64,000 bases of DNA from Thermoanaerobaculia bacterium (GTDB taxonomy: Bacteria > Acidobacteriota > Thermoanaerobaculia > Multivoradales > Multivoraceae), in the NCBI GenBank assembly GCA_022822365.1, contig JAJEBV010000008.1, positions 295,524-359,523 on the forward strand, given 5' to 3'. Shown piece after piece: positions 1-64,000 of this stretch. Both the position numbers and the translations under genes were made by a program. Position 1 is the stretch's first letter; each line of letters begins with the position of its first letter. The notes under the pieces are model-generated. The model was not told where the DNA came from. It saw only the letters and a program-made list of their open reading frames with translations, and made no database searches.

Positions 1-2
1 TG

Positions 3-1058
3 ACGCTCAACAACGGCGCTTCGAAGCCGATCGAGATCGGCGCCGTGCGCCGCGGCTATCTGGGTCCGATCCGTCTCTACGTCGAGGAACCCCCGCCCGG
101 CATCGAGGCCCGGGACGGATGGATCACCAGCGAAGTGCGTGACCTCGACACGCGCACGCTGGCGCGCTCCGGCCGGATCCTGGTCACCGCCGACCTCGAC
201 GCTCCGCGCCAGCGCTTCGACCTTGAGGTCTGGGGCGAGGGCGTGCTCAAAGACGGCACCGTCATCCGCCGCCGGGCAACCGTGCCGGGGAGCGTGACCA
301 GCGTGCGCGCCGGCGACGGCCGCAGCTACACGACGGAGGCCGAGCGCTCGTTCAGCGCCCCGTGGCTGGAGAGCCGGCTGCCCGTGCTGCTCACCGGCAA
401 CTCCGGCCCCCGGCTGACTACTCCGGAGCCGGCCACGGTCAGGCTGGTCAAGGGCATGCCGTTCGACTTCGAGTGGAAGTACGAGGCCCCGCCGGGCGAG
501 GAGGCTGCGACCGAACCGCCGATGGTCGTCAACGCCGCGATCGTCGGCGGCGAGTTCCGGGTCGAGACGACAGAGAAGGCCGACTACAACAAGCCGGCAG
601 GCAGCAAGCTGATCCGAAGCAGCGACGGCACCCGGCACGATCGCTACACCGTGACGCTGACAGGCGAAATCACAGTGGGCGGACGTCCCGAGCGGCTCTA
701 TACGCCAGGCGTGACGCTCGAGATCGTCCCCGGCTACCGGATCGAGGTCACCGAAGCGACCGTCAAGTCCGGCCGAAGCGGCACGGTGGAAGGCGTCCTC
801 CACCGCGAAGAGAGCTTCCGGCAGCCGGTTGAACTGCGCGCCGACGCGCTGCCCACCGGCGTCGTCTGCGACAGCACCGAAATCGACGTCGAGGACGACG
901 GCAGGTTCCGGCTCGCCTGCGAGGCGTCGGATGCGGTCGAAGCAGGGGACTACGACTTCCTGATCACGTCGTCGTCCTGGCTCGCTGGCGAGAGAGAAGT
1001 CCGCGCCGCCTACACTACGGTGCCGGTGAGCGCGCGAATGGAGGTGAAGGGCAGATGA
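3..1058 (+). CDS. C-terminal part of a large exported Ig-like/PPC-type protein (5'-truncated by window edge)
   Basis: The frame is open from the first bases of the window, so this is the C-terminal part of a longer gene; the GTG at 45 is internal. The 350 or so visible residues are rich in beta-sandwich-like segments, with no enzyme motif. The phrase GYLGPIRLYVEEPPPGI near the left edge resembles the tails of exported pre-peptidase/Ig-like proteins encoded beside DUF1549 genes in Planctomycetes and Acidobacteria. Its stop overlaps the start of the next gene (ATGA), so the two are translationally coupled and probably act together at the cell surface. The role in polymer or sulfatide breakdown often proposed for such operons is not shown by the sequence. 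Family assignment is by style only. Confidence 0.6.
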   Translation, partial: TLNNGASKPIEIGAVRRGYLGPIRLYVEEPPPGIEARDGWITSEVRDLDTRTLARSGRILVTADLDAPRQRFDLEVWGEGVLKDGTVIRRRATVPGSVTSVRAGDGRSYTTEAERSFSAPWLESRLPVLLTGNSGPRLTTPEPATVRLVKGMPFDFEWKYEAPPGEEAATEPPMVVNAAIVGGEFRVETTEKADYNKPAGSKLIRSSDGTRHDRYTVTLTGEITVGGRPERLYTPGVTLEIVPGYRIEVTEATVKSGRSGTVEGVLHREESFRQPVELRADALPTGVVCDSTEIDVEDDGRFRLACEASDAVEAGDYDFLITSSSWLAGEREVRAAYTTVPVSARMEVKGR

Positions 1059-3610
1059 GACGTCTCGACACTCCCGGCCAGGCCGACTGTCGGTGCGCCG
1101 GCCTTCCGGCCGGCAGCAGGCGCGATGCCGCGAAGCGGCGAGCCCGAATCGCTCTCCCGCTCATCGCCCTGGCCGCGATGGCCCTGCCCGCCGGCGCCGC
1201 CACAACCCCCGTCGAGCTCCTCATCCACCCCCCCGAACTCACCTTCGACAACCTCCGCGACGGCCGCAAGCTCCTCGTCACGGGTGTCCTCGAGACCGGC
1301 GAGCGCGTCGACCTCACCGCCGACGCCGAGGTCTCCACTACGAACGCTCCGGTCGAGCGCGGCGACGACAGCTTCTTCACGCCGACCGCCTCCGGTTCCG
1401 GGTCGATCACGATCGAAGCCGCCGGCCTGACCGCCACCGTTCCCGTCGCGGTCCGCGCCGCAGCCACCAACGCCGCGCCCCCCGTCACCTTCGTCCGCGA
1501 CGTCCTGCCCGCCATGAACAAGATCGGCTGCTCCACGGGCACCTGCCACGGCGCGGCCAAGGGCAAGAACGGCTTCAAGCTGTCGCTGCGCGGCTACGAC
1601 CCGGAGTTCGACTACCAGTCGCTGCTGTACGACATGTCCGGCCGGCGCTTCAACCGCGCCGAGCCCGCGCGCTCGCTGATGCTCGCCAAGCCGACGATGC
1701 AGGTCGCGCACGAGGGCGGCCTGCGGCTCGACCACGGATCTCGCTACTACAACCAGATCCTCGACTGGATCTCAGGCGGCGTTCCCTACGGCGACCCGGC
1801 GACCGACCGCGTCGAGCGGCTGACGGTCCATCCCGGCGAGGTCTTCATGCACCGGCCGGGAATGAGCCAGCAGACGATCGTCATCGCCCACTACGGTGAC
1901 GGCAGCAGCCGCGACGTGACCCGCGAGGCGCACGTGACCAGCAGCAACACGGAGACGGTGGCTGTCGAGGACGCGCCCTCCGGCCCCGTCGCCACGGGTC
2001 TCCGCCGCGGCGAGAGCACCCTGCTCGTGCGCTACGAGGGACAGTTCACTACCGCCCCGGCCACCGTGCTCAGCGGCCGCGAGGGCTTCGAGTGGACCAC
2101 CCTGCCCCAGACCAACTACATCGATGAGCTGATCGACGAGAAGCTCCAGCGGATCGAGGTTCTGCCCTCGGCGCCGGTCGACGACGCCGCCTTCCTGCGC
2201 CGCGCCTCGCTCGATCTCACCGGCCGGATTCCGAGCCCGGAGGCGGTGCGCGCGTTCCTCGCCGACGACTCTCCGACCCAGGAGAAACGGAACCGCCTGG
2301 TCGACGAGCTGATCGCCAGCGACGGATACGTCGATCACTGGACGCTCAAGTGGGGCGACCTCCTGCGCAGCAACCGGAAGTTCATGAGCTACAAGGGCAT
2401 GCTGACCTTCCGCGGCTGGCTGCGCGAGGCGATCGAGGAGAACCGGCCCTACGACCACCTCGTCCGCGAACTGGTCACGGCCTCGGGCAGCACGCTCGAT
2501 CAGCCGGCCGCCAGCTACTACCGCGCCGCCCGCGATCCGAAGGAGGCGATGGAGACCACGACCCAGCTCTTCATGGGCGTGCGGATGGTCTGCGCCCAGT
2601 GCCACGACCACCCCTTCGAGCGCTGGACCCAGAACCAGTACTTCGAGATGACCGCCTTCTTCGCCGGCCTCGGGGTCCGCCCGGGCTTCCGCGCCGGCGA
2701 GGAGATCGTCTTCGACAAGCGCCGGGACAACGAGCAGTTGCACCCGAAGACGAACGCGGTCGTGCCGCCGAAGTACCTGGTGCCGGTCGACGGCGCGCCG
2801 GACCTCGGCGAGGGCCTGGGACGCCGGGCCGCGCTCGCCGAATGGCTGACGTCGCCGGAGAACCCCTACTTCGCACCCGCGATCGCGAACCGCGTCTGGA
2901 GCTACTTCATGGGCCGGGGGATCATCGACCCGGTCGACGACATCCGCGCCTCGAACCAGCCGGTCAATGCAGCCCTCCTGAACGCGCTGACCGCCGACCT
3001 GATCGAGAACGACTTCGACCTCCGCCACCTGATGCGGACGATCGCCACGTCCCGCGCCTACCAGGCATCGTTCCGCACGAACGAATGGAACGAGGACGAC
3101 CGGATCAACTTCTCCCATCACGAACCGCGACGGCTCAGCGCCGAGCAACTGGCCGACGCCGTCGCCCGCGCCACCGGCTCCCGCTTCGAGATCGACACGC
3201 TGCCTGAGGACTTCGACGCGACGGCCCTGCCCGACCCGCACGTGATGACGGCGAGCATGGGGATCGAAGGCTTCCTCGACCTGTTCGGCAAGCCGGACCG
3301 CGAAACCGCATGCGAGTGCGAGCGGAAGACGGAGATGAGCCTGCCGCAGGCGCTGAGCCTGCTGAACGGCTCCGTCATCGCCGACGCCATCGCCGACCCG
3401 GAGGGCCGGGTGGCGAACCTCGTCCTCGGAGGGCTGGACAACGAGGAGCTGATCGCCGATCTCTATCTCGCCACCCTCGGCCGCTACCCCACGGACGATG
3501 AATCCGCGCTCGCCGAGGGTCACTTCGAGGCCGCCGGCAGCCGCACTGCCGCCGCCCAGGACCTGATGTGGGCGCTTCTCAACTCGAACGCCTTCCTCTT
3601 CAACTCGTAG
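1055..3610 (+). CDS. DUF1549/DUF1553 (PSCyt2-PSD1) exported protein with Ig-like domains
   Basis: This 851-residue protein has, in order: a long basic N-terminus and hydrophobic signal segment (about residues 32-49), an Ig-like stretch (55-135), a cytochrome-like CSTGTCH site (C159, C164-H165), a BIG2-like Ig domain (about 255-345), DUF1549 (about 360-560, with VCAQCHDHPFERW supplying a CxxCH) and DUF1553 (about 600-830, with GRRAALAEWLTSPENPYFA and ANRVWSYFMGRG). These families occur together in planctomycete/acidobacterial operons with a DUF1501 partner, which follows 8 bp downstream. The start is set by ATGA overlap with the upstream gene. Residues about 12-31 are encoded by a dispersed palindromic repeat read in frame before the signal core. 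Heme binding is possible; the biochemical role is unknown. Confidence 0.9.
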   Translation: MRRLDTPGQADCRCAGLPAGSRRDAAKRRARIALPLIALAAMALPAGAATTPVELLIHPPELTFDNLRDGRKLLVTGVLETGERVDLTADAEVSTTNAPVERGDDSFFTPTASGSGSITIEAAGLTATVPVAVRAAATNAAPPVTFVRDVLPAMNKIGCSTGTCHGAAKGKNGFKLSLRGYDPEFDYQSLLYDMSGRRFNRAEPARSLMLAKPTMQVAHEGGLRLDHGSRYYNQILDWISGGVPYGDPATDRVERLTVHPGEVFMHRPGMSQQTIVIAHYGDGSSRDVTREAHVTSSNTETVAVEDAPSGPVATGLRRGESTLLVRYEGQFTTAPATVLSGREGFEWTTLPQTNYIDELIDEKLQRIEVLPSAPVDDAAFLRRASLDLTGRIPSPEAVRAFLADDSPTQEKRNRLVDELIASDGYVDHWTLKWGDLLRSNRKFMSYKGMLTFRGWLREAIEENRPYDHLVRELVTASGSTLDQPAASYYRAARDPKEAMETTTQLFMGVRMVCAQCHDHPFERWTQNQYFEMTAFFAGLGVRPGFRAGEEIVFDKRRDNEQLHPKTNAVVPPKYLVPVDGAPDLGEGLGRRAALAEWLTSPENPYFAPAIANRVWSYFMGRGIIDPVDDIRASNQPVNAALLNALTADLIENDFDLRHLMRTIATSRAYQASFRTNEWNEDDRINFSHHEPRRLSAEQLADAVARATGSRFEIDTLPEDFDATALPDPHVMTASMGIEGFLDLFGKPDRETACECERKTEMSLPQALSLLNGSVIADAIADPEGRVANLVLGGLDNEELIADLYLATLGRYPTDDESALAEGHFEAAGSRTAAAQDLMWALLNSNAFLFNS
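1091..1146 (+). repeat. Dispersed palindromic repeat, copy 1 (inside CDS)
   Basis: It holds the palindrome GCCGGCCttccGGCCGGC followed by a second short hairpin (GCCGCgaaGCGGC). About 28 bp match the copy at 61915-61942 on the opposite strand with only two loop differences. The whole unit also matches 12337-12391 in reverse orientation. Here it is translated between the start codon and the signal-peptide core of the DUF1549 gene. Confidence 0.75.
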
Positions 3611-3618
3611 GAGACTCC

Positions 3619-5073
3619 ATGCTCGTCATCCCAGGACAGTCCGGCCACACCTGCGACGGCCCGACCCGGCGGGAGTTCCTCCGCGTCGGCTCGCTCGGCA
3701 TCTTCGGCATCTCCCTCAGCCAGACCCTCGCGCTCCGCGACGCCCACGCCGCCACCGCGGCGGTGGACAGCTTCGCCGGCGGCAAGGGCTTCGGCAGCGC
3801 GAAGTCCGTCATCCTGCTCTTCCTCCAGGGCGGCCCCAGCCACATCGACATCTGGGATCCGAAGCCCGACGCGCCCTCGAACATCCGCGGCGAGTTCGGC
3901 GCCATCGACACGAAGGTCGACGGCATCCGCCTCTCCGAGACGATGCCGCTGCTGGCCGACCAGGTCGACAAGTGCACCCTGATCCGCTCGATGAGCTACA
4001 CCCCGAAAGGGCTCTTCAACCACACTGCGGCGATCTACCAGATGCTGACCGGCTACCCGCCGGACCGCGTCTCGCCCTCCGGCCAGCTCGAGCCGCCGAC
4101 TCCGGCCGACTTTCCGACCGCCGGCTCTCACGTCTCCAAGCTCAGGCCGCTGGACGACGCGATGCTCCCCTTCGTCGAGCTGCCGAGGCCGCTCCAGGAG
4201 TCGAACGTGATCGGCAAGGGCGGCGCCGCCGGCTTCCTCGGCAGGGCCTACGACCCGTACCGGCTCTACCAGGATCCGAACCAGCCGATCGCGCTCAGCG
4301 ACCTGGAACTCCGCGAAGAGACCTCGCCCGAGCGCCTCGCCGGCCGCTTCGAGCTTCGCAAGGGCCTGAACGCCTCCCTGCCCGAACTCGAGAAGGCGGT
4401 CGCCGACTCCGCTCTCGACGAGTACTACGAGAAGGCCTACGACCTCGTGCTCTCCGGGAAGGCCCGCCAGGCCTTCGACCTGGCCAACGAGAGCGACGAG
4501 ATGCGCGAGCGCTACGGCAAGAACACCTTCGGCCAGGGCGCGCTGATGGCCCGCCGGCTGATCGAAGCCGGCACCCGCTTCGTCCAGCTCAACTGGCCCG
4601 CCGTCGCCAACGGCAACCCCGAAGTCGACTCCTGGGACACCCACGCCGCCAACTTCGCCCCGCTCAAGAACCTGCACTGCCCCGTCCTCGACCGCGCGCT
4701 CTCGGCGCTCCTCTCCGACATGGACGACCGCGGCCTGCTCGACGAGACCCTCGTCGTCGCCGTCGGCGAGTTCGGCCGTTCACCCAGGCTGGGCGTCAGC
4801 ACCTCCGGCAACAGCAACTCCCCCGACGGCCGCGACCACTGGCCCTACTGCTACACCGCTCTGGTCGCCGGCGCCGGCGTCTCCCGCGGCCAGCTCTACG
4901 GCGAATCCGACGAGACCGGCTCGGCGCCGCGCGAGAAGCCCGTCCACCCGAACGACCTGCTGGCCACGGTGTACTACACGTTGGGCATCGATCCGGCGAT
5001 GGAGATCCTGAATCACCTGGACCAGCCGAGAGAGCTGGTCAAGGGCGAGGTGATTCGGGGTCTGTGGGCCTGA
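3619..5073 (+). CDS. DUF1501 family protein, Tat-exported
   Basis: This protein of about 484 residues belongs to the DUF1501 (sulfatase/phosphatase-fold-like) family. It begins with a twin-arginine signal: TRREFLRVGSLGIFG followed by a hydrophobic stretch and an AHA cleavage region. Family landmarks include LFLQGGPSHIDIWDPKPDAP, the ELPRP and GKGGAAGFLG segments, GTRFVQLNW, SWDTHAANF and VAVGEFGRSPR. The start was taken at ATG 3619 because an in-frame ATG-less extension upstream overlaps the previous gene and GGAG at 3610-3613 sits at ribosome-binding distance. It is the usual partner of DUF1549/DUF1553 proteins and lies 8 bp downstream of one. The Tat signal implies folding, probably with a metal, before export. 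The substrate is unknown. Confidence 0.9.
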   Translation: MLVIPGQSGHTCDGPTRREFLRVGSLGIFGISLSQTLALRDAHAATAAVDSFAGGKGFGSAKSVILLFLQGGPSHIDIWDPKPDAPSNIRGEFGAIDTKVDGIRLSETMPLLADQVDKCTLIRSMSYTPKGLFNHTAAIYQMLTGYPPDRVSPSGQLEPPTPADFPTAGSHVSKLRPLDDAMLPFVELPRPLQESNVIGKGGAAGFLGRAYDPYRLYQDPNQPIALSDLELREETSPERLAGRFELRKGLNASLPELEKAVADSALDEYYEKAYDLVLSGKARQAFDLANESDEMRERYGKNTFGQGALMARRLIEAGTRFVQLNWPAVANGNPEVDSWDTHAANFAPLKNLHCPVLDRALSALLSDMDDRGLLDETLVVAVGEFGRSPRLGVSTSGNSNSPDGRDHWPYCYTALVAGAGVSRGQLYGESDETGSAPREKPVHPNDLLATVYYTLGIDPAMEILNHLDQPRELVKGEVIRGLWA

Positions 5074-5080
5074 ACGGAGA

Positions 5081-5102
5081 CGCACCAGGGAACCCCGGTG
5101 CG
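5081..5102 (+). terminator. Hairpin after DUF1501 gene
   Basis: CGCACC and GGTGCG pair across a 10-nt loop, 8 bp after the stop. No T-run follows, so this is only a possible terminator or 3'-end stabiliser. Confidence 0.35.
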
Positions 5103-5188
5103 GCCTGTGGCGTGATCACACCGTATCCGTGAAGTCGAAGCGCCCCGGCCGAGCCCCAGGCGACGCAGGGAGTGGAGATCGGAACAAC

Positions 5189-5208
5189 TGCTATGCTGTG
5201 CAGCACAG
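5189..5208 (+). promoter_or_regulatory. Extended -10 promoter overlapped by palindromic operator (vapBC)
   Basis: TGCTATGCT at 5189-5197 fits an extended -10 (TGnTATnnT). It runs straight into a palindrome, CTGTGCaGCACAG (5196-5208), located where transcription would start, about 20 bp before the antitoxin ATG. VapB-type antitoxins commonly autorepress through such palindromes. Assignment is by position and symmetry. Confidence 0.5.
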
Positions 5209-5227
5209 AAACCGTGAGGATGTACCC

Positions 5228-5551
5228 ATGAGGAACATCACCGTATCCGTCGACGACGAGACCTACCGGCGCTCGCGCATCCGCGCGGCGGAACTCGACA
5301 CATCCGTCTCGGCACTCGTGCGGAACTATCTCGGCACCTTGGCAATGGAATCCGCCGGAAGTGCATCCGCTGAAACGCCGCTCGAACGCAGGCGGCGCCT
5401 GCTGCGCGAAGTGACGGAGGACTTTGAGCGACGCGGCGTTGGCCTCGACATGGCCGCGAATCTCCCCCGCTCAGAACTCTACGATCGTGGCCGGGCTCGA
5501 ACTGAGGCGGCCATAGCGAGAAGCCGCGACAAGAACGCCGGGCACGCTTGA
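5228..5551 (+). CDS. vapB: VapB-like ribbon-helix-helix antitoxin
   Basis: This 107-residue protein opens with a ribbon-helix-helix strand and helices (MRNITVSVDDETYRRSRIRA, then ALVRNYLGTL). A charged C-terminal tail would wrap the toxin. The ATG at 5228 is preferred over an upstream in-frame start because the RHH domain begins at it and GAGGA at 5216-5220 is a good ribosome site. Its TGA overlaps the ATG of the PIN-domain toxin, the standard arrangement of a type II vapBC module. It should neutralise the toxin and, with it, bind the palindrome over the promoter. Confidence 0.85.
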   Translation: MRNITVSVDDETYRRSRIRAAELDTSVSALVRNYLGTLAMESAGSASAETPLERRRRLLREVTEDFERRGVGLDMAANLPRSELYDRGRARTEAAIARSRDKNAGHA

Positions 5552-5979
5552 TGCCGGGGCGCTTCGTCGACACGAACGTGCTGCTGTACGGAGCCAGCCG
5601 CACCTCCGTGAACGCACCGAAGCGAAAGATGGCGCTGGACACTCTCCGCGAGAGGGACCTCGTAGTGTCCGTCCAGGTCCTGCAGGAGTTCTACCACCAA
5701 GCCACGCGGCCGACTCGAGAGGACCGCCTGTCCCACACGGACGCCCTGGCCTTCCTTGAACCGATCCTCGAGTTTCGCGTGCAACCAACAACCGTCACCG
5801 TCTTCCACGACGCGGTGATGCTCAGCCGACGATTCCAAATCGCATACTGGGACGGCGCGATACTGGCCGCGGCACGTGCCTCCGGCTGTTCGGAGATCTA
5901 CTCCGAGGATCTGAGTCACGACCAGGACTACGACGGCATTCGGGTCCTGAACCCGTTCGCCGACGCGCCTGCGTCGTGA
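5551..5979 (+). CDS. vapC: VapC-like PIN-domain ribonuclease toxin
   Basis: This 142-residue PIN-domain protein has four acidic residues placed as in VapC nucleases: D7 (in RFVDTNVLLYG), E46 (in VLQEFYHQ), D101 (in YWDGAILAAA) and D120 (in YSEDLSHDQ). Together these bind Mg/Mn for RNA cleavage. It starts at the ATG that overlaps the antitoxin stop (TGATG); the TTG three bases upstream is less likely. Length and motif spacing are normal, so the toxin looks intact. The RNA target cannot be predicted. Confidence 0.88.
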   Translation: MPGRFVDTNVLLYGASRTSVNAPKRKMALDTLRERDLVVSVQVLQEFYHQATRPTREDRLSHTDALAFLEPILEFRVQPTTVTVFHDAVMLSRRFQIAYWDGAILAAARASGCSEIYSEDLSHDQDYDGIRVLNPFADAPAS

Positions 5980-6064
5980 CGACCCACGCCTGGACCGAGA
6001 GCGACCTCGTCGTGGCCGTCCAGGGTCTGAACCCTCGACAGCCCGCGAAGCGCCGGCGATCTTC

Positions 6065-7276
6065 GTGAACACACGCGCCATTCTCATCGGGCTGGCGCTC
6101 GGCCTGGGGCTCGGAATCGCCGCGTCGGCGACCGGTTCGCCGGCGCTGCTGCGGGCCGCCGAGGCGGTCGAACCGCTCGGCCAGGTCTTCCTGCGGGCGA
6201 TCCAGATGGTCGTCATCCCGCTGGTGGCGGCGGTCGTCTTCGTCGGCGTGGGGCGGATCGGCGACCTGCGGAAGCTCGGTCGGCTAGGGGGGCTGGCCGT
6301 GGGCTTCTTCTGGGCGACGACGCTGCCGGCGATCCTGGTCGGGATGGGGGTGATGGGCTTCGCCCTGACGTTCGCGGCGCCAGTGGCGCCGCCTACGCCC
6401 GTAGAGAATCTGGGGGCCGCCGGTGTGGGCATCGTCGACTTTCTGGTCAACCTCGTGCCGCGGAATCCGGTTCAGGTCGCCGCCGACGGGGCGCTGCTCT
6501 CCCTCCTCATCTTCGTCGTGCTCCTGGCCGCGGCGACCACCACGCTGCCGGCCGACAAGCAGCGGACGCTGACGTCCTTCGCAGAGGCCCTCGGCGACGC
6601 CCTGACCAAGCTGATGGGCTGGATCCTGTGGACGGCGCCGGTCGGTGTCTTCGGTCTCGCGGCGCCGGTCATCGCGAAGACCGGGGCGGCCATGCTGCAG
6701 AACCTCGCCGTCTTCATCGTCGCCGTCGTGGCGGGCCTCTTCATCCTGAAGGGCCTCGTTCTCCTGCCCGCGGTCTGGTTCCTGGGCGGCGTACCGCCCT
6801 GGCGCTTCATCCGGGCGACGGTGGGCACGTACACCGTGGGCTTCACCACGACGACGTCCGTGGGAACGCTGCCGATGATGCTGCAGGAGGCGAAGAAGCT
6901 CGGCCTGTCCGAACGCAAGTACACGCTGGCCCTGCCGCTGGCGGCGTCGATCAACCGTCCGGGCAGCGCCCTGTTCCAGAGCGCGTCGCTCGTCTTCCTG
7001 GCGAAGATCTACGGCGTGCCGCTCGACGCGGGGCTGATCGCCGCGGCGGTGCTGGCCATCTTCCTCGCCGCGATGACGGTCGCTCCGGTGCCCAGCGCCA
7101 GCATCGTGTCGCTGGCGCCGGCCCTGGACGTTGTGGGCGTACCCCTGGCGGGACTCGGCATCCTGCTGGGGATCGACCGTGTGCCCGACGTCTTCCGCTC
7201 CGCGGCCAACGTGATTGCCCACATGTGCGCCGCGACGACGGTCGACACGATGACCCGTGGCGACGGCGAGGAGTGA
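6065..7276 (+). CDS. DAACS (SDF) family Na+/H+:dicarboxylate symporter
   Basis: This 403-residue membrane protein resembles GltP/DctA-type symporters. It has a hydrophobic N-terminus (NTRAILIGLALGLGLGI), the AIQMVVIPLVAAVVF segment, the serine/threonine-rich hairpin equivalent (TVGFTTTTSVGTLPMML), and the substrate/sodium-site region SINRPGSALFQSASLVFLA in place of the usual NMDGT-type loop. The C-terminal SANVIAHMCAATTVD corresponds to the second hairpin/TM8 region. The GTG start at 6065 has no strong ribosome site; a downstream start cannot be excluded. Substrate is likely a dicarboxylate or acidic amino acid. It is monocistronic and converges with the next gene. Confidence 0.85.
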   Translation: MNTRAILIGLALGLGLGIAASATGSPALLRAAEAVEPLGQVFLRAIQMVVIPLVAAVVFVGVGRIGDLRKLGRLGGLAVGFFWATTLPAILVGMGVMGFALTFAAPVAPPTPVENLGAAGVGIVDFLVNLVPRNPVQVAADGALLSLLIFVVLLAAATTTLPADKQRTLTSFAEALGDALTKLMGWILWTAPVGVFGLAAPVIAKTGAAMLQNLAVFIVAVVAGLFILKGLVLLPAVWFLGGVPPWRFIRATVGTYTVGFTTTTSVGTLPMMLQEAKKLGLSERKYTLALPLAASINRPGSALFQSASLVFLAKIYGVPLDAGLIAAAVLAIFLAAMTVAPVPSASIVSLAPALDVVGVPLAGLGILLGIDRVPDVFRSAANVIAHMCAATTVDTMTRGDGEE

Positions 7277-7292
7277 GAACGTACCCTCCGGT

Positions 7293-8066
7293 TCAGGGTC
7301 GAGACACAGCCTCCTCCAGGCGCTCCAGGTACGGCATGGCCGAGTCCAGGTTACCGACGAAGGGATCTCGGCCCGCGTCCTCGTTCCACTCGTACTCGGT
7401 GGCCTGGGCCAGCATCCGCGCCGCGTCGTGACCGAAGAAGCGGGCGACAACGGCCAGACTCATGTCGATCCCGGCCGACACGCCGGAGGAAGTCATCACG
7501 TGGCCGGCATCGACCCAGCGGGCTTCCTTCACCCACTCGGTCTCGGGGCCGAAGCCCGCGATGTAACTGAAAAAGGCCTTGTTGCCTGTCGCCGGCAGGC
7601 CGTCAAGGATGCCGGCCTTGGCGAGGATTGCCGAGCCGGTGCAGACGGAGGTGGTGAGTTGGACCTCGGCGGCGCGCTCGGCGACGAAGTCCAGGAGAGC
7701 CTGGTTCTCGACTTCCCGGAGCGTGCCGATGCCGCCCGGCACCATGATCACGTCGAGCGGCGGGGCCTCGTCGTAGCCGTACTGAGCCTCGACCTTCGGC
7801 GCCATCTCGGCCGGATAGGTCGTCGTGGTCAGGGCGACCGGCCGGGCGGAGTCCGCGATCAGGTGGACACGGATCAGCCCGGGCCCGGCGTTGAGCCACA
7901 TCTCGATCGGTCCGAAGACGTCGAGCGGCTCGGCGCCGTCGTAGAGGACGACGCCGATGTCGAGCGGCGGATCGTAGCCTCCGACTTCAGACTGGGCCGG
8001 CAGCGGGTCACCTCCCGCCGTCGCCAGCAAGGCCGTGACAATCAGAACGCGGGCAAGGTTCGTCAT
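7293..8066 (-). CDS. Exported DJ-1/PfpI (GATase1-like) family protein
   Basis: This 257-residue protein has an N-terminal signal peptide (ARVLIVTALLATAGG, cleavage near PAQS). A DJ-1/PfpI domain follows: DIGVVLYDGAEPLDVFGPIE, DVIMVPGGIGT, then the nucleophile elbow SVCTGSAILAKAG with Cys142. The segment ATGNKAFF and SSGVSAGIDMSLAVVARFFG match the AraC-associated and isonitrile-hydratase-like branch. No DNA-binding domain is present, so it is not a GlxA-type regulator. Periplasmic location is unusual for this fold; the function may be a hydrolase, chaperone or amidase. The TAG stop faces the symporter stop across a 16-bp gap. Confidence 0.82.
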   Translation of the reverse strand: MTNLARVLIVTALLATAGGDPLPAQSEVGGYDPPLDIGVVLYDGAEPLDVFGPIEMWLNAGPGLIRVHLIADSARPVALTTTTYPAEMAPKVEAQYGYDEAPPLDVIMVPGGIGTLREVENQALLDFVAERAAEVQLTTSVCTGSAILAKAGILDGLPATGNKAFFSYIAGFGPETEWVKEARWVDAGHVMTSSGVSAGIDMSLAVVARFFGHDAARMLAQATEYEWNEDAGRDPFVGNLDSAMPYLERLEEAVSRP

Positions 8067-8204
8067 CGATGATCCTCTCCTCCTTCAAGGAGCCTACTGG
8101 TCGTCCGATGCACTCGTAGCGATGAGGCCTATCCCGGGTTGGACCTTTTCCTGGCCTCAGGCGACAGGCGTAGGCTAGCCTCGAATCGTGGGAGGACTAC
8201 GAGA

Positions 8205-8417
8205 ATGAGACCGACCGAAATCATCTTCGAGGTTTCCGAAGCCTGTGAAGGCGGTTACGACGCCAAGGCGCTCGGCTACGGCATCTTCACCCAGGGGGAC
8301 GACTGGGAGGACTTGAAGGAGATGGTCCGGGACGCAGTCCTGTGCCACTTCGAGGAAGGTGACGCGCCCCGCGTGATCCGTCTGCATCTCGTCACGGAGG
8401 AGGCCATCGCGGTATGA
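8205..8417 (+). CDS. hicB: HicB-like short antitoxin
   Basis: This 70-residue protein has the compact alpha/beta fold start of HicB-like antitoxins (EIIFEVSEACEGGYDAKALG, then DDWEDLKEMVRDAVLCHF). Such short forms are often mislabelled as a dehydrogenase subunit. The ATG at 8205 has a GGAGG at 8191-8195. Its stop overlaps the hicA start (ATGA). It would bind and mask the toxin; there is no separate DNA-binding domain, so autoregulation may rely on the complex. Confidence 0.8.
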   Translation: MRPTEIIFEVSEACEGGYDAKALGYGIFTQGDDWEDLKEMVRDAVLCHFEEGDAPRVIRLHLVTEEAIAV

Positions 8418-8662
8418 AGCTGCCCCGCGACCTCTCCGGCGAAGAGGTCGCAAGACGGCTTCGCCGACAGTACGGCTACCGTGTGACTCGAACCAGGGGC
8501 AGCCACATGACCGCCACCTTGGCCGTTGGCGACAAGAGCCACAATGTGACCGTGCCTCGCCATCGGAACCTGAGAGTCGGAACTCTGAGCGAGATCGCTG
8601 GCAGCGTGGCAGCATTCCTTGGCCTCTCGAAGGCCGAAGTACGGGAAGCCCTCTTCCGGTGA
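8414..8662 (+). CDS. hicA: HicA-like mRNA interferase toxin
   Basis: This 82-residue double-stranded-RNA-binding-like fold is typical of HicA. It has the conserved RGSH motif carrying the catalytic His31, preceded by the basic helix RLRRQYGYRVTRTR and followed by VTVPRHRNLRVGTLSEI. The length is normal and the key histidine is present, so the toxin looks functional. It overlaps hicB by 4 bp, and its own stop overlaps the GTG start of the DUF3604 gene, an unusual coupling of a toxin-antitoxin module with an enzyme gene. Confidence 0.87.
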   Translation: MKLPRDLSGEEVARRLRRQYGYRVTRTRGSHMTATLAVGDKSHNVTVPRHRNLRVGTLSEIAGSVAAFLGLSKAEVREALFR

Positions 8663-11220
8663 AGCCCATGCCGTTACCGAAGCCGATCCGCAACAAGGTC
8701 GACTACCTGACACCCGAGCTTCGGGGGCGCGTCGAAGCGCTGAAGCTGGAGGCGCCTGAGACCACCGAAGACATCGCCGTCCTGAGCGATCGGCTCGACA
8801 CGCTGTGGCACTGGTCGAACGCCTACTCCCTCACCGGCGGGCCGATCCCCGACGTCTTCCCGCAGCTCCTCGCGAACGCGAACCGCTCGCTCCGGGGGCT
8901 CGGAGGCGGAGCGACGATTCCGGTGCCGCGCGTCTCTGAGTTCATCCGCCTCTACACCCGGGAATTCCAGATCAAGGACGAACACCCGGGGGCAATCGGC
9001 ACGCTGACGCTCGACCCGCCCGGTCCCTTCCGCGCCGGCGACCGCGTAACAGTCCGGTTGACCTATACCGTGGGCACGCTCGGCATGGCGGAGGGCGGCG
9101 GCATCCTGGTGCGTGGAGCGCGTCGGACCGGCATTCAGGCCGAGGACGCGGCGGGCCGGAACTACGTCTCGGTCGAAACGTCGAATCCGGACGCGACGCT
9201 GACCGCCAGCGAACCATGGGGAGACTGGCGGGGGATGCACTTCGGCAACCGCGGCGGCCAGGCGCGCGCCGGCGTCCCTCGCGCCGTGCTGCAGTTCCGT
9301 CTGAGCGGCGCGTCGCTCGATGAAGGCGACACGATCACCATCACCTACGGCGACACCTCGGGGGGCGGACCCGGATTCACGCTGCAGGAAACCTCCAACG
9401 ACCAGGTGATCCTGCACCTCTACGCCGACATCGAAGGCACGGGCGACCTGCTGCGACCGGTCTGGCCTTCCTTCGAGGTGCTGGGCCGGGACGAGGTCCG
9501 CTACGTCAACGCGGTCGCTCCGTCGATCGTCGCGCCCGGCGAGCCCTTCACGCTGGCCGTTCGCGCCGAGGACCGGCTGAAGAACCCGTCCTCCGGCGTC
9601 ATGCCCGCGCTCGAGGTGCTGCTGGACGGCGAGCCATTCCGCACGATCGAGGCCGGCAGTCCGGCCATCTCGCTGCTCGAGAACGTGAATCTCGCCGAAC
9701 CCGGCGTCTACCGCTTCTCCGTCCGGAACGAGGACGGATCGATCCGGGCGACCAGCAATCCCGTTCGCGTCGAGGAGGACCCCGAAACGCGCGTCTACTG
9801 GGGCGAGACCCACGGTCACACCGCCTTCGCCGAAGGCCAGGGGTCGCCCGACGGCTACTACCGGTTCGGCCGCGACGTCGCCCGACTCGACTTCCTCAGC
9901 CTCTCCGAGCACGACATCTGGATGGACGACAGCGAGTGGCGGAAGCTGCAGGAGCTGGTCGAGGAGTACCGGATCGAAGGCGAATTCACGACGATCCTCG
10001 GCTTCGAGTGGACGTCCCGGTCGCCGCTCGGCGGGCACCACAACGTGTTCTTCCGCGACACGCCCGGCCGCAGCCGGGTCCCGAACCAGAAGGCGCCCCT
10101 GCTCGACGAGCTGTACGCGGGGCTGCGCGCTCAGAACAGCAACGATGACGTGCTGGTCATCCCCCACGCCCACCAGCCCGCCGACTGGACGAACAGCGAC
10201 CCCGACCTGGGGCGACTGGTCGAGATCCAGTCCGGCCACGGCACCTTCGACTGGTTCGGCAACAAGTACCTGCAGAACGGCTTCGAGGTCGGCTTCATCG
10301 GCGCCTCCGACAACCACAACGGCCATCCCGGCTACTCCGGGGCCGGCAACCGTCAACTGGGCGGCCTGGCCGCCGTCTACGCGCCCGAGGACAACGCTGA
10401 CGCCATCTTCAGCGCGCTCCGCGACCGGGCCGCGTACGCGACAACCGGCGAGCGGATCCTCCTCGAGGCGAGTCTCAACGGCGCCAGCATGGGCACGCGC
10501 CAGGAGGACGCCGCCGTGCGCCGGGTCGACTGCCGGGTCAGCGGCACGGCCCCGATCGACGCGATCGACGTCATCAAGAACGGAGCGATCGTCTACACCA
10601 GGAGATACCTGGAGAGCGCTCTGTCCGAGGAAGCGCGGGTGCAGATCACCTTCGAGTCGTCGACCGAGATCCACGGCGAGCGCACACCTCCACGCGGCGG
10701 CCGACCGTGGAGGGGAGCGATCCACGTCGCCGGAGCCGAACTGGTCGACCACGACGATCCCTGGTTCACGCAGCCCGCGACCTGGCGAACCGCCCGCAAC
10801 GCGGAAGACCGGAACCGGATCGACTTCGACTTCCCGACCCGTGGCCGTCCGAAGTCACTCGTTCTCGAGTTGCGCGGCGCAAGCGCCGACACGGTCATCA
10901 CCGTCGACATGGAGACGACGACCGAGTCGCGCGGCTCGGGCGGCTACGTTCGCATTCCCCAGGAACTGCCGGCGAACACCGAGCGGTTCCGGCTCGGCGA
11001 CCTGAAAGGCCAGGTCGAGCGCCGCGAGTACCAGGTGCTGGAGCACACGGACGCGCTCTCGGCTCAGATCGTGACCGAGGGCCGGGCCCTCGACCAGGAG
11101 TTCAGCTTCACCGACCAGGGCGAAGTCCGGCCCGGCGACTACTACTACCTCCGCGTCCGCCAGATCGACGGCAGCATGGCGTGGTCGAGTCCGTTCTGGG
11201 TGGGAGGGAGCTCCGGGTAG
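8659..11220 (+). CDS. DUF3604 family metal-dependent (PHP-like) protein
   Basis: This protein of about 853 residues contains the DUF3604 domain in its middle: YWGETHGHTAFAEGQGSPDG, then LDFLSLSEHDIWMDD, TTILGFEWTS, HHNVFFRD and GFIGASDNHNGHPG. Its histidine/aspartate pattern resembles PHP-type phosphoesterases. The N-terminal 370 residues look like beta-rich Ig-like segments and the C-terminal part is another beta domain. No signal peptide is visible. Possible starts are GTG 8659 (overlapping the hicA stop) or ATG 8668. DUF3604 proteins are abundant in marine bacteria and are often near sulfatases or hydrolases; the substrate is unknown. Confidence 0.85.
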   Translation: MKPMPLPKPIRNKVDYLTPELRGRVEALKLEAPETTEDIAVLSDRLDTLWHWSNAYSLTGGPIPDVFPQLLANANRSLRGLGGGATIPVPRVSEFIRLYTREFQIKDEHPGAIGTLTLDPPGPFRAGDRVTVRLTYTVGTLGMAEGGGILVRGARRTGIQAEDAAGRNYVSVETSNPDATLTASEPWGDWRGMHFGNRGGQARAGVPRAVLQFRLSGASLDEGDTITITYGDTSGGGPGFTLQETSNDQVILHLYADIEGTGDLLRPVWPSFEVLGRDEVRYVNAVAPSIVAPGEPFTLAVRAEDRLKNPSSGVMPALEVLLDGEPFRTIEAGSPAISLLENVNLAEPGVYRFSVRNEDGSIRATSNPVRVEEDPETRVYWGETHGHTAFAEGQGSPDGYYRFGRDVARLDFLSLSEHDIWMDDSEWRKLQELVEEYRIEGEFTTILGFEWTSRSPLGGHHNVFFRDTPGRSRVPNQKAPLLDELYAGLRAQNSNDDVLVIPHAHQPADWTNSDPDLGRLVEIQSGHGTFDWFGNKYLQNGFEVGFIGASDNHNGHPGYSGAGNRQLGGLAAVYAPEDNADAIFSALRDRAAYATTGERILLEASLNGASMGTRQEDAAVRRVDCRVSGTAPIDAIDVIKNGAIVYTRRYLESALSEEARVQITFESSTEIHGERTPPRGGRPWRGAIHVAGAELVDHDDPWFTQPATWRTARNAEDRNRIDFDFPTRGRPKSLVLELRGASADTVITVDMETTTESRGSGGYVRIPQELPANTERFRLGDLKGQVERREYQVLEHTDALSAQIVTEGRALDQEFSFTDQGEVRPGDYYYLRVRQIDGSMAWSSPFWVGGSSG

Positions 11221-11253
11221 GCTCAGGGAAACCGCCGAACAAGGAGACTCGAG

Positions 11254-12324
11254 ATGCGGAAGACCCTCGCGCTGCTTTCTCTGCTGCTCGTGTCGGGCAC
11301 CGGCACCGCCCTCGCGGCCGCCGACGACATCCCGCGGACCCCGGGCGGCAAGCCCGACTTCACCGGCCGCTACGACATCCGCTCGCTGACGCCCTTCGAG
11401 CGCCGGCCAGAGCGCGGCGAGGAACTCGTCCTCAGCCCGGAGGAGGCGGCCGGGGTCGAAGCCAACCAGCGCCAGCGCGTCCTGGACGGCGACGCCGCCA
11501 GTGCACCAGACCGGCCGCCGCCGGAGAAGGGCGCCTTCATCGACCGGCAGAGCTACAACTACGCCTGGTTCGATCCGGGCCACACGATGTTCAGGATCGA
11601 CGGCAAGTACCGGACGTCGATCCTGACGAACCCGCCGAACGGCCGGATGCCGCCGTTGACGGAGGAGGCCCAGAAGCACCGCGGGGCCCTGCCCAGGTTC
11701 ATCTGGATGAACGACGACGGCACGGCCTGGTGGCTGGAGTCCGGCGACACCCCCTTCGACAGCCCGGAGACGATGGTCCTCGGCGTCCGCTGCATCTACC
11801 AGCCCGGGGCTTCGATCCCGATTCGCACCATCTCCTACAACAACCTGAAGACCCTGGTGCAGACGGACGACTACCTGATGATCCACATCGAGTGGATGCA
11901 CTGGACGCGGGTCGTGCGGATCGACGCGGAGCATTCGCCCGCGCCGTACGAGTCCTACTCCGGCGATTCGATCGGCCGCTGGGAGGGCGACACCCTGATC
12001 GTCGAGACGACGAACTTCCGTCGCGAGGCGGCGCCCCAGATGCTGCACGGCCGAGAATCGGCCGGCGTGCCGCGGGGCGCGATGAAGGTGACGGAACGCT
12101 TCAGCCCGGTCGACGGCAAGTCGCTGCTCTACCAGTTCGAGGTCGAGGACGACGAGTACACGGCGCCCTACGGCGGCGAGATGCCCTGGCCGAGGACCGA
12201 CCAGTACAACTACGAGTACGCCTGCCACGAGGGCAACTACTCGATGCTGGGCCAGCTCAGGGGAGCGCGCCAGCTCGAGAAGGAGTGGATCGCCGCCGGC
12301 AAACCGGTGAAGGGCGGCGAGTAG
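11254..12324 (+). CDS. Exported GDSIGxWEGDTL-family protein, paralog 1
   Basis: This 356-residue protein has a clear Sec signal (KTLALLSLLLVSGTGTALAA). The mature part carries PRTPGGKPDFTGRYDIRSLT, TNPPNGRMPPLTEEAQK, the hallmark GDSIGRWEGDTLIVETTNF and a C-terminal YEYACHEGNYSMLGQLRGAR. The same landmarks occur in the proteins at 42245-43345 and, more divergently, 43832-44656. The family is common in Acidobacteriota and related bacteria, usually annotated hypothetical. No catalytic motif is recognised. A ribosome site AAGGAG lies 7-8 bp before the ATG. Periplasmic or surface location is likely. Confidence 0.8.
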   Translation: MRKTLALLSLLLVSGTGTALAAADDIPRTPGGKPDFTGRYDIRSLTPFERRPERGEELVLSPEEAAGVEANQRQRVLDGDAASAPDRPPPEKGAFIDRQSYNYAWFDPGHTMFRIDGKYRTSILTNPPNGRMPPLTEEAQKHRGALPRFIWMNDDGTAWWLESGDTPFDSPETMVLGVRCIYQPGASIPIRTISYNNLKTLVQTDDYLMIHIEWMHWTRVVRIDAEHSPAPYESYSGDSIGRWEGDTLIVETTNFRREAAPQMLHGRESAGVPRGAMKVTERFSPVDGKSLLYQFEVEDDEYTAPYGGEMPWPRTDQYNYEYACHEGNYSMLGQLRGARQLEKEWIAAGKPVKGGE

Positions 12325-12336
12325 GCGGAGAAGGCC

Positions 12337-12391
12337 CGGGCTCGCCGCTGCGCGGCATCGCACTGGTGCCGGCAAGGGCGCCGGCGCACCC
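12337..12391 (-). repeat. Dispersed palindromic repeat, copy 2 (intergenic)
   Basis: Read on the minus strand, this unit matches the repeat at 1091-1146 over about 55 bp. It has a GCCGGC palindrome with a variable loop, then GCGATGCCGCGcAGCGGCGAGCCCG. It sits between two convergent genes, where its two hairpins could also act as a bidirectional terminator. Confidence 0.7.
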
Positions 12392-12397
12392 AGTGAC

Positions 12398-13255
12398 CTA
12401 GATCATGCTGTAGCCGGAGCCCTGGCGCTCCGTGCCGAGTCCGCGCCCCTTCTCGATCCAGCCGAACTCCTCCAGGATCGCCTGGCTGTAGGTCACCCGG
12501 CCGGTGACCCGGTCGAGCGGCTCGGTGGCGAGCAGCAGGGCGGCCTGGGCCATGATCTCGACGGTTTCCGCCTCGTTCGGGTCGCGGCCCTCCATCAGCC
12601 GGTGGTGGACGACGCCCGGCGTGGGCACGATCTGGGACGGGCTGTAGCAGGTCACCGAGACGCCGTGCTCGTAGACCTCGGAGGCCAGGCCCTGGGTGAA
12701 GCGCTCGAGCGCCGCCTTCTCGGCGCCGTAGAGGGAACCGCCGGCGAACTGCGGGCCCTTGTAGGGACCGCGGCCGGGGCCGATCGCGGCGCCCGAGGAC
12801 ACGTTGACGATGCTGCCGGAACCCCGCTCGATCATCTCGGGCAGCACGAGCTTCGAGAGGTAGAACGGCGCGTGGAAGTTGACCGCCGTCGAGCGGTGCC
12901 ACTTGTTGATCGGGAAGTCGACCACCGGAATGAAGTAGGTCAGGGCGGCGTTGTTGATCAGCACCTCGACCGGCCCGAGCGCGTCGCGCACCTCGGTCAC
13001 CAGGCGGGCGCAGTTCTCGTACTCGGAGACATCGCAGGCGAACGCGGTGGCGTCGCCGCCGGCCGCCCGGATCTCGTCGATCGTCTCCTCGAGCGACCCG
13101 CCCAGGTAGTGGCCGCCCTCGGACAGCGTGCGCGCCGTGCAGGCGACCCGCGCGCCGTGCTCCGCGAACAGCTCGGCGATCGCCTTGCCGATGCCGCGGC
13201 TCGCTCCGGTGACCAGGGCGACCTTGCCGTCGAGCTTCTTCTCTGTCTGCGTCAT
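12398..13255 (-). CDS. SDR family NAD(P)-dependent oxidoreductase
   Basis: This 285-residue classical short-chain dehydrogenase has cofactor motif TGASRGIG (residues 16-23), NNAA at about 101-104, the catalytic serine in NVSSGA (153-154) and YGAEK (Y176, K180). The substrate region PGRGPYKGPQFAGG is extended. The neighbour 30 bp upstream on the same strand encodes an acyl-CoA ligase, so the pair may act on an acyl or hydroxyacyl substrate. The ATG has an AGGAGAAGG ribosome site. The exact substrate cannot be read from sequence. Confidence 0.9.
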   Translation of the reverse strand: MTQTEKKLDGKVALVTGASRGIGKAIAELFAEHGARVACTARTLSEGGHYLGGSLEETIDEIRAAGGDATAFACDVSEYENCARLVTEVRDALGPVEVLINNAALTYFIPVVDFPINKWHRSTAVNFHAPFYLSKLVLPEMIERGSGSIVNVSSGAAIGPGRGPYKGPQFAGGSLYGAEKAALERFTQGLASEVYEHGVSVTCYSPSQIVPTPGVVHHRLMEGRDPNEAETVEIMAQAALLLATEPLDRVTGRVTYSQAILEEFGWIEKGRGLGTERQGSGYSMI

Positions 13256-13285
13256 TGAGCCTTCTCCTTCATCCGTCTAGAGCCG

Positions 13286-14785
13286 TCATCCGCAATATGC
13301 GTCGCGATACCGCTCGCGCAGTACGTTCTTCTGTACCTTCCCCATCGCGTTGCGCGGCAGATCGCCGACCCAGTAGAACCGGCGGGGGTGTTTGTAGCGC
13401 GCCAGCCCCGCACCGAGTGCGGCGCGGAGCGTATCGTCTTCCACCGGCGAGTCCTCGGCGACGAGCACGGCGACCACGCCCTCGCCCAGGTCGGCGTGCG
13501 GCGCACCGATCACCGCCGATTCCGCTACTCCCGGTACCTCGTTGAGCCGGTCCTCGACTTCCTTCGGGTAGACGTTGAAGCCGCCCGCGATGACCAGGTC
13601 CTTGCCGCGGCCGACCAGGGTCACCCGGCCCTCACCGTCGACGCTCGCGAGGTCGCCGGTGACGAAGAAGCCGTCGTCGCGCATCTCCTCGGCCGTCTTC
13701 TCCGGCAGTCCCCAGTAGCCCGGAAACAGATTCGGGCCGCGAATCTCCAGGGTGCCGACTTCACCCGCTGCCACTTCGATGCCGTCCTCGCCCACGGCCC
13801 GCACTTCGACCCCGGGCAGCGGGAAACCGACCGTGCCGGCCACACGCTCCCCGAGCAGCGGATTCGAGGTGATCATCCCGGCCTCCGTCATGCCGTAGCG
13901 TTCCAGGATCCGGTGGCCGGTGCGAGCCTCGAAGTCGCCCCAGACGGCTTCCGTCAACGGCGCCGAGCCGGAGACGAACAGCCGGATGCTCTCGCAGTCC
14001 GCGCTGCCGAAACCGGGCTCCGCCAGCAGACGCGAGTAGAACGTCGGCACACCCATCAGCACCGTCGCCTCGGGCAGCAAGTGGCGCACTTCCGCAGCAT
14101 CGAACGCGGGCAGGAAGAGGACCTTCGAGGCGTTCAGAAACGCCGTGTGGAGCGCCACGAACAGCCCGTGGACGTGGAAGATCGGCAAGGCGTGGAGCAG
14201 CACGTCCCCGGGCTCGAAGCCCCAGATTTCGTGCAGGGCGAGAGCGTTCGAGGTCAGGTTGCCGTGGGTGATCATCGCGCCCTTGGAGCGCCCCGTGGTG
14301 CCCGACGTGTAGCAGATGGCGGCCAGGTCGTCGCCGCGGCGGGGTTCGACCGCCGGATCGGGATCGAGGGACCGCGCCTCCTCCCACAACGCGTCGATGC
14401 CCACGGAGCGCGGCTCTGCGTCAGCACCCGGGTCACCGCTACCCGCCGCTCCGCGCACGACGACCCGCGGCGACGCATCGGACACGAAGAACGCGACCTC
14501 CCGCTCGGTGTAGGCCGTGTTCAGCGGCACGTACACCCCGCCGCAGCGCAGCACGCCCAGGTAGAGGGCCACCGCCTCGACCGACTTCGGGACCTGGACC
14601 AGTACCCGGTCCCCGGGCTCCACGCCCCGCCCGCGCAGCGCCGCCGAGAATCGGGCCGAAGCGTCGTCGAGATCGCGATAGGTCCACGCCGGCCCGCTCG
14701 CGCCAGCCGCGGCGCCGACCGGCACCACGCCGGGACAATCGAGGGCTGCCTCGAAACGCTCGGAGAGCAGGGCGAAGAGGTTCAT
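13286..14785 (-). CDS. AMP-dependent acyl-CoA ligase, malonyl-CoA synthetase (MatB)-like
   Basis: This 499-residue ANL-superfamily ligase has the ATP-binding loop ICYTSGTTGRSKGAMITHGN, the aromatic segment LPIFHVHGLFVALH, ERYGMTEAGM, the TGDLA hinge region (FFVTGDLASVDGEGRV) and a C-terminal catalytic lysine in LPRNAMGKVQKNVLRERY. Segment order and phrases such as GVPTFYSRLL and RYKHPRRFYWVGDLPRNAMGK are those of malonyl-CoA synthetases. The length (about 500) agrees. It would activate malonate or methylmalonate to the CoA ester. It lies upstream of the SDR gene in a likely operon. Fatty-acid or other short acids remain alternatives. Confidence 0.82.
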   Translation of the reverse strand: MNLFALLSERFEAALDCPGVVPVGAAAGASGPAWTYRDLDDASARFSAALRGRGVEPGDRVLVQVPKSVEAVALYLGVLRCGGVYVPLNTAYTEREVAFFVSDASPRVVVRGAAGSGDPGADAEPRSVGIDALWEEARSLDPDPAVEPRRGDDLAAICYTSGTTGRSKGAMITHGNLTSNALALHEIWGFEPGDVLLHALPIFHVHGLFVALHTAFLNASKVLFLPAFDAAEVRHLLPEATVLMGVPTFYSRLLAEPGFGSADCESIRLFVSGSAPLTEAVWGDFEARTGHRILERYGMTEAGMITSNPLLGERVAGTVGFPLPGVEVRAVGEDGIEVAAGEVGTLEIRGPNLFPGYWGLPEKTAEEMRDDGFFVTGDLASVDGEGRVTLVGRGKDLVIAGGFNVYPKEVEDRLNEVPGVAESAVIGAPHADLGEGVVAVLVAEDSPVEDDTLRAALGAGLARYKHPRRFYWVGDLPRNAMGKVQKNVLRERYRDAYCG

Positions 14786-14851
14786 CGGATCGACGCGTGT
14801 CCGCGGGAAGACGCTCGATCCTACGCGTGTTGCAAACTAGGTCACCCGCAT

Positions 14852-16237
14852 ATGGTCGCCAACCGCAATCGTCCGTTTCTCCCGCCCGTAGCCACCATCC
14901 GCCGCGCTCTCCCCGGCCTCTGCGCCGCGGCGCTCGCCATCGGGTTCGCGGGCTGCACCGACGACCCGGTCGCCGAGACCCTGCAGCTCGAGTTCTACCC
15001 GCCGTCGGCGGAGGACACGCAGCCGGCCGAGGACGACGTCGTCGGCCCGGCCGACACCAACGGCTACGTAAGGCTCGAGGCCAAGGTCTCGATCCATCGC
15101 CACGCGGTCCCCGAGGGGCACGCACTGATCGAGCGCCGGCTGAACGACCGGACCGAGGCGTTGATGAACGGCTACGACGTCTGGCACCTCCGGTTCGACC
15201 GCCTGTACGAACCGCTCGCCGACGGCGCCGAGTGGGAGCGGGCCGGCAGGGAGTTGACCAGCTACCGCCGTTGGGCGCTCGTCGGGAACCCGGATGCCGA
15301 GCTCCAGGAGTTCTTCGCCAACACGCCGATCCGTCCGTCCCTCGCCGTCTGGGACAACGAACGGCGGGAGCCGGACGACCGGCGGCCGCCGCCTCAGACC
15401 GTCTCACTGGAGCTCGTGTTTGACGGCGGAACGCAAGCGACTGTCGGCGAGTCCGACACCGTCGAGCGCGGTCTGCGCGGTTTCGCCGTCGACGCCGCCC
15501 GCTACCACCGACGCGTCGCGGCGTTGTGGCGCTACATGGACGAGAACCCCGGCCGCCGCTTCGAGTGCCTGCGCGCCCTGTTCGCGGCCGCCCGGGGCGA
15601 GGAACTGCCCGAATCGACGCTCGTCGCGTCGCCGCGGGAGCTCGCGCCGAACACGGCTCCGCCGGCGCCGCCCGAGCGGCCGCAGGACCAGCCTGTCCTC
15701 CGCGACCTCGAACTCGAGCTGATCGAACGGATCGTCGAAGCCGGTGAACCGCTGCTGGAGATCTTCGAGGTCCCCGACGACGACGCCTTCACCCTGCAGG
15801 AGCTTTCGCGCCGGGTCTTCGATCCGTTCCCGGCCGTCATCACCGCGGTGCCGGACGGTCAGGTCACCGAGGCGGTCGGATTCGCGGAAGCCGGAGACGG
15901 CTGGACGATTCCCTCCCTCGATCTCTGGCGAGCGTTCCGCAGCCTGGAGGGCAGGTTCGTGTCGCCCGACCCGCTCCTCTTCCTGCTCGACACGGACGGC
16001 AACGACTTCGGCTGCGACGAGCAGGACGACGCCTGCAAGGACCGCGAGCGCGTCTTCGCCTTCCTCGAGCGCGGAACCTTCGACGCCCGTCCAGGCTCTT
16101 CGCTCGTGATCCGGCGCGTCCTGGAGACCGAACTGCAGCCGCTCGACGTGTACCGCCTGACGTGGATCCGCGGCGGCACGGACGAGAGCCCCGGCAGCGA
16201 GGGCGCCGTTGACGGCGTCCTCGAGACGGGCCGGTAG
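14852..16237 (+). CDS. Uncharacterised exported lipoprotein
   Basis: This 461-residue protein begins with a basic N-terminus, a hydrophobic core and a lipobox-like FAGC (CAAALAIGFAGC), so it is probably a lipoprotein, though the -3 residue is atypical. The mature protein is acidic and has no motif I recognise; a DTDGNDFGCDEQDDAC segment near residues 388-403 could bind a metal or form a disulfide. The frame is open far upstream over the antisense ligase gene, but the signal peptide fixes the start at ATG 14852. A weak TAGGTC lies 8 nt before it and there is no clear ribosome site. Confidence 0.7.
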   Translation: MVANRNRPFLPPVATIRRALPGLCAAALAIGFAGCTDDPVAETLQLEFYPPSAEDTQPAEDDVVGPADTNGYVRLEAKVSIHRHAVPEGHALIERRLNDRTEALMNGYDVWHLRFDRLYEPLADGAEWERAGRELTSYRRWALVGNPDAELQEFFANTPIRPSLAVWDNERREPDDRRPPPQTVSLELVFDGGTQATVGESDTVERGLRGFAVDAARYHRRVAALWRYMDENPGRRFECLRALFAAARGEELPESTLVASPRELAPNTAPPAPPERPQDQPVLRDLELELIERIVEAGEPLLEIFEVPDDDAFTLQELSRRVFDPFPAVITAVPDGQVTEAVGFAEAGDGWTIPSLDLWRAFRSLEGRFVSPDPLLFLLDTDGNDFGCDEQDDACKDRERVFAFLERGTFDARPGSSLVIRRVLETELQPLDVYRLTWIRGGTDESPGSEGAVDGVLETGR

Positions 16238-16272
16238 ACTCCCGCGAAGAGTTCCGCTCCCGAGAGGTGCCG

Positions 16273-17433
16273 ATGATCCGTTCAACCAACATCCGACCCA
16301 ACCGACGCCTGCCCGGTCTCGCGCCCGTGCTGACCGCCACCATCCTCCTCGGCCTTGGCGCCGACTCCCTCAAGGCACAGCGGCCTTACCCGCCGGAGAT
16401 GGAGGGAACGACCTCCGAGGTCTACCGGACGGCAGGCGACGTCGAGCTCAAGATGTACTTCTGCAATCCCGAGGACCATTCCGCCGACGACCAGCGGCCC
16501 GCGATCGTCTTCTTTTTCGGCGGCGGCTGGAGAGCGGGTTCCCCGCAGCAGTTCCTGCCACACTGCCGCTATCTCGCGGAACGCGGCATGGTCGCGGCGG
16601 TCGCCGACTACCGGGTCGCGAACCGGCACGGCGTGACGGCGCACGAATGCGTCGAGGACGCGAAGAGCGCCGTCCGCTGGCTACGCGCGAACGCTGACCG
16701 CCTCGGCGTCGATCCCGACCGCATCGCCGCCGGCGGGGGCTCGGCCGGGGGTCACCTGGCGGCCGCCACCGCAACGCTGCCGGGCCACGATCCCGATCCC
16801 GACGGCGTGAGCTCCGTACCCAACGCGCTGGTCCTGTTCAACCCGGCGACCGTTCTCGCTCCCGTCGATGGCGACCCGATGCCGACGGAGGAGGAGCTTG
16901 AGCGTTTCGCGGCGCTCGAAGAGCGCTTCGGGGCGCCGCCGGAGTCGATGTCCCCCTTCCACCACCTGCGGGCGGACCTGCCGCCCACCATCCTCTTCCA
17001 CGGCCAGGCAGACGAGACGGTGCCCCACAGCACGGCGGACCGGTTCTGCCGCGGCCTGCGCGACCACAAGAACCGATGCGACTTCGTCAGCTACCACGAC
17101 CAGGGCCACGGCTTCTTCAACTTCGGCCGGGGCGAGGGCGAGGAGAAGAACAAGTGGTACGAGGACACGGTCTCCCGCATGGACGGCTTCCTGTACTCCC
17201 TCGAGTGGCTCGATCCGAAGCCGAATCCCGACGGCACGCCCGGCGAACGCCTGACCTGGCAGGAGTCGCTCAGCCGGGCGCTCGGTTCGTCCGCCAAGGG
17301 ACTGCCAAGGACGGAGGAAGAACTCCAGGAGTTCGTCAAGACGCTGGGAAACCGGGAAGGCGGGGATCCAGCCGCCGAGGCTGGGGACGCGAAGGAGGAC
17401 GACAACGCAGCGCCACCGGACGGCGATCTCTAG
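16273..17433 (+). CDS. Exported alpha/beta hydrolase, acetyl-esterase (BD-FAE/Aes-like) type
   Basis: This 386-residue secreted esterase has a signal peptide (LAPVLTATILLGLGADSLKA) and an alpha/beta-hydrolase fold. It has the oxyanion loop FFFGGGWRAGS, nucleophile GGGSAGGH with Ser157, acid HGQADETVP with Asp247, and base DQGHGFFNF with His279. The pattern matches BD-FAE/acetylxylan-esterase-like enzymes that remove acyl groups from carbohydrates. The ATG at 16273 has GAGAGG directly upstream; a GTG two codons earlier is possible. It is followed 3 bp later by a PQQ-dehydrogenase gene, probably co-transcribed. The C-terminal 60 residues are acidic and low-complexity. Confidence 0.85.
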   Translation: MIRSTNIRPNRRLPGLAPVLTATILLGLGADSLKAQRPYPPEMEGTTSEVYRTAGDVELKMYFCNPEDHSADDQRPAIVFFFGGGWRAGSPQQFLPHCRYLAERGMVAAVADYRVANRHGVTAHECVEDAKSAVRWLRANADRLGVDPDRIAAGGGSAGGHLAAATATLPGHDPDPDGVSSVPNALVLFNPATVLAPVDGDPMPTEEELERFAALEERFGAPPESMSPFHHLRADLPPTILFHGQADETVPHSTADRFCRGLRDHKNRCDFVSYHDQGHGFFNFGRGEGEEKNKWYEDTVSRMDGFLYSLEWLDPKPNPDGTPGERLTWQESLSRALGSSAKGLPRTEEELQEFVKTLGNREGGDPAAEAGDAKEDDNAAPPDGDL

Positions 17434-17436
17434 CGA

Positions 17437-19464
17437 ATGATCCCGCGCCCCGAGATCCGACGGCGCCTCGCCGCCGTTGCCCTGAGCGCGGCCGCAGCCG
17501 CGGCCGCGGCCCACGCCCAGGCAGCCGCTGACCTGAGACCGGCCTCGGCCAGCGCCGCCGAAACGCAGCCCGCCGGCGAGTGGCACAACTACGCCGCTGA
17601 CAGCCACAGCAGCAAGTACTCGCCTCTCGACCAGATCGACCGGACGAACGTGCATCAGCTCGAGGTCGCCTGGCGCTGGAAGTCGATCGACTACGGGATC
17701 GCAGCCCGCCACGAGGGCGTCATTCCGCCCTTCGTGTTCCAGAACACGCCGATGATGCGCGACGGACGGGTGCTGGTCGCGACCGGCCTGGCCGCGGCCG
17801 CGCTCGACCCCGCCAGCGGCGAGATCCTGTGGACCTACGATCCGTTCGAGGACGAACAGCCACGGAACATGGGCCGCGGCGCCGTCCGCGGCGGCGTGAC
17901 CTGGAACGACGGAGACAGGCGGCGGCTCTTCTTCACCGGCAACGGCCGGCTCACCGCCCTCGACGCGGACACCGGCGCCCTCGACCCTGACTTCGGCGAC
18001 GGCGGGCGCGCCGACATGCTCGACGTCGGCAACGGCGTGACGCGCCGCCAGTACTTCTGGACCTCGGCGCCCGTCGTCTGCGGCGACGTGATCGTGGTCG
18101 GTGAATCGACGTCCGACGCCTGGTCGCGGCGGAAGAACCCGCCGGGGATGATCCGCGGCTACGACTCGCGCTCCGGAGCCCTGCGCTGGCGATTCAACAT
18201 CATCCCCGAGCCGGGCGAGTTCGGCTTCGACACCTGGGACAGCCCCGAAGCGGCCGAGGCCGGCGCCGCCAACGTCTGGACCTGGATCAGTTGCGACCAG
18301 GAGCTGGGCATGGCCTACGCGGCAACGAGCACGCCGAGCAACGACTGGTACGGCGGCCACCGCCCGGGAAAGGGCCTGTTCGCCGAGTCGATCCTCGCTC
18401 TCGACGCCGGTACCGGCGAGCGGCGCTGGCACTTCCAGGCCGTGCACCACGGACTCTGGGACTACGACTTCCCCGCCGCGCCCGTGCTCGCCGACATCGT
18501 CGTCGACGGCCGAGCCATCAAGGCGCTGGCGCAGCCTTCCAAGCAGGCGTTCCTCTACGTGTTCGACCGGGTAACCGGCGAGCCGGTCTGGCCGATCGTC
18601 GAACTGCCGGTGCCGGCGTCGGAGGTTCCCGGCGAGCAGGCCTGGCCGACCCAGCCGCACCCGACCTGGCCGCTTCCCTACGACCTCCAGGGACTGGCCA
18701 TCGACGACCTGATCGACTTCACGCCGGAACTGCGCGCCATGGCGATCGAGTACGTCTCGCAGTACCGGATCGGCCCGATCTTCCAGCCGCCGACCCTGAT
18801 GGACGGTTCCGAAGAAGCGCTACCTACGATCCAGGTGCCCGGGGCGGTCGGCGGTACGAACTGGAACGGCGCCGCACTCGACCCGGAGACGAACGTGCTC
18901 TATCTGCCGTCGGTCACCGTGCCGGCGATCCTGGGCCTGCGCCCGCCGCCAGACCCCGCGCGCTCCAACCTGCGCTACCGGGTCGACCTGAGCGAGGCCG
19001 ACGGTTACGAGTGGGCGACGCTGCCGAACGGCCTGCCGATCACCAAGCCGCCCTACGGCCGCCTGACCGCGATCGACCTGGACACCGGCGAACACCTGTG
19101 GATGGTCCCGAACGGCGACGGCCCTCGCGACCACCCCGCGCTCGCCCACCTCGACCTGCCGCCGCTTGGTCAGCAGGGTCGGGTCTCCGCCCTGGTCACG
19201 AAGACCCTGGTGTTCCTGGCCGACGGATCGGACGTCATGGTCGTCCAGCCCGAGGGCGCTGGCAGCCGCAAGTTCAGGGCTTTCGACAAGGCGACCGGCG
19301 AGGTCGTCTGGGAAACCGAACTGCCGGCCGGCGTGAGCGGCGCGCCGATGACCTACCTGCACCAGGGGCGCCAGTACATCGTGATGGCGCTCAGCGGCAC
19401 GGACTTCGAGAACGAGTTGCTGGCCCTGGCGCTGCCCGAAACCGTGGTGGCCGCGGCTCCCTGA
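17437..19464 (+). CDS. PQQ-dependent glucose/alcohol-type dehydrogenase (soluble, exported)
   Basis: This 675-residue quinoprotein has an alanine-rich signal peptide and an eight-bladed beta-propeller. Propeller features include EWHNYAADSHSSKYSPLDQI, ALDPASGEILWTYDP, RWHFQAVHHGLWDYDFPAAP (the PQQ/Ca-site region of glucose-dehydrogenase-like enzymes), GGTNWNGAALDPETNVLYLP and GQQGRVSALVTKTLVF. It lacks the five N-terminal transmembrane helices of Gcd, so it is a periplasmic form. No cytochrome c CxxCH domain is fused, so electrons must pass to a separate carrier. It sits 3 bp behind the esterase, suggesting sugar or alcohol oxidation coupled to deacetylation. Substrate uncertain. Confidence 0.88.
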   Translation: MIPRPEIRRRLAAVALSAAAAAAAAHAQAAADLRPASASAAETQPAGEWHNYAADSHSSKYSPLDQIDRTNVHQLEVAWRWKSIDYGIAARHEGVIPPFVFQNTPMMRDGRVLVATGLAAAALDPASGEILWTYDPFEDEQPRNMGRGAVRGGVTWNDGDRRRLFFTGNGRLTALDADTGALDPDFGDGGRADMLDVGNGVTRRQYFWTSAPVVCGDVIVVGESTSDAWSRRKNPPGMIRGYDSRSGALRWRFNIIPEPGEFGFDTWDSPEAAEAGAANVWTWISCDQELGMAYAATSTPSNDWYGGHRPGKGLFAESILALDAGTGERRWHFQAVHHGLWDYDFPAAPVLADIVVDGRAIKALAQPSKQAFLYVFDRVTGEPVWPIVELPVPASEVPGEQAWPTQPHPTWPLPYDLQGLAIDDLIDFTPELRAMAIEYVSQYRIGPIFQPPTLMDGSEEALPTIQVPGAVGGTNWNGAALDPETNVLYLPSVTVPAILGLRPPPDPARSNLRYRVDLSEADGYEWATLPNGLPITKPPYGRLTAIDLDTGEHLWMVPNGDGPRDHPALAHLDLPPLGQQGRVSALVTKTLVFLADGSDVMVVQPEGAGSRKFRAFDKATGEVVWETELPAGVSGAPMTYLHQGRQYIVMALSGTDFENELLALALPETVVAAAP

Positions 19465-19492
19465 CCGTCGGCAACAGGCCCCGTAACACCGG

Positions 19493-20935
19493 ATGAACCT
19501 GCGCGCCGTCTCCGGTCTGGTCGGACGGCTCCTCCTGCTGCTGGCCGGCGCGCAGTTGATCCCCTTCCTGTTCGCTATCTGGCACGGCGAGGAACGGCCC
19601 GCGGCGGCACTCGGAGGGTCGCTGATCGTCTCTGCTCTGGCCGGCGCGGCAGCCCACTGGTGGGGCAAGCCCCACGAGAAGATCTACCGGCGCGAAGCGA
19701 CCCTGGTGGTGGTCGGCGCCTACATCCTGGCCTCCTTCTTCGGCGCTCTCCCCTACGTGTTGAGCGGCGAGATCGCGGACCCGGCCTCCGCCCTGTTCGA
19801 GTCCGCCTCCGGGTTCACGACGACCGGCGCCTCGATCCTGACCGACATCGAACTGCTGAGCCCCAGCATCCTGCTCTGGCGCGGACTCACGCAGTGGCTG
19901 GGCGGTATGGGAATCCTGTTGCTGTTCGTCGCCCTGTTCCCCAGCCTGGGACCGGGCGCCCGCCTGCTCTACCGCCTGGAGGTGCCGGGGCCCACCCAGG
20001 ACATGTTCCAGCCCCAGGTCCAGAAGACGGCGAGCGTGCTGTGGCGCATCTACGTCGGCCTGACCATCGTCCTCATCCTGTTCCTGCTCGCCGGCGGCGC
20101 CACCCAGTACGAAGCGTTCTGCTACGCCTTCACGACGGTGTCGATCGGCGGCTTCGCCCCGTACAACGCGAGCGTTGCCGCCTTCGACTCCGCGTTCATC
20201 GAGTGGACGATCATCGTCTTCATGCTGATCGCGGGCATCAACTTCTCCCTGATCTTCGCGGTCCGGTCGCGGCCCAGTCAGCTCTACAAGGACGTCGAGT
20301 TTCGCGCCTACGCCTCGATCGCCGCCGTGCTGGTGGGCCTGGTCACGCTGGACCGCTGGCGCAGCACGGACCTGCCGCTCCTGGAGGCCCTCCGGGAGGC
20401 CGCGTTCAACTCCGTGTCCCTGATGACGACGACCGGCTACACGACCAGGGACTACGACTCGTGGAGCGACACGTCGCGCACCCTGCTGCTGCTCGCCATG
20501 TTCGTCGGCGGCTGCGCCGGTTCGACCGCGGGAGGCGTCAAGGTCGGCCGGCTCGTCATGACCCTCAAGATGGCGCTGCGCGAGGTCCATCTCATGTTCA
20601 ACCCGCGCCGGGTCCTGGCGCTCTGGATCGGCAAGAGGACGATCAGCGACCAGGTCGCGCGCAGCCTGGGCGGCTTCATGACGCTCTTCGCCTTCCTGTG
20701 GCTGGGAGTCGCCGCCATCCTCGCCCTCGCGGGCAACGACATGGTGACCTCGCTGTCGTCTTCGCTGGCCTGCCTGTCGAACGTCGGCCCGGCGATGGGC
20801 GCGGCCGGCCCGTCGCTCAACTACGCCTTCTTCGCCGGCTGGGAGAAGCTGCTGCTGATCTTCCTGATGTGGCTGGGCCGGCTCGAGATCGTCGCCGTCG
20901 CGGCGATCCTCCTGCCCGCATTCTGGCGCCGCTGA
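19493..20935 (+). CDS. trkH: TrkH/TrkG-type potassium transporter membrane subunit
   Basis: This 480-residue integral membrane protein has the repeated P-loop signatures of SKT transporters: ESASGFTTTGASI, TTVSIGGFAPY, LMTTTGYTTRDYDSW and LSNVGPAMGAAGPS, each with a selectivity-filter glycine. It also has WRGLTQWLGGMGILLLFVA and MFVGGCAGSTAGGVKVGR, typical of TrkH. It should conduct K+ inward with a TrkA-type regulatory subunit, which is not encoded nearby. It may follow the dehydrogenase in one transcript (28-bp gap). Its stop is only 3 bp from the convergent nitroreductase stop. Confidence 0.92.
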   Translation: MNLRAVSGLVGRLLLLLAGAQLIPFLFAIWHGEERPAAALGGSLIVSALAGAAAHWWGKPHEKIYRREATLVVVGAYILASFFGALPYVLSGEIADPASALFESASGFTTTGASILTDIELLSPSILLWRGLTQWLGGMGILLLFVALFPSLGPGARLLYRLEVPGPTQDMFQPQVQKTASVLWRIYVGLTIVLILFLLAGGATQYEAFCYAFTTVSIGGFAPYNASVAAFDSAFIEWTIIVFMLIAGINFSLIFAVRSRPSQLYKDVEFRAYASIAAVLVGLVTLDRWRSTDLPLLEALREAAFNSVSLMTTTGYTTRDYDSWSDTSRTLLLLAMFVGGCAGSTAGGVKVGRLVMTLKMALREVHLMFNPRRVLALWIGKRTISDQVARSLGGFMTLFAFLWLGVAAILALAGNDMVTSLSSSLACLSNVGPAMGAAGPSLNYAFFAGWEKLLLIFLMWLGRLEIVAVAAILLPAFWRR

Positions 20936-20938
20936 GCG

Positions 20939-21529
20939 CTATTCAACGCGGCAGACTTCTTCGAACTCCGGCCGCGGCAGGCGCCCGAACAGGCCTTCGG
21001 GATCGCCGTAGCCGATCGAGCAGAGGAAGTTCGAGCGCACCGTCGTGCCGGGGAAGAACAGCTCGTCGCACTTCGCGTTGTCGAACCCCGACATCGGACC
21101 GCAGTCGAGGCCGAGCGAGCGCGCGGCCAGCATGAAGTAGGCGCCCTGCAGGGTTGCATTCCTGAACGCCGTCACTTCGGCCAGCTCCGCGTTCGTGCGG
21201 AACATCTCGGCCATGCCCGGATTGTGGGCGAAGAGCACGTCCATCTTCTCGAAGAACGCCAGGTCGTAGCCCAGGATCGCGGTCGCCGGCGCCTGCCGGA
21301 TCTTGTCCTGGTTGCCCGGCATGGCGATCGAAGCCAGCCGCTCCTTCGCTTCGTCGCTCACGGTGAAGACGACCCGCTGCGGCCAGCAGTTCGCGCTCGT
21401 CGGCCCCCACTTCATCAGGTCGTGGAGTTCCCGCAGGGTCTCCCGCGGCACGTCGCGCGGCAACCACCTGTTCTGGCTGCGGGCGTCCCGGAACAGGACG
21501 TCCATCGCTTCTTCGTCGATCCTTCGCAT
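20939..21529 (-). CDS. rutE: RutE/HadB-like nitroreductase-family (malonic semialdehyde reductase-type) protein
   Basis: At 196 residues the protein equals RutE of E. coli in length and shares the flavoreductase pattern: SQNRWLPRDVPRETLRELHD, MKWGPTSANCWPQRVVF, AFRNATLQGAYFMLAARSLG, CGPMSGFDN and NFLCSIGYGD. It should bind FMN and use NAD(P)H. RutE reduces malonic semialdehyde in pyrimidine catabolism, but no other rut gene is in the window, so a general aldehyde or nitro substrate is equally likely. GGAGG lies 6-10 bp before the ATG. Confidence 0.8.
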   Translation of the reverse strand: MRRIDEEAMDVLFRDARSQNRWLPRDVPRETLRELHDLMKWGPTSANCWPQRVVFTVSDEAKERLASIAMPGNQDKIRQAPATAILGYDLAFFEKMDVLFAHNPGMAEMFRTNAELAEVTAFRNATLQGAYFMLAARSLGLDCGPMSGFDNAKCDELFFPGTTVRSNFLCSIGYGDPEGLFGRLPRPEFEEVCRVE

Positions 21530-21589
21530 GGCGTTCCTCCGGCGGCGGATGATAGCCGCCGCCGTGGCTCTGTGCGTGCGGGCTTGCCG

Positions 21590-23161
21590 TCAGTCCGTCG
21601 CCGGCACGCGCCGGAACAGCGACCCGACATGGGCCGCGGGCAGCGGCTTCGTCGCCAGCGACACAGCCGCGGTGCAACCCATCGCGAACAGTCCGGCCAG
21701 CGCCGCGCAGGAGGTCGGGTTCGGCGCTTCACCGTGCAGCCACGAGAACACCGGGTGCAGGAAGCTGCCCTCGAACCAGGCCGGATCGATGACGCCGGTG
21801 TGCAGGATCAGGAACGAACTCAAGCCCACGATCAACCCCGTGTAGGCGCCGGTGCGCGTCACGCCGCTCCACAGCGCGCCGAGCACCAGCGGACCCGCGA
21901 AGGCCGCCATCATGCCGCCGTTCCCGGTCCAGACCAGGATGGCGATGTTCATGTCCATCAGCATCCAGGCCATCGTCACGCAGACGACCATGACGCCCAC
22001 CGTCGCCCAGCGGCTGATGACCAGCACCCGCCGGTCGAGCTGCTCCTCGCTCAGGTGCGAGTGGAAGCGCGGCGCGATCGTCCGCCGGTAGAGATCGTTC
22101 GCCACGATCTGGGACGACGAAACGACCAGCCCGTCCGCCGTCGACATGACCGCCGACAGGATGCCGACACCGATGAGCGCGGCCAGCCAGGCCGGGAAGA
22201 GCTCGATGAACAGCGCAGGCAGCGCCTCGTTCGGCGTCGATCCCTCTTCGTACAGGCGGCCGCCGAGCACCGCCCGGGCCAGCGCGCCGCCGAGGCCCAG
22301 CATGCCCAGGGTGACGCCGAAGACGGAAGCGAAACGCAGGAAGGTGAAGCGCGACTTGCCCGTCTTGAGCGCCCAGATCTTGTTGCCGATGTGCGGCAGC
22401 AGTCCGAGGGGGATGTGGGCGAGCAGCACCGCCATCTGCGACCACCAGGAGTGGTAGAGCGGCGTCGAGCGGTTGATCCAGCCGACCTGGTTCGGGTCCT
22501 GTCCGCGAATGTTCGAGATGACCGTGCCGAAGCCACCGTCCAGGCCGGCGCCGAAGAGGAACAGGAGGACGACCAGCACGCCGATCAGCAGCATCAGGAA
22601 GCCCTGCACGCCGTCGGTGAGGATGTCCGCGTGGGCGCCGCCCAGCGACACGTAGACCATCAGCACGACGGCCGTGATCCCCAGCGCCCAGGCCGGCGAC
22701 AGGCCGAGCATCGTCTCGAACATGACCAGGCCCGACAGAAGCTGGCCCGCCAGGTAGAAGAACAGGAGCAGGGACGCCACGGTCACGATCACGCGGATGC
22801 CGTCCGACTGGTAGCGGTCGCCCAGGAACTCCGGGATCGAACGCGAACCGAACCGCTCGCCCACGTTCGCCACCAGGCGCATGCAGATCAGCACGCCGAG
22901 ATAGACGCCCGCCGGGTAGAGGACCGCGGACAGCAACGCCGCCGTGCCGTGTTCGTAGGCGAGCCCCGGGAACCCCAGGAACGTCGCGCCGCTCGCGGTC
23001 GTTGCGGCGAATGCGAGGGCGAGGAAGAAAGGGCCGTAGGCGGCCCGAGCCGTCGCGAAGTCGTCGGCGCCATGAACCCGGTTTCGCCCGATCAGCCCGA
23101 AGGCCAGCATGCCGCCCATGTAGACGGCCAGGAACAGCCAGGACCAGACGATCAAGCTCAT
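21590..23161 (-). CDS. Sodium:solute symporter (SSS) family transporter
   Basis: This 523-residue protein has about 13 predicted transmembrane helices and SSS motifs: ATTASGATFLGFPGLAYEHG in the helix-1/2 region, GVYLGVLICMRLVANVGE, RSIPEFLGDRYQSDGI, LGGAHADILTDGVQGFLML and VGILSAVMSTADGLVVSSSQ, the conserved SSS signature with sodium-site serines. The length and pattern are closest to pantothenate/proline-type permeases, but the solute cannot be named. The gene is monocistronic and runs toward the rutE-like gene. The intergenic stretch upstream contains the sigma-54-like site of the divergent neighbour. Confidence 0.88.
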   Translation of the reverse strand: MSLIVWSWLFLAVYMGGMLAFGLIGRNRVHGADDFATARAAYGPFFLALAFAATTASGATFLGFPGLAYEHGTAALLSAVLYPAGVYLGVLICMRLVANVGERFGSRSIPEFLGDRYQSDGIRVIVTVASLLLFFYLAGQLLSGLVMFETMLGLSPAWALGITAVVLMVYVSLGGAHADILTDGVQGFLMLLIGVLVVLLFLFGAGLDGGFGTVISNIRGQDPNQVGWINRSTPLYHSWWSQMAVLLAHIPLGLLPHIGNKIWALKTGKSRFTFLRFASVFGVTLGMLGLGGALARAVLGGRLYEEGSTPNEALPALFIELFPAWLAALIGVGILSAVMSTADGLVVSSSQIVANDLYRRTIAPRFHSHLSEEQLDRRVLVISRWATVGVMVVCVTMAWMLMDMNIAILVWTGNGGMMAAFAGPLVLGALWSGVTRTGAYTGLIVGLSSFLILHTGVIDPAWFEGSFLHPVFSWLHGEAPNPTSCAALAGLFAMGCTAAVSLATKPLPAAHVGSLFRRVPATD

Positions 23162-23257
23162 TGGGAACGGCTGACCGTATCACCGGCCTGCCACCCGGGG
23201 GCGCGCGGACTCGCTGCACGTTTGAACCAGTCCGTGCGCCCGTCAGTCGAAGCGCGG

Positions 23258-23274
23258 TTGGCACGAAACTGGCA
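23258..23274 (+). promoter_or_regulatory. Sigma-54-type promoter candidate
   Basis: TTGGCACGaaacTGGCA has the -24 element TTGGCACG intact and GC of the -12 exactly 10 bp after the GG; the -12 reads TGGC rather than TTGC. The predicted start, near 23285, gives a 60-nt leader before the ATG at 23344. Confidence 0.5.
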
Positions 23275-23343
23275 AACGAAACCGGTCACGGCCGTCCGCC
23301 GTACTGCCAGGTACGCAAGTCGACAACCCGGAGGTCATCTCCC

Positions 23344-24177
23344 ATGCGTCACGCCACCATCTTCCGAGCCGCCGTCGTTGCCCTGTTGTTCTTCACCCTG
23401 CCGGCCTTCGCCGTGGCCGAAACGGTCCGTATCCCGGCCGGCACGACGGTCTACTGCGTCCTCGACGAGAGCCTCTCCACGAAGAAGAAGTCGAGCAACT
23501 TCGTCCGGCTGGGAGACCGCGTTCGCGCCAAGGTCGCCGAGGATGTCGTGATCGACGGCCGCGTCGTCATCGAAGCGGGCACCGTGGTCTGGTCCGAAGT
23601 CAGCAAGGCCCGGCGGGCCAAGGTCGCCGGCATCCGTGGTCGACTCGAGGTCGAAGCCAACACAGTCGCCGCGGTGGACGACACGTCGATCCGCCTCGCC
23701 GGCGGCTACGACCGCTCCGGCAGGGGCCGCTTCGTGACCGCCGCGGTCCTGGCCAAGGTCATCGCCTGGCCGTTCATCCTGATCAAGGGCAAGCAGGCGC
23801 ACTTGAGCCGCGGCGTCATCTTCGACGCCCAGACCGCGGCCCCGGCTGAAGTGGACGTCGTGGCGCCCCGGGATCTCCCCGTTCTCCGCGCCGACATCCC
23901 CGGATTCGAAGTCAGCATCCCGTACGACAGCATCGACCCCGAGGTCCGCCTCGCCACCCTGCCTCTCCAGTTCTACGGACTGGAAGCCGAAACCGACGAG
24001 GCCCACGTCACCGCCGTCAACGGCCAAGAGGTCCGACGGATCGAGATCTACATCTTCGACGGGATGGGCGAGGTCGACTTCCAGGAACTGGCCGAACACT
24101 TCCGCCTCGGAATGAACCGGTTCACCGTCACGGCGGAAGGCCAGAGCGTGGACGTGCTGCTGGAGTTCGAGTTCTAG
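23344..24177 (+). CDS. Exported protein of unknown function
   Basis: This 277-residue protein has a signal peptide (TIFRAAVVALLFFTLPAFAVA). Its N-terminal half, with RIPAGTTVYCVLDESLSTKK, LGDRVRAKVAEDVVIDGRVV and IEAGTVVWSEVSKARRAKVAG, reads like an OmpA/TrbI-type SH3-like barrel used in envelope proteins with adjustable exported inhibitors. Residues 138-147 (AKVIAWPFIL) could be a membrane-associated segment. No enzyme motif is seen. GGAGG upstream of ATG 23344 and the signal peptide fix the start. The preceding sigma-54-like site suggests conditional expression. Confidence 0.7.
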   Translation: MRHATIFRAAVVALLFFTLPAFAVAETVRIPAGTTVYCVLDESLSTKKKSSNFVRLGDRVRAKVAEDVVIDGRVVIEAGTVVWSEVSKARRAKVAGIRGRLEVEANTVAAVDDTSIRLAGGYDRSGRGRFVTAAVLAKVIAWPFILIKGKQAHLSRGVIFDAQTAAPAEVDVVAPRDLPVLRADIPGFEVSIPYDSIDPEVRLATLPLQFYGLEAETDEAHVTAVNGQEVRRIEIYIFDGMGEVDFQELAEHFRLGMNRFTVTAEGQSVDVLLEFEF

Positions 24178-24202
24178 AGACAGAGCCGCCAGCCGGCTCC
24201 GC

Positions 24203-24208
24203 TACTGT
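24203..24208 (+). promoter_or_regulatory. -10-like hexamer consistent with a leaderless start
   Basis: TACTGT ends 6 nt before the ATG of the S9 peptidase and there is no ribosome site, so transcription may begin at the start codon itself. No good -35 is visible. Confidence 0.3.
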
Positions 24209-24214
24209 TCGGGG

Positions 24215-26428
24215 ATGCTCAACATCTTCCGCCGTCGGGCCCCAGGCACGTTCGTTCTCCTCGTCCTTCTCGCCCTCCACCCCGCAGCCGCGCAGAAGGA
24301 GCCCCTGGAGGTCCACCACATCTACGGGCCGGAGGCGCTCGACTTCTCGCCCGAGCTGCCGCGGCTCCGATGGCTGCCCGGCAGCGAGGAGTACCTGTCG
24401 GGAGAGGACGGCGAGGATGGCTGGTCCTGGACCGCCGTCGACGCGGCGTCGGGCGATAGCCGCCCGTTCTACAACCCGGGGCCCCTGGCAACCGCACTCC
24501 GGGAGCGACTGGACCTGAGCGCTGAGGACGCGGCGTCTCGGGCGCGGCCCGGGTCGCTTCGGCTGTCGCCGGCCGCGGACCGCCTGTTGCTCGACCTCGC
24601 CTCGGACCTCTTCGTCTGGAGTTTCGACGACGAAACGCTCACCCGGCTCACCCGGGGTCCGGAGACCGAGGAGCTCGCCAGCTTCTCGCCGAACGGCCGC
24701 CGTGTCGCCTTCGTCCGCGACGCGGACCTGTACGTCGTGGACCTGGGAGGCAACGAGCTTCGCCTGACCACTGGCGGCGGCGAGAACACGCTCAACGGCA
24801 AGCTCGACTGGGTCTACCAGGAGGAGATCTACGGCCGCGGCAACTACCAGGCCCATTGGTGGAGCCCCGACGGCCGCCGCCTCGCCTTCCTGCAGAGCGA
24901 CGAGCGGGACGTCCCCCGCTTCACGGTGGTCGACCACATTCCCTTCCGGCCGCCACTCGAGGTCTACCCTTACCCCAAGGCGGGCGACCCGAACCCCCGC
25001 GTTCGGCTCGGAGTCGCCAAGGCCAGCGGCGGAGGCATCACCTGGATCGACCCGGGCCTCTACGGACACGCCGAGATCCTGATCGTCAACGTCACGTTCT
25101 CGCCCGACGGCGATGTCTGGTACCAGGTACAGGATCGCAAACAGACGTTCCTCGACCTCCACCGGGCCGATCCCGACACCGGCAAATCGGAGCGCGTTCT
25201 GCGCGAGGAGTCCCACGCCTGGGTCAACGTGCTCGGCCCGCCGCACTTCCTCCAGGACGGCGGCTTCCTCTGGTTCAGCGAACGGACCGGATTCCAGCAC
25301 CTCTACCGCTACGACCGGGACGGCAAGCTCGCCAGGACCCTGACCGACGGTCGCTGGGAGGTTCGTTCGCTCAACGCCGTGGACGAAGAAGCCGGGTTCG
25401 CCTATGTCTCGGGCACCTACCGCTCGGCGCTCGGCGCCGACGTGCTGCGCGTGTCGCTCGACGGTTCTGCTCCGGCCCTCCTGACCGAAGCGCGCGGCAG
25501 CCATCGCGCCAGCTTCCCGGAGGACGGGTCGATCGAGCACTGGATCGCCACCTCGAGCGACCTCCACACGCCGACCACGATGACGCTGCGAAGCGCCAGC
25601 GGCGAGACTGTCCGCGACCTCGGCGGCGGCGACGTGCCGGACCTCGAGCGGTTCGACATCTCGCAGCCCGAACTCCTGACCATCACGACCAGCGACGGCG
25701 TCGACCTGGCGGCGATGCTGATCCGGCCGCACGGCTTCGATCCCGACCGGGTCTACCCGGCCTGGGTTCACGTCTACGGCGGGCCCCACGCCCAGCAGGT
25801 CCGCGACGGCTGGCAGGGGTCCCGCGGCATGTGGTTCCAATACCTGGCGCAGCAGGGAATCGTCGTTCTCGTCGTCGACAACCGGATCGCTTCGGGCAAG
25901 GGCGTCGAGTCGACCTGGCCGGTGTACCGGAACTTCGGCGAGCAGGAACTGATCGACCTGGTCGAAGCCGTCGACTGGCTCGGCGCGAAGCCGTGGGTCG
26001 ACGGGGAGCGGATCGGTCTCGACGGCTGGAGCTTCGGCGGCTACATGACGCTCTTCGCGCTGACCCGCTCCGATCGCTTCCGCGCCGGCATCGCCGGCGG
26101 CAGCGTCGTCGACTGGCGCGCCTACGACTCGATCTACACCGAGCGCTACATGTCGACGCCGGACGACAACCCCGACGGCTACGAGCGCACTTCGGTGCTC
26201 GAGTCGGCCGGGGATCTCCACGGCGACCTGCTGATCATCCACGGCACGATGGACGACAACGTCCACATGCAGAACACGCTGCAGATGGCCTGGAAGCTCC
26301 AGAAGGCCGGCAAGCCCTTCGAGATGATGCTCTACCCCAAGTCACGCCACGGCGTGACCGATCCCGACCTCTCGCTCCACCTGCGCGAGACGATGGCCCG
26401 CTTCATCCTGAAGACAATCGAGCCCTAG
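24215..26428 (+). CDS. Exported S9 family dipeptidyl-peptidase IV-like peptidase
   Basis: This 737-residue enzyme has a signal peptide ending near AAAQ, an N-terminal beta-propeller (about 80-490; repeated SPNGRRVAFV, SPDGRRLAFLQS, SPDGDVWY) and a C-terminal alpha/beta-hydrolase domain. The triad is visible: Ser606 in DGWSFGGYMTLFAL, Asp680 in HGTMDDNVHMQN and His712 in SRHGVTD. The DWVYQEEIYGR segment supplies the twin glutamates that bind the peptide N-terminus in DPP-IV enzymes. It should release N-terminal dipeptides in the periplasm for protein scavenging. No ribosome site precedes the ATG; see the -10 entry. Confidence 0.92.
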   Translation: MLNIFRRRAPGTFVLLVLLALHPAAAQKEPLEVHHIYGPEALDFSPELPRLRWLPGSEEYLSGEDGEDGWSWTAVDAASGDSRPFYNPGPLATALRERLDLSAEDAASRARPGSLRLSPAADRLLLDLASDLFVWSFDDETLTRLTRGPETEELASFSPNGRRVAFVRDADLYVVDLGGNELRLTTGGGENTLNGKLDWVYQEEIYGRGNYQAHWWSPDGRRLAFLQSDERDVPRFTVVDHIPFRPPLEVYPYPKAGDPNPRVRLGVAKASGGGITWIDPGLYGHAEILIVNVTFSPDGDVWYQVQDRKQTFLDLHRADPDTGKSERVLREESHAWVNVLGPPHFLQDGGFLWFSERTGFQHLYRYDRDGKLARTLTDGRWEVRSLNAVDEEAGFAYVSGTYRSALGADVLRVSLDGSAPALLTEARGSHRASFPEDGSIEHWIATSSDLHTPTTMTLRSASGETVRDLGGGDVPDLERFDISQPELLTITTSDGVDLAAMLIRPHGFDPDRVYPAWVHVYGGPHAQQVRDGWQGSRGMWFQYLAQQGIVVLVVDNRIASGKGVESTWPVYRNFGEQELIDLVEAVDWLGAKPWVDGERIGLDGWSFGGYMTLFALTRSDRFRAGIAGGSVVDWRAYDSIYTERYMSTPDDNPDGYERTSVLESAGDLHGDLLIIHGTMDDNVHMQNTLQMAWKLQKAGKPFEMMLYPKSRHGVTDPDLSLHLRETMARFILKTIEP

Positions 26429-26430
26429 GA

Positions 26431-26561
26431 GCCTGGCGCAGTTGAACTGGCCGCTTACTGGGTGCGCGGGTCTTCTGACCCGCTGCCGCCGCAGGCGGCC
26501 AGAGGAACGCGCCGGCCGTCAGGCCGGCTCCACTTGGGCAGCCAGTTCAACTCCGCCAGGC
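26431..26561. repeat. 131-bp element with 21-bp terminal inverted repeats and inner hairpins
   Basis: The arms 26431-26451 and 26541-26561 are inverted copies with one mismatch in 21 bp. Between them lie three GC-rich palindromes: GCGGGTcttctgACCCGC, GCCGCcgcaGGCGGC and GCCGGCCgtcaGGCCGGC (26511-26528). The last matches the palindrome of the dispersed repeat. The element separates two convergent genes; its right arm covers the last codons of the minus-strand gene. It could serve as a bidirectional terminator or be a small mobile-like element. Confidence 0.7.
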
Positions 26562-27089
26562 GCGCACGCTGAGCGCCAGCGTCGCAATCGTCCCCCAGGA
26601 CAGGCCCACGACGACGCCGGCGTCGAGGATGCCCCGCCACGGCTGATCCAGCCGGTGGACGATCACGATCAGCACCAGGATGCCGGCGGTACCGAGCCAG
26701 ACGCCAAGCCTTTCCCTCCGCGTGCCTTCGAAGTAACCGGCCGCGAACAGCGGAGCGAGCACGACCCGCCGAAGCGTCGGCTGGTTGCGAACCGTCATCG
26801 CCCGCTCGGCCACCCGCGGCGAGAAGCGCAACTGGAAGCCGCGAAAGCCCTCCGACCAGGCCATGAAGGGGATGATCGCGAGCAGCGAAGCCCAGTGATA
26901 CCAGGCGAACGGATGGTCGAAGGCCGCGATCGAGATCCTGGCGAGCCGGTAGACCGCCCACACCAGCAAGCCGACGATGCCGCCAATGGCCCACAGGGCG
27001 CCGGCCGTCGCCACGGCGCCGCCGGCGAGGCCGCGGTTCGCGTTCACCACCCCGTCAGTCTGCGCGCCGGTGGATGCGACGTCAGCCAT
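26547..27089 (-). CDS. Small membrane protein of unknown function
   Basis: This 180-residue protein has four or five hydrophobic segments (about 26-46, 63-78, 104-118, 130-146, 155-175). The stretch between the second and third contains SEGFRGFQLRFSPRVAERA, conserved-looking but not a motif I can name. ATG 27089 overlaps the end of the upstream hydrolase gene by 8 bp, so both are likely one transcript and are coupled in translation. An in-frame extension further upstream lies inside the hydrolase and is not used here. Function unknown. Confidence 0.7.
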   Translation of the reverse strand: MADVASTGAQTDGVVNANRGLAGGAVATAGALWAIGGIVGLLVWAVYRLARISIAAFDHPFAWYHWASLLAIIPFMAWSEGFRGFQLRFSPRVAERAMTVRNQPTLRRVVLAPLFAAGYFEGTRRERLGVWLGTAGILVLIVIVHRLDQPWRGILDAGVVVGLSWGTIATLALSVRAWRS

Positions 27090-28392
27090 CCGAATCCGAC
27101 GCCAGATCCCGGTGGCCCTGGTCACTGGCCAGCGCGGCATGGTTCAGGATGTTCCTCGCCATCGACGAGGGCTGCGCCCCGGCATTCGCGCGGTAGACCG
27201 CGGCCCGCACCTCGTGGACCTCGGCGCTCTCCGGCGCCGCATGCCGGGCCGCCTCGATCAAGTGGCACGCCACCGCGTGGCGGCCGGCCGCGGACTCGGC
27301 CCGCGCCGCCTCGATGACCTTCTCCACGCCGCCCGCGAGTTCGACCCAGGCTTCGGCCTGCTCCCTCTTCGTCGCCGGCACGATGTTGTCGAACTCGCCG
27401 TCCCACCAGCCGCCGTATCGCCGCCAGACCATCCGCACGAGGAAACTCGGATCGTCGTAGACCGGCTGCAGGTAGGGCTCGTCCGCAAGGTCGGCCGGAG
27501 GCGTCACCGCCTGGACCACCTGGTCGAGGCTCAGCCCACGGTTCATCGCCGCGACGCTCTGCTCTTCGATCGACCGCATGTAGCGCGCCGTGCCGTCCAG
27601 CGCGCGCCGCACCCGGTCCGCGCCCAGGATCGGCAAGCCGTGCCCCGGGAGGAGGATCTCGGCGCCGAGCGGGAGCATCCGCTCCAGGCTGTCCGCCCAG
27701 TCGCCGACGTAGCGCTGCACCTTCTGCGGGTTGCCCGCGTTCGGCACCGCCCAGATGAACAGGTCGCCGGTGTGGAGGATGCGACGCTCGGGTATCCAGG
27801 TCCAGGTGATGTCGTCCGTCTCGCCGCGGCCGTGGGTCAACTCGAAGGTCAGCTCGCCGCGCCGGAAGGTCATGCTCCGCCGGTAGAGGACATCCGGATA
27901 CCGGTAACTGTCGGGCCAGCGGTAGTGCGGCGCGTCGATCGCGAACTGCCGGCGGTTGATCGCCGTGTTCCAGCCCAGGTTCGCCCGGTAGCGGTCGAAG
28001 TGGTCCGGTACCCGCTCGTGGGCGTAGACCGTCGGACGCGGCCAGCCCCGCTCCTCCGCCTCGGCGTCGAAGGCGGTCACCGAGAACACGTGGTCCGCGT
28101 GGTGGTGCGAGTAGATCGCGGCGACGACCGGCGTCTCGGGCCAGACGCGGCGCACATCCTCGAAGCAGCGCTTCACGTCGAGCAGATGGCCGGCGTCCAG
28201 CATCACCAGGCCGTCTCCCGTGTCGACAACGTAGAAACCGGCGATGCCCTTGAAAGCGAGCAGGTCGTCGTCGATGCGGCACGAGCCCGGGTAGTAGCGG
28301 TGGACCGGGTGGTGCTCGAACTGAAGATCCAGTTCTCCGCGCCAGGCCTGCTCCGCCAGCTTCAGAAGGTCGGGGCGAGGTTCGTCGGGCAT
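27082..28392 (-). CDS. Metallo-beta-lactamase-fold hydrolase (alkylsulfatase-like)
   Basis: This 436-residue protein has the metallo-beta-lactamase signature SHHHADH (H96, H97, H98, D100, H101), preceded by VVDTGDGLVMLDAGH. Later metal ligands appear in HGRGETDDITW, RRILHTGDLFIW and LLPGHGLPI. The C-terminal part (EFDNIVPATKREQAEAWVEL and helices after it) resembles the dimerisation region of BDS1/SdsA1-type alkylsulfatases, so a sulfate ester or related substrate is plausible. No signal peptide. ATG 28392 is preferred over a 20-residue extension. It is followed by an overlapping membrane-protein gene. Confidence 0.82.
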   Translation of the reverse strand: MPDEPRPDLLKLAEQAWRGELDLQFEHHPVHRYYPGSCRIDDDLLAFKGIAGFYVVDTGDGLVMLDAGHLLDVKRCFEDVRRVWPETPVVAAIYSHHHADHVFSVTAFDAEAEERGWPRPTVYAHERVPDHFDRYRANLGWNTAINRRQFAIDAPHYRWPDSYRYPDVLYRRSMTFRRGELTFELTHGRGETDDITWTWIPERRILHTGDLFIWAVPNAGNPQKVQRYVGDWADSLERMLPLGAEILLPGHGLPILGADRVRRALDGTARYMRSIEEQSVAAMNRGLSLDQVVQAVTPPADLADEPYLQPVYDDPSFLVRMVWRRYGGWWDGEFDNIVPATKREQAEAWVELAGGVEKVIEAARAESAAGRHAVACHLIEAARHAAPESAEVHEVRAAVYRANAGAQPSSMARNILNHAALASDQGHRDLASDSDG

Positions 28393-28442
28393 GGCCGCGG
28401 ACGTTACCCCAGCACGAACCGGGACCGTCCGAGGAGCGCTGC

Positions 28443-28448
28443 TAGCCT
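28443..28448 (+). promoter_or_regulatory. -10-like hexamer consistent with a leaderless start
   Basis: TAGCCT ends 7 nt before the GTG start of the DUF5916 gene and no Shine-Dalgarno precedes it. Transcription could begin at or one base before the start codon. Confidence 0.3.
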
Positions 28449-28455
28449 CCACCCC

Positions 28456-30720
28456 GTGAAACGTAGCCTGCCCGCGACCGTGGGACTACTGGGTCTTCTC
28501 ACGGGCGTCCCCGTCGCCAGCCAGGAGCAGTCCGAAGCCGTCGCCGAGCGCCCGACGATGGCGGCCACCCGGGTCGACCAGGGCCCGAACGTCGACGGTG
28601 ACCTCAGCGACCGCGCCTGGGAGGCATCCGAGGTCGGCACGGACTTCATGCAGCACGAGCCGCTCGACGGCGTGCCGGCGACCGAGCAGACGGAGGTCCG
28701 CGTCGTGTTCACGGACGGCACGATCTACTTCGGGATCACCGCGTTCGACGCGAACCCGGACGCGATCGTCGCCAAGGAGATGGAACGCGACAGCCGCATC
28801 TTCCAGGACGACTCCATCCTGCTGCTCCTCGACACGTTCCACGATCGGCGGAACGCCTACGCCTTCGCCACCAACCTGAACGGCGCGCGGACCGACGCCC
28901 TGGTCACGGACGAGGGCAGGGATCTCACTCCGCAGTGGGACGGCATCTGGTCGGTGGCCGCCCGCAAGACGGCCTTCGGCTGGACGGTCGAGATCGCGAT
29001 CCCGATCTCGACGCTCCGCTTCGACCCGGGAGCTCCCTCCTGGGGCTTCAACGTCCAGCGCTACATCGCTCACAAGAGCGAGATGACGCACTGGTCCGGC
29101 CTGCCGCGCGAGGTCAGTGTGCTCGGACAGGTCGGCTCCGAGAATCAGCCCGTCTTCCGCGTTTCCATGGCCGGCGAGCTGACCGGACTGACCGGCCTTG
29201 CGCAATCGGCGCAGCTTCAGATCAAGCCGTTCGCCATCGGCGACGTCAGCGAGGATCCCCGCCTCGATCTCGATCCGATCACCGACAGCGACTACGGTCT
29301 CGACCTCAAGTGGGGCGTGACGCGTTCCCTGGCGCTCGACCTGACGTACAACACGGACTTCGCCGAGGTCGAGGTCGACGGACTGCAGACGAACCTCACC
29401 CGCTTCTCGCTCTACTTTCCCGAGAAGCGCGACTTCTTCCTCGAGAACGCCGGCATCTTCGACTTCGGCCCGCCCCACCGCCGGTTCTACGAACCGCCCG
29501 TCCTCAAGGCGTTCTTCTCCAGACGCGTCGGCCTCGACGACGGGCGACAGGTGCCGATCGACTGGGGCGCCCGCCTCACCGGGCGAATGGGCGGCTGGGA
29601 CATCGGCGTGCTCCGCGTCGCGACGGCCGGCCTCGAGCGGGACGATGACGCGCTGTCCCCGAACGCGTTCACCGTCGCCCGGCTGAAGCGGAACGTCGGC
29701 GAGCGGTCGTCCGTCGGCGCCATCGTCACCGAGGCGGCTCCGGACGGCCTGTCGGCGAATCGCGTCGCCGGCCTCGACTTCGTCTACAAGCCAACCCCGA
29801 AGCTGATCTTCGGGGGCTTCTGGAGCACCAGCGGCATCAGCGAAGGACCATCGGCGACTTCCGAAAGTGCCGCCGCGGATGTTCCTTCGGATGCCGGCGA
29901 ATCCGCCTACGGCTTCAACTTCGACTACCAGGGCCGCGCACTGACCGTATACCTGGACGCCCAGGAGATCGAAGAGGACTACAGTCCGGACGCCGGGTTC
30001 CTGCTGCGCAAGAACGTCCGCCACGTGAACCCGCTGATCCAGTGGCTGCCGCGGATCGAACGCGGTTTCGTCCGCTCCTGGTCCACCGAGGTCACGATGG
30101 ACTACTACGAAACGCTGGACACCGGGGAGCTGGAGTCACGGCGGATCGAGATCTCGCCCATCGGCGTGAGGATGACGACCGAGGACCTCTGGCGGTTGGG
30201 CTACGTCCTCGAAACGGAGAACCTCGTCGAACCCTTTGAGGTGTCGTCCGGAGTCGTGATCCCGCCGGGGCGCTACGAGTTCGCCACCGTCGAAGCTGCC
30301 TCGTTCACGAACCAGAGCCGTCTCTTCGGCCTGCGCGGGCGCATCAGCATCGGCGACTTCTACAACGGCACCCAGACTTCCGGACGCATGGGGTTCAATT
30401 TCCGGATCTCCAGGAACGTTCAGACCCAGACGAGCTGGGTCTACAACGACGTCGAACTGCCCCAGGGCGCCTTCGACGTCGGCCTCTACAGCCAGCTCGT
30501 GAACTTCACGTTCACCCCGAACCTGCGGCTGAACACGATCATCCAATACAACGACCACTCCGGCGACCTCGGAACGAACATCCGCCTGCACTGGATCTAC
30601 AAGCCGGGCTCCGACCTGTTCGTCGTCTACAACGAGAACTGGATGGCCGAGGACCTTCGCTACCGGCAGAGCACCCACCGCCAGATCGCGGTGAAGTTCA
30701 CCTACCTGATCCAGCCGTAG
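28456..30720 (+). CDS. DUF5916 outer-membrane-type protein with CBM9-like N-terminus, paralog 1
   Basis: This 754-residue exported protein has a signal peptide, a carbohydrate-binding-family-9-like N-terminal domain (NVDGDLSDRAWEASEVG, AKEMERDSRIFQDDSILLLL, YAFATNLNGARTDALVTDEG) and a long C-terminal DUF5916 region rich in amphipathic strands, as expected for an outer-membrane barrel. It shares landmarks closely with 46670-48892. The frame is open upstream over the antisense hydrolase gene, but the signal peptide sets the start at GTG 28456. Such proteins are common in Acidobacteriota and Bacteroidota; the ligand is unknown, possibly oligosaccharide. Confidence 0.85.
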   Translation: MKRSLPATVGLLGLLTGVPVASQEQSEAVAERPTMAATRVDQGPNVDGDLSDRAWEASEVGTDFMQHEPLDGVPATEQTEVRVVFTDGTIYFGITAFDANPDAIVAKEMERDSRIFQDDSILLLLDTFHDRRNAYAFATNLNGARTDALVTDEGRDLTPQWDGIWSVAARKTAFGWTVEIAIPISTLRFDPGAPSWGFNVQRYIAHKSEMTHWSGLPREVSVLGQVGSENQPVFRVSMAGELTGLTGLAQSAQLQIKPFAIGDVSEDPRLDLDPITDSDYGLDLKWGVTRSLALDLTYNTDFAEVEVDGLQTNLTRFSLYFPEKRDFFLENAGIFDFGPPHRRFYEPPVLKAFFSRRVGLDDGRQVPIDWGARLTGRMGGWDIGVLRVATAGLERDDDALSPNAFTVARLKRNVGERSSVGAIVTEAAPDGLSANRVAGLDFVYKPTPKLIFGGFWSTSGISEGPSATSESAAADVPSDAGESAYGFNFDYQGRALTVYLDAQEIEEDYSPDAGFLLRKNVRHVNPLIQWLPRIERGFVRSWSTEVTMDYYETLDTGELESRRIEISPIGVRMTTEDLWRLGYVLETENLVEPFEVSSGVVIPPGRYEFATVEAASFTNQSRLFGLRGRISIGDFYNGTQTSGRMGFNFRISRNVQTQTSWVYNDVELPQGAFDVGLYSQLVNFTFTPNLRLNTIIQYNDHSGDLGTNIRLHWIYKPGSDLFVVYNENWMAEDLRYRQSTHRQIAVKFTYLIQP

Positions 30721-30731
30721 CGGCTTGGGAG

Positions 30732-31631
30732 CTACGTCTTCGCCCAGTTGAAGGTGCGCACCAGGTGCGTGTAGTCGGCGTGGCCGCGAGCGATCGTCGT
30801 GCTGCCCAGGAAGTCCTCGCGGCCCAGCATGACCCTGAGCGGATAGGGCTTGCCCTCCAGCCACTCCTCGTCGAGGTGCCCGTAGTCCTCCACCGGGCGC
30901 AGCGCGAGGCGGGAGAACGTGATGTGCAGAACGACGCGCTCCCCTGGAATCCCGCGCGGGTAGTTGCCGTGCCAGACCGAGCCGTCCCACGCGACGACCG
31001 AACCGGCCGGGCACTCCGTCGGAATCGCGCCCGGCTCGGTGGCGACTTCCTCCTCGTTCGGATGACGCCGCAGGCGGTGAGTCCCCGGGATCACCTTGGT
31101 GCAACCGCCGGCCTCCGTGAACTCGTCACACGCCCAGCACAGGGTCAGGAGCTGGTTGTGCACCGGGAACGGCGCCGGCAGCCAGTTCTGGTCCGCGTGC
31201 AACGGCAGCTTGGCGGCCCCGAGCGGCCGGATGCTGCAGATCAACTGGGAAAGCAGGGCACCCTTCCCGCACATGATCTCGGCGAGGGCCTGGATCTTCG
31301 GCCGGAGGACGACATCCTCGAAGATCGGGTCGCGGCCGAGCAGAAGCGCGGCGGAACGGCCGTTCGCCCGCCCTTCCGTCTCCTCCGCCAGGCGCAGGCA
31401 GGCTTCCCGCAACTGCGCGGTGACCTCCGGCGGCGCCACCTCGCGCAGGATGGTGTAGCCCTGCTCCTGCATGTCGTGGACGTTCTCCGCCATGCCGAGC
31501 TGCTCGACGGTCGCCGCCATCTCGTTCGAGAGGTCGAACGGCTGCCGGGTCTCGGTCTGCCGTTCCGGTGTTGGCCGCGCCTCTCTTCGGGCTGCCGGCC
31601 TTTCGAGTTGCGCCGTCGCGGTCTGCGCCAT
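30732..31631 (-). CDS. Phytanoyl-CoA dioxygenase (PhyH) family Fe(II)/2-oxoglutarate enzyme
   Basis: This 299-residue protein has the double-stranded beta-helix fold of PhyH. The iron triad is H145-x-D147 (LPLHADQNW) and H221 (VWHGNYPRG), with a downstream arginine (ERVVLHITFSR) to bind 2-oxoglutarate. The phrase GTHRLRRHPNEEE is typical of the family. Residues 1-35 are low-complexity. The ATG at 31631 is chosen over an upstream start because it lies at the family N-terminus. Substrate unknown: PhyH members hydroxylate fatty acyl groups, ectoine and many secondary metabolites. It converges with the DUF5916 gene across 11 bp. Confidence 0.82.
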   Translation of the reverse strand: MAQTATAQLERPAARREARPTPERQTETRQPFDLSNEMAATVEQLGMAENVHDMQEQGYTILREVAPPEVTAQLREACLRLAEETEGRANGRSAALLLGRDPIFEDVVLRPKIQALAEIMCGKGALLSQLICSIRPLGAAKLPLHADQNWLPAPFPVHNQLLTLCWACDEFTEAGGCTKVIPGTHRLRRHPNEEEVATEPGAIPTECPAGSVVAWDGSVWHGNYPRGIPGERVVLHITFSRLALRPVEDYGHLDEEWLEGKPYPLRVMLGREDFLGSTTIARGHADYTHLVRTFNWAKT

Positions 31632-31903
31632 CGTCGACTCCTCGCTCGATCCAGGGCGGTGTCTCGTCGGAGCGATCGATCGTAACAGGCCATCTGGCCT
31701 CATCTCTGCTTTTGGGCTACAATCGCGGAGCTTTCACGGTGCCGCGAGGCAGGGACCGTCCAGCCCGGCTGTCGCCACCAGATGCCTCAAAGCGGCCGCG
31801 CCTCAGCTTCCCGAGACGTCCACCACGTCGCCCCGTCCTCCGGGAGGAACTGAACTGCCAGCCGGCGGCGCCAGTGGACTCAACGCGTCGATACCCCACC
31901 GGA

Positions 31904-34900
31904 ATGCCAGAAGCGCAAGGCGAACACCCCACCGGGACACCTGCCGCCCCCAAACGGCGGCCGGCCCGCCGTCGGCGGCGTCCCCGTCAACGCGGCGGCG
32001 CGGGCAAGACGCGCACGGTCGCGCTTCATCAGCGCAGCGCGTCTCATTTCCGCCCCGAGGACCGTGAACGGGGCAAGGCGGTCTTTTCGGCGGGAAACGT
32101 GAAGCTGGAAGTCGACGGCACGAGCGCCCGGGCCATCGTCGAACCGCTGGCGCCCTGCGAAGGCGCCGCCCCGGACGACCCGGCCGGGAACGACGCCACC
32201 ACCGTGGAGATCGACTGGTCGAGGGTTCCCGACGAACGCATTCTCCACGCGGTGTGCGACTGCCCGCAGTTCGCCGGCGGCACGGCCTGCGGCCACATCT
32301 GGGCGTCGCTGCTCGAACTCGCCGCGAAGGAGCCGAAGAGCCAGCCAGCCGGATCAGGCCGCGTTTCGCTGCGGAAGACCCGGCCTCCACAGGTCTCCAT
32401 ACCAGGATCGGCATTGAACACGATGGACACCCCGACCGCCGCTGCGAGCGCACCTCCCCGCCCTTCCCGGCGCACCCGCAGGAGCCGCAGCCGGCGCCGG
32501 AGGCGAACACCGGCAACGACGAGCTGGAGGTCGGTCGTCGACGCCGTTCGCGAGGACATCGAGCAGCAGGGCCTTCCCGAGAAGACCTCCGCGGCAAGGC
32601 ACGGAGAGCCCGAGATCCGGTTCCTGATCAACGCGGCGACGAGCCGTACTGCCGGCGGGCTGATGATCGACATCTTCGGCCGCAAGAGGAATCCCCAGGG
32701 CGAACTCGGCAAACTGAAGCGTCTCAACGTCGACCACGCCAAAGTCGAGGAACTGCTTGGCCTGAACTCGCTTGACGCCGACGCCTCCCCGACGAACGGA
32801 TCGTCCCCGGCCGCGGAGCCGGCGATGGTCACCGCGCTGCCGCCCGAGGCGCCGCAACGCCAGGGGCGCAAGCGGAAGGCCGGGCGCGGCCGACCACCGG
32901 GGCGCCCTCAGATCCAGCGCGTCTTCGTGCCCCTGAACTGGGTCGATCACCTTCTGCCCCGCCTCAGCTCGAGCGACCAGCTCTTCTGGTGGGACGGCCG
33001 CTCCCTCGCCAACCTGCACCCGGTGAGCTTCGACGACGGCGCGCCCTGGCGCCTCACGCTGCAACTGGAGATCGCTGCCGCCAGCCGTATCCGGCTCCGC
33101 GGGCTGCTCAAGCGCGGCGAGGAGACGACACCTCTCAGCCGCGCGGCCCTGGTGCTGCCATTCTCCAGGGGCAACGGCGTCACCCCCGGCGCGGAAGCGA
33201 ACGAGGCGGGCAATACGCTGCTGCTGCTGGACAACTCGATCGGCCGCCTCCACCTCGAACCGCAGCGCGACCAGCCCTGGTACTCCCTGCTCGGCGCCAG
33301 CGGCGATCTGGTCATCCCGGACGAAGACCTGGAAGCGGCAGTGACCAGCCTCCTGGAGCTGCCCGCCCTGCCCCCTCTGGAGCTTCCGGAAGAGGTCTAC
33401 CTCTCCGAGGAGTCCCCGGTCCCCCAGCCACGGCTGGCGCTCGAGCCGGAGGACGCACCGGAGTGGATGAACCCCCAGCTCGAGGCCCGCCTCTCCTTCG
33501 GCTACGGCAGCCTGACCGTCGACGCCGGCGATCCGCGGTCGGCGGTGGTCGACTGGGAGGAACATCGCTTCGTCCGGCGCGACCAGAAAGTCGAACAGGA
33601 CGCGCTTGTCCGGCTCCTCGAGCTCGGCCTGAAGCCGGTCGCATCCAAGGCCGGCCACAGCCTGGAGCTCGAGCCGCGCGACCTGCCCGCGGTCGCCGAG
33701 CCACTGCTGACGGAGGGATGGGAGGTCGAAGCCCACGGCGCCTCGATCCGACCGCCAAAACCGCCGGCGTTACGTATCGAGAGCGGCGTCGACTGGTTCG
33801 AGCTCAGCGGCCAGATCGACTTTGGCGAAGACCAGATCGAGTTCTCGGAGATCCTGTCGGCGATCTCCGAAGGCCGGCGATCGGTCGAGCTGGACGACGG
33901 ATCGAAGGGGCTCCTGCCGGCGGCCTGGGTCGAGAACTACGGCTCGCTCAGCCAGCTCGCCCAGGCCTCGAGCGAAGAGGGACTGCGTTTCCTGCCCTCG
34001 CAGGCCCTGCTGGTCGACGCCCTGCTCGCGGTGACGCCGCCGGTGAACGTCAGCAAGACCTTTGCCGAGCTGCGCGAGAAACTGAGCACCTTCTCGTCGA
34101 TCAAGCCGAAGAAGGAGCCGCGCAGCTTCGTCGGCACGCTCCGCAACTACCAGCGCCTCGGCCTGGGCTGGCTGTGCTTCCTGCGCGAGTTCGGCCTCGG
34201 CGGCGTGCTGGCGGACGACATGGGGCTGGGCAAGACGATCCAGGCGCTGGCCGTGCTCCGCATGTACCGCACCGCCTCGCGGACGACGAAGCTGCCCTAC
34301 CTCGTCGTCGCGCCGCGCAGTCTCGTGTACAACTGGATCGACGAGGCCGCCCGCTTCACACCCGACCTCAAGGTGCTGGAGTACGCGGGTCGCGACCGCG
34401 AAGAGCTGCGGGACGAACTCACTTCGGCCGACCTGGTCGTCACGACCTACGGCACCGTCCGCCGCGACATCGGCTATCTCGCGACCGTCGACTTCGACAC
34501 CGTGATCCTCGACGAGGCCCAGGCGATCAAGAACGCGACCTCGCAGACCGCCAAGGCCTGCCGCCTGTTGACCGGCAAACACCGCCTCGCGCTCACCGGC
34601 ACCCCGATCGAGAACCACCTGGGCGAACTCGGCTCGATCTTCGAGTTCCTCAACCCGGGTCTGCTCGGGCGGTTGCCGGCCCTGGACGTGCTGGCCGGCG
34701 GCCGCGCGCCAAGCGAACAGGAACTCGCCCTTGTCGCCAAGGGTCTGCGGCCCTTCATCCTTCGCCGCAGCAAGCGGGAGGTGCTCCCGGACCTGCCGGA
34801 GAAGACCGAGCAGATCCTGCAGTGCACCCTGAACCCGAAGCAGCAGGAGATCTACGACCAGCTCCGGGCCGGCTACCGCGAAAGCCTGCTGAAGCAGGTC

Positions 34901-35518
34901 GAGGACAAGGGGGTCGGCGGATCGGCGATGCAGGTGCTCGAGGCGCTGCTCCGCCTGCGGCAGGTCGCCTGCCATCCGGGGCTCATCGACGAGTCCTGGA
35001 ACGACGCCGGCAGCGCCAAGCTCGAATCGCTGTTCGAGCAGGTGTCCGAGGTGCTCGCCGAGGGGCACAAGTGCCTCGTGTTCTCCCAGTTCACGTCGCT
35101 GCTGGCCTACGTACGGAGCCACTTCGAGGAGCAGGGCGTCCCGTACGCCTACCTCGACGGCCAGACCCGAAACCGCGGCGAGGTGGTCGATCACTTCCAG
35201 AGCGACCCGGACACGAACATCTTCCTGATCAGCCTGAAGGCGGGCGGCGTCGGCCTGAACCTGACCGCCGCCGGCTACGTCTTCCTGCTCGACCCGTGGT
35301 GGAACCCGGCCGTCGAAGCGCAGGCCATCGACCGCACCCACCGCATAGGCCAGACCCAGCCCGTCTTTGCCTATCGCCTGATCGCCCGGGACACCGTGGA
35401 AGAGAAGATGCTGGAACTCCAGCGCTCGAAGCGGCAGATCGCCGACGCGATCCTCGAAGGCGGCGGATCGTCCCTGCGGGATCTCACCGCCGACGATCTG
35501 CGGATGCTGCTGAGCTAG
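31904..35518 (+). CDS. SWIM zinc-finger SNF2/RapA-type helicase
   Basis: This protein of about 1204 residues has a basic N-terminus (PKRRPARRRRRPRQRGG), a SWIM zinc finger (CDCPQFAGGTACGHIW, residues about 113-130) and a long middle region. A SNF2 ATPase follows: motif I DDMGLGKT (about 770-780), motif II DEAQ (about 870), TGTPIENHLGEL, then the helicase C-terminal domain with SQFTSLLAYV, SLKAGGVGLNLT and DRTHRIGQTQPV. It should translocate on duplex DNA to remodel protein-DNA complexes. ATG 31904 is the likeliest start; a GTG at 31739 also fits. The 272 bp before it hold no other gene. A strong terminator follows at 35609. Confidence 0.88.
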   Translation: MPEAQGEHPTGTPAAPKRRPARRRRRPRQRGGAGKTRTVALHQRSASHFRPEDRERGKAVFSAGNVKLEVDGTSARAIVEPLAPCEGAAPDDPAGNDATTVEIDWSRVPDERILHAVCDCPQFAGGTACGHIWASLLELAAKEPKSQPAGSGRVSLRKTRPPQVSIPGSALNTMDTPTAAASAPPRPSRRTRRSRSRRRRRTPATTSWRSVVDAVREDIEQQGLPEKTSAARHGEPEIRFLINAATSRTAGGLMIDIFGRKRNPQGELGKLKRLNVDHAKVEELLGLNSLDADASPTNGSSPAAEPAMVTALPPEAPQRQGRKRKAGRGRPPGRPQIQRVFVPLNWVDHLLPRLSSSDQLFWWDGRSLANLHPVSFDDGAPWRLTLQLEIAAASRIRLRGLLKRGEETTPLSRAALVLPFSRGNGVTPGAEANEAGNTLLLLDNSIGRLHLEPQRDQPWYSLLGASGDLVIPDEDLEAAVTSLLELPALPPLELPEEVYLSEESPVPQPRLALEPEDAPEWMNPQLEARLSFGYGSLTVDAGDPRSAVVDWEEHRFVRRDQKVEQDALVRLLELGLKPVASKAGHSLELEPRDLPAVAEPLLTEGWEVEAHGASIRPPKPPALRIESGVDWFELSGQIDFGEDQIEFSEILSAISEGRRSVELDDGSKGLLPAAWVENYGSLSQLAQASSEEGLRFLPSQALLVDALLAVTPPVNVSKTFAELREKLSTFSSIKPKKEPRSFVGTLRNYQRLGLGWLCFLREFGLGGVLADDMGLGKTIQALAVLRMYRTASRTTKLPYLVVAPRSLVYNWIDEAARFTPDLKVLEYAGRDREELRDELTSADLVVTTYGTVRRDIGYLATVDFDTVILDEAQAIKNATSQTAKACRLLTGKHRLALTGTPIENHLGELGSIFEFLNPGLLGRLPALDVLAGGRAPSEQELALVAKGLRPFILRRSKREVLPDLPEKTEQILQCTLNPKQQEIYDQLRAGYRESLLKQVEDKGVGGSAMQVLEALLRLRQVACHPGLIDESWNDAGSAKLESLFEQVSEVLAEGHKCLVFSQFTSLLAYVRSHFEEQGVPYAYLDGQTRNRGEVVDHFQSDPDTNIFLISLKAGGVGLNLTAAGYVFLLDPWWNPAVEAQAIDRTHRIGQTQPVFAYRLIARDTVEEKMLELQRSKRQIADAILEGGGSSLRDLTADDLRMLLS

Positions 35519-35608
35519 AGCCGGGCGCCGGACGGGCGCCCGCACCGCCGCCGCGCTTGCGCCGCGGCGGCGTCGACGACATCTGAGCCGGTTCGTCCGG
35601 CTGCTCCG

Positions 35609-35649
35609 AAGGGCCTTCGGAACCGTCAATCGGTTCCGAGGGTCCTTTT
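35609..35649 (+). terminator. Strong rho-independent terminator after the helicase gene
   Basis: A 17-bp stem (35609-35625 with 35631-35647, two G-U pairs) closes a TCAAT loop and ends in TTTT. The inner part CGGAACCGtcaatCGGTTCCG is perfect. It isolates the following peptide cluster from helicase transcription. Two further GC-rich hairpins lie between the stop and this stem (35521-35574). Confidence 0.85.
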
Positions 35650-35743
35650 GCGTCTTAGTCGATACACGCGGCCGCTGAACCCACGGCCACCGACAACAAC
35701 CCGGCCGTCCGGCCGTCACGAACGGAACTACTGGAGCTGGACG

Positions 35744-35965
35744 ATGACGTCCCCGAACCTCACTTCGCACCTCAGCCAACCACGAACCAGGCCGCGCGCC
35801 GGCTATCGACTGCGCGGATGGAACCCCCGACTCTCCCAGCCCCCAGCCAGCGCCCTCGAAGCACGCCTGACCCGTGCGGTTCACATGCTCGACGCCCCGT
35901 CGGCGCCGCTGGTCTCCATGCTGCACAGCCGGGCCGCCGGCCCGGCGGGAAGGCGGCGGCGATGA
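35744..35965 (+). CDS. Small basic protein at the head of the peptide cluster
   Basis: This predicted 73-residue protein is rich in Arg, Pro and Ser (HLSQPRTRPRAGYRLRGW, ending AGPAGRRRR) with one possible amphipathic helix (ALEARLTRAVHMLDA). It has no signal peptide and no family I recognise. Support comes from GGAG 7 bp before ATG 35744 and a 4-bp ATGA overlap with the thioredoxin-like gene, implying coupled translation. It could be a regulator, a leader for coupling, or another precursor. Composition alone would also fit a chance frame in GC-rich DNA. Confidence 0.45.
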   Translation: MTSPNLTSHLSQPRTRPRAGYRLRGWNPRLSQPPASALEARLTRAVHMLDAPSAPLVSMLHSRAAGPAGRRRR

Positions 35966-36465
35966 ACCGGCGCCGCCTGGCCATCGCCGCCGTCGTCGTG
36001 GCCGTTCTCGCCCCCCTCGGCGGTCTCCTCTGGTTCGAGTCCGGAATCCGCGCCCGGCAGGCCCAGCGCCCGGAAGTCGGGGCGACGTTCCCCGCCCTGC
36101 CGGGCCTCGCGGACGGCGAGACGCTGCCGGCCGCTCCGGGACGGCTGCGGGTGGTCACATTCGCCAGGGCCGGCTGCGGCAACTGCGACCGAACGATCAC
36201 CACCCTGCGGCGCCTGAACCGGACCGAAGATCCGGCCTTCGACCTGATCGCGGTCGTCGCCGGCGCCCATGAGCCGGAAGCGAACGGCGACGGCCTTCTC
36301 GCCATCGCCGACCCGGACGCCTCCGTCTCGAACCGCTTCGGCGTCGTCCACGTGCCGCTCGTGTTCCTGGTCGATGAACAGTCCCGGATCCTCGCGGTTG
36401 CCACCGGCGAACGTCCGGAGACCGCCTGGCGCGCTTTCTTGGAGTCCGGAACCGATGCGCTCTGA
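35962..36465 (+). CDS. Membrane-anchored thioredoxin-like (TlpA/redoxin) protein
   Basis: This 167-residue protein has an N-terminal transmembrane anchor (RLAIAAVVVAVLAPLGGLLW) and a thioredoxin-fold domain placed outside the cytoplasm. The active site is GCGNCDRT (C72, C75); the cis-proline region appears as HVPLVFLVDEQSRIL. Family members reduce, oxidise or isomerise disulfides of exported proteins. Here it overlaps the downstream C39 peptidase gene by 11 bp and precedes four small peptides with paired cysteines, so handling of their disulfide bonds is the natural inference. CGNC is not a classic CGPC/CPHC pair, so redox direction cannot be predicted. Confidence 0.82.
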   Translation: MNRRRLAIAAVVVAVLAPLGGLLWFESGIRARQAQRPEVGATFPALPGLADGETLPAAPGRLRVVTFARAGCGNCDRTITTLRRLNRTEDPAFDLIAVVAGAHEPEANGDGLLAIADPDASVSNRFGVVHVPLVFLVDEQSRILAVATGERPETAWRAFLESGTDAL

Positions 36466-37057
36466 GCGATTCCGGATCCGTCCCCCGCACGCGGCGGCCG
36501 CCGGCCTGCTGGTTGCGGCCGGTCTCGTGACGGTCGCTTCCCGGGCGCTGGGCCCGACCATGGACCGGCTCGCCTGGGCCGCCGCGCTCGACCCATCGGC
36601 GCCCGCCCCGGGCGAGGTCGTTCGCCAGCAGAGGCGCTCCGACTGCGGTCCGGCGGCCCTGAAGATGGTCCTGGACCACTGGGGCATCCAGGACGTGACG
36701 CTCGCCGAGCTAGAGATCGCGACCGGAACCGGACCGGACGGCACCAGCCTCCTGGCGCTCAAGAAAGCCGCCGAGGAACGGGGCGTGACGAGCCAGGGGC
36801 TCCGGCTTCCGGTCCATCGGCTCCGCGAGGTCTCGCTTCCCGCGATCGCTCACGTCCACGGCGACCACTTCGTCGTCATCCGCAGCACCGGCGACGAGCT
36901 CGTCATCGACGACCCCTCTCTGGGCCGGCTGCGCATGAGCTCCCGCGCCTTCGCCCGCTCCTGGGACGGCGTCGTTCTGAGCTTCACCGGCGGCCCTCCA
37001 CAGATTCCGCGGACGGTACGAAACCCGTCCGTTTCACCCGCAACTCACAACCCCTGA
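36455..37057 (+). CDS. Membrane-anchored stand-alone C39 peptidase (bacteriocin-leader type)
   Basis: This 200-residue protein has one hydrophobic anchor (residues 12-34) and a C39 papain-like domain. The oxyanion Gln58 lies six residues before the nucleophile Cys64 (QQRRSDCGPAALKMVLDHWG), with His138 in HGDHFVVI and Asp153 in IDDPSLG. All four expected residues are present. Most C39 domains are fused to an ABC exporter and cut leaders after double glycine; this one is free and anchored so that its active site should face the periplasm. It overlaps the thioredoxin gene and lies 15 bp before the first peptide gene. Processing of those peptides is inferred. Confidence 0.88.
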   Translation: MRSERFRIRPPHAAAAGLLVAAGLVTVASRALGPTMDRLAWAAALDPSAPAPGEVVRQQRRSDCGPAALKMVLDHWGIQDVTLAELEIATGTGPDGTSLLALKKAAEERGVTSQGLRLPVHRLREVSLPAIAHVHGDHFVVIRSTGDELVIDDPSLGRLRMSSRAFARSWDGVVLSFTGGPPQIPRTVRNPSVSPATHNP

Positions 37058-37072
37058 AGGAGATACTCCTCT

Positions 37073-37399
37073 ATGAAACTCCGCATTCTCTTTGTTTCCG
37101 CCCTCTTCCTGTTCCTTGCCGGCGCGGCACTGGCCGTTCCGACCATCGGCGAACCGACCGTTCCCGACGGAGCCGAACTCCTGGCCGCGTGGGACCTGGA
37201 ATCGCTTGCAGCCCCGACTTCGGCCGGCTACACGCTCGCCCCACCGGTCGTCGCGCCCGAACCCACCGAGCTGGCGGTCTACTCGCCCTGCGGTTGCACG
37301 CCGATTCCCGGCTGTCCGTTCCCGATTCCCTGGCCCTCACCCGGCCCCACGTTCCCGTTCCCGCTGCCCGGTCCGTGCACGTGTCCGCTGCCGTTCTAG
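37073..37399 (+). CDS. Exported peptide 1 with Pro/Cys-rich C-terminus
   Basis: This 108-residue precursor has a strong Sec signal (LRILFVSALFLFLAGAALA) and a ribosome site GAAGGAGA 12 bp before the ATG. The mature part is acidic and ends in an unusual tail (about 71-108) with cysteines C73, C75, C81, C102 and C104. Two C-x-C pairs flank a run of Pro-Phe/Pro-Trp/Pro-Ser units (PFPIPWPSPGPTFPFPLPG). No GG site and no known family. The odd cysteine count leaves one free thiol or an intermolecular bond. A surface, structural or antimicrobial peptide are all possible; membership of the cluster is by position. Confidence 0.75.
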   Translation: MKLRILFVSALFLFLAGAALAVPTIGEPTVPDGAELLAAWDLESLAAPTSAGYTLAPPVVAPEPTELAVYSPCGCTPIPGCPFPIPWPSPGPTFPFPLPGPCTCPLPF

Positions 37400-37436
37400 T
37401 GCAGATCACACCCACATCTTCCGAAGGAATACCGAC

Positions 37437-37613
37437 ATGAACACCGCTTCAACCCTGATCGCGATCGTGCCCGAGGCCGACCTCGCGGCCGTCACCGGCG
37501 GAAACGACTGGGTCGTCTCGGCGGCCTGCTGGGCGGCAGCGGTCTTCGTCGACGCCTTCTTTCCAGGCCTGGGTGCCGTGATCTCCCTTTCCTGCCTGAC
37601 CCCCGTCATCTGA
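37437..37613 (+). CDS. Double-glycine-leader bacteriocin-like peptide 2
   Basis: This 58-residue precursor has no Sec signal. Residues 1-22 form a typical double-glycine leader: PEADLAAVTGG carries acidic -8, Leu -7, Val -4 and Gly-Gly at -2/-1. Cleavage would release a 36-residue, very hydrophobic peptide with two cysteines (C31 and C53) 21 residues apart and an FFPGLGAV centre. A GAAGGA ribosome site precedes ATG 37437. The size, leader and cysteine pair match class II bacteriocins, and a C39 peptidase gene lies 380 bp upstream. The target and activity are unknown. Confidence 0.82.
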   Translation: MNTASTLIAIVPEADLAAVTGGNDWVVSAACWAAAVFVDAFFPGLGAVISLSCLTPVI

Positions 37614-37662
37614 AACCACCACGAACGACTCGTTCACATCTGAACCCCAAAGGATCTCACTC

Positions 37663-37983
37663 ATGACAAAGACCCTTCTAGCCGTCGTGGCGGGCGCTGC
37701 GCTGTCGGTCAGCGCAGCCGTTCCGCCACCTGACTCCCTTTCTCGCTCGCCCGTGGACTCCGAGCTGCGCACAGCAACGGCCGTTCACGAGCCTGCCATC
37801 GACCTCGGTCCGCACTCCCTGCCCAACCAGGTTCTGACGCAGACCGTGGGAACGGGCCCCACTTCCGACTTCCTCTGCGGAGCGGCCGCGGGAGCCGGTT
37901 TCGCCCTCACGCTGAGCGGCGTCGGGGCGATCCCGGGCGTACTGCTGGGCGGCGCCGGCATGGCCTGCGCCATGTTCTTCTGA
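37663..37983 (+). CDS. Exported two-cysteine hydrophobic peptide 3
   Basis: This 106-residue precursor begins with a Sec signal (KTLLAVVAGAALSVSAAV), followed by a polar spacer (about 21-62) and the segment TVGTGPTSDF. A Gly/Ala-rich hydrophobic core follows, bounded by C72 and C102 (GAAAGAGF, GVGAIPGVLLGGAG), ending MFF. The core and the GTG site align in position with peptides 2 and 4. The spacer-plus-core plan suggests a pro-peptide exported by Sec and then cut. AAAGGA lies 9 bp before ATG 37663. No known family recognised. Confidence 0.78.
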   Translation: MTKTLLAVVAGAALSVSAAVPPPDSLSRSPVDSELRTATAVHEPAIDLGPHSLPNQVLTQTVGTGPTSDFLCGAAAGAGFALTLSGVGAIPGVLLGGAGMACAMFF

Positions 37984-38053
37984 GCTCAGCCACTCGACGC
38001 AACCAGTCAGTCAACCAATCAACCCAAACCACTTGATCCTAGAAAGGAACGAC

Positions 38054-38350
38054 ATGTCCAGGAAAACACTAGCCACAGTTCTCCTCATCACTCTCGCGTT
38101 CGCCCTCGCTCCAACGGCAGGGGCCAGCAGCGCTCCCGACTTCCCGGTCCCGGACGGCGGCTATCCGGCCGAGGCCGGGCAAGTCGGTGAACTCGTCCTC
38201 GCGACGGCGACCGGCGGAACGAACTGGAGTTGCGTCGGCGCCGTCCTCGGCTTCAGCTTCGGCGCCATGGCTGCCGGCGCCGTGTTCGGTCCCGCCGCTC
38301 TAGCCGTCGCCGGAGCCTACGCACCCGTCCTACTTCCGCTCTGCTCCTAG
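38054..38350 (+). CDS. Exported two-cysteine peptide 4 with GG site
   Basis: This 98-residue precursor has a Sec signal (KTLATVLLITLAFALAPTAG), an acidic spacer and a GG site at residues 54-55 (GELVLATATGG, Leu at -7). The 43-residue hydrophobic core carries C60 and C97 and starts TNWSC. The TGG-(T/N)-(N/D)-W junction nearly repeats that of peptide 2 (TGG-N-D-W), so the same protease may cut both. A GAAAGGA site precedes ATG 38054. The combination of a Sec signal and a double-glycine site in one precursor is unusual. Confidence 0.8.
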   Translation: MSRKTLATVLLITLAFALAPTAGASSAPDFPVPDGGYPAEAGQVGELVLATATGGTNWSCVGAVLGFSFGAMAAGAVFGPAALAVAGAYAPVLLPLCS

Positions 38351-38384
38351 GTCCCGTCCCTCAGACGCAGTAAGACCACGTCAA

Positions 38385-38475
38385 TAGAGAGTTCGATGGC
38401 CACGAAGAAGTCAGGAGCCCTGCCCAACCCATCGGGTCGACCTCCCACGTCTCCTGCGTGGCCATCGTCTCTCTA
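38385..38475 (+). repeat. Large hairpin: 18-bp stem plus inner stem
   Basis: TAGAGAG and CGATGGCCACG (38385-38391, 38394-38404) pair with CGTGGCCATCG and CTCTCTA (38457-38467, 38469-38475), separated by a small bulge. CAGGAG (38412-38417) pairs with CTCCTG (38451-38456) and ACCCatcGGGT forms a tip hairpin. AGAGA at 38483-38487 could compete for TCTCT of the right arm. No T-run follows. A regulatory RNA, processing site or small mobile-like element are possible. Confidence 0.65.
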
Positions 38476-38488
38476 CTCCGCAGAGATG

Positions 38489-38638
38489 TTTGACGGACGC
38501 CATCCCGGCGCGCTAGCGTCCGCCCGTTGGTTGTCAGAGGCGCAGTGGGCCTGCGAGCCGGACCCCCTGCCATGCTTGGCCAGTGCCCCTGGGCCTAGGG
38601 TCGCTCCCTTCGTCAGGCGAAGCGGTGGGGGGTCTCGT
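38489..38638 (+). ncRNA. Conserved intergenic element, copy A (candidate structured leader)
   Basis: It shares ordered blocks with 41985-42132: TTTGACGGA, CCGTTGGTTGTC, GTGGGCCTGCGAGCCGG, GGGTCGCTCCC, GGCGAA and GTYTCGT. Spacing after the third block is identical in both copies. The TCGCT-loop hairpin has different stem bases in the two copies (AGGG/CCCT here, CCGGG/CCCGG there), which suggests RNA structure. It lies 92 bp before the ABC permease gene. RNA nature is inferred. Confidence 0.5.
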
Positions 38639-38730
38639 CGCTCCTCTGCCAGGCGGCCAGCGCGGTCCGCCGCCAGTCCTGGTGTCGGCCTTCCCCATCG
38701 CGAGAGCCGGACAGTGACCCCAAGGACTCC

Positions 38731-40317
38731 ATGGCCAGGTTGACTGCGCACGGAAGCCGGGCCGACCGGCTGCTGACCCTGGCGCGGCTGGTGTTGCCGG
38801 ACGCCATTCGGCGGGCCAACCAGCCGCTGGCGGTGGCGATCCCGGTGGCCGTGCTGTTCCTCGTGTTCGCGACGGTCGCGACGCTGGCGTTGCTTCCGGC
38901 GATCTTCGCGGTTGAGAGCGACTCACTGCGGAGGAACCTCCTGAGCCTGATCGCCTGCTCCGTGACGGCGTTAGCGCTGCTCGTGCAGGTGCTGCTTCGA
39001 GCGCCCGTGACCTGGCTGCTCGACCTGGAGGACCTGCTGCGGCTGCCCGTCGGCTTCCGGGACCTGTACGGGCTCCGTCTCGCTCTCAGTACGATCGGGT
39101 ACTGGCTCCCCGTTCTCGGTCCTGCCGGCGTCTACCTCACCGTCATGAGGTCGGGAGGTCTCAGCGGAGTGCCGGTCACCCTGCTGGGCATTCTGAGCCT
39201 GGTCTGGATCTTCGGCCGTACGGTGGCGATCCTGTCTCTTCTCGTCGACCGCTCGGTCGAAGGTGGGCTCAGCACACTGGCCATGGTGGTGGTCATGGCG
39301 GCCTGTCAAGGCGCGATTCTCTTCGGATCGCTGGCGCTCGGCGGCGAGCTCGATTCCGAAGCGATCATTGGGGCGATCGAGGAGTCCGCCGTTCTCGGCG
39401 GCCTCGGCTACACGCCCCCCGGCCTCATCGTCGGCATCGTCCACCAACCGGGGCCTTCGTTGCCGAATCTGGCGAGACTTGGCGGCCTGATGATCGTTCT
39501 CGGCGCCCTGGTCGCGCTCGAGAACCGGCTGCTCCTTCGCAGCTACGTAGAACGTCCTGGCGGTGACCGCCGAGTCGCTTCCGGTGTGCTTCCTCTGGTC
39601 CGAATGCTCCGAAGATCCCGCCGTCTCACTCCCATGGCCACCCTTACGGTCCTCGAAACCGAATGCCTGTTGCGCCTCAAACCGGCAAGGTTGGTTCTGG
39701 CGATTGCGGTCGCCTTCGCCCTGGTGTGGGTACCCGCCCTCGCCGGTCTCACAGTCGGTCTGGCCGGGCTCTTTGGACTGGCGCTCCATGGTTTCCGGGC
39801 GGAGAAACAGCCGTCGACCGGCTACGTATGGAGGGAATCTCTCGGCCTGCCCCTCGCCGGCCTCCAGATCTTCCGCGCAACCGGCCGCGCGCCCAGCGTG
39901 ATGAGCATCGTGGTTCTAGTGCTCATCCTGAGTCTGACGCCACTCGACTGGTTCGGCTGGAGCTTCTTCCTGGTTGCGTCCTGCCTGATGCTCGCCGGCG
40001 TCCTCCTGGCCGGAGCCGCATACGGCCTGATCCAGGTCCACTGGCCCCAACGCAGTGCCGGCCCGGGCAACGAGACGAATGCCGCGAAGTTCGCGGCGTC
40101 ACTCCTGTTGCCGCAGATCGCCTTCGCTCCAGTACTCCTCTCCTTCATTCTGTACATCCTGTACGAGCGCGAACGTCTCAGCGCTCTTACCGTCGGCCTC
40201 GTCGCGGCAGCAGTCCTCCTCCTCGCTGCCGGGGCCGCGTACGCGTCTCGCCGATGGCAGAGACGGATGCTGGAAACCCGAGGCCGCGAACTCCTCCTCG
40301 GAGACCCTTCCCACTAA
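38731..40317 (+). CDS. ABC-type exporter membrane subunit
   Basis: This 528-residue protein has about 12 hydrophobic segments in two halves separated by a basic cytoplasmic loop (VRMLRRSRRLTPMA), the layout of ABC-2-like exporter permeases. No other motif is visible. It starts at ATG 38731. The ATPase gene follows 51 bp later on the same strand and a Yip1-like protein after it, so the three probably form one transporter unit. Position next to the secreted-peptide genes suggests peptide export or self-protection. A lone lipid or ion transporter cannot be excluded. Confidence 0.78.
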   Translation: MARLTAHGSRADRLLTLARLVLPDAIRRANQPLAVAIPVAVLFLVFATVATLALLPAIFAVESDSLRRNLLSLIACSVTALALLVQVLLRAPVTWLLDLEDLLRLPVGFRDLYGLRLALSTIGYWLPVLGPAGVYLTVMRSGGLSGVPVTLLGILSLVWIFGRTVAILSLLVDRSVEGGLSTLAMVVVMAACQGAILFGSLALGGELDSEAIIGAIEESAVLGGLGYTPPGLIVGIVHQPGPSLPNLARLGGLMIVLGALVALENRLLLRSYVERPGGDRRVASGVLPLVRMLRRSRRLTPMATLTVLETECLLRLKPARLVLAIAVAFALVWVPALAGLTVGLAGLFGLALHGFRAEKQPSTGYVWRESLGLPLAGLQIFRATGRAPSVMSIVVLVLILSLTPLDWFGWSFFLVASCLMLAGVLLAGAAYGLIQVHWPQRSAGPGNETNAAKFAASLLLPQIAFAPVLLSFILYILYERERLSALTVGLVAAAVLLLAAGAAYASRRWQRRMLETRGRELLLGDPSH

Positions 40318-40368
40318 CCCTGCCCCACACCCCCCTCTGCCCCTACAACCACAAGGAACACCTCACGG

Positions 40369-41157
40369 ATGGAAGAAGCAATCAAGGCAGAGAACCTGAC
40401 CCGGTCGTACGGAGGAAACGTCGTCGTCGACGGCGTCGACCTGGACGTCCGGGAGGGGCAGATCCTGGGTTTCGTCGGCCCCAACGGGGCCGGCAAGACG
40501 ACGACCTGGTCGATGCTGACCGGGGTCTTGCGGCCGACGAAGGGCACGGTGCGGCTGCTCGGCAAGCCGATGGACATCGACGACACCGAGCTCAAGCAGC
40601 AACTCGGCATCGTGCCCGATCACAGCGTGATGTTCGAGAGCCTGACCGGCGAGGAACTGCTGCTGTCGTATGCCCGCATCTACGGCCTGGGCCGCGAGGA
40701 CGCCGGGCAGCGGACCGACGAGGCGCTCGCCGTGTTCGACCTCGAGGACGCCGCCAGGCGCCCGATCACGACCTACTCCCACGGCATGAGGAAGAAGATC
40801 CGCCTTGCCGCGGCGACCCTTCACGCACCGCGAATCCTGTTCCTCGACGAGCCGTTCGAGGGAATGGACGCCCTGAGCGCCCGCACCGTCATGTCGATCC
40901 TGCAGCAGATGGCCGAGCAGGGAGCAGCCATCTTCCTCACTTCCCACATGCTCGACTACGTCGAGCGCGTGTCGACCCACATCGCCGTCATCAGGGACGG
41001 CAAGGTCCTCCTGTCGTGCTCCCGGGAGGAGTTCCGCGAACTGCCCGCCGCCGAGGGAGAAGACGGCGCCGGCCGGCTCGAGAACCTCATTCTCAGCATC
41101 TCCAGGCGCGAGAGGTTCTCCCGCCTCTCCTGGATCGGCAACAGGAGCACGACATGA
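40369..41157 (+). CDS. ABC transporter ATP-binding protein (exporter type)
   Basis: This 262-residue ATPase has Walker A GPNGAGKTT (residues 37-45), a Q-loop region QLGIVPDH, a variant signature YSHGMRKK (136-143, in place of LSGGQ), Walker B RILFLDEP (155-162) and the switch histidine in LTSHML. The YSxGM form is typical of ABC-2 exporters for drugs, peptides and lipids. It should power the adjacent permease. Its stop overlaps the start of the Yip1-like gene (ATGA). Confidence 0.93.
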   Translation: MEEAIKAENLTRSYGGNVVVDGVDLDVREGQILGFVGPNGAGKTTTWSMLTGVLRPTKGTVRLLGKPMDIDDTELKQQLGIVPDHSVMFESLTGEELLLSYARIYGLGREDAGQRTDEALAVFDLEDAARRPITTYSHGMRKKIRLAAATLHAPRILFLDEPFEGMDALSARTVMSILQQMAEQGAAIFLTSHMLDYVERVSTHIAVIRDGKVLLSCSREEFRELPAAEGEDGAGRLENLILSISRRERFSRLSWIGNRSTT

Positions 41158-41933
41158 CCGAGTACCAAGGCAGCATCAACGGCGAACGCAACGCCGAAAC
41201 CGGCGGCAACCACTCACAGGGCCGGAACGCCTGGCTCACGGCGCTGCTCGGGCTCTTCGCGTCGCCGCGGCAGAGTTTCGAGATCATCCGGAACCGCAAC
41301 CCATGGCTCGCAACGCTGCTCCTGGTCCTGGCCGGAAACGCCGCCCTGGCCCTGGCCTCGGCGCCACTGGGTCTCCAGGCCATGCGAGCCCAACTGACGG
41401 ACCGGATGCCTGGCAGCCCCGAACAGGTCAACGCCATGATGGCGCAGTTCGAACAGGCAGCCGCGGCAGGACGTTGGCTGGCGATGGCCACCGGTCCCCT
41501 CTCCGTGGCCGTCGGACTCGCGATCCAGACCGTGCTCGTGTGGCTCCTGGCGATCGCCCTCCAGGGCCGGCTCCGATTCGTCCAGTCCCTCGCCCTGATG
41601 ATCCACCTGGCCGTGATCACTCATCTCCAGAGCTGGGCCAACTTCCTTCTCGTTCACCTCCGCGGCACCGACGCGATCCGATCGCAACTGGACCTCCGTG
41701 CGCCGATGGGACTCGACCTGCTGCTGGCCGGCGACAACGCGACCCTCAACGCCGTCTACGCGAGCATCAACCCGTTCACGATCTGGTTTCTCGCGCTGCT
41801 CGCGCTGGGCGCCGCCGCGGTGTTCGAGGTCCCGCAGCGCAAGGCATGGCTGCTGGCCGCCATCTACTGGGCAGCGACGACGGCCTTCACCGCCGTGGCG
41901 GCCGGTCTCTTCGCCCGGCTCACACCGAGCTGA
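41154..41933 (+). CDS. Yip1-domain-like membrane protein
   Basis: This 259-residue protein has a polar N-terminus, then five hydrophobic segments, beginning with the Yip1-type opening LTALLGLFASPRQSFEIIRNR and ending LLAAIYWAATTAFTAVAAGL. In bacteria, Yip1-like proteins are often encoded next to ABC-2 exporter genes. Translation is coupled to the ATPase through a 4-bp overlap. It may be a transporter accessory or an immunity-like membrane protein, but neither is shown. A hairpin follows its stop. Confidence 0.8.
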   Translation: MTEYQGSINGERNAETGGNHSQGRNAWLTALLGLFASPRQSFEIIRNRNPWLATLLLVLAGNAALALASAPLGLQAMRAQLTDRMPGSPEQVNAMMAQFEQAAAAGRWLAMATGPLSVAVGLAIQTVLVWLLAIALQGRLRFVQSLALMIHLAVITHLQSWANFLLVHLRGTDAIRSQLDLRAPMGLDLLLAGDNATLNAVYASINPFTIWFLALLALGAAAVFEVPQRKAWLLAAIYWAATTAFTAVAAGLFARLTPS

Positions 41934-41953
41934 CCGGACGGGTCGGCGTCCGG
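41934..41953 (+). terminator. Hairpin directly after the exporter operon
   Basis: CCGGACG pairs perfectly with CGTCCGG around GGTCGG, beginning at the base after the stop codon. No T-run follows, so termination strength is uncertain. Confidence 0.45.
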
Positions 41954-41984
41954 CCCGGTCCCACTCCGCCAGATGGTCGAGTCG

Positions 41985-42132
41985 TTTGACGGAGAATCGA
42001 CCGCGCGGTAGCTTCTCGCCGTTGGTTGTCGTCGCGCCGTGGGCCTGCGAGCCGGGTCTCCTGCCGAATACAACAGTCGACACCAGGCGCCGGGTCGCTC
42101 CCGGCGCTCGGCGAATAGGCAGGGCGTTTCGT
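41985..42132 (+). ncRNA. Conserved intergenic element, copy B (candidate structured leader)
   Basis: It aligns with 38489-38638 through six blocks in the same order. Exactly 36 nt separate GAGCCGG from GGGTCGCTCCC in both, then 7 nt to GGCGAA and 10 nt to GTYTCGT. GCCGGG-tcgct-CCCGGC forms a 6-bp stem here. A promoter at 42201 lies downstream, so if transcribed it is read from further upstream or is a DNA element. Confidence 0.5.
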
Positions 42133-42200
42133 GCCCACTGTGCATGGCGACCAACAAGGCCCGGCGCCAACTCTCTCTGCCGGCCTCAGCCGCGGCATGC

Positions 42201-42209
42201 TGGTATAAC
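42201..42209 (+). promoter_or_regulatory. Extended -10 promoter (TGnTATAAC)
   Basis: TGGTATAAC fits an extended -10; the predicted start near 42216 gives a leader of about 29 nt that includes the GAGGAGA ribosome site at 42231-42237. No clear -35 is visible. Confidence 0.55.
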
Positions 42210-42244
42210 GGTGGCACTCCCAGTAATCGATGAGGAGAGCCACC

Positions 42245-43345
42245 ATGCCGAGCAGAGTTACTCTCGCTGCCGCCACGGCCGCGGTCGTTGCCTTCCTCGC
42301 GGTACCAGCCGCGGCTGCCGCCGACGACGACGCCATTCCGCGCACGGCGTCCGGCCGTCCCGACCTGACCGGCGACTACGAGATCGCCACGCTGACCCCG
42401 TTGCAGCGTCCTCAGGAGTTCGGCGACAACCTGTACCTGACGCGCGAGCAGGCGGAAGAGATCGTCGAACGGGAACGCCAACGCGTAGCGGCCCGGGCCG
42501 CCGTCCGCCGGATCGACGAACCGCCCCCGCCCGGCGGCGCGCCGCCCATCGGCCTCGGCGACGAGTTCCGGGAGACGAGCGGCGCCGGCAACGTCGGCGG
42601 CTACAACAACTTCTGGACCGATCGCGGCAGCGACGTGTTCTCGATCGACGGCAGGTTCCGGACCTCGATCATCGTCGACCCGCCGAACGGCCGGATGCCG
42701 CAACTGACCGCCGAGACGCTGCAGCGGATGTCCGAGCGGCGCGGTCGCCGGCGCGGCAACGACGGCACCGCCTGGTGGCTCGAGGTCGAGGGCCCCGGTC
42801 CGTACGACGGTCCGGAGAACCTGGGCGTGCCCGAACGTTGCCTGATCGGCTTCGGCTCCACCGGCGGACCGCCGATGCTGCCCGTGCTCTACAACAACGC
42901 CAAGCGGATCGTGCAGACCGAAGACCACCTGATGATCCTGGTCGAGATGGTGCACGACGCGCGCATCGTCCGCATCGGCGGCGAGCACATTCCGGAGGAC
43001 GAACGCCGCTGGCTTGGCGACTCGATCGGCTGGTGGGAGGGCGACACGCTCGTGGTCGAGACGACGAACTTCATCGACCGCCCTGCGCTCTTCCTGGCCT
43101 CACGGAACCTCAAGGTGACCGAACGCTTCACCCGGGTCAACGCGGACGACCTGCTCTACGCGTTCACGGTCGAGGATCCGACAGTGTGGAGCGCGCCCTG
43201 GAGCGGCGAGTACCTGTGGCCCGGCACGCCGGCCAAGGTCTACGAGTACGCCTGCCACGAAGGGAACTACGCCATGGGCAACATCCTCAGGGGCGCCCGG
43301 CTGCTCGAGGACGAGACGCGCAGCGCGGCCAGCGGCGGTCAGTAG
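42245..43345 (+). CDS. Exported GDSIGxWEGDTL-family protein, paralog 2
   Basis: This 366-residue exported protein has a Sec signal (ATAAVVAFLAVPAAAAA). It has the same sequence of landmarks as the protein at 11254-12324: PRTASGRPDLTGDYEIATLT, DPPNGRMPQLT, a variant tryptophan-rich TAWWLEVEGP, GDSIGWWEGDTLVVETTNF and YEYACHEGNYAMGNILRGAR. ATG 42245 is chosen because GAGGAGA lies 7 bp upstream; an in-frame ATG at 42230 would overlap that ribosome site. No catalytic pattern is recognised; function unknown. Confidence 0.8.
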   Translation: MPSRVTLAAATAAVVAFLAVPAAAAADDDAIPRTASGRPDLTGDYEIATLTPLQRPQEFGDNLYLTREQAEEIVERERQRVAARAAVRRIDEPPPPGGAPPIGLGDEFRETSGAGNVGGYNNFWTDRGSDVFSIDGRFRTSIIVDPPNGRMPQLTAETLQRMSERRGRRRGNDGTAWWLEVEGPGPYDGPENLGVPERCLIGFGSTGGPPMLPVLYNNAKRIVQTEDHLMILVEMVHDARIVRIGGEHIPEDERRWLGDSIGWWEGDTLVVETTNFIDRPALFLASRNLKVTERFTRVNADDLLYAFTVEDPTVWSAPWSGEYLWPGTPAKVYEYACHEGNYAMGNILRGARLLEDETRSAASGGQ

Positions 43346-43376
43346 CCCCCGCCGGGCGGCGCCTCCGCAACTGCTG

Positions 43377-43802
43377 CTACTGCTCGGTCGGATCCCGGCC
43401 GTCGCGCGGCGCGCCCGTGCCGGAGGAACCCATGAACAGCTTGCGGCCGTCCGGGAAGGTCAGGTCGCGACCGTTCGCCTTGTTCGAGCCGTCCTTCGCC
43501 TGGTAGCCGTCGACGACGATCTCGGTACCCGGCAGGAGCGATCTCTTCGTGAAGCCGCGCCTGGCGAGCGTGTTCGGCGTTCCGCCTTCGACCATCCAGA
43601 CGGTCGACGAGCCATCGTCGTTCATCACCTCCAGGTGAATCCAGGCGTGGGGATTGATCCACTCCATCTTCGTCACCTTGCCGCGAAGCTGGAGCGGCCT
43701 GTCGGCGTCGAACTCGGCCGAAAAGGCGTGATGAGCGGCGAGCGGAATGGCGAGCACCAGGGCGAGGCCTGCTGCCAGTAGGACGGTTCGCTGAAACTTC
43801 AT
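43377..43802 (-). CDS. Exported DUF6152 family protein
   Basis: This 141-residue protein has a Sec signal ending in AAHHAF and the DUF6152 core: SAEFDADRPLQLRGKVTKME, WINPHAWIHLEV and a C-terminal FPDGRKLFMGSSG. The His pair after the signal and the NPHAW stretch could bind a metal, but no function is known. It lies 29 bp downstream of a GDSIG-family gene on the same strand, a pairing seen in Acidobacteriota, so the two may act together in the periplasm. Confidence 0.85.
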   Translation of the reverse strand: MKFQRTVLLAAGLALVLAIPLAAHHAFSAEFDADRPLQLRGKVTKMEWINPHAWIHLEVMNDDGSSTVWMVEGGTPNTLARRGFTKRSLLPGTEIVVDGYQAKDGSNKANGRDLTFPDGRKLFMGSSGTGAPRDGRDPTEQ

Positions 43803-43831
43803 CGCGGTTCTCCTCTTCTAGGCGGTATCCG

Positions 43832-44656
43832 TCAGGGACCCGAGTCGGCACCCTTGCGCAGGTGGCCGTACATCAGCTCCTCGGCGAACTCGACGCACTT
43901 GAACTCGAGCAACTGCATGTTCGGGTCGACCCTGCGGTAGAGCGGCAGGCTGATCTTCCAGGGCCGGCTGTAGACGTTCTCGTCGGTGATCGTCGCCTCG
44001 TACTGGAGGTGATACGGGCTCATCGCGGTCCAGCGCTCCTCGACGTGGATCGCGTCCGTGTGGTGGTTGCCGCTCGAGTCGAGCCAGGTGTCGGGCACCT
44101 GGCTCGTCACGTCGACCACCAGCGTCTCCCCTTCCCAGCGACCGATCGAGTGCCCCATCCATGTGTCGAACGGCGCCTCGAAGCCCTCCCGGTTCATGTA
44201 GATCACGCGGCTGGCGCTGGCGAACTCGTAGGCGATCAGCACGTGATCGGGCGTCTGGACGATCTGGAACGGAAACGGCATGTAGTTGGCGCGCGGGATG
44301 CCCGGCATGTAGCACTTCACCGCCGGATCGAGCGCCAGCCAGTTCTCGCGGTTCTGGTCGCGCTTCTCCAGCGCCTCCGGCAGGTACGGGATCCTGCCGC
44401 CTTCGACGATGCCGAGACCGCCCGGTATCGCGCCCAGCGCGGCCATCTCGACCACCGGGCCGTGGCGCGCGGCGTGCGGTTCGATGTCCCAGTGGGCCGC
44501 GCCCAGCGCCTGCCAGATCCCGTTGAGATCCGGCCTGTCGTCGTGGGTGCGCGGCGCCCTGTAGTCGCTGTCCTGCGCCGCCGCGGGCACCGCCGCGAAC
44601 ACCAACGCGGCAAGCAGCGTCAACACCGCCCGTTCCGTGAGACTCCGCTTCATCAC
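43832..44656 (-). CDS. Exported GDSIGxWEGETL-family protein, paralog 3 (divergent)
   Basis: This 274-residue protein has a Sec signal (LTLLAALVFAAVPAAAQ). It shares the family features RPDLNGIWQALG, GHSIGRWEGETLVVDVTSQV and LEFKCVEFAEELMYGHLRKG, but is shorter and lacks the proline-rich middle of the two others. It precedes the DUF6152 gene. Two ATGs at the start (MMKRS) leave a one-codon uncertainty. GGAGGCAGATTG precedes it. Function unknown. Confidence 0.8.
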   Translation of the reverse strand: MMKRSLTERAVLTLLAALVFAAVPAAAQDSDYRAPRTHDDRPDLNGIWQALGAAHWDIEPHAARHGPVVEMAALGAIPGGLGIVEGGRIPYLPEALEKRDQNRENWLALDPAVKCYMPGIPRANYMPFPFQIVQTPDHVLIAYEFASASRVIYMNREGFEAPFDTWMGHSIGRWEGETLVVDVTSQVPDTWLDSSGNHHTDAIHVEERWTAMSPYHLQYEATITDENVYSRPWKISLPLYRRVDPNMQLLEFKCVEFAEELMYGHLRKGADSGP

Positions 44657-44771
44657 AATCTGCCTCCTCCGATGAGGGCCTGCTCTGGTCGCGAGCGGTG
44701 AGGATAGCAGTCCGTTCGCCGGGTTCGCCGCGACGCGGAAACGAAACGGCTGGCGCTAACATGAGTGTCCG

Positions 44772-46664
44772 TTGACCGGTTCCGCACGCCACCGCCGGCC
44801 GCCGAGGCTGCTGGTCGCTACCGCCGCCATGGCGCTCACGGCCGCGTCCCACTTCGCGGGCCCGACAGGGGCCAACGCGCAGGACGGTCGGCCGCGGCTG
44901 GATCAGATTCGAGAGGACATCGTGCTCCGCGAGTCGATCGACGTTCGGCTGATCAGTCTCGACGCCGTCGTCACCGACTCCTCCGACCGGCCGGTGACCG
45001 GCCTCACCAAGGACGACTTCGAACTCAAGGTCCAGGACGAACCGGTCGAGATACTGAGCGTGGCGGCGGGAGAGGACCTCCGCACCACCGTCACCGGACG
45101 CCTGACGATTCTCCTGTTCATCGACGAGCGCCACCTGCAGCGGAAGCACCGCGACGCGGCCCTGGCCGAGATCGCTGCAGCCCTCGACGAGGAGATTGCT
45201 GCCAACCCGACCTGGGTGGCGGCCGCCGCGTTCGGTGAGCGTCTCGAACCGCTGCTGTCGCCGACCCGCGACCGCGCGGCGGTGCGGGCGACGATCGAAG
45301 CGGCGATGGCCCGGGACATCCCAGCGACGACCCTGCGCACCCACCAGCGCTCCGTTTCCCTGGCCATGAGGGAGACGCTGCGCCTGATGGCGGCGAGGGG
45401 CAGCCGCTACCGCCTCGGCGAGGCCTCCCTCGCCAGCGTGGAAGCGAACCTCCGCAGCTTCGGCGAGGCCCTGCGGCAGGACACCCTGCTGACCGTCAGC
45501 GCGGTGCGCTCGCTGGTCGAGGCGCTGGCTTTCGTTCCCGGCCGCAAGGCGATCCTGTTCGTGAGCGACGGCCTGCCCCGCCACCCCCTCGACAGCGCGG
45601 CCAAGACGATGTACGACCGCCTCGCGGGCGCTTCCCGGCAGATCGAGGGCGACGAGATGATCAGCGCCCGCGGCTCGCTCGACCTGAACGACCGCAACCA
45701 CCGGCCCTTCGGCGTCGACCGCGCCGACCGCATGGGCAGGGCCACGAACATCGTCCAGGTCGACGACGGCGGCGCATTCGCCTTCCAGACATTGGCCGCC
45801 GAGCTGAGCTGCGCGGACGCTTTCGATCAACTGGCGGCACTCGCGAACACTCACCGGGTCACCTTCTACCCGCTCAAGCCGCCGGTCATCGACCCGGCGA
45901 TCAGCGAACTCGGCGAGAGCGCCAAGGACCGCGGCTCGATCGTCGAGCTGTCGAACGTGCGTTCCGGGCTGAATAGCCTGGCCGGCCTGACCGGCGGGCT
46001 CTCCTTCGTTTCCGATACCGGCGTCGCCCAGTTCCTGCAGTCGACCCGCACCGACATCTCGACCTACTACTCGCTCTCTTTCACGCCGCCCGACTCGATG
46101 GGCGACACCGGCATTCGCGAGATCACGCTCCGGCTGCGGCAACGGCCTCTCGCCCGGAGCGGCTCGCTCCGCTACCGGGCAAGCTACGCGCCGGTGACGA
46201 TCCAGCAGAACCTGGCCAGCCGGGCCTGGGGAACGCTGCTGTTCGGCTGGGAAGAGAACAACCACGGCATGGAGATCCAGGTCAGGAGGTCCGCGATTCG
46301 CGAGCGGCCGGACCAGTCCGGGCGCACGCCGCTGGAAGTCAGGGCCAGTCTGCCGATCGGCGACCTCGAACTCGCGCCTGTCCGGGCGACCCGCAACCCG
46401 GTCGCCAGCGGCTTCTTCCGCGTGGTGGTCCAGGTCCAGCGCGACGACGGCAGCCGGATGCCTCCCCAGCACTTCGACTTCGAGCTCAACGTGCCGGTCG
46501 CCGAACTCGAGCAGGCCGCGGGCCAGTACATCGCCGTCCGCAGCGAAGTGCTCCTGTCGCCGGGGTCCTACCGGCTGGCGGTCGGTATCTGGGAGGAGAA
46601 CAGCGGACGCTCGTCCTTCGTGGTCCGTGAACTGGCGGTGCAGGCCGACCCAAGCGTCGCCTGA
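44772..46664 (+). CDS. Exported VWA-domain protein, acidobacterial type
   Basis: This 630-residue protein has a weak signal region (LLVATAAMALTAASHFAG), the acidobacterial opening IDVRLISLDAVVTDSSDRP followed by VTGLTKDDFELKVQDEPVE, and a VWA-like region (LTILLFIDERHL in place of a clean DxSxS MIDAS, KAILFVSDGLPRH). A C-terminal beta domain ends the protein. The degenerate MIDAS suggests metal-independent binding. The start is the TTG at 44772, 9 nt after TAACAT; no ATG or GTG lies in frame before the signal, though ATG 44829 would give a truncated signal. Substrate or partner unknown. Confidence 0.75.
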   Translation: MTGSARHRRPPRLLVATAAMALTAASHFAGPTGANAQDGRPRLDQIREDIVLRESIDVRLISLDAVVTDSSDRPVTGLTKDDFELKVQDEPVEILSVAAGEDLRTTVTGRLTILLFIDERHLQRKHRDAALAEIAAALDEEIAANPTWVAAAAFGERLEPLLSPTRDRAAVRATIEAAMARDIPATTLRTHQRSVSLAMRETLRLMAARGSRYRLGEASLASVEANLRSFGEALRQDTLLTVSAVRSLVEALAFVPGRKAILFVSDGLPRHPLDSAAKTMYDRLAGASRQIEGDEMISARGSLDLNDRNHRPFGVDRADRMGRATNIVQVDDGGAFAFQTLAAELSCADAFDQLAALANTHRVTFYPLKPPVIDPAISELGESAKDRGSIVELSNVRSGLNSLAGLTGGLSFVSDTGVAQFLQSTRTDISTYYSLSFTPPDSMGDTGIREITLRLRQRPLARSGSLRYRASYAPVTIQQNLASRAWGTLLFGWEENNHGMEIQVRRSAIRERPDQSGRTPLEVRASLPIGDLELAPVRATRNPVASGFFRVVVQVQRDDGSRMPPQHFDFELNVPVAELEQAAGQYIAVRSEVLLSPGSYRLAVGIWEENSGRSSFVVRELAVQADPSVA

Positions 46665-46669
46665 CTCAA

Positions 46670-48892
46670 CTATCGCTGCAGCAGGTAGTTCAGCTTGACG
46701 ATCAACTGCCGGCCCAGGGGCTCGCGGCGGCTGATCGTCTCGGCCGTCCAGTTCTCGTTGTAGACGATGAACAGGTCCGAGCCCGGACGGTATATCCAGT
46801 GGAAGCGCGCGTTGACGCCGAGCAGCTCGTCGGCGGTGTTGTACTGGGCCAGCAGGTTGAGCCGGATGTCCGGACTGAAGGAGACGTCGATCCTCTGCCG
46901 GAACTGGTCGAGGCTGAAGGCCCCCGCCGGCAGCCTGACGTCCGCGTAGGTCCACTGCGTCGAGACGCGGAGGAAGCGGGACAGGCGAAAGGTCAACCCG
47001 GAGTTCGTTCTGAGCCAGTTGCCGTCGAAGAAACCGCCCCCGAACGTGATGTTGTCGAACCAGACGGCCCGCCTGCCGCTCGTCGAGAATCCGCCGGCGA
47101 AGCCGTCGTTCTCGTAGAGGCCAGGCTGCACGACGATCCCGGGTGAGATCTCGAACGGCACGAACAACTGTTCCTTCGTTCTCCGGACTCCGCCCCAGAG
47201 GAACTCGCCACTCAGCGTCTGCATGCCCAGCGGCGAGACACCGACCGTCTGGCTCTCGAGCCGGCCGTCGCTGCTCCGTTCAAAGCGTTCGTAGCTGAGA
47301 TCCGACCACCAACTCAGGAGCCCGGCCTTCTCGATCCTCGGCCGCCACTCGAGGCGTGGATTGACCATCCGGAAGTCGCGACGCTGCAGGAATCCGACCG
47401 CCGGTTCGTAGTCCGGCTGCACCTCCACGTAGTCCCCCGTCAGACTGAGCTCCGGCCCCTGGTAAATGAAGCCAGCCCCACGCGACTCGTTGGCCTCCTG
47501 CTCGGAATCCGGGACTCCGCGATCGCTCACCGCCCAGAAACCGGAGAACTCAAGGCGTTGAGTCGGCTTGAAGTCGACGTCGAGGCCGTAGAGGCGTTCG
47601 CTCTCGTACCCCTCCCGGCTCCTCTCCGTGAAGATGCCGCCGACCGTTGATCGGTCGCCGATGTTCCGGGTCACCCGGGTCACGCCGTAGGTCGTCCCGG
47701 GCACGAGCATTTCGCCCGCCTCGCCATGGAGCGCCTCGGTCCGCGCACCGAGAGCGCCGACATTCCAGCCCCCGGCGCGGCCCGTGAGTCTGGCGCCGAG
47801 CTCGAGCGGAACCGTGCGCCCCTGGTCGAGGCCAATACGGCGGGAGAAGAACGGCCTCATCAGCGCGCTCTCCCACGGAACCTTGGGCCTGGGACCGAAG
47901 TCGAACACGCCGGCGTTCTCGAGGAAGAAGTCGCGCTTCTCCGGGAAGAACAGGGAGAAGCGGGTCAGGTTCACCTGCTGGTCGTCGACCTCCGTCTCCG
48001 CGAAGTCCGTGTTCCAGGTCAGGTCCAGGACCATCGAACGGCTCAGGCCCCACTTCAGGTCGATGCCTCCGTCCGAGTCGTCGGAGCTGCCCAGGGCCGG
48101 ATCCTCGGTGCGGCCGCCGATGACGTAGGGCTTCACGTCGAACTGACGCGACGGCCGGAGACCTCGAAGACCGGTCAGATCGCCCGCCAGGGAAACCCGA
48201 TACACCGCGATCTTCCCGAACTGGTTGAGATCCTCGGCGCTGGCCTCAAGAGGCAATGCGGCCCAGTGCGTCTCCTCGTTGCGCCGGCGGATGATCCGCT
48301 GGACGTTGAGCCCCCACCGCTCGACCCGGGGATCGAACCGCAGCGTGGAAACCGGAATCGCGATCTCCGCCACCCAGCCCGCAGCGGTCCGGCGCGCCGA
48401 AACCCTCCACACGCCGTCCCAGGCCCAGTTCACGTCCCGGCCCTCGTCGGTGACCAATGCGTCGCCGCGGGCGCCGTTCGGGTTCGTCACCAGGACGTAG
48501 CCGTTGCGGAGATCGTGGAACGTGTCCAGCATCAGGAGGATCGAGTCGTCCTGGAACAGGTCGCTGTCCCGCTCCATCTCCTTCGCCACGATCCGCTCCG
48601 GCTCGCGGTCGTTCGCGCGCACTGCGACGAACAGGGTGTCCGGCGTGTAGGCGACGGCGAACTCGGTCGTTTCCGTCGACGGCGCGCCCGGACTCGGATC
48701 CCGCTGAGTGAAGCCGCCCGCCCACTCGGCTTCAAGCCAGGCGGAGTCCGTCAGCTCGCCGTCGACCCGAACCGGCTGGTCGATGCCGAGCGCCGCGACG
48801 CTGGGACGGTCCTGGGAGACAGCGGGAGCCGCAGCCAGCAGAGCGAGAACGACAGCGCACAGAACTTCCCGGTGCTCGCTTCGCCCACGCAT
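46670..48892 (-). CDS. DUF5916 outer-membrane-type protein with CBM9-like N-terminus, paralog 2
   Basis: This 740-residue exported protein has a signal peptide (LCAVVLALLAAAPAVSQ), a CBM9-like domain (VRVDGELTDSAWLEAEWAG, AKEMERDSDLFQDDSILLML, YVLVTNPNGARGDALVTDEG) and a long strand-rich DUF5916 region. Shared phrases with 28456-30720 run the whole length, including RFSLFFPEKRDFFLENAGVF and YRPGSDLFIVYNENW, so the two are paralogs. Both would span the outer membrane. It converges on the VWA gene with a 5-bp gap. Ligand unknown. Confidence 0.88.
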   Translation of the reverse strand: MRGRSEHREVLCAVVLALLAAAPAVSQDRPSVAALGIDQPVRVDGELTDSAWLEAEWAGGFTQRDPSPGAPSTETTEFAVAYTPDTLFVAVRANDREPERIVAKEMERDSDLFQDDSILLMLDTFHDLRNGYVLVTNPNGARGDALVTDEGRDVNWAWDGVWRVSARRTAAGWVAEIAIPVSTLRFDPRVERWGLNVQRIIRRRNEETHWAALPLEASAEDLNQFGKIAVYRVSLAGDLTGLRGLRPSRQFDVKPYVIGGRTEDPALGSSDDSDGGIDLKWGLSRSMVLDLTWNTDFAETEVDDQQVNLTRFSLFFPEKRDFFLENAGVFDFGPRPKVPWESALMRPFFSRRIGLDQGRTVPLELGARLTGRAGGWNVGALGARTEALHGEAGEMLVPGTTYGVTRVTRNIGDRSTVGGIFTERSREGYESERLYGLDVDFKPTQRLEFSGFWAVSDRGVPDSEQEANESRGAGFIYQGPELSLTGDYVEVQPDYEPAVGFLQRRDFRMVNPRLEWRPRIEKAGLLSWWSDLSYERFERSSDGRLESQTVGVSPLGMQTLSGEFLWGGVRRTKEQLFVPFEISPGIVVQPGLYENDGFAGGFSTSGRRAVWFDNITFGGGFFDGNWLRTNSGLTFRLSRFLRVSTQWTYADVRLPAGAFSLDQFRQRIDVSFSPDIRLNLLAQYNTADELLGVNARFHWIYRPGSDLFIVYNENWTAETISRREPLGRQLIVKLNYLLQR

Positions 48893-49081
48893 CGCGCGAT
48901 CTTAGCCGCGCCGTCGACCGTCTCCGAGTGCGCGTCAAGCGCTCCCGACAAGCCTGGTGCACTGACACCTTTGCGCCGCCGCAGATGTGCCGAGGCGCGA
49001 TACGCTGAGGAGTCCCAAACCGGCAGGAGAAGGCGCCTTGGGAAGAACCGCGGGCGCCCGGAGAACCGCAGGAGACATACG

Positions 49082-50119
49082 ATGTCCGCACGCATGGTGA
49101 TGATCGCTCTGGGCTGCGTCGGCGCGGCCGGACTCCTCGGCGCCGCCGACAACGACAAGACCTCCGACACGATGGCCTCGGCGGCGAACAACCTGCTCGC
49201 CTCCCTGAGCGCCGCACAGCAGGCGACCGTCATGTTCGACTTCGACGCCGCCGAGCGCGTCGACTGGCACTTCATCCCCAAGGAGCGCAAGGGGTTGTCG
49301 ATGCTGGACATGGACCCGGCCCAGCACCACCTGCTCCACGCCCTCCTCAGCGCCTCCCTGAGCCGCACGGGCTACGGCAAGACGACCACCGTGATGAGCC
49401 TGGAGTCCGTGCTGCGGAAGCTCGAGGAAGCGGCCGGCGCCAACCGCTTCACGTCGATGCGCGACCCCCTCCGTTACCACGTGACGTTCTTCGGTGAACC
49501 CAGCGAGGACGGCGACTGGGGCTGGAGCTTCGAGGGGCATCACGTGTCGCTCAACTTCACCGTCGTCGCCGGCGAAGCGACCGCCTCCACGCCCCTGTTC
49601 CTGGGTGCCAATCCCCACCGCGTCCCGAGTGGTCCGCGCGAAGGTCTGCGCGCCCTGGGCAACGAAGAGGACCTCGCCCGCGCGCTGCTCGATTCCCTCG
49701 ACGAGGAGCAGCGCAAGTTAGCGGTGATCGGCGACGAGGCGCCGCGGGACATCTTCAGTTCGAACCAGCCGCGGGTGCAGCGCGAGGAACCTCAGGGCCT
49801 CCCCGCCAGCGCGCTCGGGTCCGATCAGCGCGAGTTGCTCGACGCGTTGATCGAGGAGTACGTCGGCAACGTGCCGCCGGACCTTGCCGAGAAGCGCCGC
49901 GCCCAGGTCGACGCCGCCGGCGATGCGATCCACTTCGCCTGGATCGGTCCAGGCGAGCCCGGCGCCCCCCACTATTACCGCGTGCAGGCGCCCGACTTCG
50001 TCATCGAGTACGACAACGTCCAGAACCGGGCGAACCACAGCCACACCGTCTGGCGCGACTTCGACGGCGATTTCGGCCGCGATCTGCTGGCGCAGCACCA
50101 CCGCGACTACAAGCACTGA
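49082..50119 (+). CDS. Exported DUF3500 family protein
   Basis: This 345-residue protein has a Sec signal (ARMVMIALGCVGAAGLLGA) and the DUF3500 core: FDFDAAERVDWHFIPKERKG, LLHALLSASLSRTGY, WSFEGHHVSLNFTVV, TPLFLGANPHRVPSGPREGL and PHYYRVQAPDFVIEYDNVQN ending HSHTVWRDFDGDFG. The conserved His residues could bind a metal. Start fixed at ATG 49082 by the signal peptide and GGAGA 8-10 bp upstream; the frame is open further upstream. Function unknown, but the family is widespread in Acidobacteriota and Bacteroidota. Confidence 0.87.
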   Translation: MSARMVMIALGCVGAAGLLGAADNDKTSDTMASAANNLLASLSAAQQATVMFDFDAAERVDWHFIPKERKGLSMLDMDPAQHHLLHALLSASLSRTGYGKTTTVMSLESVLRKLEEAAGANRFTSMRDPLRYHVTFFGEPSEDGDWGWSFEGHHVSLNFTVVAGEATASTPLFLGANPHRVPSGPREGLRALGNEEDLARALLDSLDEEQRKLAVIGDEAPRDIFSSNQPRVQREEPQGLPASALGSDQRELLDALIEEYVGNVPPDLAEKRRAQVDAAGDAIHFAWIGPGEPGAPHYYRVQAPDFVIEYDNVQNRANHSHTVWRDFDGDFGRDLLAQHHRDYKH

Positions 50120-50176
50120 CGCGGCACCCGGCCGCGTTGCTAGGGTAGCGCCCCCAAAACACCCAGGAGGCGCTTG

Positions 50177-51199
50177 ATGTCAGCACCCGCTCCCGGCACG
50201 GCCCGGTGGCTTGCCCAGGTCCAGGAAGAAACCGTCGACCCGTCCCGCCGGATCGTCGATCCACACCACCACCTTTGGCGGCGACCCACGGGCGACTATC
50301 TGCTTGAGGATCTCTGGGGCGACACGGAAGCGGTCGGCTCCGACGGCCACAGCCACAACATCGAGAGGACCGTGTTCGTCGAGTGCAGGGCCTGCTACCG
50401 CGAGGACGGTCCGGAACACCTGCGCTGCGTCGGCGAGACGGAGTTCGTGGGGGAAGCCGCCGCCGCCTCCGCCGCGGGCGACGGCGCGACCATTTCCGGC
50501 ATCGTCAGCCACGCGAACCTGACCCTGGGCGAAGGCGTCGCGGAAGTGCTCGATGCCCACGCGGAGGCCGGCAACGGACTGTTCCGCGGCATCCGCCACG
50601 CAGGGGCCCGCGATCCCCATCCCGAGCACCTGCGCATCGCCGGCCGGGCGCCCGAGGGTCTCTACGCCCGCGAGGACTTCCGCCGCGGCATGGCGGTCCT
50701 GGGCGACCGCGGCCTGACCTTCGACACCTGGCACTACCACCACCAGAACCGCGACTTCGCGGCCCTGGCGCGGGCCGTGCCCGAAACGACGATGATCCTC
50801 GACCACTTCGGCACGCCGCTGGGCGTCGGCCCGTACGCGGACAGGCGCGAGGAGATCTTCGAGGCCTGGAAGGACGACATCGCCGAGATCGCCGAGTGCC
50901 CCAACGTGGTCGCCAAGATCGGCGGCCTGGCGATGCCCGACAACGGCTTCGGCTGGAGCGAGCGCGCCACCCCCGCGACCTCGGACGAGCTCGTCGCCAC
51001 CCAGCGCCGCTACTACCTGCACACGATCGAGTGCTTCGGCCCCGACCGCTGCATGTTCGAGAGCAACTTCCCCGTCGACAAGCTCTCGATCCCGTACCAC
51101 GCCATGTACAACGGCCTGAAGAAGATCGCGGCCGGCTTCCCGGACGACGAGCAGGACGCGATGTTCTACCGGACTGCGGCCCGGGTCTACTCGTTGTGA
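50177..51199 (+). CDS. Amidohydrolase-2 (ACMSD-like TIM-barrel) family protein
   Basis: This 340-residue metallohydrolase has DPHHHLWRR near the N-terminus supplying the first metal histidines, DTWHYHHQN, TMILDHFGTPLG and CMFESNFPVDKLS with the last ligand. These match amidohydrolase family 2 enzymes acting on lactones or decarboxylating small aromatic acids. AGGAGG lies 6 bp before ATG 50177; a TTG directly upstream is not needed. The stop overlaps a short remnant in another frame. Substrate unknown. Confidence 0.88.
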   Translation: MSAPAPGTARWLAQVQEETVDPSRRIVDPHHHLWRRPTGDYLLEDLWGDTEAVGSDGHSHNIERTVFVECRACYREDGPEHLRCVGETEFVGEAAAASAAGDGATISGIVSHANLTLGEGVAEVLDAHAEAGNGLFRGIRHAGARDPHPEHLRIAGRAPEGLYAREDFRRGMAVLGDRGLTFDTWHYHHQNRDFAALARAVPETTMILDHFGTPLGVGPYADRREEIFEAWKDDIAEIAECPNVVAKIGGLAMPDNGFGWSERATPATSDELVATQRRYYLHTIECFGPDRCMFESNFPVDKLSIPYHAMYNGLKKIAAGFPDDEQDAMFYRTAARVYSL

Positions 51200-51300
51200 G
51201 GCCGCCTCTCCAGGTCGGCGTCTACCGCGTCGAAGGCTGGCTGGAGGTCGACGGTGAACTGCGTACCTGGATCTACTCGAATCCGGTGTATGTGAGATAG
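51196..51300 (+). pseudogene. C-terminal remnant resembling a PHP-domain protein
   Basis: A short frame after the amidohydrolase stop encodes about 34 residues ending GVYRVEGWLEVDG and WIYSNPVYVR. That tail is typical of the C-terminus of PHP-domain metal-dependent phosphoesterases (roughly GxYRVExWLxxDGxxRxWIYSNPxYV). No upstream PHP domain exists here. A GTG at 51196 overlaps the TGA of the previous gene, so translation is possible. It most likely remains from a deletion or replacement event. Confidence 0.45.
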
Positions 51301-51311
51301 GGCTGAGAGCC

Positions 51312-51962
51312 TCAGGTAGCCAGTGGAAGCGGCTCCAGAGCCTCGATTGCCGCAGCGCGCTCCGACTGCGTAACCTGCCACTGATCGCGCCGGTTCTGCA
51401 ATCCCAACCAGAAGCCCGCACCTACTCGCGTCACGCGCTCCAATCGCAACGCGAAGTCTGCCGTTACCGCCTCATCCCCCTGCACGACCGCGCGGAGTAA
51501 CTCCGGCGAAACACCCAGCCGTCCGGAAAACTCTCCCTCGGTAAACCCCAGGCCGTTCAGGAACATTCTGCCGATCAACTCCCCCGGATGACCCGGCGGA
51601 CCGCTCTCGCGCGCACATCCAACACGCACCGTGTATGGAAGCGCGACAGTTCGCCCCTCCTTGCCGGCAAGGCGCAACTGCTCCCCGACACCCGCGCTAA
51701 CGACATGAGCGTAGATCTGCAACGGATGCTGCCACCAGCGCTTCCGCGGCAGATAGAACAGCCCGAGAATCAGGTAGCAGAGAAGCCACGGCAAGACCCA
51801 GCACCGCCGACACTGGTGCCACAGATGGTGCATGTACGTTGCCGTTCTCGGCACTCTTCGCCCGGGCCGGTACAGGATGAACGGCCAGAACATGACCGCG
51901 CCCGTCCAGGGCGGAACGAACCGGGTCTCGATCTCGATGGGCTTCCGCAACACCGCGCTCAC
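51312..51962 (-). CDS. Membrane-segment/HigA-type HTH fusion protein
   Basis: This 216-residue protein joins two unrelated-looking parts. Residues 1-90 hold a hydrophobic segment (PWLLCYLILGLFYL) after HHLWHQCRRCW; the layout recalls small membrane proteins with an HExxHxxQ motif, here degenerate. Residues 125-197 are a HigA-like XRE helix-turn-helix: HPGELIGRMFLNGLGFTEGE, GRLGVSPELLRAVVQG, TADFALRLERV and GFWLGLQNRRD. No higB-like toxin is adjacent. It could be a membrane-tethered regulator or an orphaned antitoxin fused to a host gene. Confidence 0.65.
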   Translation of the reverse strand: MSAVLRKPIEIETRFVPPWTGAVMFWPFILYRPGRRVPRTATYMHHLWHQCRRCWVLPWLLCYLILGLFYLPRKRWWQHPLQIYAHVVSAGVGEQLRLAGKEGRTVALPYTVRVGCARESGPPGHPGELIGRMFLNGLGFTEGEFSGRLGVSPELLRAVVQGDEAVTADFALRLERVTRVGAGFWLGLQNRRDQWQVTQSERAAAIEALEPLPLAT

Positions 51963-52039
51963 CCCCTTTGCTCGCGGGCCAATGGCCCCGCTGTGGTCTC
52001 TAGAGCCTCACGAATCTAGCTGGGAGACCAAGAGCCGAA

Positions 52040-52059
52040 GGCGTCGCTTCGCCGACGCC
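52040..52059 (-). terminator. Hairpin at 3' end of acyl-CoA dehydrogenase gene
   Basis: GGCGTCG and CGACGCC pair across a 6-nt loop just after the minus-strand stop at 52061. A second inverted repeat, GGTCTC/GAGACC, lies nearby at about 51994-52028. No long T-run. Confidence 0.45.
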
Positions 52060-52060
52060 G

Positions 52061-53335
52061 CTAGTTCGCCGCGCTCTCCTCCGTGTACCGACGCAGCTCG
52101 GCGCGGCCGACGACGAGGTGATGGACCTCGTCCGGGCCATCCGCGATGCGGAGCGTCCGCTGGCCGGTGTACATGTCGGCGAGCGGGGTCCACTGCGAGA
52201 CGCCGGTGGCGCCGTGCATCTGGATCGCCTGGTCGATGATCTGGCAGGTGCGCTCGGGGACCATCGCCTTGACGGCATGGACCCATACCCGCGCTTCGCG
52301 GTTACCCAGAACGTCCATCGCCTTGGCGGCGCGCAGGACCATGAGGCGCATGGCCTCGATGTCGATGCGGGCTCGCGACACGACCTCGATGTTCTTGCCG
52401 AGCTGGATGATCGGCCGGCCGAAGGCCTCGCGCGACATGCCGCGCTGGACCATCAGGTCGAGCGCCTTCTCGGCCTGGCCCACCGACCGCATGCAGTGGT
52501 GGATGCGGCCCGGGCCCAGCCGGAGCTGGGAGATCTCGAAGCCGCGGCCCTCGCCGAGCAGGATGTTCTCCTTCGGCACGCGCACGTTGTCCAGCTTGAT
52601 GTGCATGTGGCCGTGGGGGGCGTGGTCGTGCCCGAAGACCTTCATCGGTCCCAGGACGTTCACGCCCGGCGTGTCCATCGGCACCAGGATCTGGGACTGC
52701 TGGCGATGAGCCGGCCCGCCCGGGCTCGTCTTCACCATGCAGATCATGATCTTGCAGCGCGGGTCGCCGGCGCCGGAGATGTAGTACTTCTCGCCCTGGA
52801 TCAGCCACTCGTCGCCGTCGAGGGTCGCGCGGGTGCCGATGTTCTTCGCGTCCGAAGAGGCCAGGTTCGGCTCCGTCATGCCGAAGCAGGAGCGGATCTC
52901 GCCGTTCAACAGGGGCTCCAGCCACTTCTCCTTCTGCTCCTCCGTGCCGACGCGCTCGAGCACCTCCATGTTGCCGGTGTCCGGCGCACTGCAGTTCATG
53001 CACTGCGAAGCGAGCGGGTTCTTGCCCAGTTCCTGGGCGATGTAGGCGTAGTCGAGGTTCTTCAGGCCTTCGCCCGTCTCGGCGTCCGGCAGGAAGAAGT
53101 TCCACAGGCCCATCTCCCTGGCCTTCGCCTTGGCGCCGTCGAGCAGCTCCAGCTGCCCCTCGCCGTAGCTCCAGCGGTCCTCCCGCCCTTCGCCGCGGCG
53201 GTAGTACTCCTCGGTGATCGGCTCGACGTAGTCGGCCATGAAGTTCTTGACCTTCGTCAGGAGCGGCTTGGCTCCTTCGGACATCGAAAGGTCGTACAAC
53301 TCGGCGTCGATGCCGAACGGGTCGAGATCGGGCAT
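52061..53335 (-). CDS. Acyl-CoA dehydrogenase (ACAD10/11-like)
   Basis: This 424-residue flavoprotein has the three-part ACAD fold: helical N-domain, a middle beta-domain with CFGMTEPNLASSDAKNIGTR and GEKYYISGAGDPRCKIMI, and a helical C-domain with GRIHHCMRSVGQAEKALDL, GRPIIQLGKNIEV, AIQMHGATGVSQWTPLADM and RIADGPDEVHHLVV. The last phrases match the ACAD10/11 branch, which favours long or hydroxylated acyl-CoA. It uses FAD and passes electrons to ETF. The gene is monocistronic on the minus strand. Confidence 0.9.
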   Translation of the reverse strand: MPDLDPFGIDAELYDLSMSEGAKPLLTKVKNFMADYVEPITEEYYRRGEGREDRWSYGEGQLELLDGAKAKAREMGLWNFFLPDAETGEGLKNLDYAYIAQELGKNPLASQCMNCSAPDTGNMEVLERVGTEEQKEKWLEPLLNGEIRSCFGMTEPNLASSDAKNIGTRATLDGDEWLIQGEKYYISGAGDPRCKIMICMVKTSPGGPAHRQQSQILVPMDTPGVNVLGPMKVFGHDHAPHGHMHIKLDNVRVPKENILLGEGRGFEISQLRLGPGRIHHCMRSVGQAEKALDLMVQRGMSREAFGRPIIQLGKNIEVVSRARIDIEAMRLMVLRAAKAMDVLGNREARVWVHAVKAMVPERTCQIIDQAIQMHGATGVSQWTPLADMYTGQRTLRIADGPDEVHHLVVGRAELRRYTEESAAN

Positions 53336-53649
53336 GGCTCTCTTGCTCCTTCTCCCAGAAAGACAGGGCTCCGTGATTTGAGGCCGCGAAGCTATCGCAG
53401 CCGGCCGGCGGACGCCACAGTCCGGGCGTCCCGGTCGCCGCTTCGGGCAGCCGATCGATTCAAGAACCGGAATCCGGTAGCCGAATCATGGATCCGCCGG
53501 ATCCAGAGCTTCGTAGGAGATCCGTCCAGGACAGTGAATTGCCATCCTGGAACGTCTGAGAGCCAACCGACCCCCGAACTCGAAAAACCCGCGTGGAAAC
53601 GACACCAAACGGCCTGACCGGGTGCCTGTCCTGCCTTCGTCACAACAAC
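53336..53649. other. Intergenic region upstream of the TonB receptor
   Basis: A 366-bp gap separates the divergent acyl-CoA dehydrogenase and receptor genes; this part holds no credible gene. The sigma-54-type promoter lies at its right edge. An activator site would be expected 80-150 bp upstream, but no clear palindrome was recognised. Confidence 0.5.
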
Positions 53650-53665
53650 TGGCATCCGCCTTGCT
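53650..53665 (+). promoter_or_regulatory. Sigma-54 (-24/-12) promoter of the TonB receptor gene
   Basis: TGGCATccgccTTGCT matches the RpoN consensus TGGCAC-N5-TTGCW with one change, and GG to GC spacing is exactly 10 bp. The predicted start near 53676 leaves about 26 nt to the GTG, including an AGGAGGG ribosome site. Confidence 0.65.
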
Positions 53666-53701
53666 CAACGGGCCTGTGCCCCACAACAGGAGGGAACTTC
53701 C

Positions 53702-56431
53702 GTGTTGTCACATCTTCAAAACGAGCACCGAGGAAACCGTGCCGGCCTCAGCCGAAGCGCGGTCCTCGGTCTATGCGCCGCCCTGGCGCTTGCATTCCTG
53801 GCAGCCCCGGCGGCCGCACAGCTCACGGGCCGGCTCGCCGGCCAAGTCATGGACGCCGACGGCGCAGCGCTGCCCGGCGTCACGGTAACCGTCAACTCGC
53901 CCAACCTGATGGGCTCTCGAACCGACTTCGCGGACGCCGACGGCGGCTTCAGTTTCCCCAGCCTGCCGCCGGGCGTCTACACCGTCGAAGCCGAGTTGGA
54001 TGGCTTCATCCCGCAACAACGGACCGAGGTCGAAGTCCGACTGAACCGCGTCACGGAAATCCACTTCTCGATGCCTGTGGGAGCGTTCGGCGAAGAAGTG
54101 ATGGTCGTCGCCGAAACTCCCGTAGTCGATCCCGAGCAGGTGTCGACCTCGCAGACGTTCGGCGCCGAGTACCTGAAGAAGGCCTCAATCGGGTCGGCCA
54201 ACCGGAGCTACCAGAGTGTGCTGACCGACGTGGGTGGCGTCGCGGGCGGCTCGAACCCGAACGTCTTCGGCTCGACGCTGGGCGAAAACTCCTTCGTCGT
54301 GGACGGCGTGAACACGACGGATCCGGTCACTGCAACCTGGAACATCAACATGAACTTCGACACGGTCCAGGAGATCAACTTCGAGACCAGCGGATTCGAG
54401 GCTCGCTACGGAAACGCGACCGGCGGCGTGGTCAACGTCGTCACGAAGTCCGGCGGCAACTCGTTCTCGGGCAGTCTGGACGTACGCTACCGCGACACCG
54501 ACTTCAACACCAGCGGCGAACACTTCGACACGGACGACAACGTCGTCGAGTTCCAGGAGACTGCCGCCACGCTGGGCGGCCCGATCCGCCGGGACGAACT
54601 CTGGTTCTTCGCCGCGGCCAACCCGGTGAGGTCGAAGAACACCCCCACCGAATCGCCGGCCACCCGCGACTTCGAAGGCATGAACCTCAACGGCAAGCTG
54701 ACGTGGCAGGTCAACCCGGAGTGGCAGTTCACCGGCCGGTACATCGGCGAAGACGCAACGATCACCAACGCCAACGCTTCCCGCTCCGTGGCGCCGGAAG
54801 CCACGCGCTACCAGGAGCAGCCGAAGACAATTCTCGGCGTGGACGCGCTCGGACTGCTGACCTCGAACCTGCAGTGGCACATCAAGGCCGGCACGGTCCG
54901 CGGCGAGCTGAACTCGTTCCCGCAGAGCCGCGACTTCGACACGATCGGTCACGTCGACTCCTTCGGCGACGGCTCGCGTTCGGTGAACTACACGAACCAG
55001 CAGTTCTCGACCCGCGACCGGGACGACCTGACGACGAATCTGGTCTGGTTCACCGATGGCGCCGCGGGCGACCACCAAGTCGAGGTGGGCGTGGAGTACG
55101 CCAGCAACTTCTTCGCCAGCCAGAACAATGCCACCGGCGGCGGCTACTCGTTTGGCGACCGTTTCGGCGCGCCCTACACGCTCCTCTTCTCGCCCATCGA
55201 GTCGCCAGCCGAGAACGACGGCAGGCATTTCACCGCGTACATCCAGGACACGTGGCGCGTACTGCCGAACCTGACGCTCAAGCTCGGTCTGCGCCACGAT
55301 GAAGTCGCCTTCGAGAACGACATCGGCGACGAAGTGGCGGCCCTGTCCAAGCTGCAGCCGCGATTCGGAATCGCCTGGGATATCGGCGGCGACGCCAGGA
55401 CAGTCGCTCGCGCAAACTGGGGCCGCTTCATGCACCCGAACGCCCTCACGCTGCCGAGCTTCGCGAGAGTCAACCAGTTCCCGACCGTCCGCTGGATCTC
55501 CTGCTCCACTTTCCGGGCCCAACTCGGCGCGAACTGCCGCGACGCGTACCCCGGTGAACAGACAGTCGGCGGCCTGACCTTCTCGAACTGGATCGCCGAC
55601 CCCGCGGGGTTCGATCCGAACGGCTGGTTCTACAACACGGTGTTCTCGAGTACCGCGAGCAGGATCTCGGCCGATCTCGAGCCGACCTACGCCGACCAGT
55701 GGAGCGTCGGCGTCGAACGGGAACTGACCCGACGCACATCGATCGGCCTGACCTACATCACCAAGGAGACCCTGGACATCTTCGAAGACACCTGCAATGG
55801 CAACCTGTCGGCGCCGGCCGCCGGGGCGGACTGCGACTTCTACGTCATGGCGAACCTGCCGGGACTGGTGCGCGACTACAGCGGCTTCGTCCTCGACTTC
55901 GAGTCCCGCTTCACGGACTGGTTCCACGTTCTCGCTTCGTACACGAACTCCGAGTCCGAGGGAAACGTCGGCTACACGCAGAACGCCGGCGTTGACTTCG
56001 ACATCTATCCGGACCACTTCGAGAACACGTACGGGTATCTCTCGGACCACCGCAGGCACCGGGTCAAGGTGAACGGCTTCGTCGATCTGCCGCTCGACTT
56101 CGGGCTGGCGGTCGAGGGTTTCTGGTCGTCCGCGGGCGTCTACGCGCCGACGGAAGCATCCGAGACCTACGGCCGTATCTTCACGGAGCGGCGCGGCAGC
56201 CGGGAAGCGAACGACCGCTACGGCATGGACGTCCAGGTATCGAAGGGCTTCGTCTTCGGACGCGACCTGCGCTTCGAACTGATCGGCGCGGTGTTCAACG
56301 TCTTCGACGAAGAGCAGGTCACGACGGTCTGCACACGAGTCGAGGGTTGCGCGGGCGGCCTGGACCTGGATGCAGCCACGGCATACGTGCAGCCGCGGCG
56401 CTTCGAAGCGGGAATCCGTTTCGAGTTCTAG
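53702..56431 (+). CDS. TonB-dependent receptor with carboxypeptidase-regulatory-like N-domain
   Basis: This 909-residue protein has a signal peptide ending in AAAQ, a CarboxypepD_reg domain (about 41-125; GQVMDADGAALPGVTVTV, GGFSFPSLPPGVYTVEAELD), a plug (about 135-255; NSFVVDGVNTTDP, GNATGGVVNVVTKSGGNSF) and a barrel ending RRFEAGIRFEF with the terminal Phe of outer-membrane proteins. No TonB box is obvious. This architecture is typical of acidobacterial receptors for oligosaccharides or peptides. It starts at GTG 53702 behind AGGAGGG. A sigma-54-type promoter precedes it. Confidence 0.92.
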   Translation: MLSHLQNEHRGNRAGLSRSAVLGLCAALALAFLAAPAAAQLTGRLAGQVMDADGAALPGVTVTVNSPNLMGSRTDFADADGGFSFPSLPPGVYTVEAELDGFIPQQRTEVEVRLNRVTEIHFSMPVGAFGEEVMVVAETPVVDPEQVSTSQTFGAEYLKKASIGSANRSYQSVLTDVGGVAGGSNPNVFGSTLGENSFVVDGVNTTDPVTATWNINMNFDTVQEINFETSGFEARYGNATGGVVNVVTKSGGNSFSGSLDVRYRDTDFNTSGEHFDTDDNVVEFQETAATLGGPIRRDELWFFAAANPVRSKNTPTESPATRDFEGMNLNGKLTWQVNPEWQFTGRYIGEDATITNANASRSVAPEATRYQEQPKTILGVDALGLLTSNLQWHIKAGTVRGELNSFPQSRDFDTIGHVDSFGDGSRSVNYTNQQFSTRDRDDLTTNLVWFTDGAAGDHQVEVGVEYASNFFASQNNATGGGYSFGDRFGAPYTLLFSPIESPAENDGRHFTAYIQDTWRVLPNLTLKLGLRHDEVAFENDIGDEVAALSKLQPRFGIAWDIGGDARTVARANWGRFMHPNALTLPSFARVNQFPTVRWISCSTFRAQLGANCRDAYPGEQTVGGLTFSNWIADPAGFDPNGWFYNTVFSSTASRISADLEPTYADQWSVGVERELTRRTSIGLTYITKETLDIFEDTCNGNLSAPAAGADCDFYVMANLPGLVRDYSGFVLDFESRFTDWFHVLASYTNSESEGNVGYTQNAGVDFDIYPDHFENTYGYLSDHRRHRVKVNGFVDLPLDFGLAVEGFWSSAGVYAPTEASETYGRIFTERRGSREANDRYGMDVQVSKGFVFGRDLRFELIGAVFNVFDEEQVTTVCTRVEGCAGGLDLDAATAYVQPRRFEAGIRFEF

Positions 56432-56482
56432 TAGCCATGTAGCCGTTCGCTAGCCCGTCAGTGGCCAGCGGACGGCCAGGGT

Positions 56483-56511
56483 CCGGCGTCTCAAAAGGGG
56501 CGAGGCGCCGG
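56483..56511. terminator. Bidirectional hairpin between convergent genes
   Basis: CCGGCGtCTC pairs with GAGgCGCCGG across AAAAGGGGC, between the receptor stop and the DUF3341 stop, so it can serve both directions. Confidence 0.5.
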
Positions 56512-56514
56512 GCC

Positions 56515-57051
56515 CTATCCCACCTCCACGGCGGAAGTACGACTCGAGTCGCGCAGCCGGCCGGCCTGCTCTTCGCTCAGGCCGTGGACCCGCAACAGCA
56601 ACCGGCCGTTGGCGACGTGGTGATCGAGATCCGAAGCCCGGCCTCGTCCGCTCCGGATCCCCCGGCCCGGGAGCAGACCGCCCTCCCAGAGCACCCGGAG
56701 CACGGTCATCAGGATGAGCCCGAGCGCCGTACCCTCGTAGGTCACGACGCCGACCGGCGGCCCGGCGACGATCGACATGCCGCCGGTCGGCAGCGGGTAG
56801 GCCAGCGCGGTGCCAGCCGCCAGTCCGAAGGCGGTGAGGCCGCCGAGGACGGCACCGGCAAGGGCGAACAGCAACACCCGGGACTTCGGCTTCGGCAGCG
56901 GCAGTTCGTCTTCTTCCAGCGGTGCCGGGCTGCGCACTTCGATCTGCGAGGCCGCGATCCCCGACTCGAGCGCGGCTTCGACGACCGCCCGCATGTCCTC
57001 GACGCGCTCGTAGGCGGCTTCGACCAGATGACGCTCCCCGGCCGCCGTCAT
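56515..57051 (-). CDS. actD: DUF3341 protein, ActD-like subunit
   Basis: This 178-residue membrane protein has a cytoplasmic-looking N-terminal alpha/beta region (LVEAAYERVEDMRAVVEAAL) and two transmembrane helices (RVLLFALAGAVLGGLTAFGL and YPLPTGGMSIVAGPPVGVV... region), ending in a short charged tail. The plan matches ActD/DUF3341 of alternative complex III. ATG 57051 overlaps the NrfD stop (ATGA). It is the last gene of the operon here; no actE or actF follows. Confidence 0.85.
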   Translation of the reverse strand: MTAAGERHLVEAAYERVEDMRAVVEAALESGIAASQIEVRSPAPLEEDELPLPKPKSRVLLFALAGAVLGGLTAFGLAAGTALAYPLPTGGMSIVAGPPVGVVTYEGTALGLILMTVLRVLWEGGLLPGRGIRSGRGRASDLDHHVANGRLLLRVHGLSEEQAGRLRDSSRTSAVEVG

Positions 57052-58448
57052 GCCCCACCTCCGCCAGGTACCGGCGCCGCCGCCGTCCCGGAGGTCGCCG
57101 CGGCGTCCGAGGTCGCATCGCCCGCTTCGCCACTTCCCCCGTGCCGCCAGCCTTCCCGCATCTCCCAGACGGAGACGATCGGCAGCAACTGGGTGAACGT
57201 GAAGTAGAGACAGGCGAAGACACCGACCGCCCCGATCATGATCCCGAGCTCCACCCAGCTCGGCATGTAGTCGCCGATGCTGTAGGCCAGCCGCGGCGTC
57301 GAAAGGGCCGGCACGACGATCAGGAACCGTTCGAGCCACATGCCGACGAGTACGCCGCAGCCGACCAGCGCGGTCGGCAGCGGCCGGCGGCCGCGGGGGA
57401 AGGAGAGCACGGCGACCGGAATGACCAGGTTGACCACGACCATCGTCCAGAACGGGACCGCGAAGTCGCCGTGCAGCAGGACGTGATGAACGTTCTTCTC
57501 GAACAGGTCGCCGCTGTACCAGACGGTCAGGTGCTCGGCGAACGTGAAGTAGCCCCAGACCAGGGACATCGTCACGAACAGGAGCCCGAGGTTGTTGAAC
57601 ACCCGGTCGGTCAGGAAGCGTTCGAGCGAGAGGCCGCGGCGGAGCAGCGCCATCGCGATCATCAGCACGGCGATCCCCGAGAAGATCGCGCCGACGACGA
57701 AGTAGGGCCCGAAGATCGTGCTCTTCCAGCCCGGCGTCTGGGTCATCGCGAAGTCCCAGGACACGATCGTGTGAACCGAGACGGCGACCGGGATGATGGC
57801 GACGGCAAGAATGCGGATCCCCCACTCCAGGCTGTGCCACTGCTGCGCGGTGCCGCGCCAGCCGAGCGCCAGCACCGCGTAGAAGCGCTTCCTGAGGCCG
57901 GCCGCCGCCCGGTCCCGCATGACCGCCGCGTCCGGAATCAACGGCAGGAACAGGTAGAGGGCGCTGCCGATGATGTAGGTCGTGATCGCGGCGATGTCCC
58001 ACACCAGCGGCGACCGGAAGTTGGGCCACAGCATCCGGCTGTTCGGGTACGGGATCATGTAGTAGAAGATCGCGACCCGGCCGAGGTGAATCAGCGGAAA
58101 GAGGCCGCCGATTGCGAGCGCGAACAGGGTGATCGCCTCCGCCGAACGGGTCACCGGCCGCCGCCACTCCGCCTTCGTCACCCGCAGGATCGCCGAGATC
58201 AGCGTACCGGCGTGGCTGATGCCGATCCAGAAGACGAAGTTGATGATGTAGAAGCCCCAGAACACCGGCCGGTTGATGCCGGTGACGCCGATGCCGTTCG
58301 CGATCTGGTAGCCCCAGCAGTAGATGAAGACCAAAGCCAGCGCGCCGCTGGCGAGGGAACCGACGAGCAGACCCGGACGCCGGCGGTCGAGACGGCCGAG
58401 CAGTTGACCGTCGAGGACGGCGGCCGAGGGCTGGGACTCCGCCGTCAC
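57048..58448 (-). CDS. actC: NrfD/ActC-like quinol-binding membrane subunit
   Basis: This protein of about 466 residues has roughly ten transmembrane helices of the NrfD/PsrC type: PVFWGFYIINFVFWIGISHA, SAEAITLFALAIGGLFPLIH, FYYMIPYPNSRMLWPNFRSP, SVHTIVSWDFAMTQTPGWKS and GMWLERFLIVVPALS, all ActC hallmarks. It should oxidise menaquinol and pass electrons to the Fe-S subunit. The start is taken at GTG 58448, which overlaps the TGA of the ferredoxin gene; a GTG six codons earlier is possible. Confidence 0.92.
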   Translation of the reverse strand: MTAESQPSAAVLDGQLLGRLDRRRPGLLVGSLASGALALVFIYCWGYQIANGIGVTGINRPVFWGFYIINFVFWIGISHAGTLISAILRVTKAEWRRPVTRSAEAITLFALAIGGLFPLIHLGRVAIFYYMIPYPNSRMLWPNFRSPLVWDIAAITTYIIGSALYLFLPLIPDAAVMRDRAAAGLRKRFYAVLALGWRGTAQQWHSLEWGIRILAVAIIPVAVSVHTIVSWDFAMTQTPGWKSTIFGPYFVVGAIFSGIAVLMIAMALLRRGLSLERFLTDRVFNNLGLLFVTMSLVWGYFTFAEHLTVWYSGDLFEKNVHHVLLHGDFAVPFWTMVVVNLVIPVAVLSFPRGRRPLPTALVGCGVLVGMWLERFLIVVPALSTPRLAYSIGDYMPSWVELGIMIGAVGVFACLYFTFTQLLPIVSVWEMREGWRHGGSGEAGDATSDAAATSGTAAAPVPGGGGA

Positions 58449-59146
58449 TCGGCTGGCTCCCTCCACTCGGAACCACTCAGGTAGACGACGCCCGGCCGGG
58501 TATCGAGATCACCCAGCAGGCTGAACGCCCGCGGCGACTCGGCCCACTTCGACACTTCGCTGTCCGGATCCTCGAGATCGCCGAACGTGATCGCCTTCGT
58601 CGGACAGGACTGCTGGCAGGCGGTCCTGATGTCGCCGTCCGCGACGTCCCGTTCCTCCTGGGCGGCTTCGTCCTTGCCGGCCTGAATGCGCTGGACGCAG
58701 AACGTGCACTTCTCCATCACACCGCCTGGGCGGACGCTGACGTCCGGGTTCAACTGGGAGTCGAGCGGCGCCGGGAACTCGGCGTCGAACCAGTTGAAGA
58801 CGCGCACCGTGTACGGGCAGTTGTTGGCGCAGAACCGCGTGCCGATGCAGCGGCTGTACACCATCGCGTTCAGCCCTTCCGGGTTGCGGTAGGTCGCATA
58901 CACGGGGCAGACGGGCTCGCACGGCGCCGCGCCGCACTGCTGGCACAGCACCGGCATGAAGCGCGTGCGGACGTTCGGGAACTCGCCCTCGTAGTAGCGC
59001 TCGATCCGCAGCCAGTGCATCGCCCGGCCCTCGCGGGCCTGTTCCTCGCCAACCGTCTGGATGTTGTTCTCGGCCGCGCAGGCTACGACGCAGGCCTCGC
59101 AGCCCGTGCAGCGGTCGAGATCGATGGCCATGCCCCAGCGCGTCAT
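58445..59146 (-). CDS. 4Fe-4S ferredoxin-type subunit (ActB2/PsrB-like)
   Basis: This 233-residue protein carries four cysteine groups: CTGCEACVVACAAEN, CQQCGAAPCEPVCP, CIGTRFCANNCPY and CTFC...CQQSCP, enough for four Fe-S clusters. It matches the electron-transfer subunit of complex iron-sulfur molybdoenzymes and the B2 part of ActB. It overlaps the Mo-type gene before it (ATGA) and NrfD after it (GTGA), so all are co-translated. In many alternative complex III operons this part is fused to the Mo-type part; here it is separate. Confidence 0.9.
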   Translation of the reverse strand: MTRWGMAIDLDRCTGCEACVVACAAENNIQTVGEEQAREGRAMHWLRIERYYEGEFPNVRTRFMPVLCQQCGAAPCEPVCPVYATYRNPEGLNAMVYSRCIGTRFCANNCPYTVRVFNWFDAEFPAPLDSQLNPDVSVRPGGVMEKCTFCVQRIQAGKDEAAQEERDVADGDIRTACQQSCPTKAITFGDLEDPDSEVSKWAESPRAFSLLGDLDTRPGVVYLSGSEWREPAE

Positions 59147-61434
59147 GCCTTTCCTCCATCGTGCGGCGCCCAGCCGACCGGAATCTCCTCGGCCTGCCGC
59201 AGGCCGCGGCCGTAGATCACCGGCCGTTCGCTGCGGCGCGGCCGGCGCAGGCGTTCGACACGCACCCTGACGCCGCCTCGGGCGAAGGCGCCTACTCCCG
59301 CTACCTGGCGGTCCGCCGTCAGCAGCGCGTTCACATTGACGCCGCGGCCGCGCGCGTAGCGGCCGTAGTCCGCGTGGCCGCCGCCGACCGGCACCCCCAG
59401 GCAGCCCGGCCGCACCGTGGGAAGGACGATGGCCGGCAGGTCGATCTCGGCCGCGGTACCCGTCAGCCGCACGATGTCGCCGGTGTGGATTCCGAGGCGG
59501 TCCGCGTCCTCGGTAGCGACTTCGGCCCACGATCCCCACATCACCGTCGACAACGGGTCGGGCAACTCCTGCAGCCAGGGACGGTTCGCCCCGCGGCCAT
59601 CGCCGAGCTTCACGGACTCGAACGGGATCAGCGTGAAGGCCTCCACGCCCGCGGGAGCGGCCGGCGCCGCCATGGAGGCCGGATCGGGAAGGCCGGCAGG
59701 CGCGCCTTCCCCGTCGACCTGAGCCGGTCGAACGGGCGCGCGCCGCATCTCCGCCGTTCCGACCAGGCCGCCGGCGTCCGTCGTCCGCCGCACGAACTGA
59801 CGCGCGTTCAGGGCGCCCGTAATCAGCGATGCCGGCAACGCCCCGGCACCCTCGGCATCGGCTCTCGTCGCGGTGAAGGCATCGCTGAGCGAGGCCTCGA
59901 CCGCCTCCTGGAAGCCTGGCCAGGGCAGCGCACTGCCGGCGGCCGCCGCGAGCGCCAGGGCCACGTCGCCCGGATGCCGCGCCTCACCCCGCGGGGCCAC
60001 GGTCGGCGATGCGATGAGCAGCGCCGGAATGCCGCGCACCGGGTCCGGCTCCACGGCCTGGAAGCGTTCCAGGTCGGTCTGGATCGGAAGCACCAGATCG
60101 GCTTGAAGTGTCGTGTCGTCGAAGAACGCGGAGAGCGCGATCACGGTGGACGCACCCTTGAAGGCAGCCTCGAACCCCGGCATCCCGTGGAGCGGATCGG
60201 CCTCCGACACGACGAGCACGCTCGACTCGCCGGCGCCGTCCAGCCGGTCCGAGAGCGTCGCCGGCGGCACGGTCGCTTCGGCATCGCCGGCAACGCGGTC
60301 CTCGAAGCCGAAGTCGACCCCGGCGAAGACCCCGCCCTCACGGCCCACCGCGCCGAGCAGCCCGTTGAGCGCCAGCCCTGCGGCGCCCGCGGCGACGCCG
60401 TTCCCACCATCGAGCGCCGATCCGCCGACCATCACCAATGGCCGTTCGGCCCGGGACAGTTCGGCCGCGAGCCGCTCGATCCGGTTCGCGTCGATGCCGC
60501 AGCGTTCGGCCGTCGCGGCCAGATCGGGCGGCGCTTCGGGATAGAGCGTCTCGTAGGCCGCGCGTTCCGCCTCCCCGACCGTTCCCGACCCCAGCAGGAG
60601 ACCGGCGACGCCGCGCGCGAGGAAACCCTCGCTCCCCGGACGTACCGGCAACCAGTCGTCCGCGTTCGCCGCGGTCAGCGAGTGACGCGCCTCGACCTGC
60701 ACCAGCTTGCCGCGCCGGTCGGCGGTCAGCTTGGCCCAGGCGCCCGCGAAGTGGGCGGCGCTCCGCCAACCGTCGAGGAAGGGCGCACCGATGTTGAGCA
60801 CGTAGTCAGACCGCGCGAGGTCATACGCCGGCCGGCAAGCCTCTCCAAGAGACAGGCGGGCCGCCTCACGCTCCACAACCAGGTCGGTGGATTGCCAGTG
60901 CACCGGCGCCGGCGCGCCGACCGCCACCGCGAACCGCCGCCACAGGCCAAGCAGCGGCCCCGACGGCGCACCGGACACAACGGTCGTCGCATCCGGCGCG
61001 GCCATGATCGCCGTCGCCGCGGACTCGAGCGCTTCCTCCCACGACACCGGCTCCAGTTCGCCCGAGGCGCCGCGCCGCATCGGTTCCGTCACCCGGTCCG
61101 GGTGATACAGCTCCTGCAGGGCCGAATGCCCCAGCGCGCAGACGCCGCCCGCGTTGACAAAGCCCTCCGGCAACCCCTCGATCTTCTTGGCCAACCGGTC
61201 GACGGTCCGCACCTCGATCTCGCAGCCGGCGCCGCACTGCCCGCAGATCGAGCGCCGCCACACGGACGCGCTCGGCAGGGCCGTGCTCCGCCGCACCGGC
61301 GACTCGATCCACTCCTCGTCCCGGCGGCGGCAGCCCTGCAGCACCGCCACGCCGGCCGCCGCGTAGACCTTGAAGAAGTCCCGCCGGCCGATCGTGACCC
61401 GCGGCTCGCCGCGCTTGCCGTCGTTGCCGCTCAT
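59143..61434 (-). CDS. Tat-exported molybdopterin-oxidoreductase-like subunit (ActB1-like)
   Basis: This 763-residue protein has a twin-arginine signal (TIGRRDFFKVYAAAGVAVLQ) and an Fe-S ligand set C64-x2-C67-x3-C71-x27-C99 typical of Mo-bisMGD enzymes. Molybdopterin-family domains follow (SDYVLNIGAPFLDGW, ERPLVMVGGSALDGG, ADLVLPIQTDLERFQAVEPD, and a C-terminal beta-barrel with THTGDIVRLTG-like segment). ActB of described alternative complex III lacks this N-terminal cluster and Mo, so retention of the cysteines is notable. It precedes the Fe-S, NrfD and DUF3341 genes. Whether it binds Mo cannot be told. Confidence 0.85.
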   Translation of the reverse strand: MSGNDGKRGEPRVTIGRRDFFKVYAAAGVAVLQGCRRRDEEWIESPVRRSTALPSASVWRRSICGQCGAGCEIEVRTVDRLAKKIEGLPEGFVNAGGVCALGHSALQELYHPDRVTEPMRRGASGELEPVSWEEALESAATAIMAAPDATTVVSGAPSGPLLGLWRRFAVAVGAPAPVHWQSTDLVVEREAARLSLGEACRPAYDLARSDYVLNIGAPFLDGWRSAAHFAGAWAKLTADRRGKLVQVEARHSLTAANADDWLPVRPGSEGFLARGVAGLLLGSGTVGEAERAAYETLYPEAPPDLAATAERCGIDANRIERLAAELSRAERPLVMVGGSALDGGNGVAAGAAGLALNGLLGAVGREGGVFAGVDFGFEDRVAGDAEATVPPATLSDRLDGAGESSVLVVSEADPLHGMPGFEAAFKGASTVIALSAFFDDTTLQADLVLPIQTDLERFQAVEPDPVRGIPALLIASPTVAPRGEARHPGDVALALAAAAGSALPWPGFQEAVEASLSDAFTATRADAEGAGALPASLITGALNARQFVRRTTDAGGLVGTAEMRRAPVRPAQVDGEGAPAGLPDPASMAAPAAPAGVEAFTLIPFESVKLGDGRGANRPWLQELPDPLSTVMWGSWAEVATEDADRLGIHTGDIVRLTGTAAEIDLPAIVLPTVRPGCLGVPVGGGHADYGRYARGRGVNVNALLTADRQVAGVGAFARGGVRVRVERLRRPRRSERPVIYGRGLRQAEEIPVGWAPHDGGKA

Positions 61435-61441
61435 CCAGTAC

Positions 61442-62023
61442 TCACCGGTGGCACGCCAGACAGTCGTCGCTGGCCTCGTTTTCGCGATGGCACTCGACGC
61501 ACCAGCCCATGTCGGCCACGTTGCGCACCGGCTCGGCCACCGTCATTGAAGCCACGTCACCGTGGCAGGTCAAACACTCGATGCCCGCCCGGGCATGGGC
61601 CCGATGGTTGAAGTGAACCATCGCCGAGTCCGGGATCACATTCACCTTCGCCCACCGGATCGGCTCCCGGTTCTCGTTCGCGAGCATGACCTTCTGCACT
61701 TCGGGGTGGTCGGGTATCTCGCGCCGATGGCAGCCCGCACAGGCCTGCACCGACGGCATCCCCGCGTGAACCCCCTCTTCCGCGCCCCGATGGCAACGAA
61801 CGCACTCCAGCCCGGCCTCGATGTGAACCTGGTGGTCGTAAGCAATCGGCTGTTCAGGAGTAGGCAGGTTCTGCGTCGGGCCGCAAGCGACGAGCGCGAG
61901 TCCCAGAATCCAGATGCCGGCCAGAGGGCCGGCGCACCGACACCCGAAGCGACCGCCGTCCTCCCCATCACCGAGAGAGCGGGAGCGTCCGCTGGGAAGG
62001 CCCTCCGGCCGCGTCACAGCCAC
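61442..62023 (-). CDS. actA: Pentaheme cytochrome c lipoprotein (ActA-like)
   Basis: This 193-residue protein has five CxxCH motifs (CVRCH 74-78, CAGCH 95-99, CLTCH 150-154, CVECH 175-179, CLACH 188-192). The number matches ActA of alternative complex III. The hydrophobic segment ends in lipobox LVAC (C47), so it is a membrane-anchored lipoprotein. It is first in the operon and ends 7 bp before the Mo-type gene. GTG 62023 is the given start; another in-frame GTG lies two codons on. Residues about 28-36 are encoded by the dispersed palindrome. Confidence 0.9.
   Translation of the reverse strand: MAVTRPEGLPSGRSRSLGDGEDGGRFGCRCAGPLAGIWILGLALVACGPTQNLPTPEQPIAYDHQVHIEAGLECVRCHRGAEEGVHAGMPSVQACAGCHRREIPDHPEVQKVMLANENREPIRWAKVNVIPDSAMVHFNHRAHARAGIECLTCHGDVASMTVAEPVRNVADMGWCVECHRENEASDDCLACHR
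61915..61942 (-). repeat. Dispersed palindromic repeat, copy 3 (inside CDS)
   Basis: GCCGGCCctctGGCCGGC with its flanks matches 1091-area copy 1 over 28 bp except two loop bases. As in copy 1 it is read in frame just before a signal-peptide core, encoding CRCAG-type residues. Confidence 0.75.
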
Positions 62024-62035
62024 CCCGGCCGCGCC

Positions 62036-62647
62036 TCAGACCTCTCGGATCCGCTGGTACGAAGGGACTTCCTGCAGCCGAGTCCAGTAGCGCCGCACGT
62101 TCTCGCCGAAGTCGTCGATGCCGAGCGACTCCGCCAGCTTCAACCCGTAGCCAACGCAGATGTCGGCGATCGTGAAGCGGCCGCAGCACAGAAAGTCGCG
62201 GCCGTCCGAGGTCGCCGACTCGACGAGCCGCAGCCTGCCCAGGAACCACTTCCGGTAGTCCTCCGCGACCTGCGGCACCCGGCGCTCCTCCGGTTCCAGC
62301 CGCGTGTAGCGGAGGAACAGCGTCTGCGGGAACGTCAGCGTCGCGTCGCTGTAGAACAGCCAGTTCAGGTACGCGCCGTACTCCGGGTCGTCCACGTCGA
62401 CGGCGAGCGGTGTCGGACCGTAGCGGTCGACCAGGTACTTCGCGATGCCCGAGGACTCCGTCATGTGGACGTCGCCGTCGATCATGTAGGGAACCGTGCC
62501 GAGGAGGTTGGTGCCAAGGTAGTCCTTCTTGAACACGCGCGGCGGGAAGGGCAGGACGTGCAGGTCGTAGTCGATGCCCATCTCCTCGAGCGTCCAGACC
62601 GCGCGCAGCGACCGGGCGCCCTGGCAGTGGTAGAGCTGAATCGTCAC
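62036..62647 (-). CDS. Glutathione S-transferase family protein
   Basis: This 203-residue protein has the GST N-terminal thioredoxin-fold domain (IQLYHCQGARSLRAVWTLEE, NLLGTVPYMIDGDVHMTESS giving the cis-Pro and glutathione gamma-glutamyl site) and an all-helical C-domain with FTIADICVGYGLKLAESLGI, the conserved N-cap/hydrophobic staple. The catalytic Ser or Cys is likely in the first segment. Its start overlaps the enoyl-CoA hydratase stop (ATGA), indicating one operon; a role in degrading a CoA-linked or aromatic substrate is possible. Confidence 0.88.
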   Translation of the reverse strand: MTIQLYHCQGARSLRAVWTLEEMGIDYDLHVLPFPPRVFKKDYLGTNLLGTVPYMIDGDVHMTESSGIAKYLVDRYGPTPLAVDVDDPEYGAYLNWLFYSDATLTFPQTLFLRYTRLEPEERRVPQVAEDYRKWFLGRLRLVESATSDGRDFLCCGRFTIADICVGYGLKLAESLGIDDFGENVRRYWTRLQEVPSYQRIREV

Positions 62648-63453
62648 GATGAACTACCCGACGGATCGACGGCCACGGCCCAGCTCGGCTTGCGCTTCTC
62701 GCGGAACGCCGCCATGCCCTCGGCCGCCTCCTCGCCCTGGAACATGCGACGGCTCCAGCCCTGGGTCAGCTCGAACCCCTCGGCGAGCGAGATGTCGGGA
62801 ACCGCCCGCACCAGCTTCTTGCACTCGACGACCGCCGTCGGGCCGCCCAGGTTGATCGCGTCGATCTCCTCCTGGACCACCGACCACAGCTCGTCGCGCG
62901 GCACCGCCTTGTGGGCCAGGCCGTACTCGACCGCCTGGCGGCCGTCGAAGCGGTCGCCGGTCAGGAACAGCCTCATGCCGTGGTGCGGCCCGAGCTTGCG
63001 CAGGCAGACGACCGCGATGATCGCCGGGATCACGCCGATCCGCACTTCGCTGAAGCTGAACATCGCCTCCTCGGCGGTGATGACGAGGTCCGAGGCCGCG
63101 ACCATGCCCAGGCCGCCGGCGAAGGCATGGCCGTTCACCGCGGCGATCACCGGCTTCTCACCCTCCCAGATCGCAGTCAGCAGATCAGGATAGGGCACGA
63201 CCCGGTCCGACTCGCCCTCGCCGGGCTGGCGCTTGAGATCCGCCCCCGAGCAGAAGCCCTTGCCGGCGCCCGTGATCACGATCGACCGGACATTGTCGTC
63301 GGCCTGGGCAGCCGCCAGGTGGTCGTAGACCTCGGTTATCAGGCCCGGCGACAGCGCGTTGCGCCGCTCGGGACGGTTGAGCGTGATGAGGGCCGCGCCA
63401 TTGCGGACCTCGTAGAGCGTGAATTCGGTCCCCGGCTGGTTCGGCATTCCCAT
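62644..63453 (-). CDS. Enoyl-CoA hydratase/isomerase family (crotonase) protein
   Basis: This 269-residue crotonase has the CoA-binding and oxyanion elements: LITLNRPERRNALSPGLI, GAGKGFCSGADLK, AAVNGHAFAGGLGMVAASDL and EVRIGVIPAIIAVVCL, in which the position usually holding catalytic Glu is in SFSEVRIG. Next to a biotin-carrier gene, methylglutaconyl-CoA hydratase (leucine breakdown) is the best guess. The neighbours on both sides are on the same strand. Confidence 0.88.
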   Translation of the reverse strand: MGMPNQPGTEFTLYEVRNGAALITLNRPERRNALSPGLITEVYDHLAAAQADDNVRSIVITGAGKGFCSGADLKRQPGEGESDRVVPYPDLLTAIWEGEKPVIAAVNGHAFAGGLGMVAASDLVITAEEAMFSFSEVRIGVIPAIIAVVCLRKLGPHHGMRLFLTGDRFDGRQAVEYGLAHKAVPRDELWSVVQEEIDAINLGGPTAVVECKKLVRAVPDISLAEGFELTQGWSRRMFQGEEAAEGMAAFREKRKPSWAVAVDPSGSSS

Positions 63454-63477
63454 CCTCCTCCGGCAACCCTCGGGCTG

Positions 63478-64000
63478 CTACGCCGCGTCCTCGTCGATCA
63501 CCACGAGCAGTTCGCCGTTCCCTACCTGCTCGCCCTCGCCGACGCGGAACTCGGAAACGGTGCCCGGCTCCGGCGCGGTCACGCGGTGCTCCATCTTCAT
63601 CGCTTCCAGGACCAGGAGGAGTTGACCCGACTCGACCCGATCCCCGACCGCGACGTGGGTCGAGATCACCTTGCCCGGCATCGGCGCGGTCAGGCCGCCG
63701 GCGACGGCTTCCAGCCCGGCGACCGGGAAGCGCGGCAGTTCCCGCAGTTCGACGTCGCCCTGCGGACCGTGCACGAGCCAGCGCTCGCCGTCGGCCGTCA
63801 CGGTCGATCGGAACCTGCGGCCGTCGATCACGACTTCGACGCCGTCCGCCGTCCGCCGCCGGAGCTCGACCGTGTGCGAGCTCGCATCGTTCTCGCCCAC
63901 CGACGCCCGCGCATCGAACCGGCCGTCGCGCTGGATGCGGTACTGGATCCGCAACGCATCACCGTCCGGCGTCTCGAACTCGATCCGCTCGTACGGCATG
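63478..64000 (-). CDS. Biotin-carboxyl-carrier domain protein, 3' part or whole (window edge)
   Basis: The visible 174 residues contain the biotin attachment motif EAMKMEH and the lipoyl/biotinyl fold (APMPGKVISTHVAVGDRVES, VGEGEQVGNGELLVVIDE). Upstream lies a beta-rich stretch like the BT domain of acyl-CoA carboxylase alpha subunits. The frame is open to the window edge; ATG 63999 may be the true start of a stand-alone carrier or an internal Met of a carboxylase alpha subunit. With the crotonase next to it, a methylcrotonyl- or propionyl-CoA carboxylase is likely. Confidence 0.85.
   Translation of the reverse strand, partial: MPYERIEFETPDGDALRIQYRIQRDGRFDARASVGENDASSHTVELRRRTADGVEVVIDGRRFRSTVTADGERWLVHGPQGDVELRELPRFPVAGLEAVAGGLTAPMPGKVISTHVAVGDRVESGQLLLVLEAMKMEHRVTAPEPGTVSEFRVGEGEQVGNGELLVVIDEDAA

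What the first reader, a model, noticed from the sequence alone, without database searches (positions are those of the whole stretch)
35744..41933. Compact secreted-peptide (bacteriocin-like) system with anchored C39 peptidase and thioredoxin-like protein
Seen: consecutive + strand genes for a small basic protein, an anchored CGNC thioredoxin, an anchored C39 peptidase with Q58/C64/H138/D153, four small precursors (108, 58, 106, 98 aa), an ABC permease, its ATPase and a Yip1-like protein, with 4- to 11-bp overlaps among the processing genes and a strong terminator isolating the cluster. Known: C39 domains remove double-glycine leaders; TlpA-like proteins act on disulfides. Inference: precursors are exported, oxidised and cut in the periplasm, then released. 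I know of no described system with this order.
Basis: partly seen in the sequence, partly recalled or inferred. Interest (0 to 1): 0.85.

Follow-up and report, generated by a model that had tools for sequence, protein, structure and literature searches.

The report
Twice-cut disulfide peptides, periplasmic C39 protease
Acidobacterial genomes from several families carry a gene cluster that appears to push small, very water-repellent two-cysteine peptides through the ordinary Sec export gate and then trim them outside the membrane with a protease that is normally built into a transporter, which would be an undescribed way of making bacteriocin-like peptides.

Summary
The gene cluster exists as described and is a conserved unit. 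Every sampled genome of the genus (21 of 21) has the C39 gene, with the order redoxin-like protein, anchored C39 peptidase, small precursors, permease, ATPase, Yip1 protein. Related sets occur in several other families of the same phylum (Acidobacteriota). The anchored C39 proteins form one clade (100/99 support), separate from transporter-fused C39 domains, and keep the catalytic Gln, Cys, His and Asp in all 37 loci checked. The host genome has no transporter-fused C39 at all.

That signature occurs 38 times beside these C39 genes, never elsewhere in the same loci, and once in 1.7 million control strand-bases.

Best explanation: Sec export, periplasmic C39 cleavage, disulfide closure, self-protection by the transporter and a YknW-like Yip1 protein. 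The maturation route is well supported by sequence; antibacterial activity, outer-membrane exit and the redoxin's substrate are inferred. Closest known: FapD, NapP, SDP. New variant of a known kind.

The parts
35744..35965 (+). 73-aa basic ORF, function unknown, ATGA-coupled to the redoxin gene
   Evidence: same place genus-wide, 40-94% identity; no family match
35962..36465 (+). membrane-anchored redoxin/TlpA-like thiol protein, motif CGNC (R-rich N-terminus then one hydrophobic segment, so domain outside)
   Evidence: Pfam Redoxin 4e-6; CG[NS]C kept in the 25 orthologues compared; redoxin-like proteins also next to C39 in distant families
36455..37057 (+). membrane-anchored stand-alone C39 peptidase, periplasmic by positive-inside rule, Q58/C64/H138/D153
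   Evidence: PF03412 4e-31; PDB relatives are C39 domains of AMS/PCAT transporters and ComA; one clade 100/99
37073..37399 (+). p108: Sec signal plus Pro-rich, Cys-containing C-terminus, no double-glycine site
   Evidence: omega 0.47 for the C-terminal part
37437..37613 (+). p58: plain double-glycine leader MNTASTLIAIVPEADLAAVTGG, no Sec signal; 36-aa core, 2 Cys
   Evidence: leader score better than all 1000 shuffles; 34-nt DNA similarity to the inner leader of p98; core omega 1.04
37663..37983 (+). p106: Sec signal + leader LPNQVLTQTVGT + 42-aa core with Cys 8 and 38
   Evidence: core omega 0.19 vs 0.70 before it; met the signature scan
38054..38350 (+). p98: Sec signal + leader ending LATATGG + 43-aa core with Cys 5 and 42
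   Evidence: core omega 0.35
38503..38680 (+). non-coding element A (related to element B), between p98 and the permease; possible structured RNA
   Evidence: no Rfam match
38731..40317 (+). membrane protein, many predicted helices, presumed permease partner of the ATPase
   Evidence: no Pfam/NCBIfam match; beside the ATPase in the genus clusters; only 71% identical to nearest relatives while neighbours are 94-100%
40369..41157 (+). ABC ATPase, DrrA-like
   Evidence: PF00005 5e-30; TIGR01188 215 bits, cut-off 312
41154..41933 (+). Yip1-family membrane protein, YknW-like
   Evidence: PF04893 5e-10; NF052650 YknW family 72.6 bits, cut-off 110
41998..42172 (+). non-coding element B, strongly conserved in the genus, folds as one long hairpin

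Best explanation
A maturation and immunity cluster for small secreted peptides, most likely membrane-active bacteriocins. Precursors p106 and p98, and most relatives, enter the periplasm through Sec. Signal peptidase would remove the first leader (inferred). The anchored C39 peptidase, freed from its usual ABC transporter, then cuts at the second, double-glycine-type leader (inferred from leader fit, clade-wide co-occurrence and invariant catalytic residues). This releases hydrophobic cores of about 35-59 residues whose cysteines sit near both ends and would form one end-to-end disulfide. The anchored redoxin either makes or corrects that bond or keeps the C39 cysteine reduced (inferred). The ABC ATPase and permease with the YknW-like Yip1 protein remove mature peptide from the producer's inner membrane, that is, immunity (inferred by analogy with YknWXYZ and SDP), and may also carry p58, which has no Sec signal. 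Exit through the outer membrane is unexplained.
For: C39 orthologue in all 21 sampled genomes of the genus, order kept, and similar sets in other families: redoxin, C39, Yip1 and 3 peptides; redoxin, C39, 2 peptides, permease, ATPase and Yip1. Anchored C39s form one clade at 100/99 with catalytic residues invariant in 37 loci. Host genome has only two C39 genes, both stand-alone. Signature of Sec + double-glycine-type site + terminal cysteines: 38 near, 0 far; 1 in 1.73 Mb of control strand. Inner leaders resemble known double-glycine leaders: 58 of 78 have shuffle p below 0.05 (rows not independent). Core more conserved than leader: p106 0.19 vs 0.70. The same core occurs behind different signals and the same signal before different cores (L036, L037, L040, L044 vs L047, L052). 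Cores are strongly hydrophobic, with first Cys at 2-12 and last within 0-9 of the end in 34 of 35 representatives. Yip1 is YknW-like, and YknWXYZ protects against SDP, a 42-aa one-disulfide peptide (PMC4887032).
Against: No experiment. Inner leaders of p98 and the most distant families fit the canonical leader only weakly. p58 lacks a Sec signal and p108 lacks a double-glycine site, so one route does not cover all four. No outer-membrane pore is in the cluster; TolC-type proteins exist elsewhere in the genome. The permease matches no known family. Structure models of a precursor and the permease failed (pLDDT 43 and 47). The closest GG-peptide analogue (Nap) did not inhibit competitors (PMC11798529).
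Confidence: 0.62

Rival explanations
1. Same maturation route, but the peptides are signals or cell-fate factors (like gonococcal Naps) rather than weapons against competitors.
For: Nap peptides, with a C39 peptidase placed in the periplasm, promote autolysis and did not inhibit competitors (PMC11798529). The cluster is in every sampled genome of the genus, more like a core function than a patchy weapon.
Against: Peptide sets, numbers and cores vary fast while the machinery does not; permease and Yip1 diverge with the peptides while the ATPase stays 85-100% identical in the genus, as expected for toxin-immunity arms races. No receptor or kinase gene in the cluster.
Confidence: 0.2
2. The peptides are structural: amyloid- or matrix-forming subunits matured by a FapD-like protease.
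For: FapD is a Sec-exported periplasmic C39 protease needed for amyloid secretion (PMC5557850); NCBIfam FapD is a sub-threshold match (48.8 vs 330 bits).
Against: The C39 scores higher to a bacteriocin-transporter C39 (85 bits). Cores lack Fap-like repeats, are 35-59 aa and very hydrophobic, with terminal cysteines. No FapF-like gene in the cluster.
Confidence: 0.08
3. The ABC ATPase and permease export the peptides (at least p58) across the inner membrane, and C39 cuts them after ABC export rather than Sec export.
For: p58 and its counterpart in L042 have a plain double-glycine leader without Sec signal and the genome has no C39-ABC exporter.
Against: Nearly all other precursors have a Sec-like signal; clusters without p58 keep permease and ATPase.
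Confidence: 0.15
4. The redoxin serves the protease, keeping C64 reduced in the oxidising periplasm, and the peptide disulfide forms by general enzymes or air. (This concerns one step and is compatible with the main explanation.)
For: The redoxin gene overlaps or abuts C39 in most loci. It is Redoxin/AhpC-TSA-like, and sub-threshold closest to ResA/DsbE/MauD in NCBIfam.
Against: Peptide cysteines are conserved near both ends across families, equally consistent with a peptide substrate; no test here separates them.
Confidence: 0.45

Closest known systems
NapP/NapF/NapABC island of Neisseria gonorrhoeae (PMC11798529)
   Same: small GG peptides with a separate C39 peptidase that the authors place in the periplasm
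   Different: has a FapF-like outer-membrane pore and a lactococcin-type immunity homologue; no thioredoxin or Yip1 is described. Whether Naps carry a Sec signal was not established here
FapD of the Pseudomonas Fap amyloid system (PMC5557850)
   Same: stand-alone C39 peptidase with Sec signal, active in the periplasm
   Different: substrates are amyloid components without canonical C39 sites; OM pore FapF; here sub-threshold to the FapD model (48.8 of 330 bits)
SDP toxin (SdpC) with YknWXYZ immunity, Bacillus
   Same: mature 42-aa peptide with one disulfide; Yip1 protein YknW plus ABC transporter gives protection (PMC4887032)
   Different: no C39 and no double-glycine leader known for SDP (own knowledge); YknYZ is MacB-type with membrane-fusion protein YknX, the permease here has no detected relation
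Class II bacteriocins/microcins with peptidase-containing ABC transporters (PCAT)
   Same: double-glycine leader cut by C39; hydrophobic small cores, often with disulfides; GxxxG mildly enriched here (48 vs 36.6, p 0.019)
   Different: C39 not fused to a transporter, predicted outside, and precursors carry an extra Sec signal

Membership tests
Peptidase C39 family (PF03412) | C39 domain over the curated cut-off with catalytic Gln/Cys/His/Asp | tested here: met
   107.9 bits vs 22; residues invariant in 37 loci
Peptidase-containing ABC transporter (PCAT) | C39 fused to ABC transmembrane and ATPase domains | tested here: not met
   200-aa protein ends after the C39 domain; no PCAT in the genome
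FapD | passes the NCBIfam FapD model NF058616 | tested here: not met
   48.8 bits, cut-off 330
Class II bacteriocin with double-glycine leader (PF10439) | precursor passes PF10439 or related leader model | tested here: not met
   window precursors no match; best relative 18.7 bits vs 27.1
Class II bacteriocin with double-glycine leader (PF10439) | canonical double-glycine-type leader just before the core | tested here: met
   p58 p<0.001, p106 p=0.014, p98 p=0.043 against shuffles; p98 is marginal, p108 has none
Class II bacteriocin with double-glycine leader (PF10439) | antibacterial activity of the mature peptide | not testable with these tools
   needs peptide and assay
YknW family (NF052650) | passes the NCBIfam model | tested here: not met
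   72.6 bits, cut-off 110; Yip1 Pfam domain met (39.8 vs 28.6)
YknWXYZ-type immunity | MacB-type permease YknZ and membrane-fusion protein YknX beside YknW | tested here: not met
   permease has no Pfam/NCBIfam match and no fusion-protein gene is in the cluster
Sec-dependent secretion | N-terminal signal peptide on precursors | tested here: inconclusive
   charged N-terminus, hydrophobic stretch and A-x-A-like sites seen directly and by hydropathy; no trained predictor or experiment

The most novel reading that the evidence does not exclude
A phylum-wide, undescribed class of ribosomal peptides with two stacked leaders (Sec, then double-glycine), cut outside the cytoplasm by a C39 peptidase that separated from its transporter, closed end to end by a disulfide, with dedicated redoxin and YknW-like immunity, and diversified by swapping of signal and core cassettes.
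Probability: 0.55. Interest if true: 0.75.

Novelty: new variant of a known kind. Interest (0 to 1): 0.62.

Why it matters
C39 peptidases are usually thought of as the cytoplasmic front end of an ABC exporter. Here the same recognition chemistry seems to have moved outside and been coupled to the general Sec pathway. If true, genome-mining tools that look for double-glycine leaders at the N-terminus or for C39-ABC fusions would miss these peptides, and Acidobacteriota would hold a readable reservoir of candidate antimicrobials. It also gives a testable case of immunity by an ABC transporter with a Yip1 protein outside Bacillus.

Tried and rejected
Transporter-fused C39 (PCAT): rejected, none in the genome. 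Non-acidobacterial relatives of this arrangement: the best-scoring ones examined in the all-species scan were all PCATs, but only the best 80 of 479 loci were returned, so absence elsewhere is not shown. Searching other phyla with the genome search was not possible. AlphaFold of p106 and of the permease gave low confidence, and the fold search of the permease was meaningless. Orphan precursors elsewhere in the genome: a profile found only the two in the second C39 locus; it did not recover the window's own precursors, so it is not sensitive. Defence-system library: only generic ATPase hits. Rfam in the cluster: no real match. A mistyped pattern search gave no result. Literature searches for a Sec plus double-glycine plus stand-alone C39 system found no description in the open-access library; subscription papers are not covered.

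Full report
OBSERVATION. The window lies in a 4.38-Mb genome in 50 contigs. Named genomes of the same genus are Acidobacteriota metagenome bins RHO1_bin_33, CO36388bin_1 and COS1_bin_13, whose names suggest sponges to me (inference). The C39 protein is a Pfam C39 peptidase (E 4e-31), the last gene a Yip1 protein, the ATPase a DrrA-like ABC protein; the permease and all four small proteins match nothing reliably.

CONSERVATION. All 20 other sampled genomes of the genus carry the C39 orthologue (70-98% identity), and seven of the 21 have a second, more distant copy. SNF2 helicase, basic ORF, redoxin, C39, peptides, permease, ATPase and Yip1 keep their order, apart from contigs that end early and locally duplicated or decayed permeases and Yip1 genes. 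Against the two nearest relatives with full clusters the C39 is 98 and 95% identical, the ATPase 99 and 100%, but the permease only 71%, and the peptides 40-93%. Several second clusters have the same parts with different peptides, an 85%-identical ATPase, and a 30-39%-identical permease and 31-36%-identical Yip1. So peptides, permease and Yip1 change quickly while the machinery is constant.

DISTANT RELATIVES. The same kind of set occurs in other families of the phylum: SZUA-115 (redoxin, C39, Yip1, three peptides), BP6.bin107 (redoxin, C39, two peptides, permease, ATPase, Yip1), and genomes of another family. In a further family two peptides, a Yip1 protein and an ATPase lie beside C39, but the double-glycine sites of those peptides are poor. 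One genome has redoxin, C39 and Yip1 but no peptide was recognised. A tree of 61 C39 domains puts the 23 anchored ones in one clade at 100/99, away from transporter-fused domains; two other short C39 proteins (L189, L191) fall among the transporters and are not part of it. Q58, C64, H138 and D153 are invariant in all 37 loci compared. The host genome has no other C39 gene besides the second stand-alone copy.

PRECURSORS. 98 precursors were read. Most have a charged start and a hydrophobic signal-like stretch, then an acidic or proline-containing stretch, then a site such as LSDEELAAVSGG, LTEAEMVDIVGA, LPNQVLTQTVGT or LATATGG, then a core. Scored against twelve known double-glycine leaders written from memory, 58 of 78 sites have a shuffle p below 0.05; the rows are related, so this is descriptive. 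A few sites were mis-placed by the scorer, and distant-family and p98-type leaders score weakly. Cores are strongly hydrophobic; in 34 of 35 representatives the first cysteine is at position 2-12 and the last within 0-9 of the end, and GxxxG is mildly enriched (48 vs 36.6, p 0.019). A scan for the whole signature found exactly p106 and p98 in the 64-kb window, 38 hits beside C39 in the genus loci against none elsewhere, and one in 1.73 Mb of control strand. The signature was defined after seeing the peptides, so the specificity figure, not discovery, is the point.

SELECTION AND MODULARITY. Nei-Gojobori omega for core versus preceding part: p106 0.19 vs 0.70, p98 0.35 vs 0.49, two other families 0.27 vs 0.45 and 0.36 vs 0.51; p58 is reversed, 1.04 vs 0.44. 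No confidence intervals were computed. In L036 and L037 a p108-type signal precedes a p106-type leader and core, and in L040 and L044 the same signal precedes a core that elsewhere has its own signal. Swapping before the inner leader supports a modular build of signal, leader and core. The inner leader of p98 and the leader of p58 share 34 nt at 76%, linking the Sec-less and Sec-bearing forms.

MECHANISM. Shown by sequence: the parts, their co-occurrence, the invariant catalytic residues, the two-leader design. Inferred: positive-inside topology placing C39 and redoxin outside; Sec export; C39 cleavage at the second site; disulfide closure; immunity by ATPase, permease and Yip1. The immunity idea rests on the YknW similarity (72.6 bits, below the 110 cut-off) and on YknWXYZ protecting Bacillus from SDP, a 42-aa one-disulfide peptide (PMC4887032). 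The redoxin could serve the peptide or the catalytic cysteine; nothing here separates the two. How the peptides cross the outer membrane is unknown; the genome has TolC-type proteins elsewhere.

KNOWN SYSTEMS. FapD shows that a C39 protease can work in the periplasm (PMC5557850), and the Nap island couples a C39 peptidase to GG peptides (PMC11798529). In the passages read, neither paper describes a redoxin, ABC transporter and Yip1 set, and the C39 here is nearer to bacteriocin-transporter C39 domains than to FapD. I therefore file it as a new variant of a known kind.

Noticed in passing
window 41998-42172 and 38503-38680: Two related non-coding elements flank the transporter genes. The downstream one is about 97% identical across much of the genus, folds into a single long hairpin (GUUGGUUGUC...GGCGACCAAC) and has no Rfam match; covariation is weak (3 of 47 pairs). 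The genome's 6S RNA is elsewhere. Only these two copies were found in the genome.
   Followed up: partly
window 37073-37399 and relatives in L033-L052: p108 family: Sec signal plus very proline-rich, cysteine-containing C-terminus (PFPIPWPSPGP...), directly after C39 in nearly every genus cluster; in L051 a similar tail sits behind a double-glycine-type site. Function unknown.
   Followed up: partly
L032:7418-7717 (-) and L032:9444-10397 (+): Second cluster of the same genome: anchored C39 plus two divergent Sec plus double-glycine precursors (one on the opposite strand) with a different, smaller ABC-2-like permease.
   Followed up: partly
L036:6298-7875, L041, L044, L047: Tandem permease copies, some broken by stops or deletions, next to intact ones; suggests duplication and decay of a fast-evolving component.
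   Followed up: no
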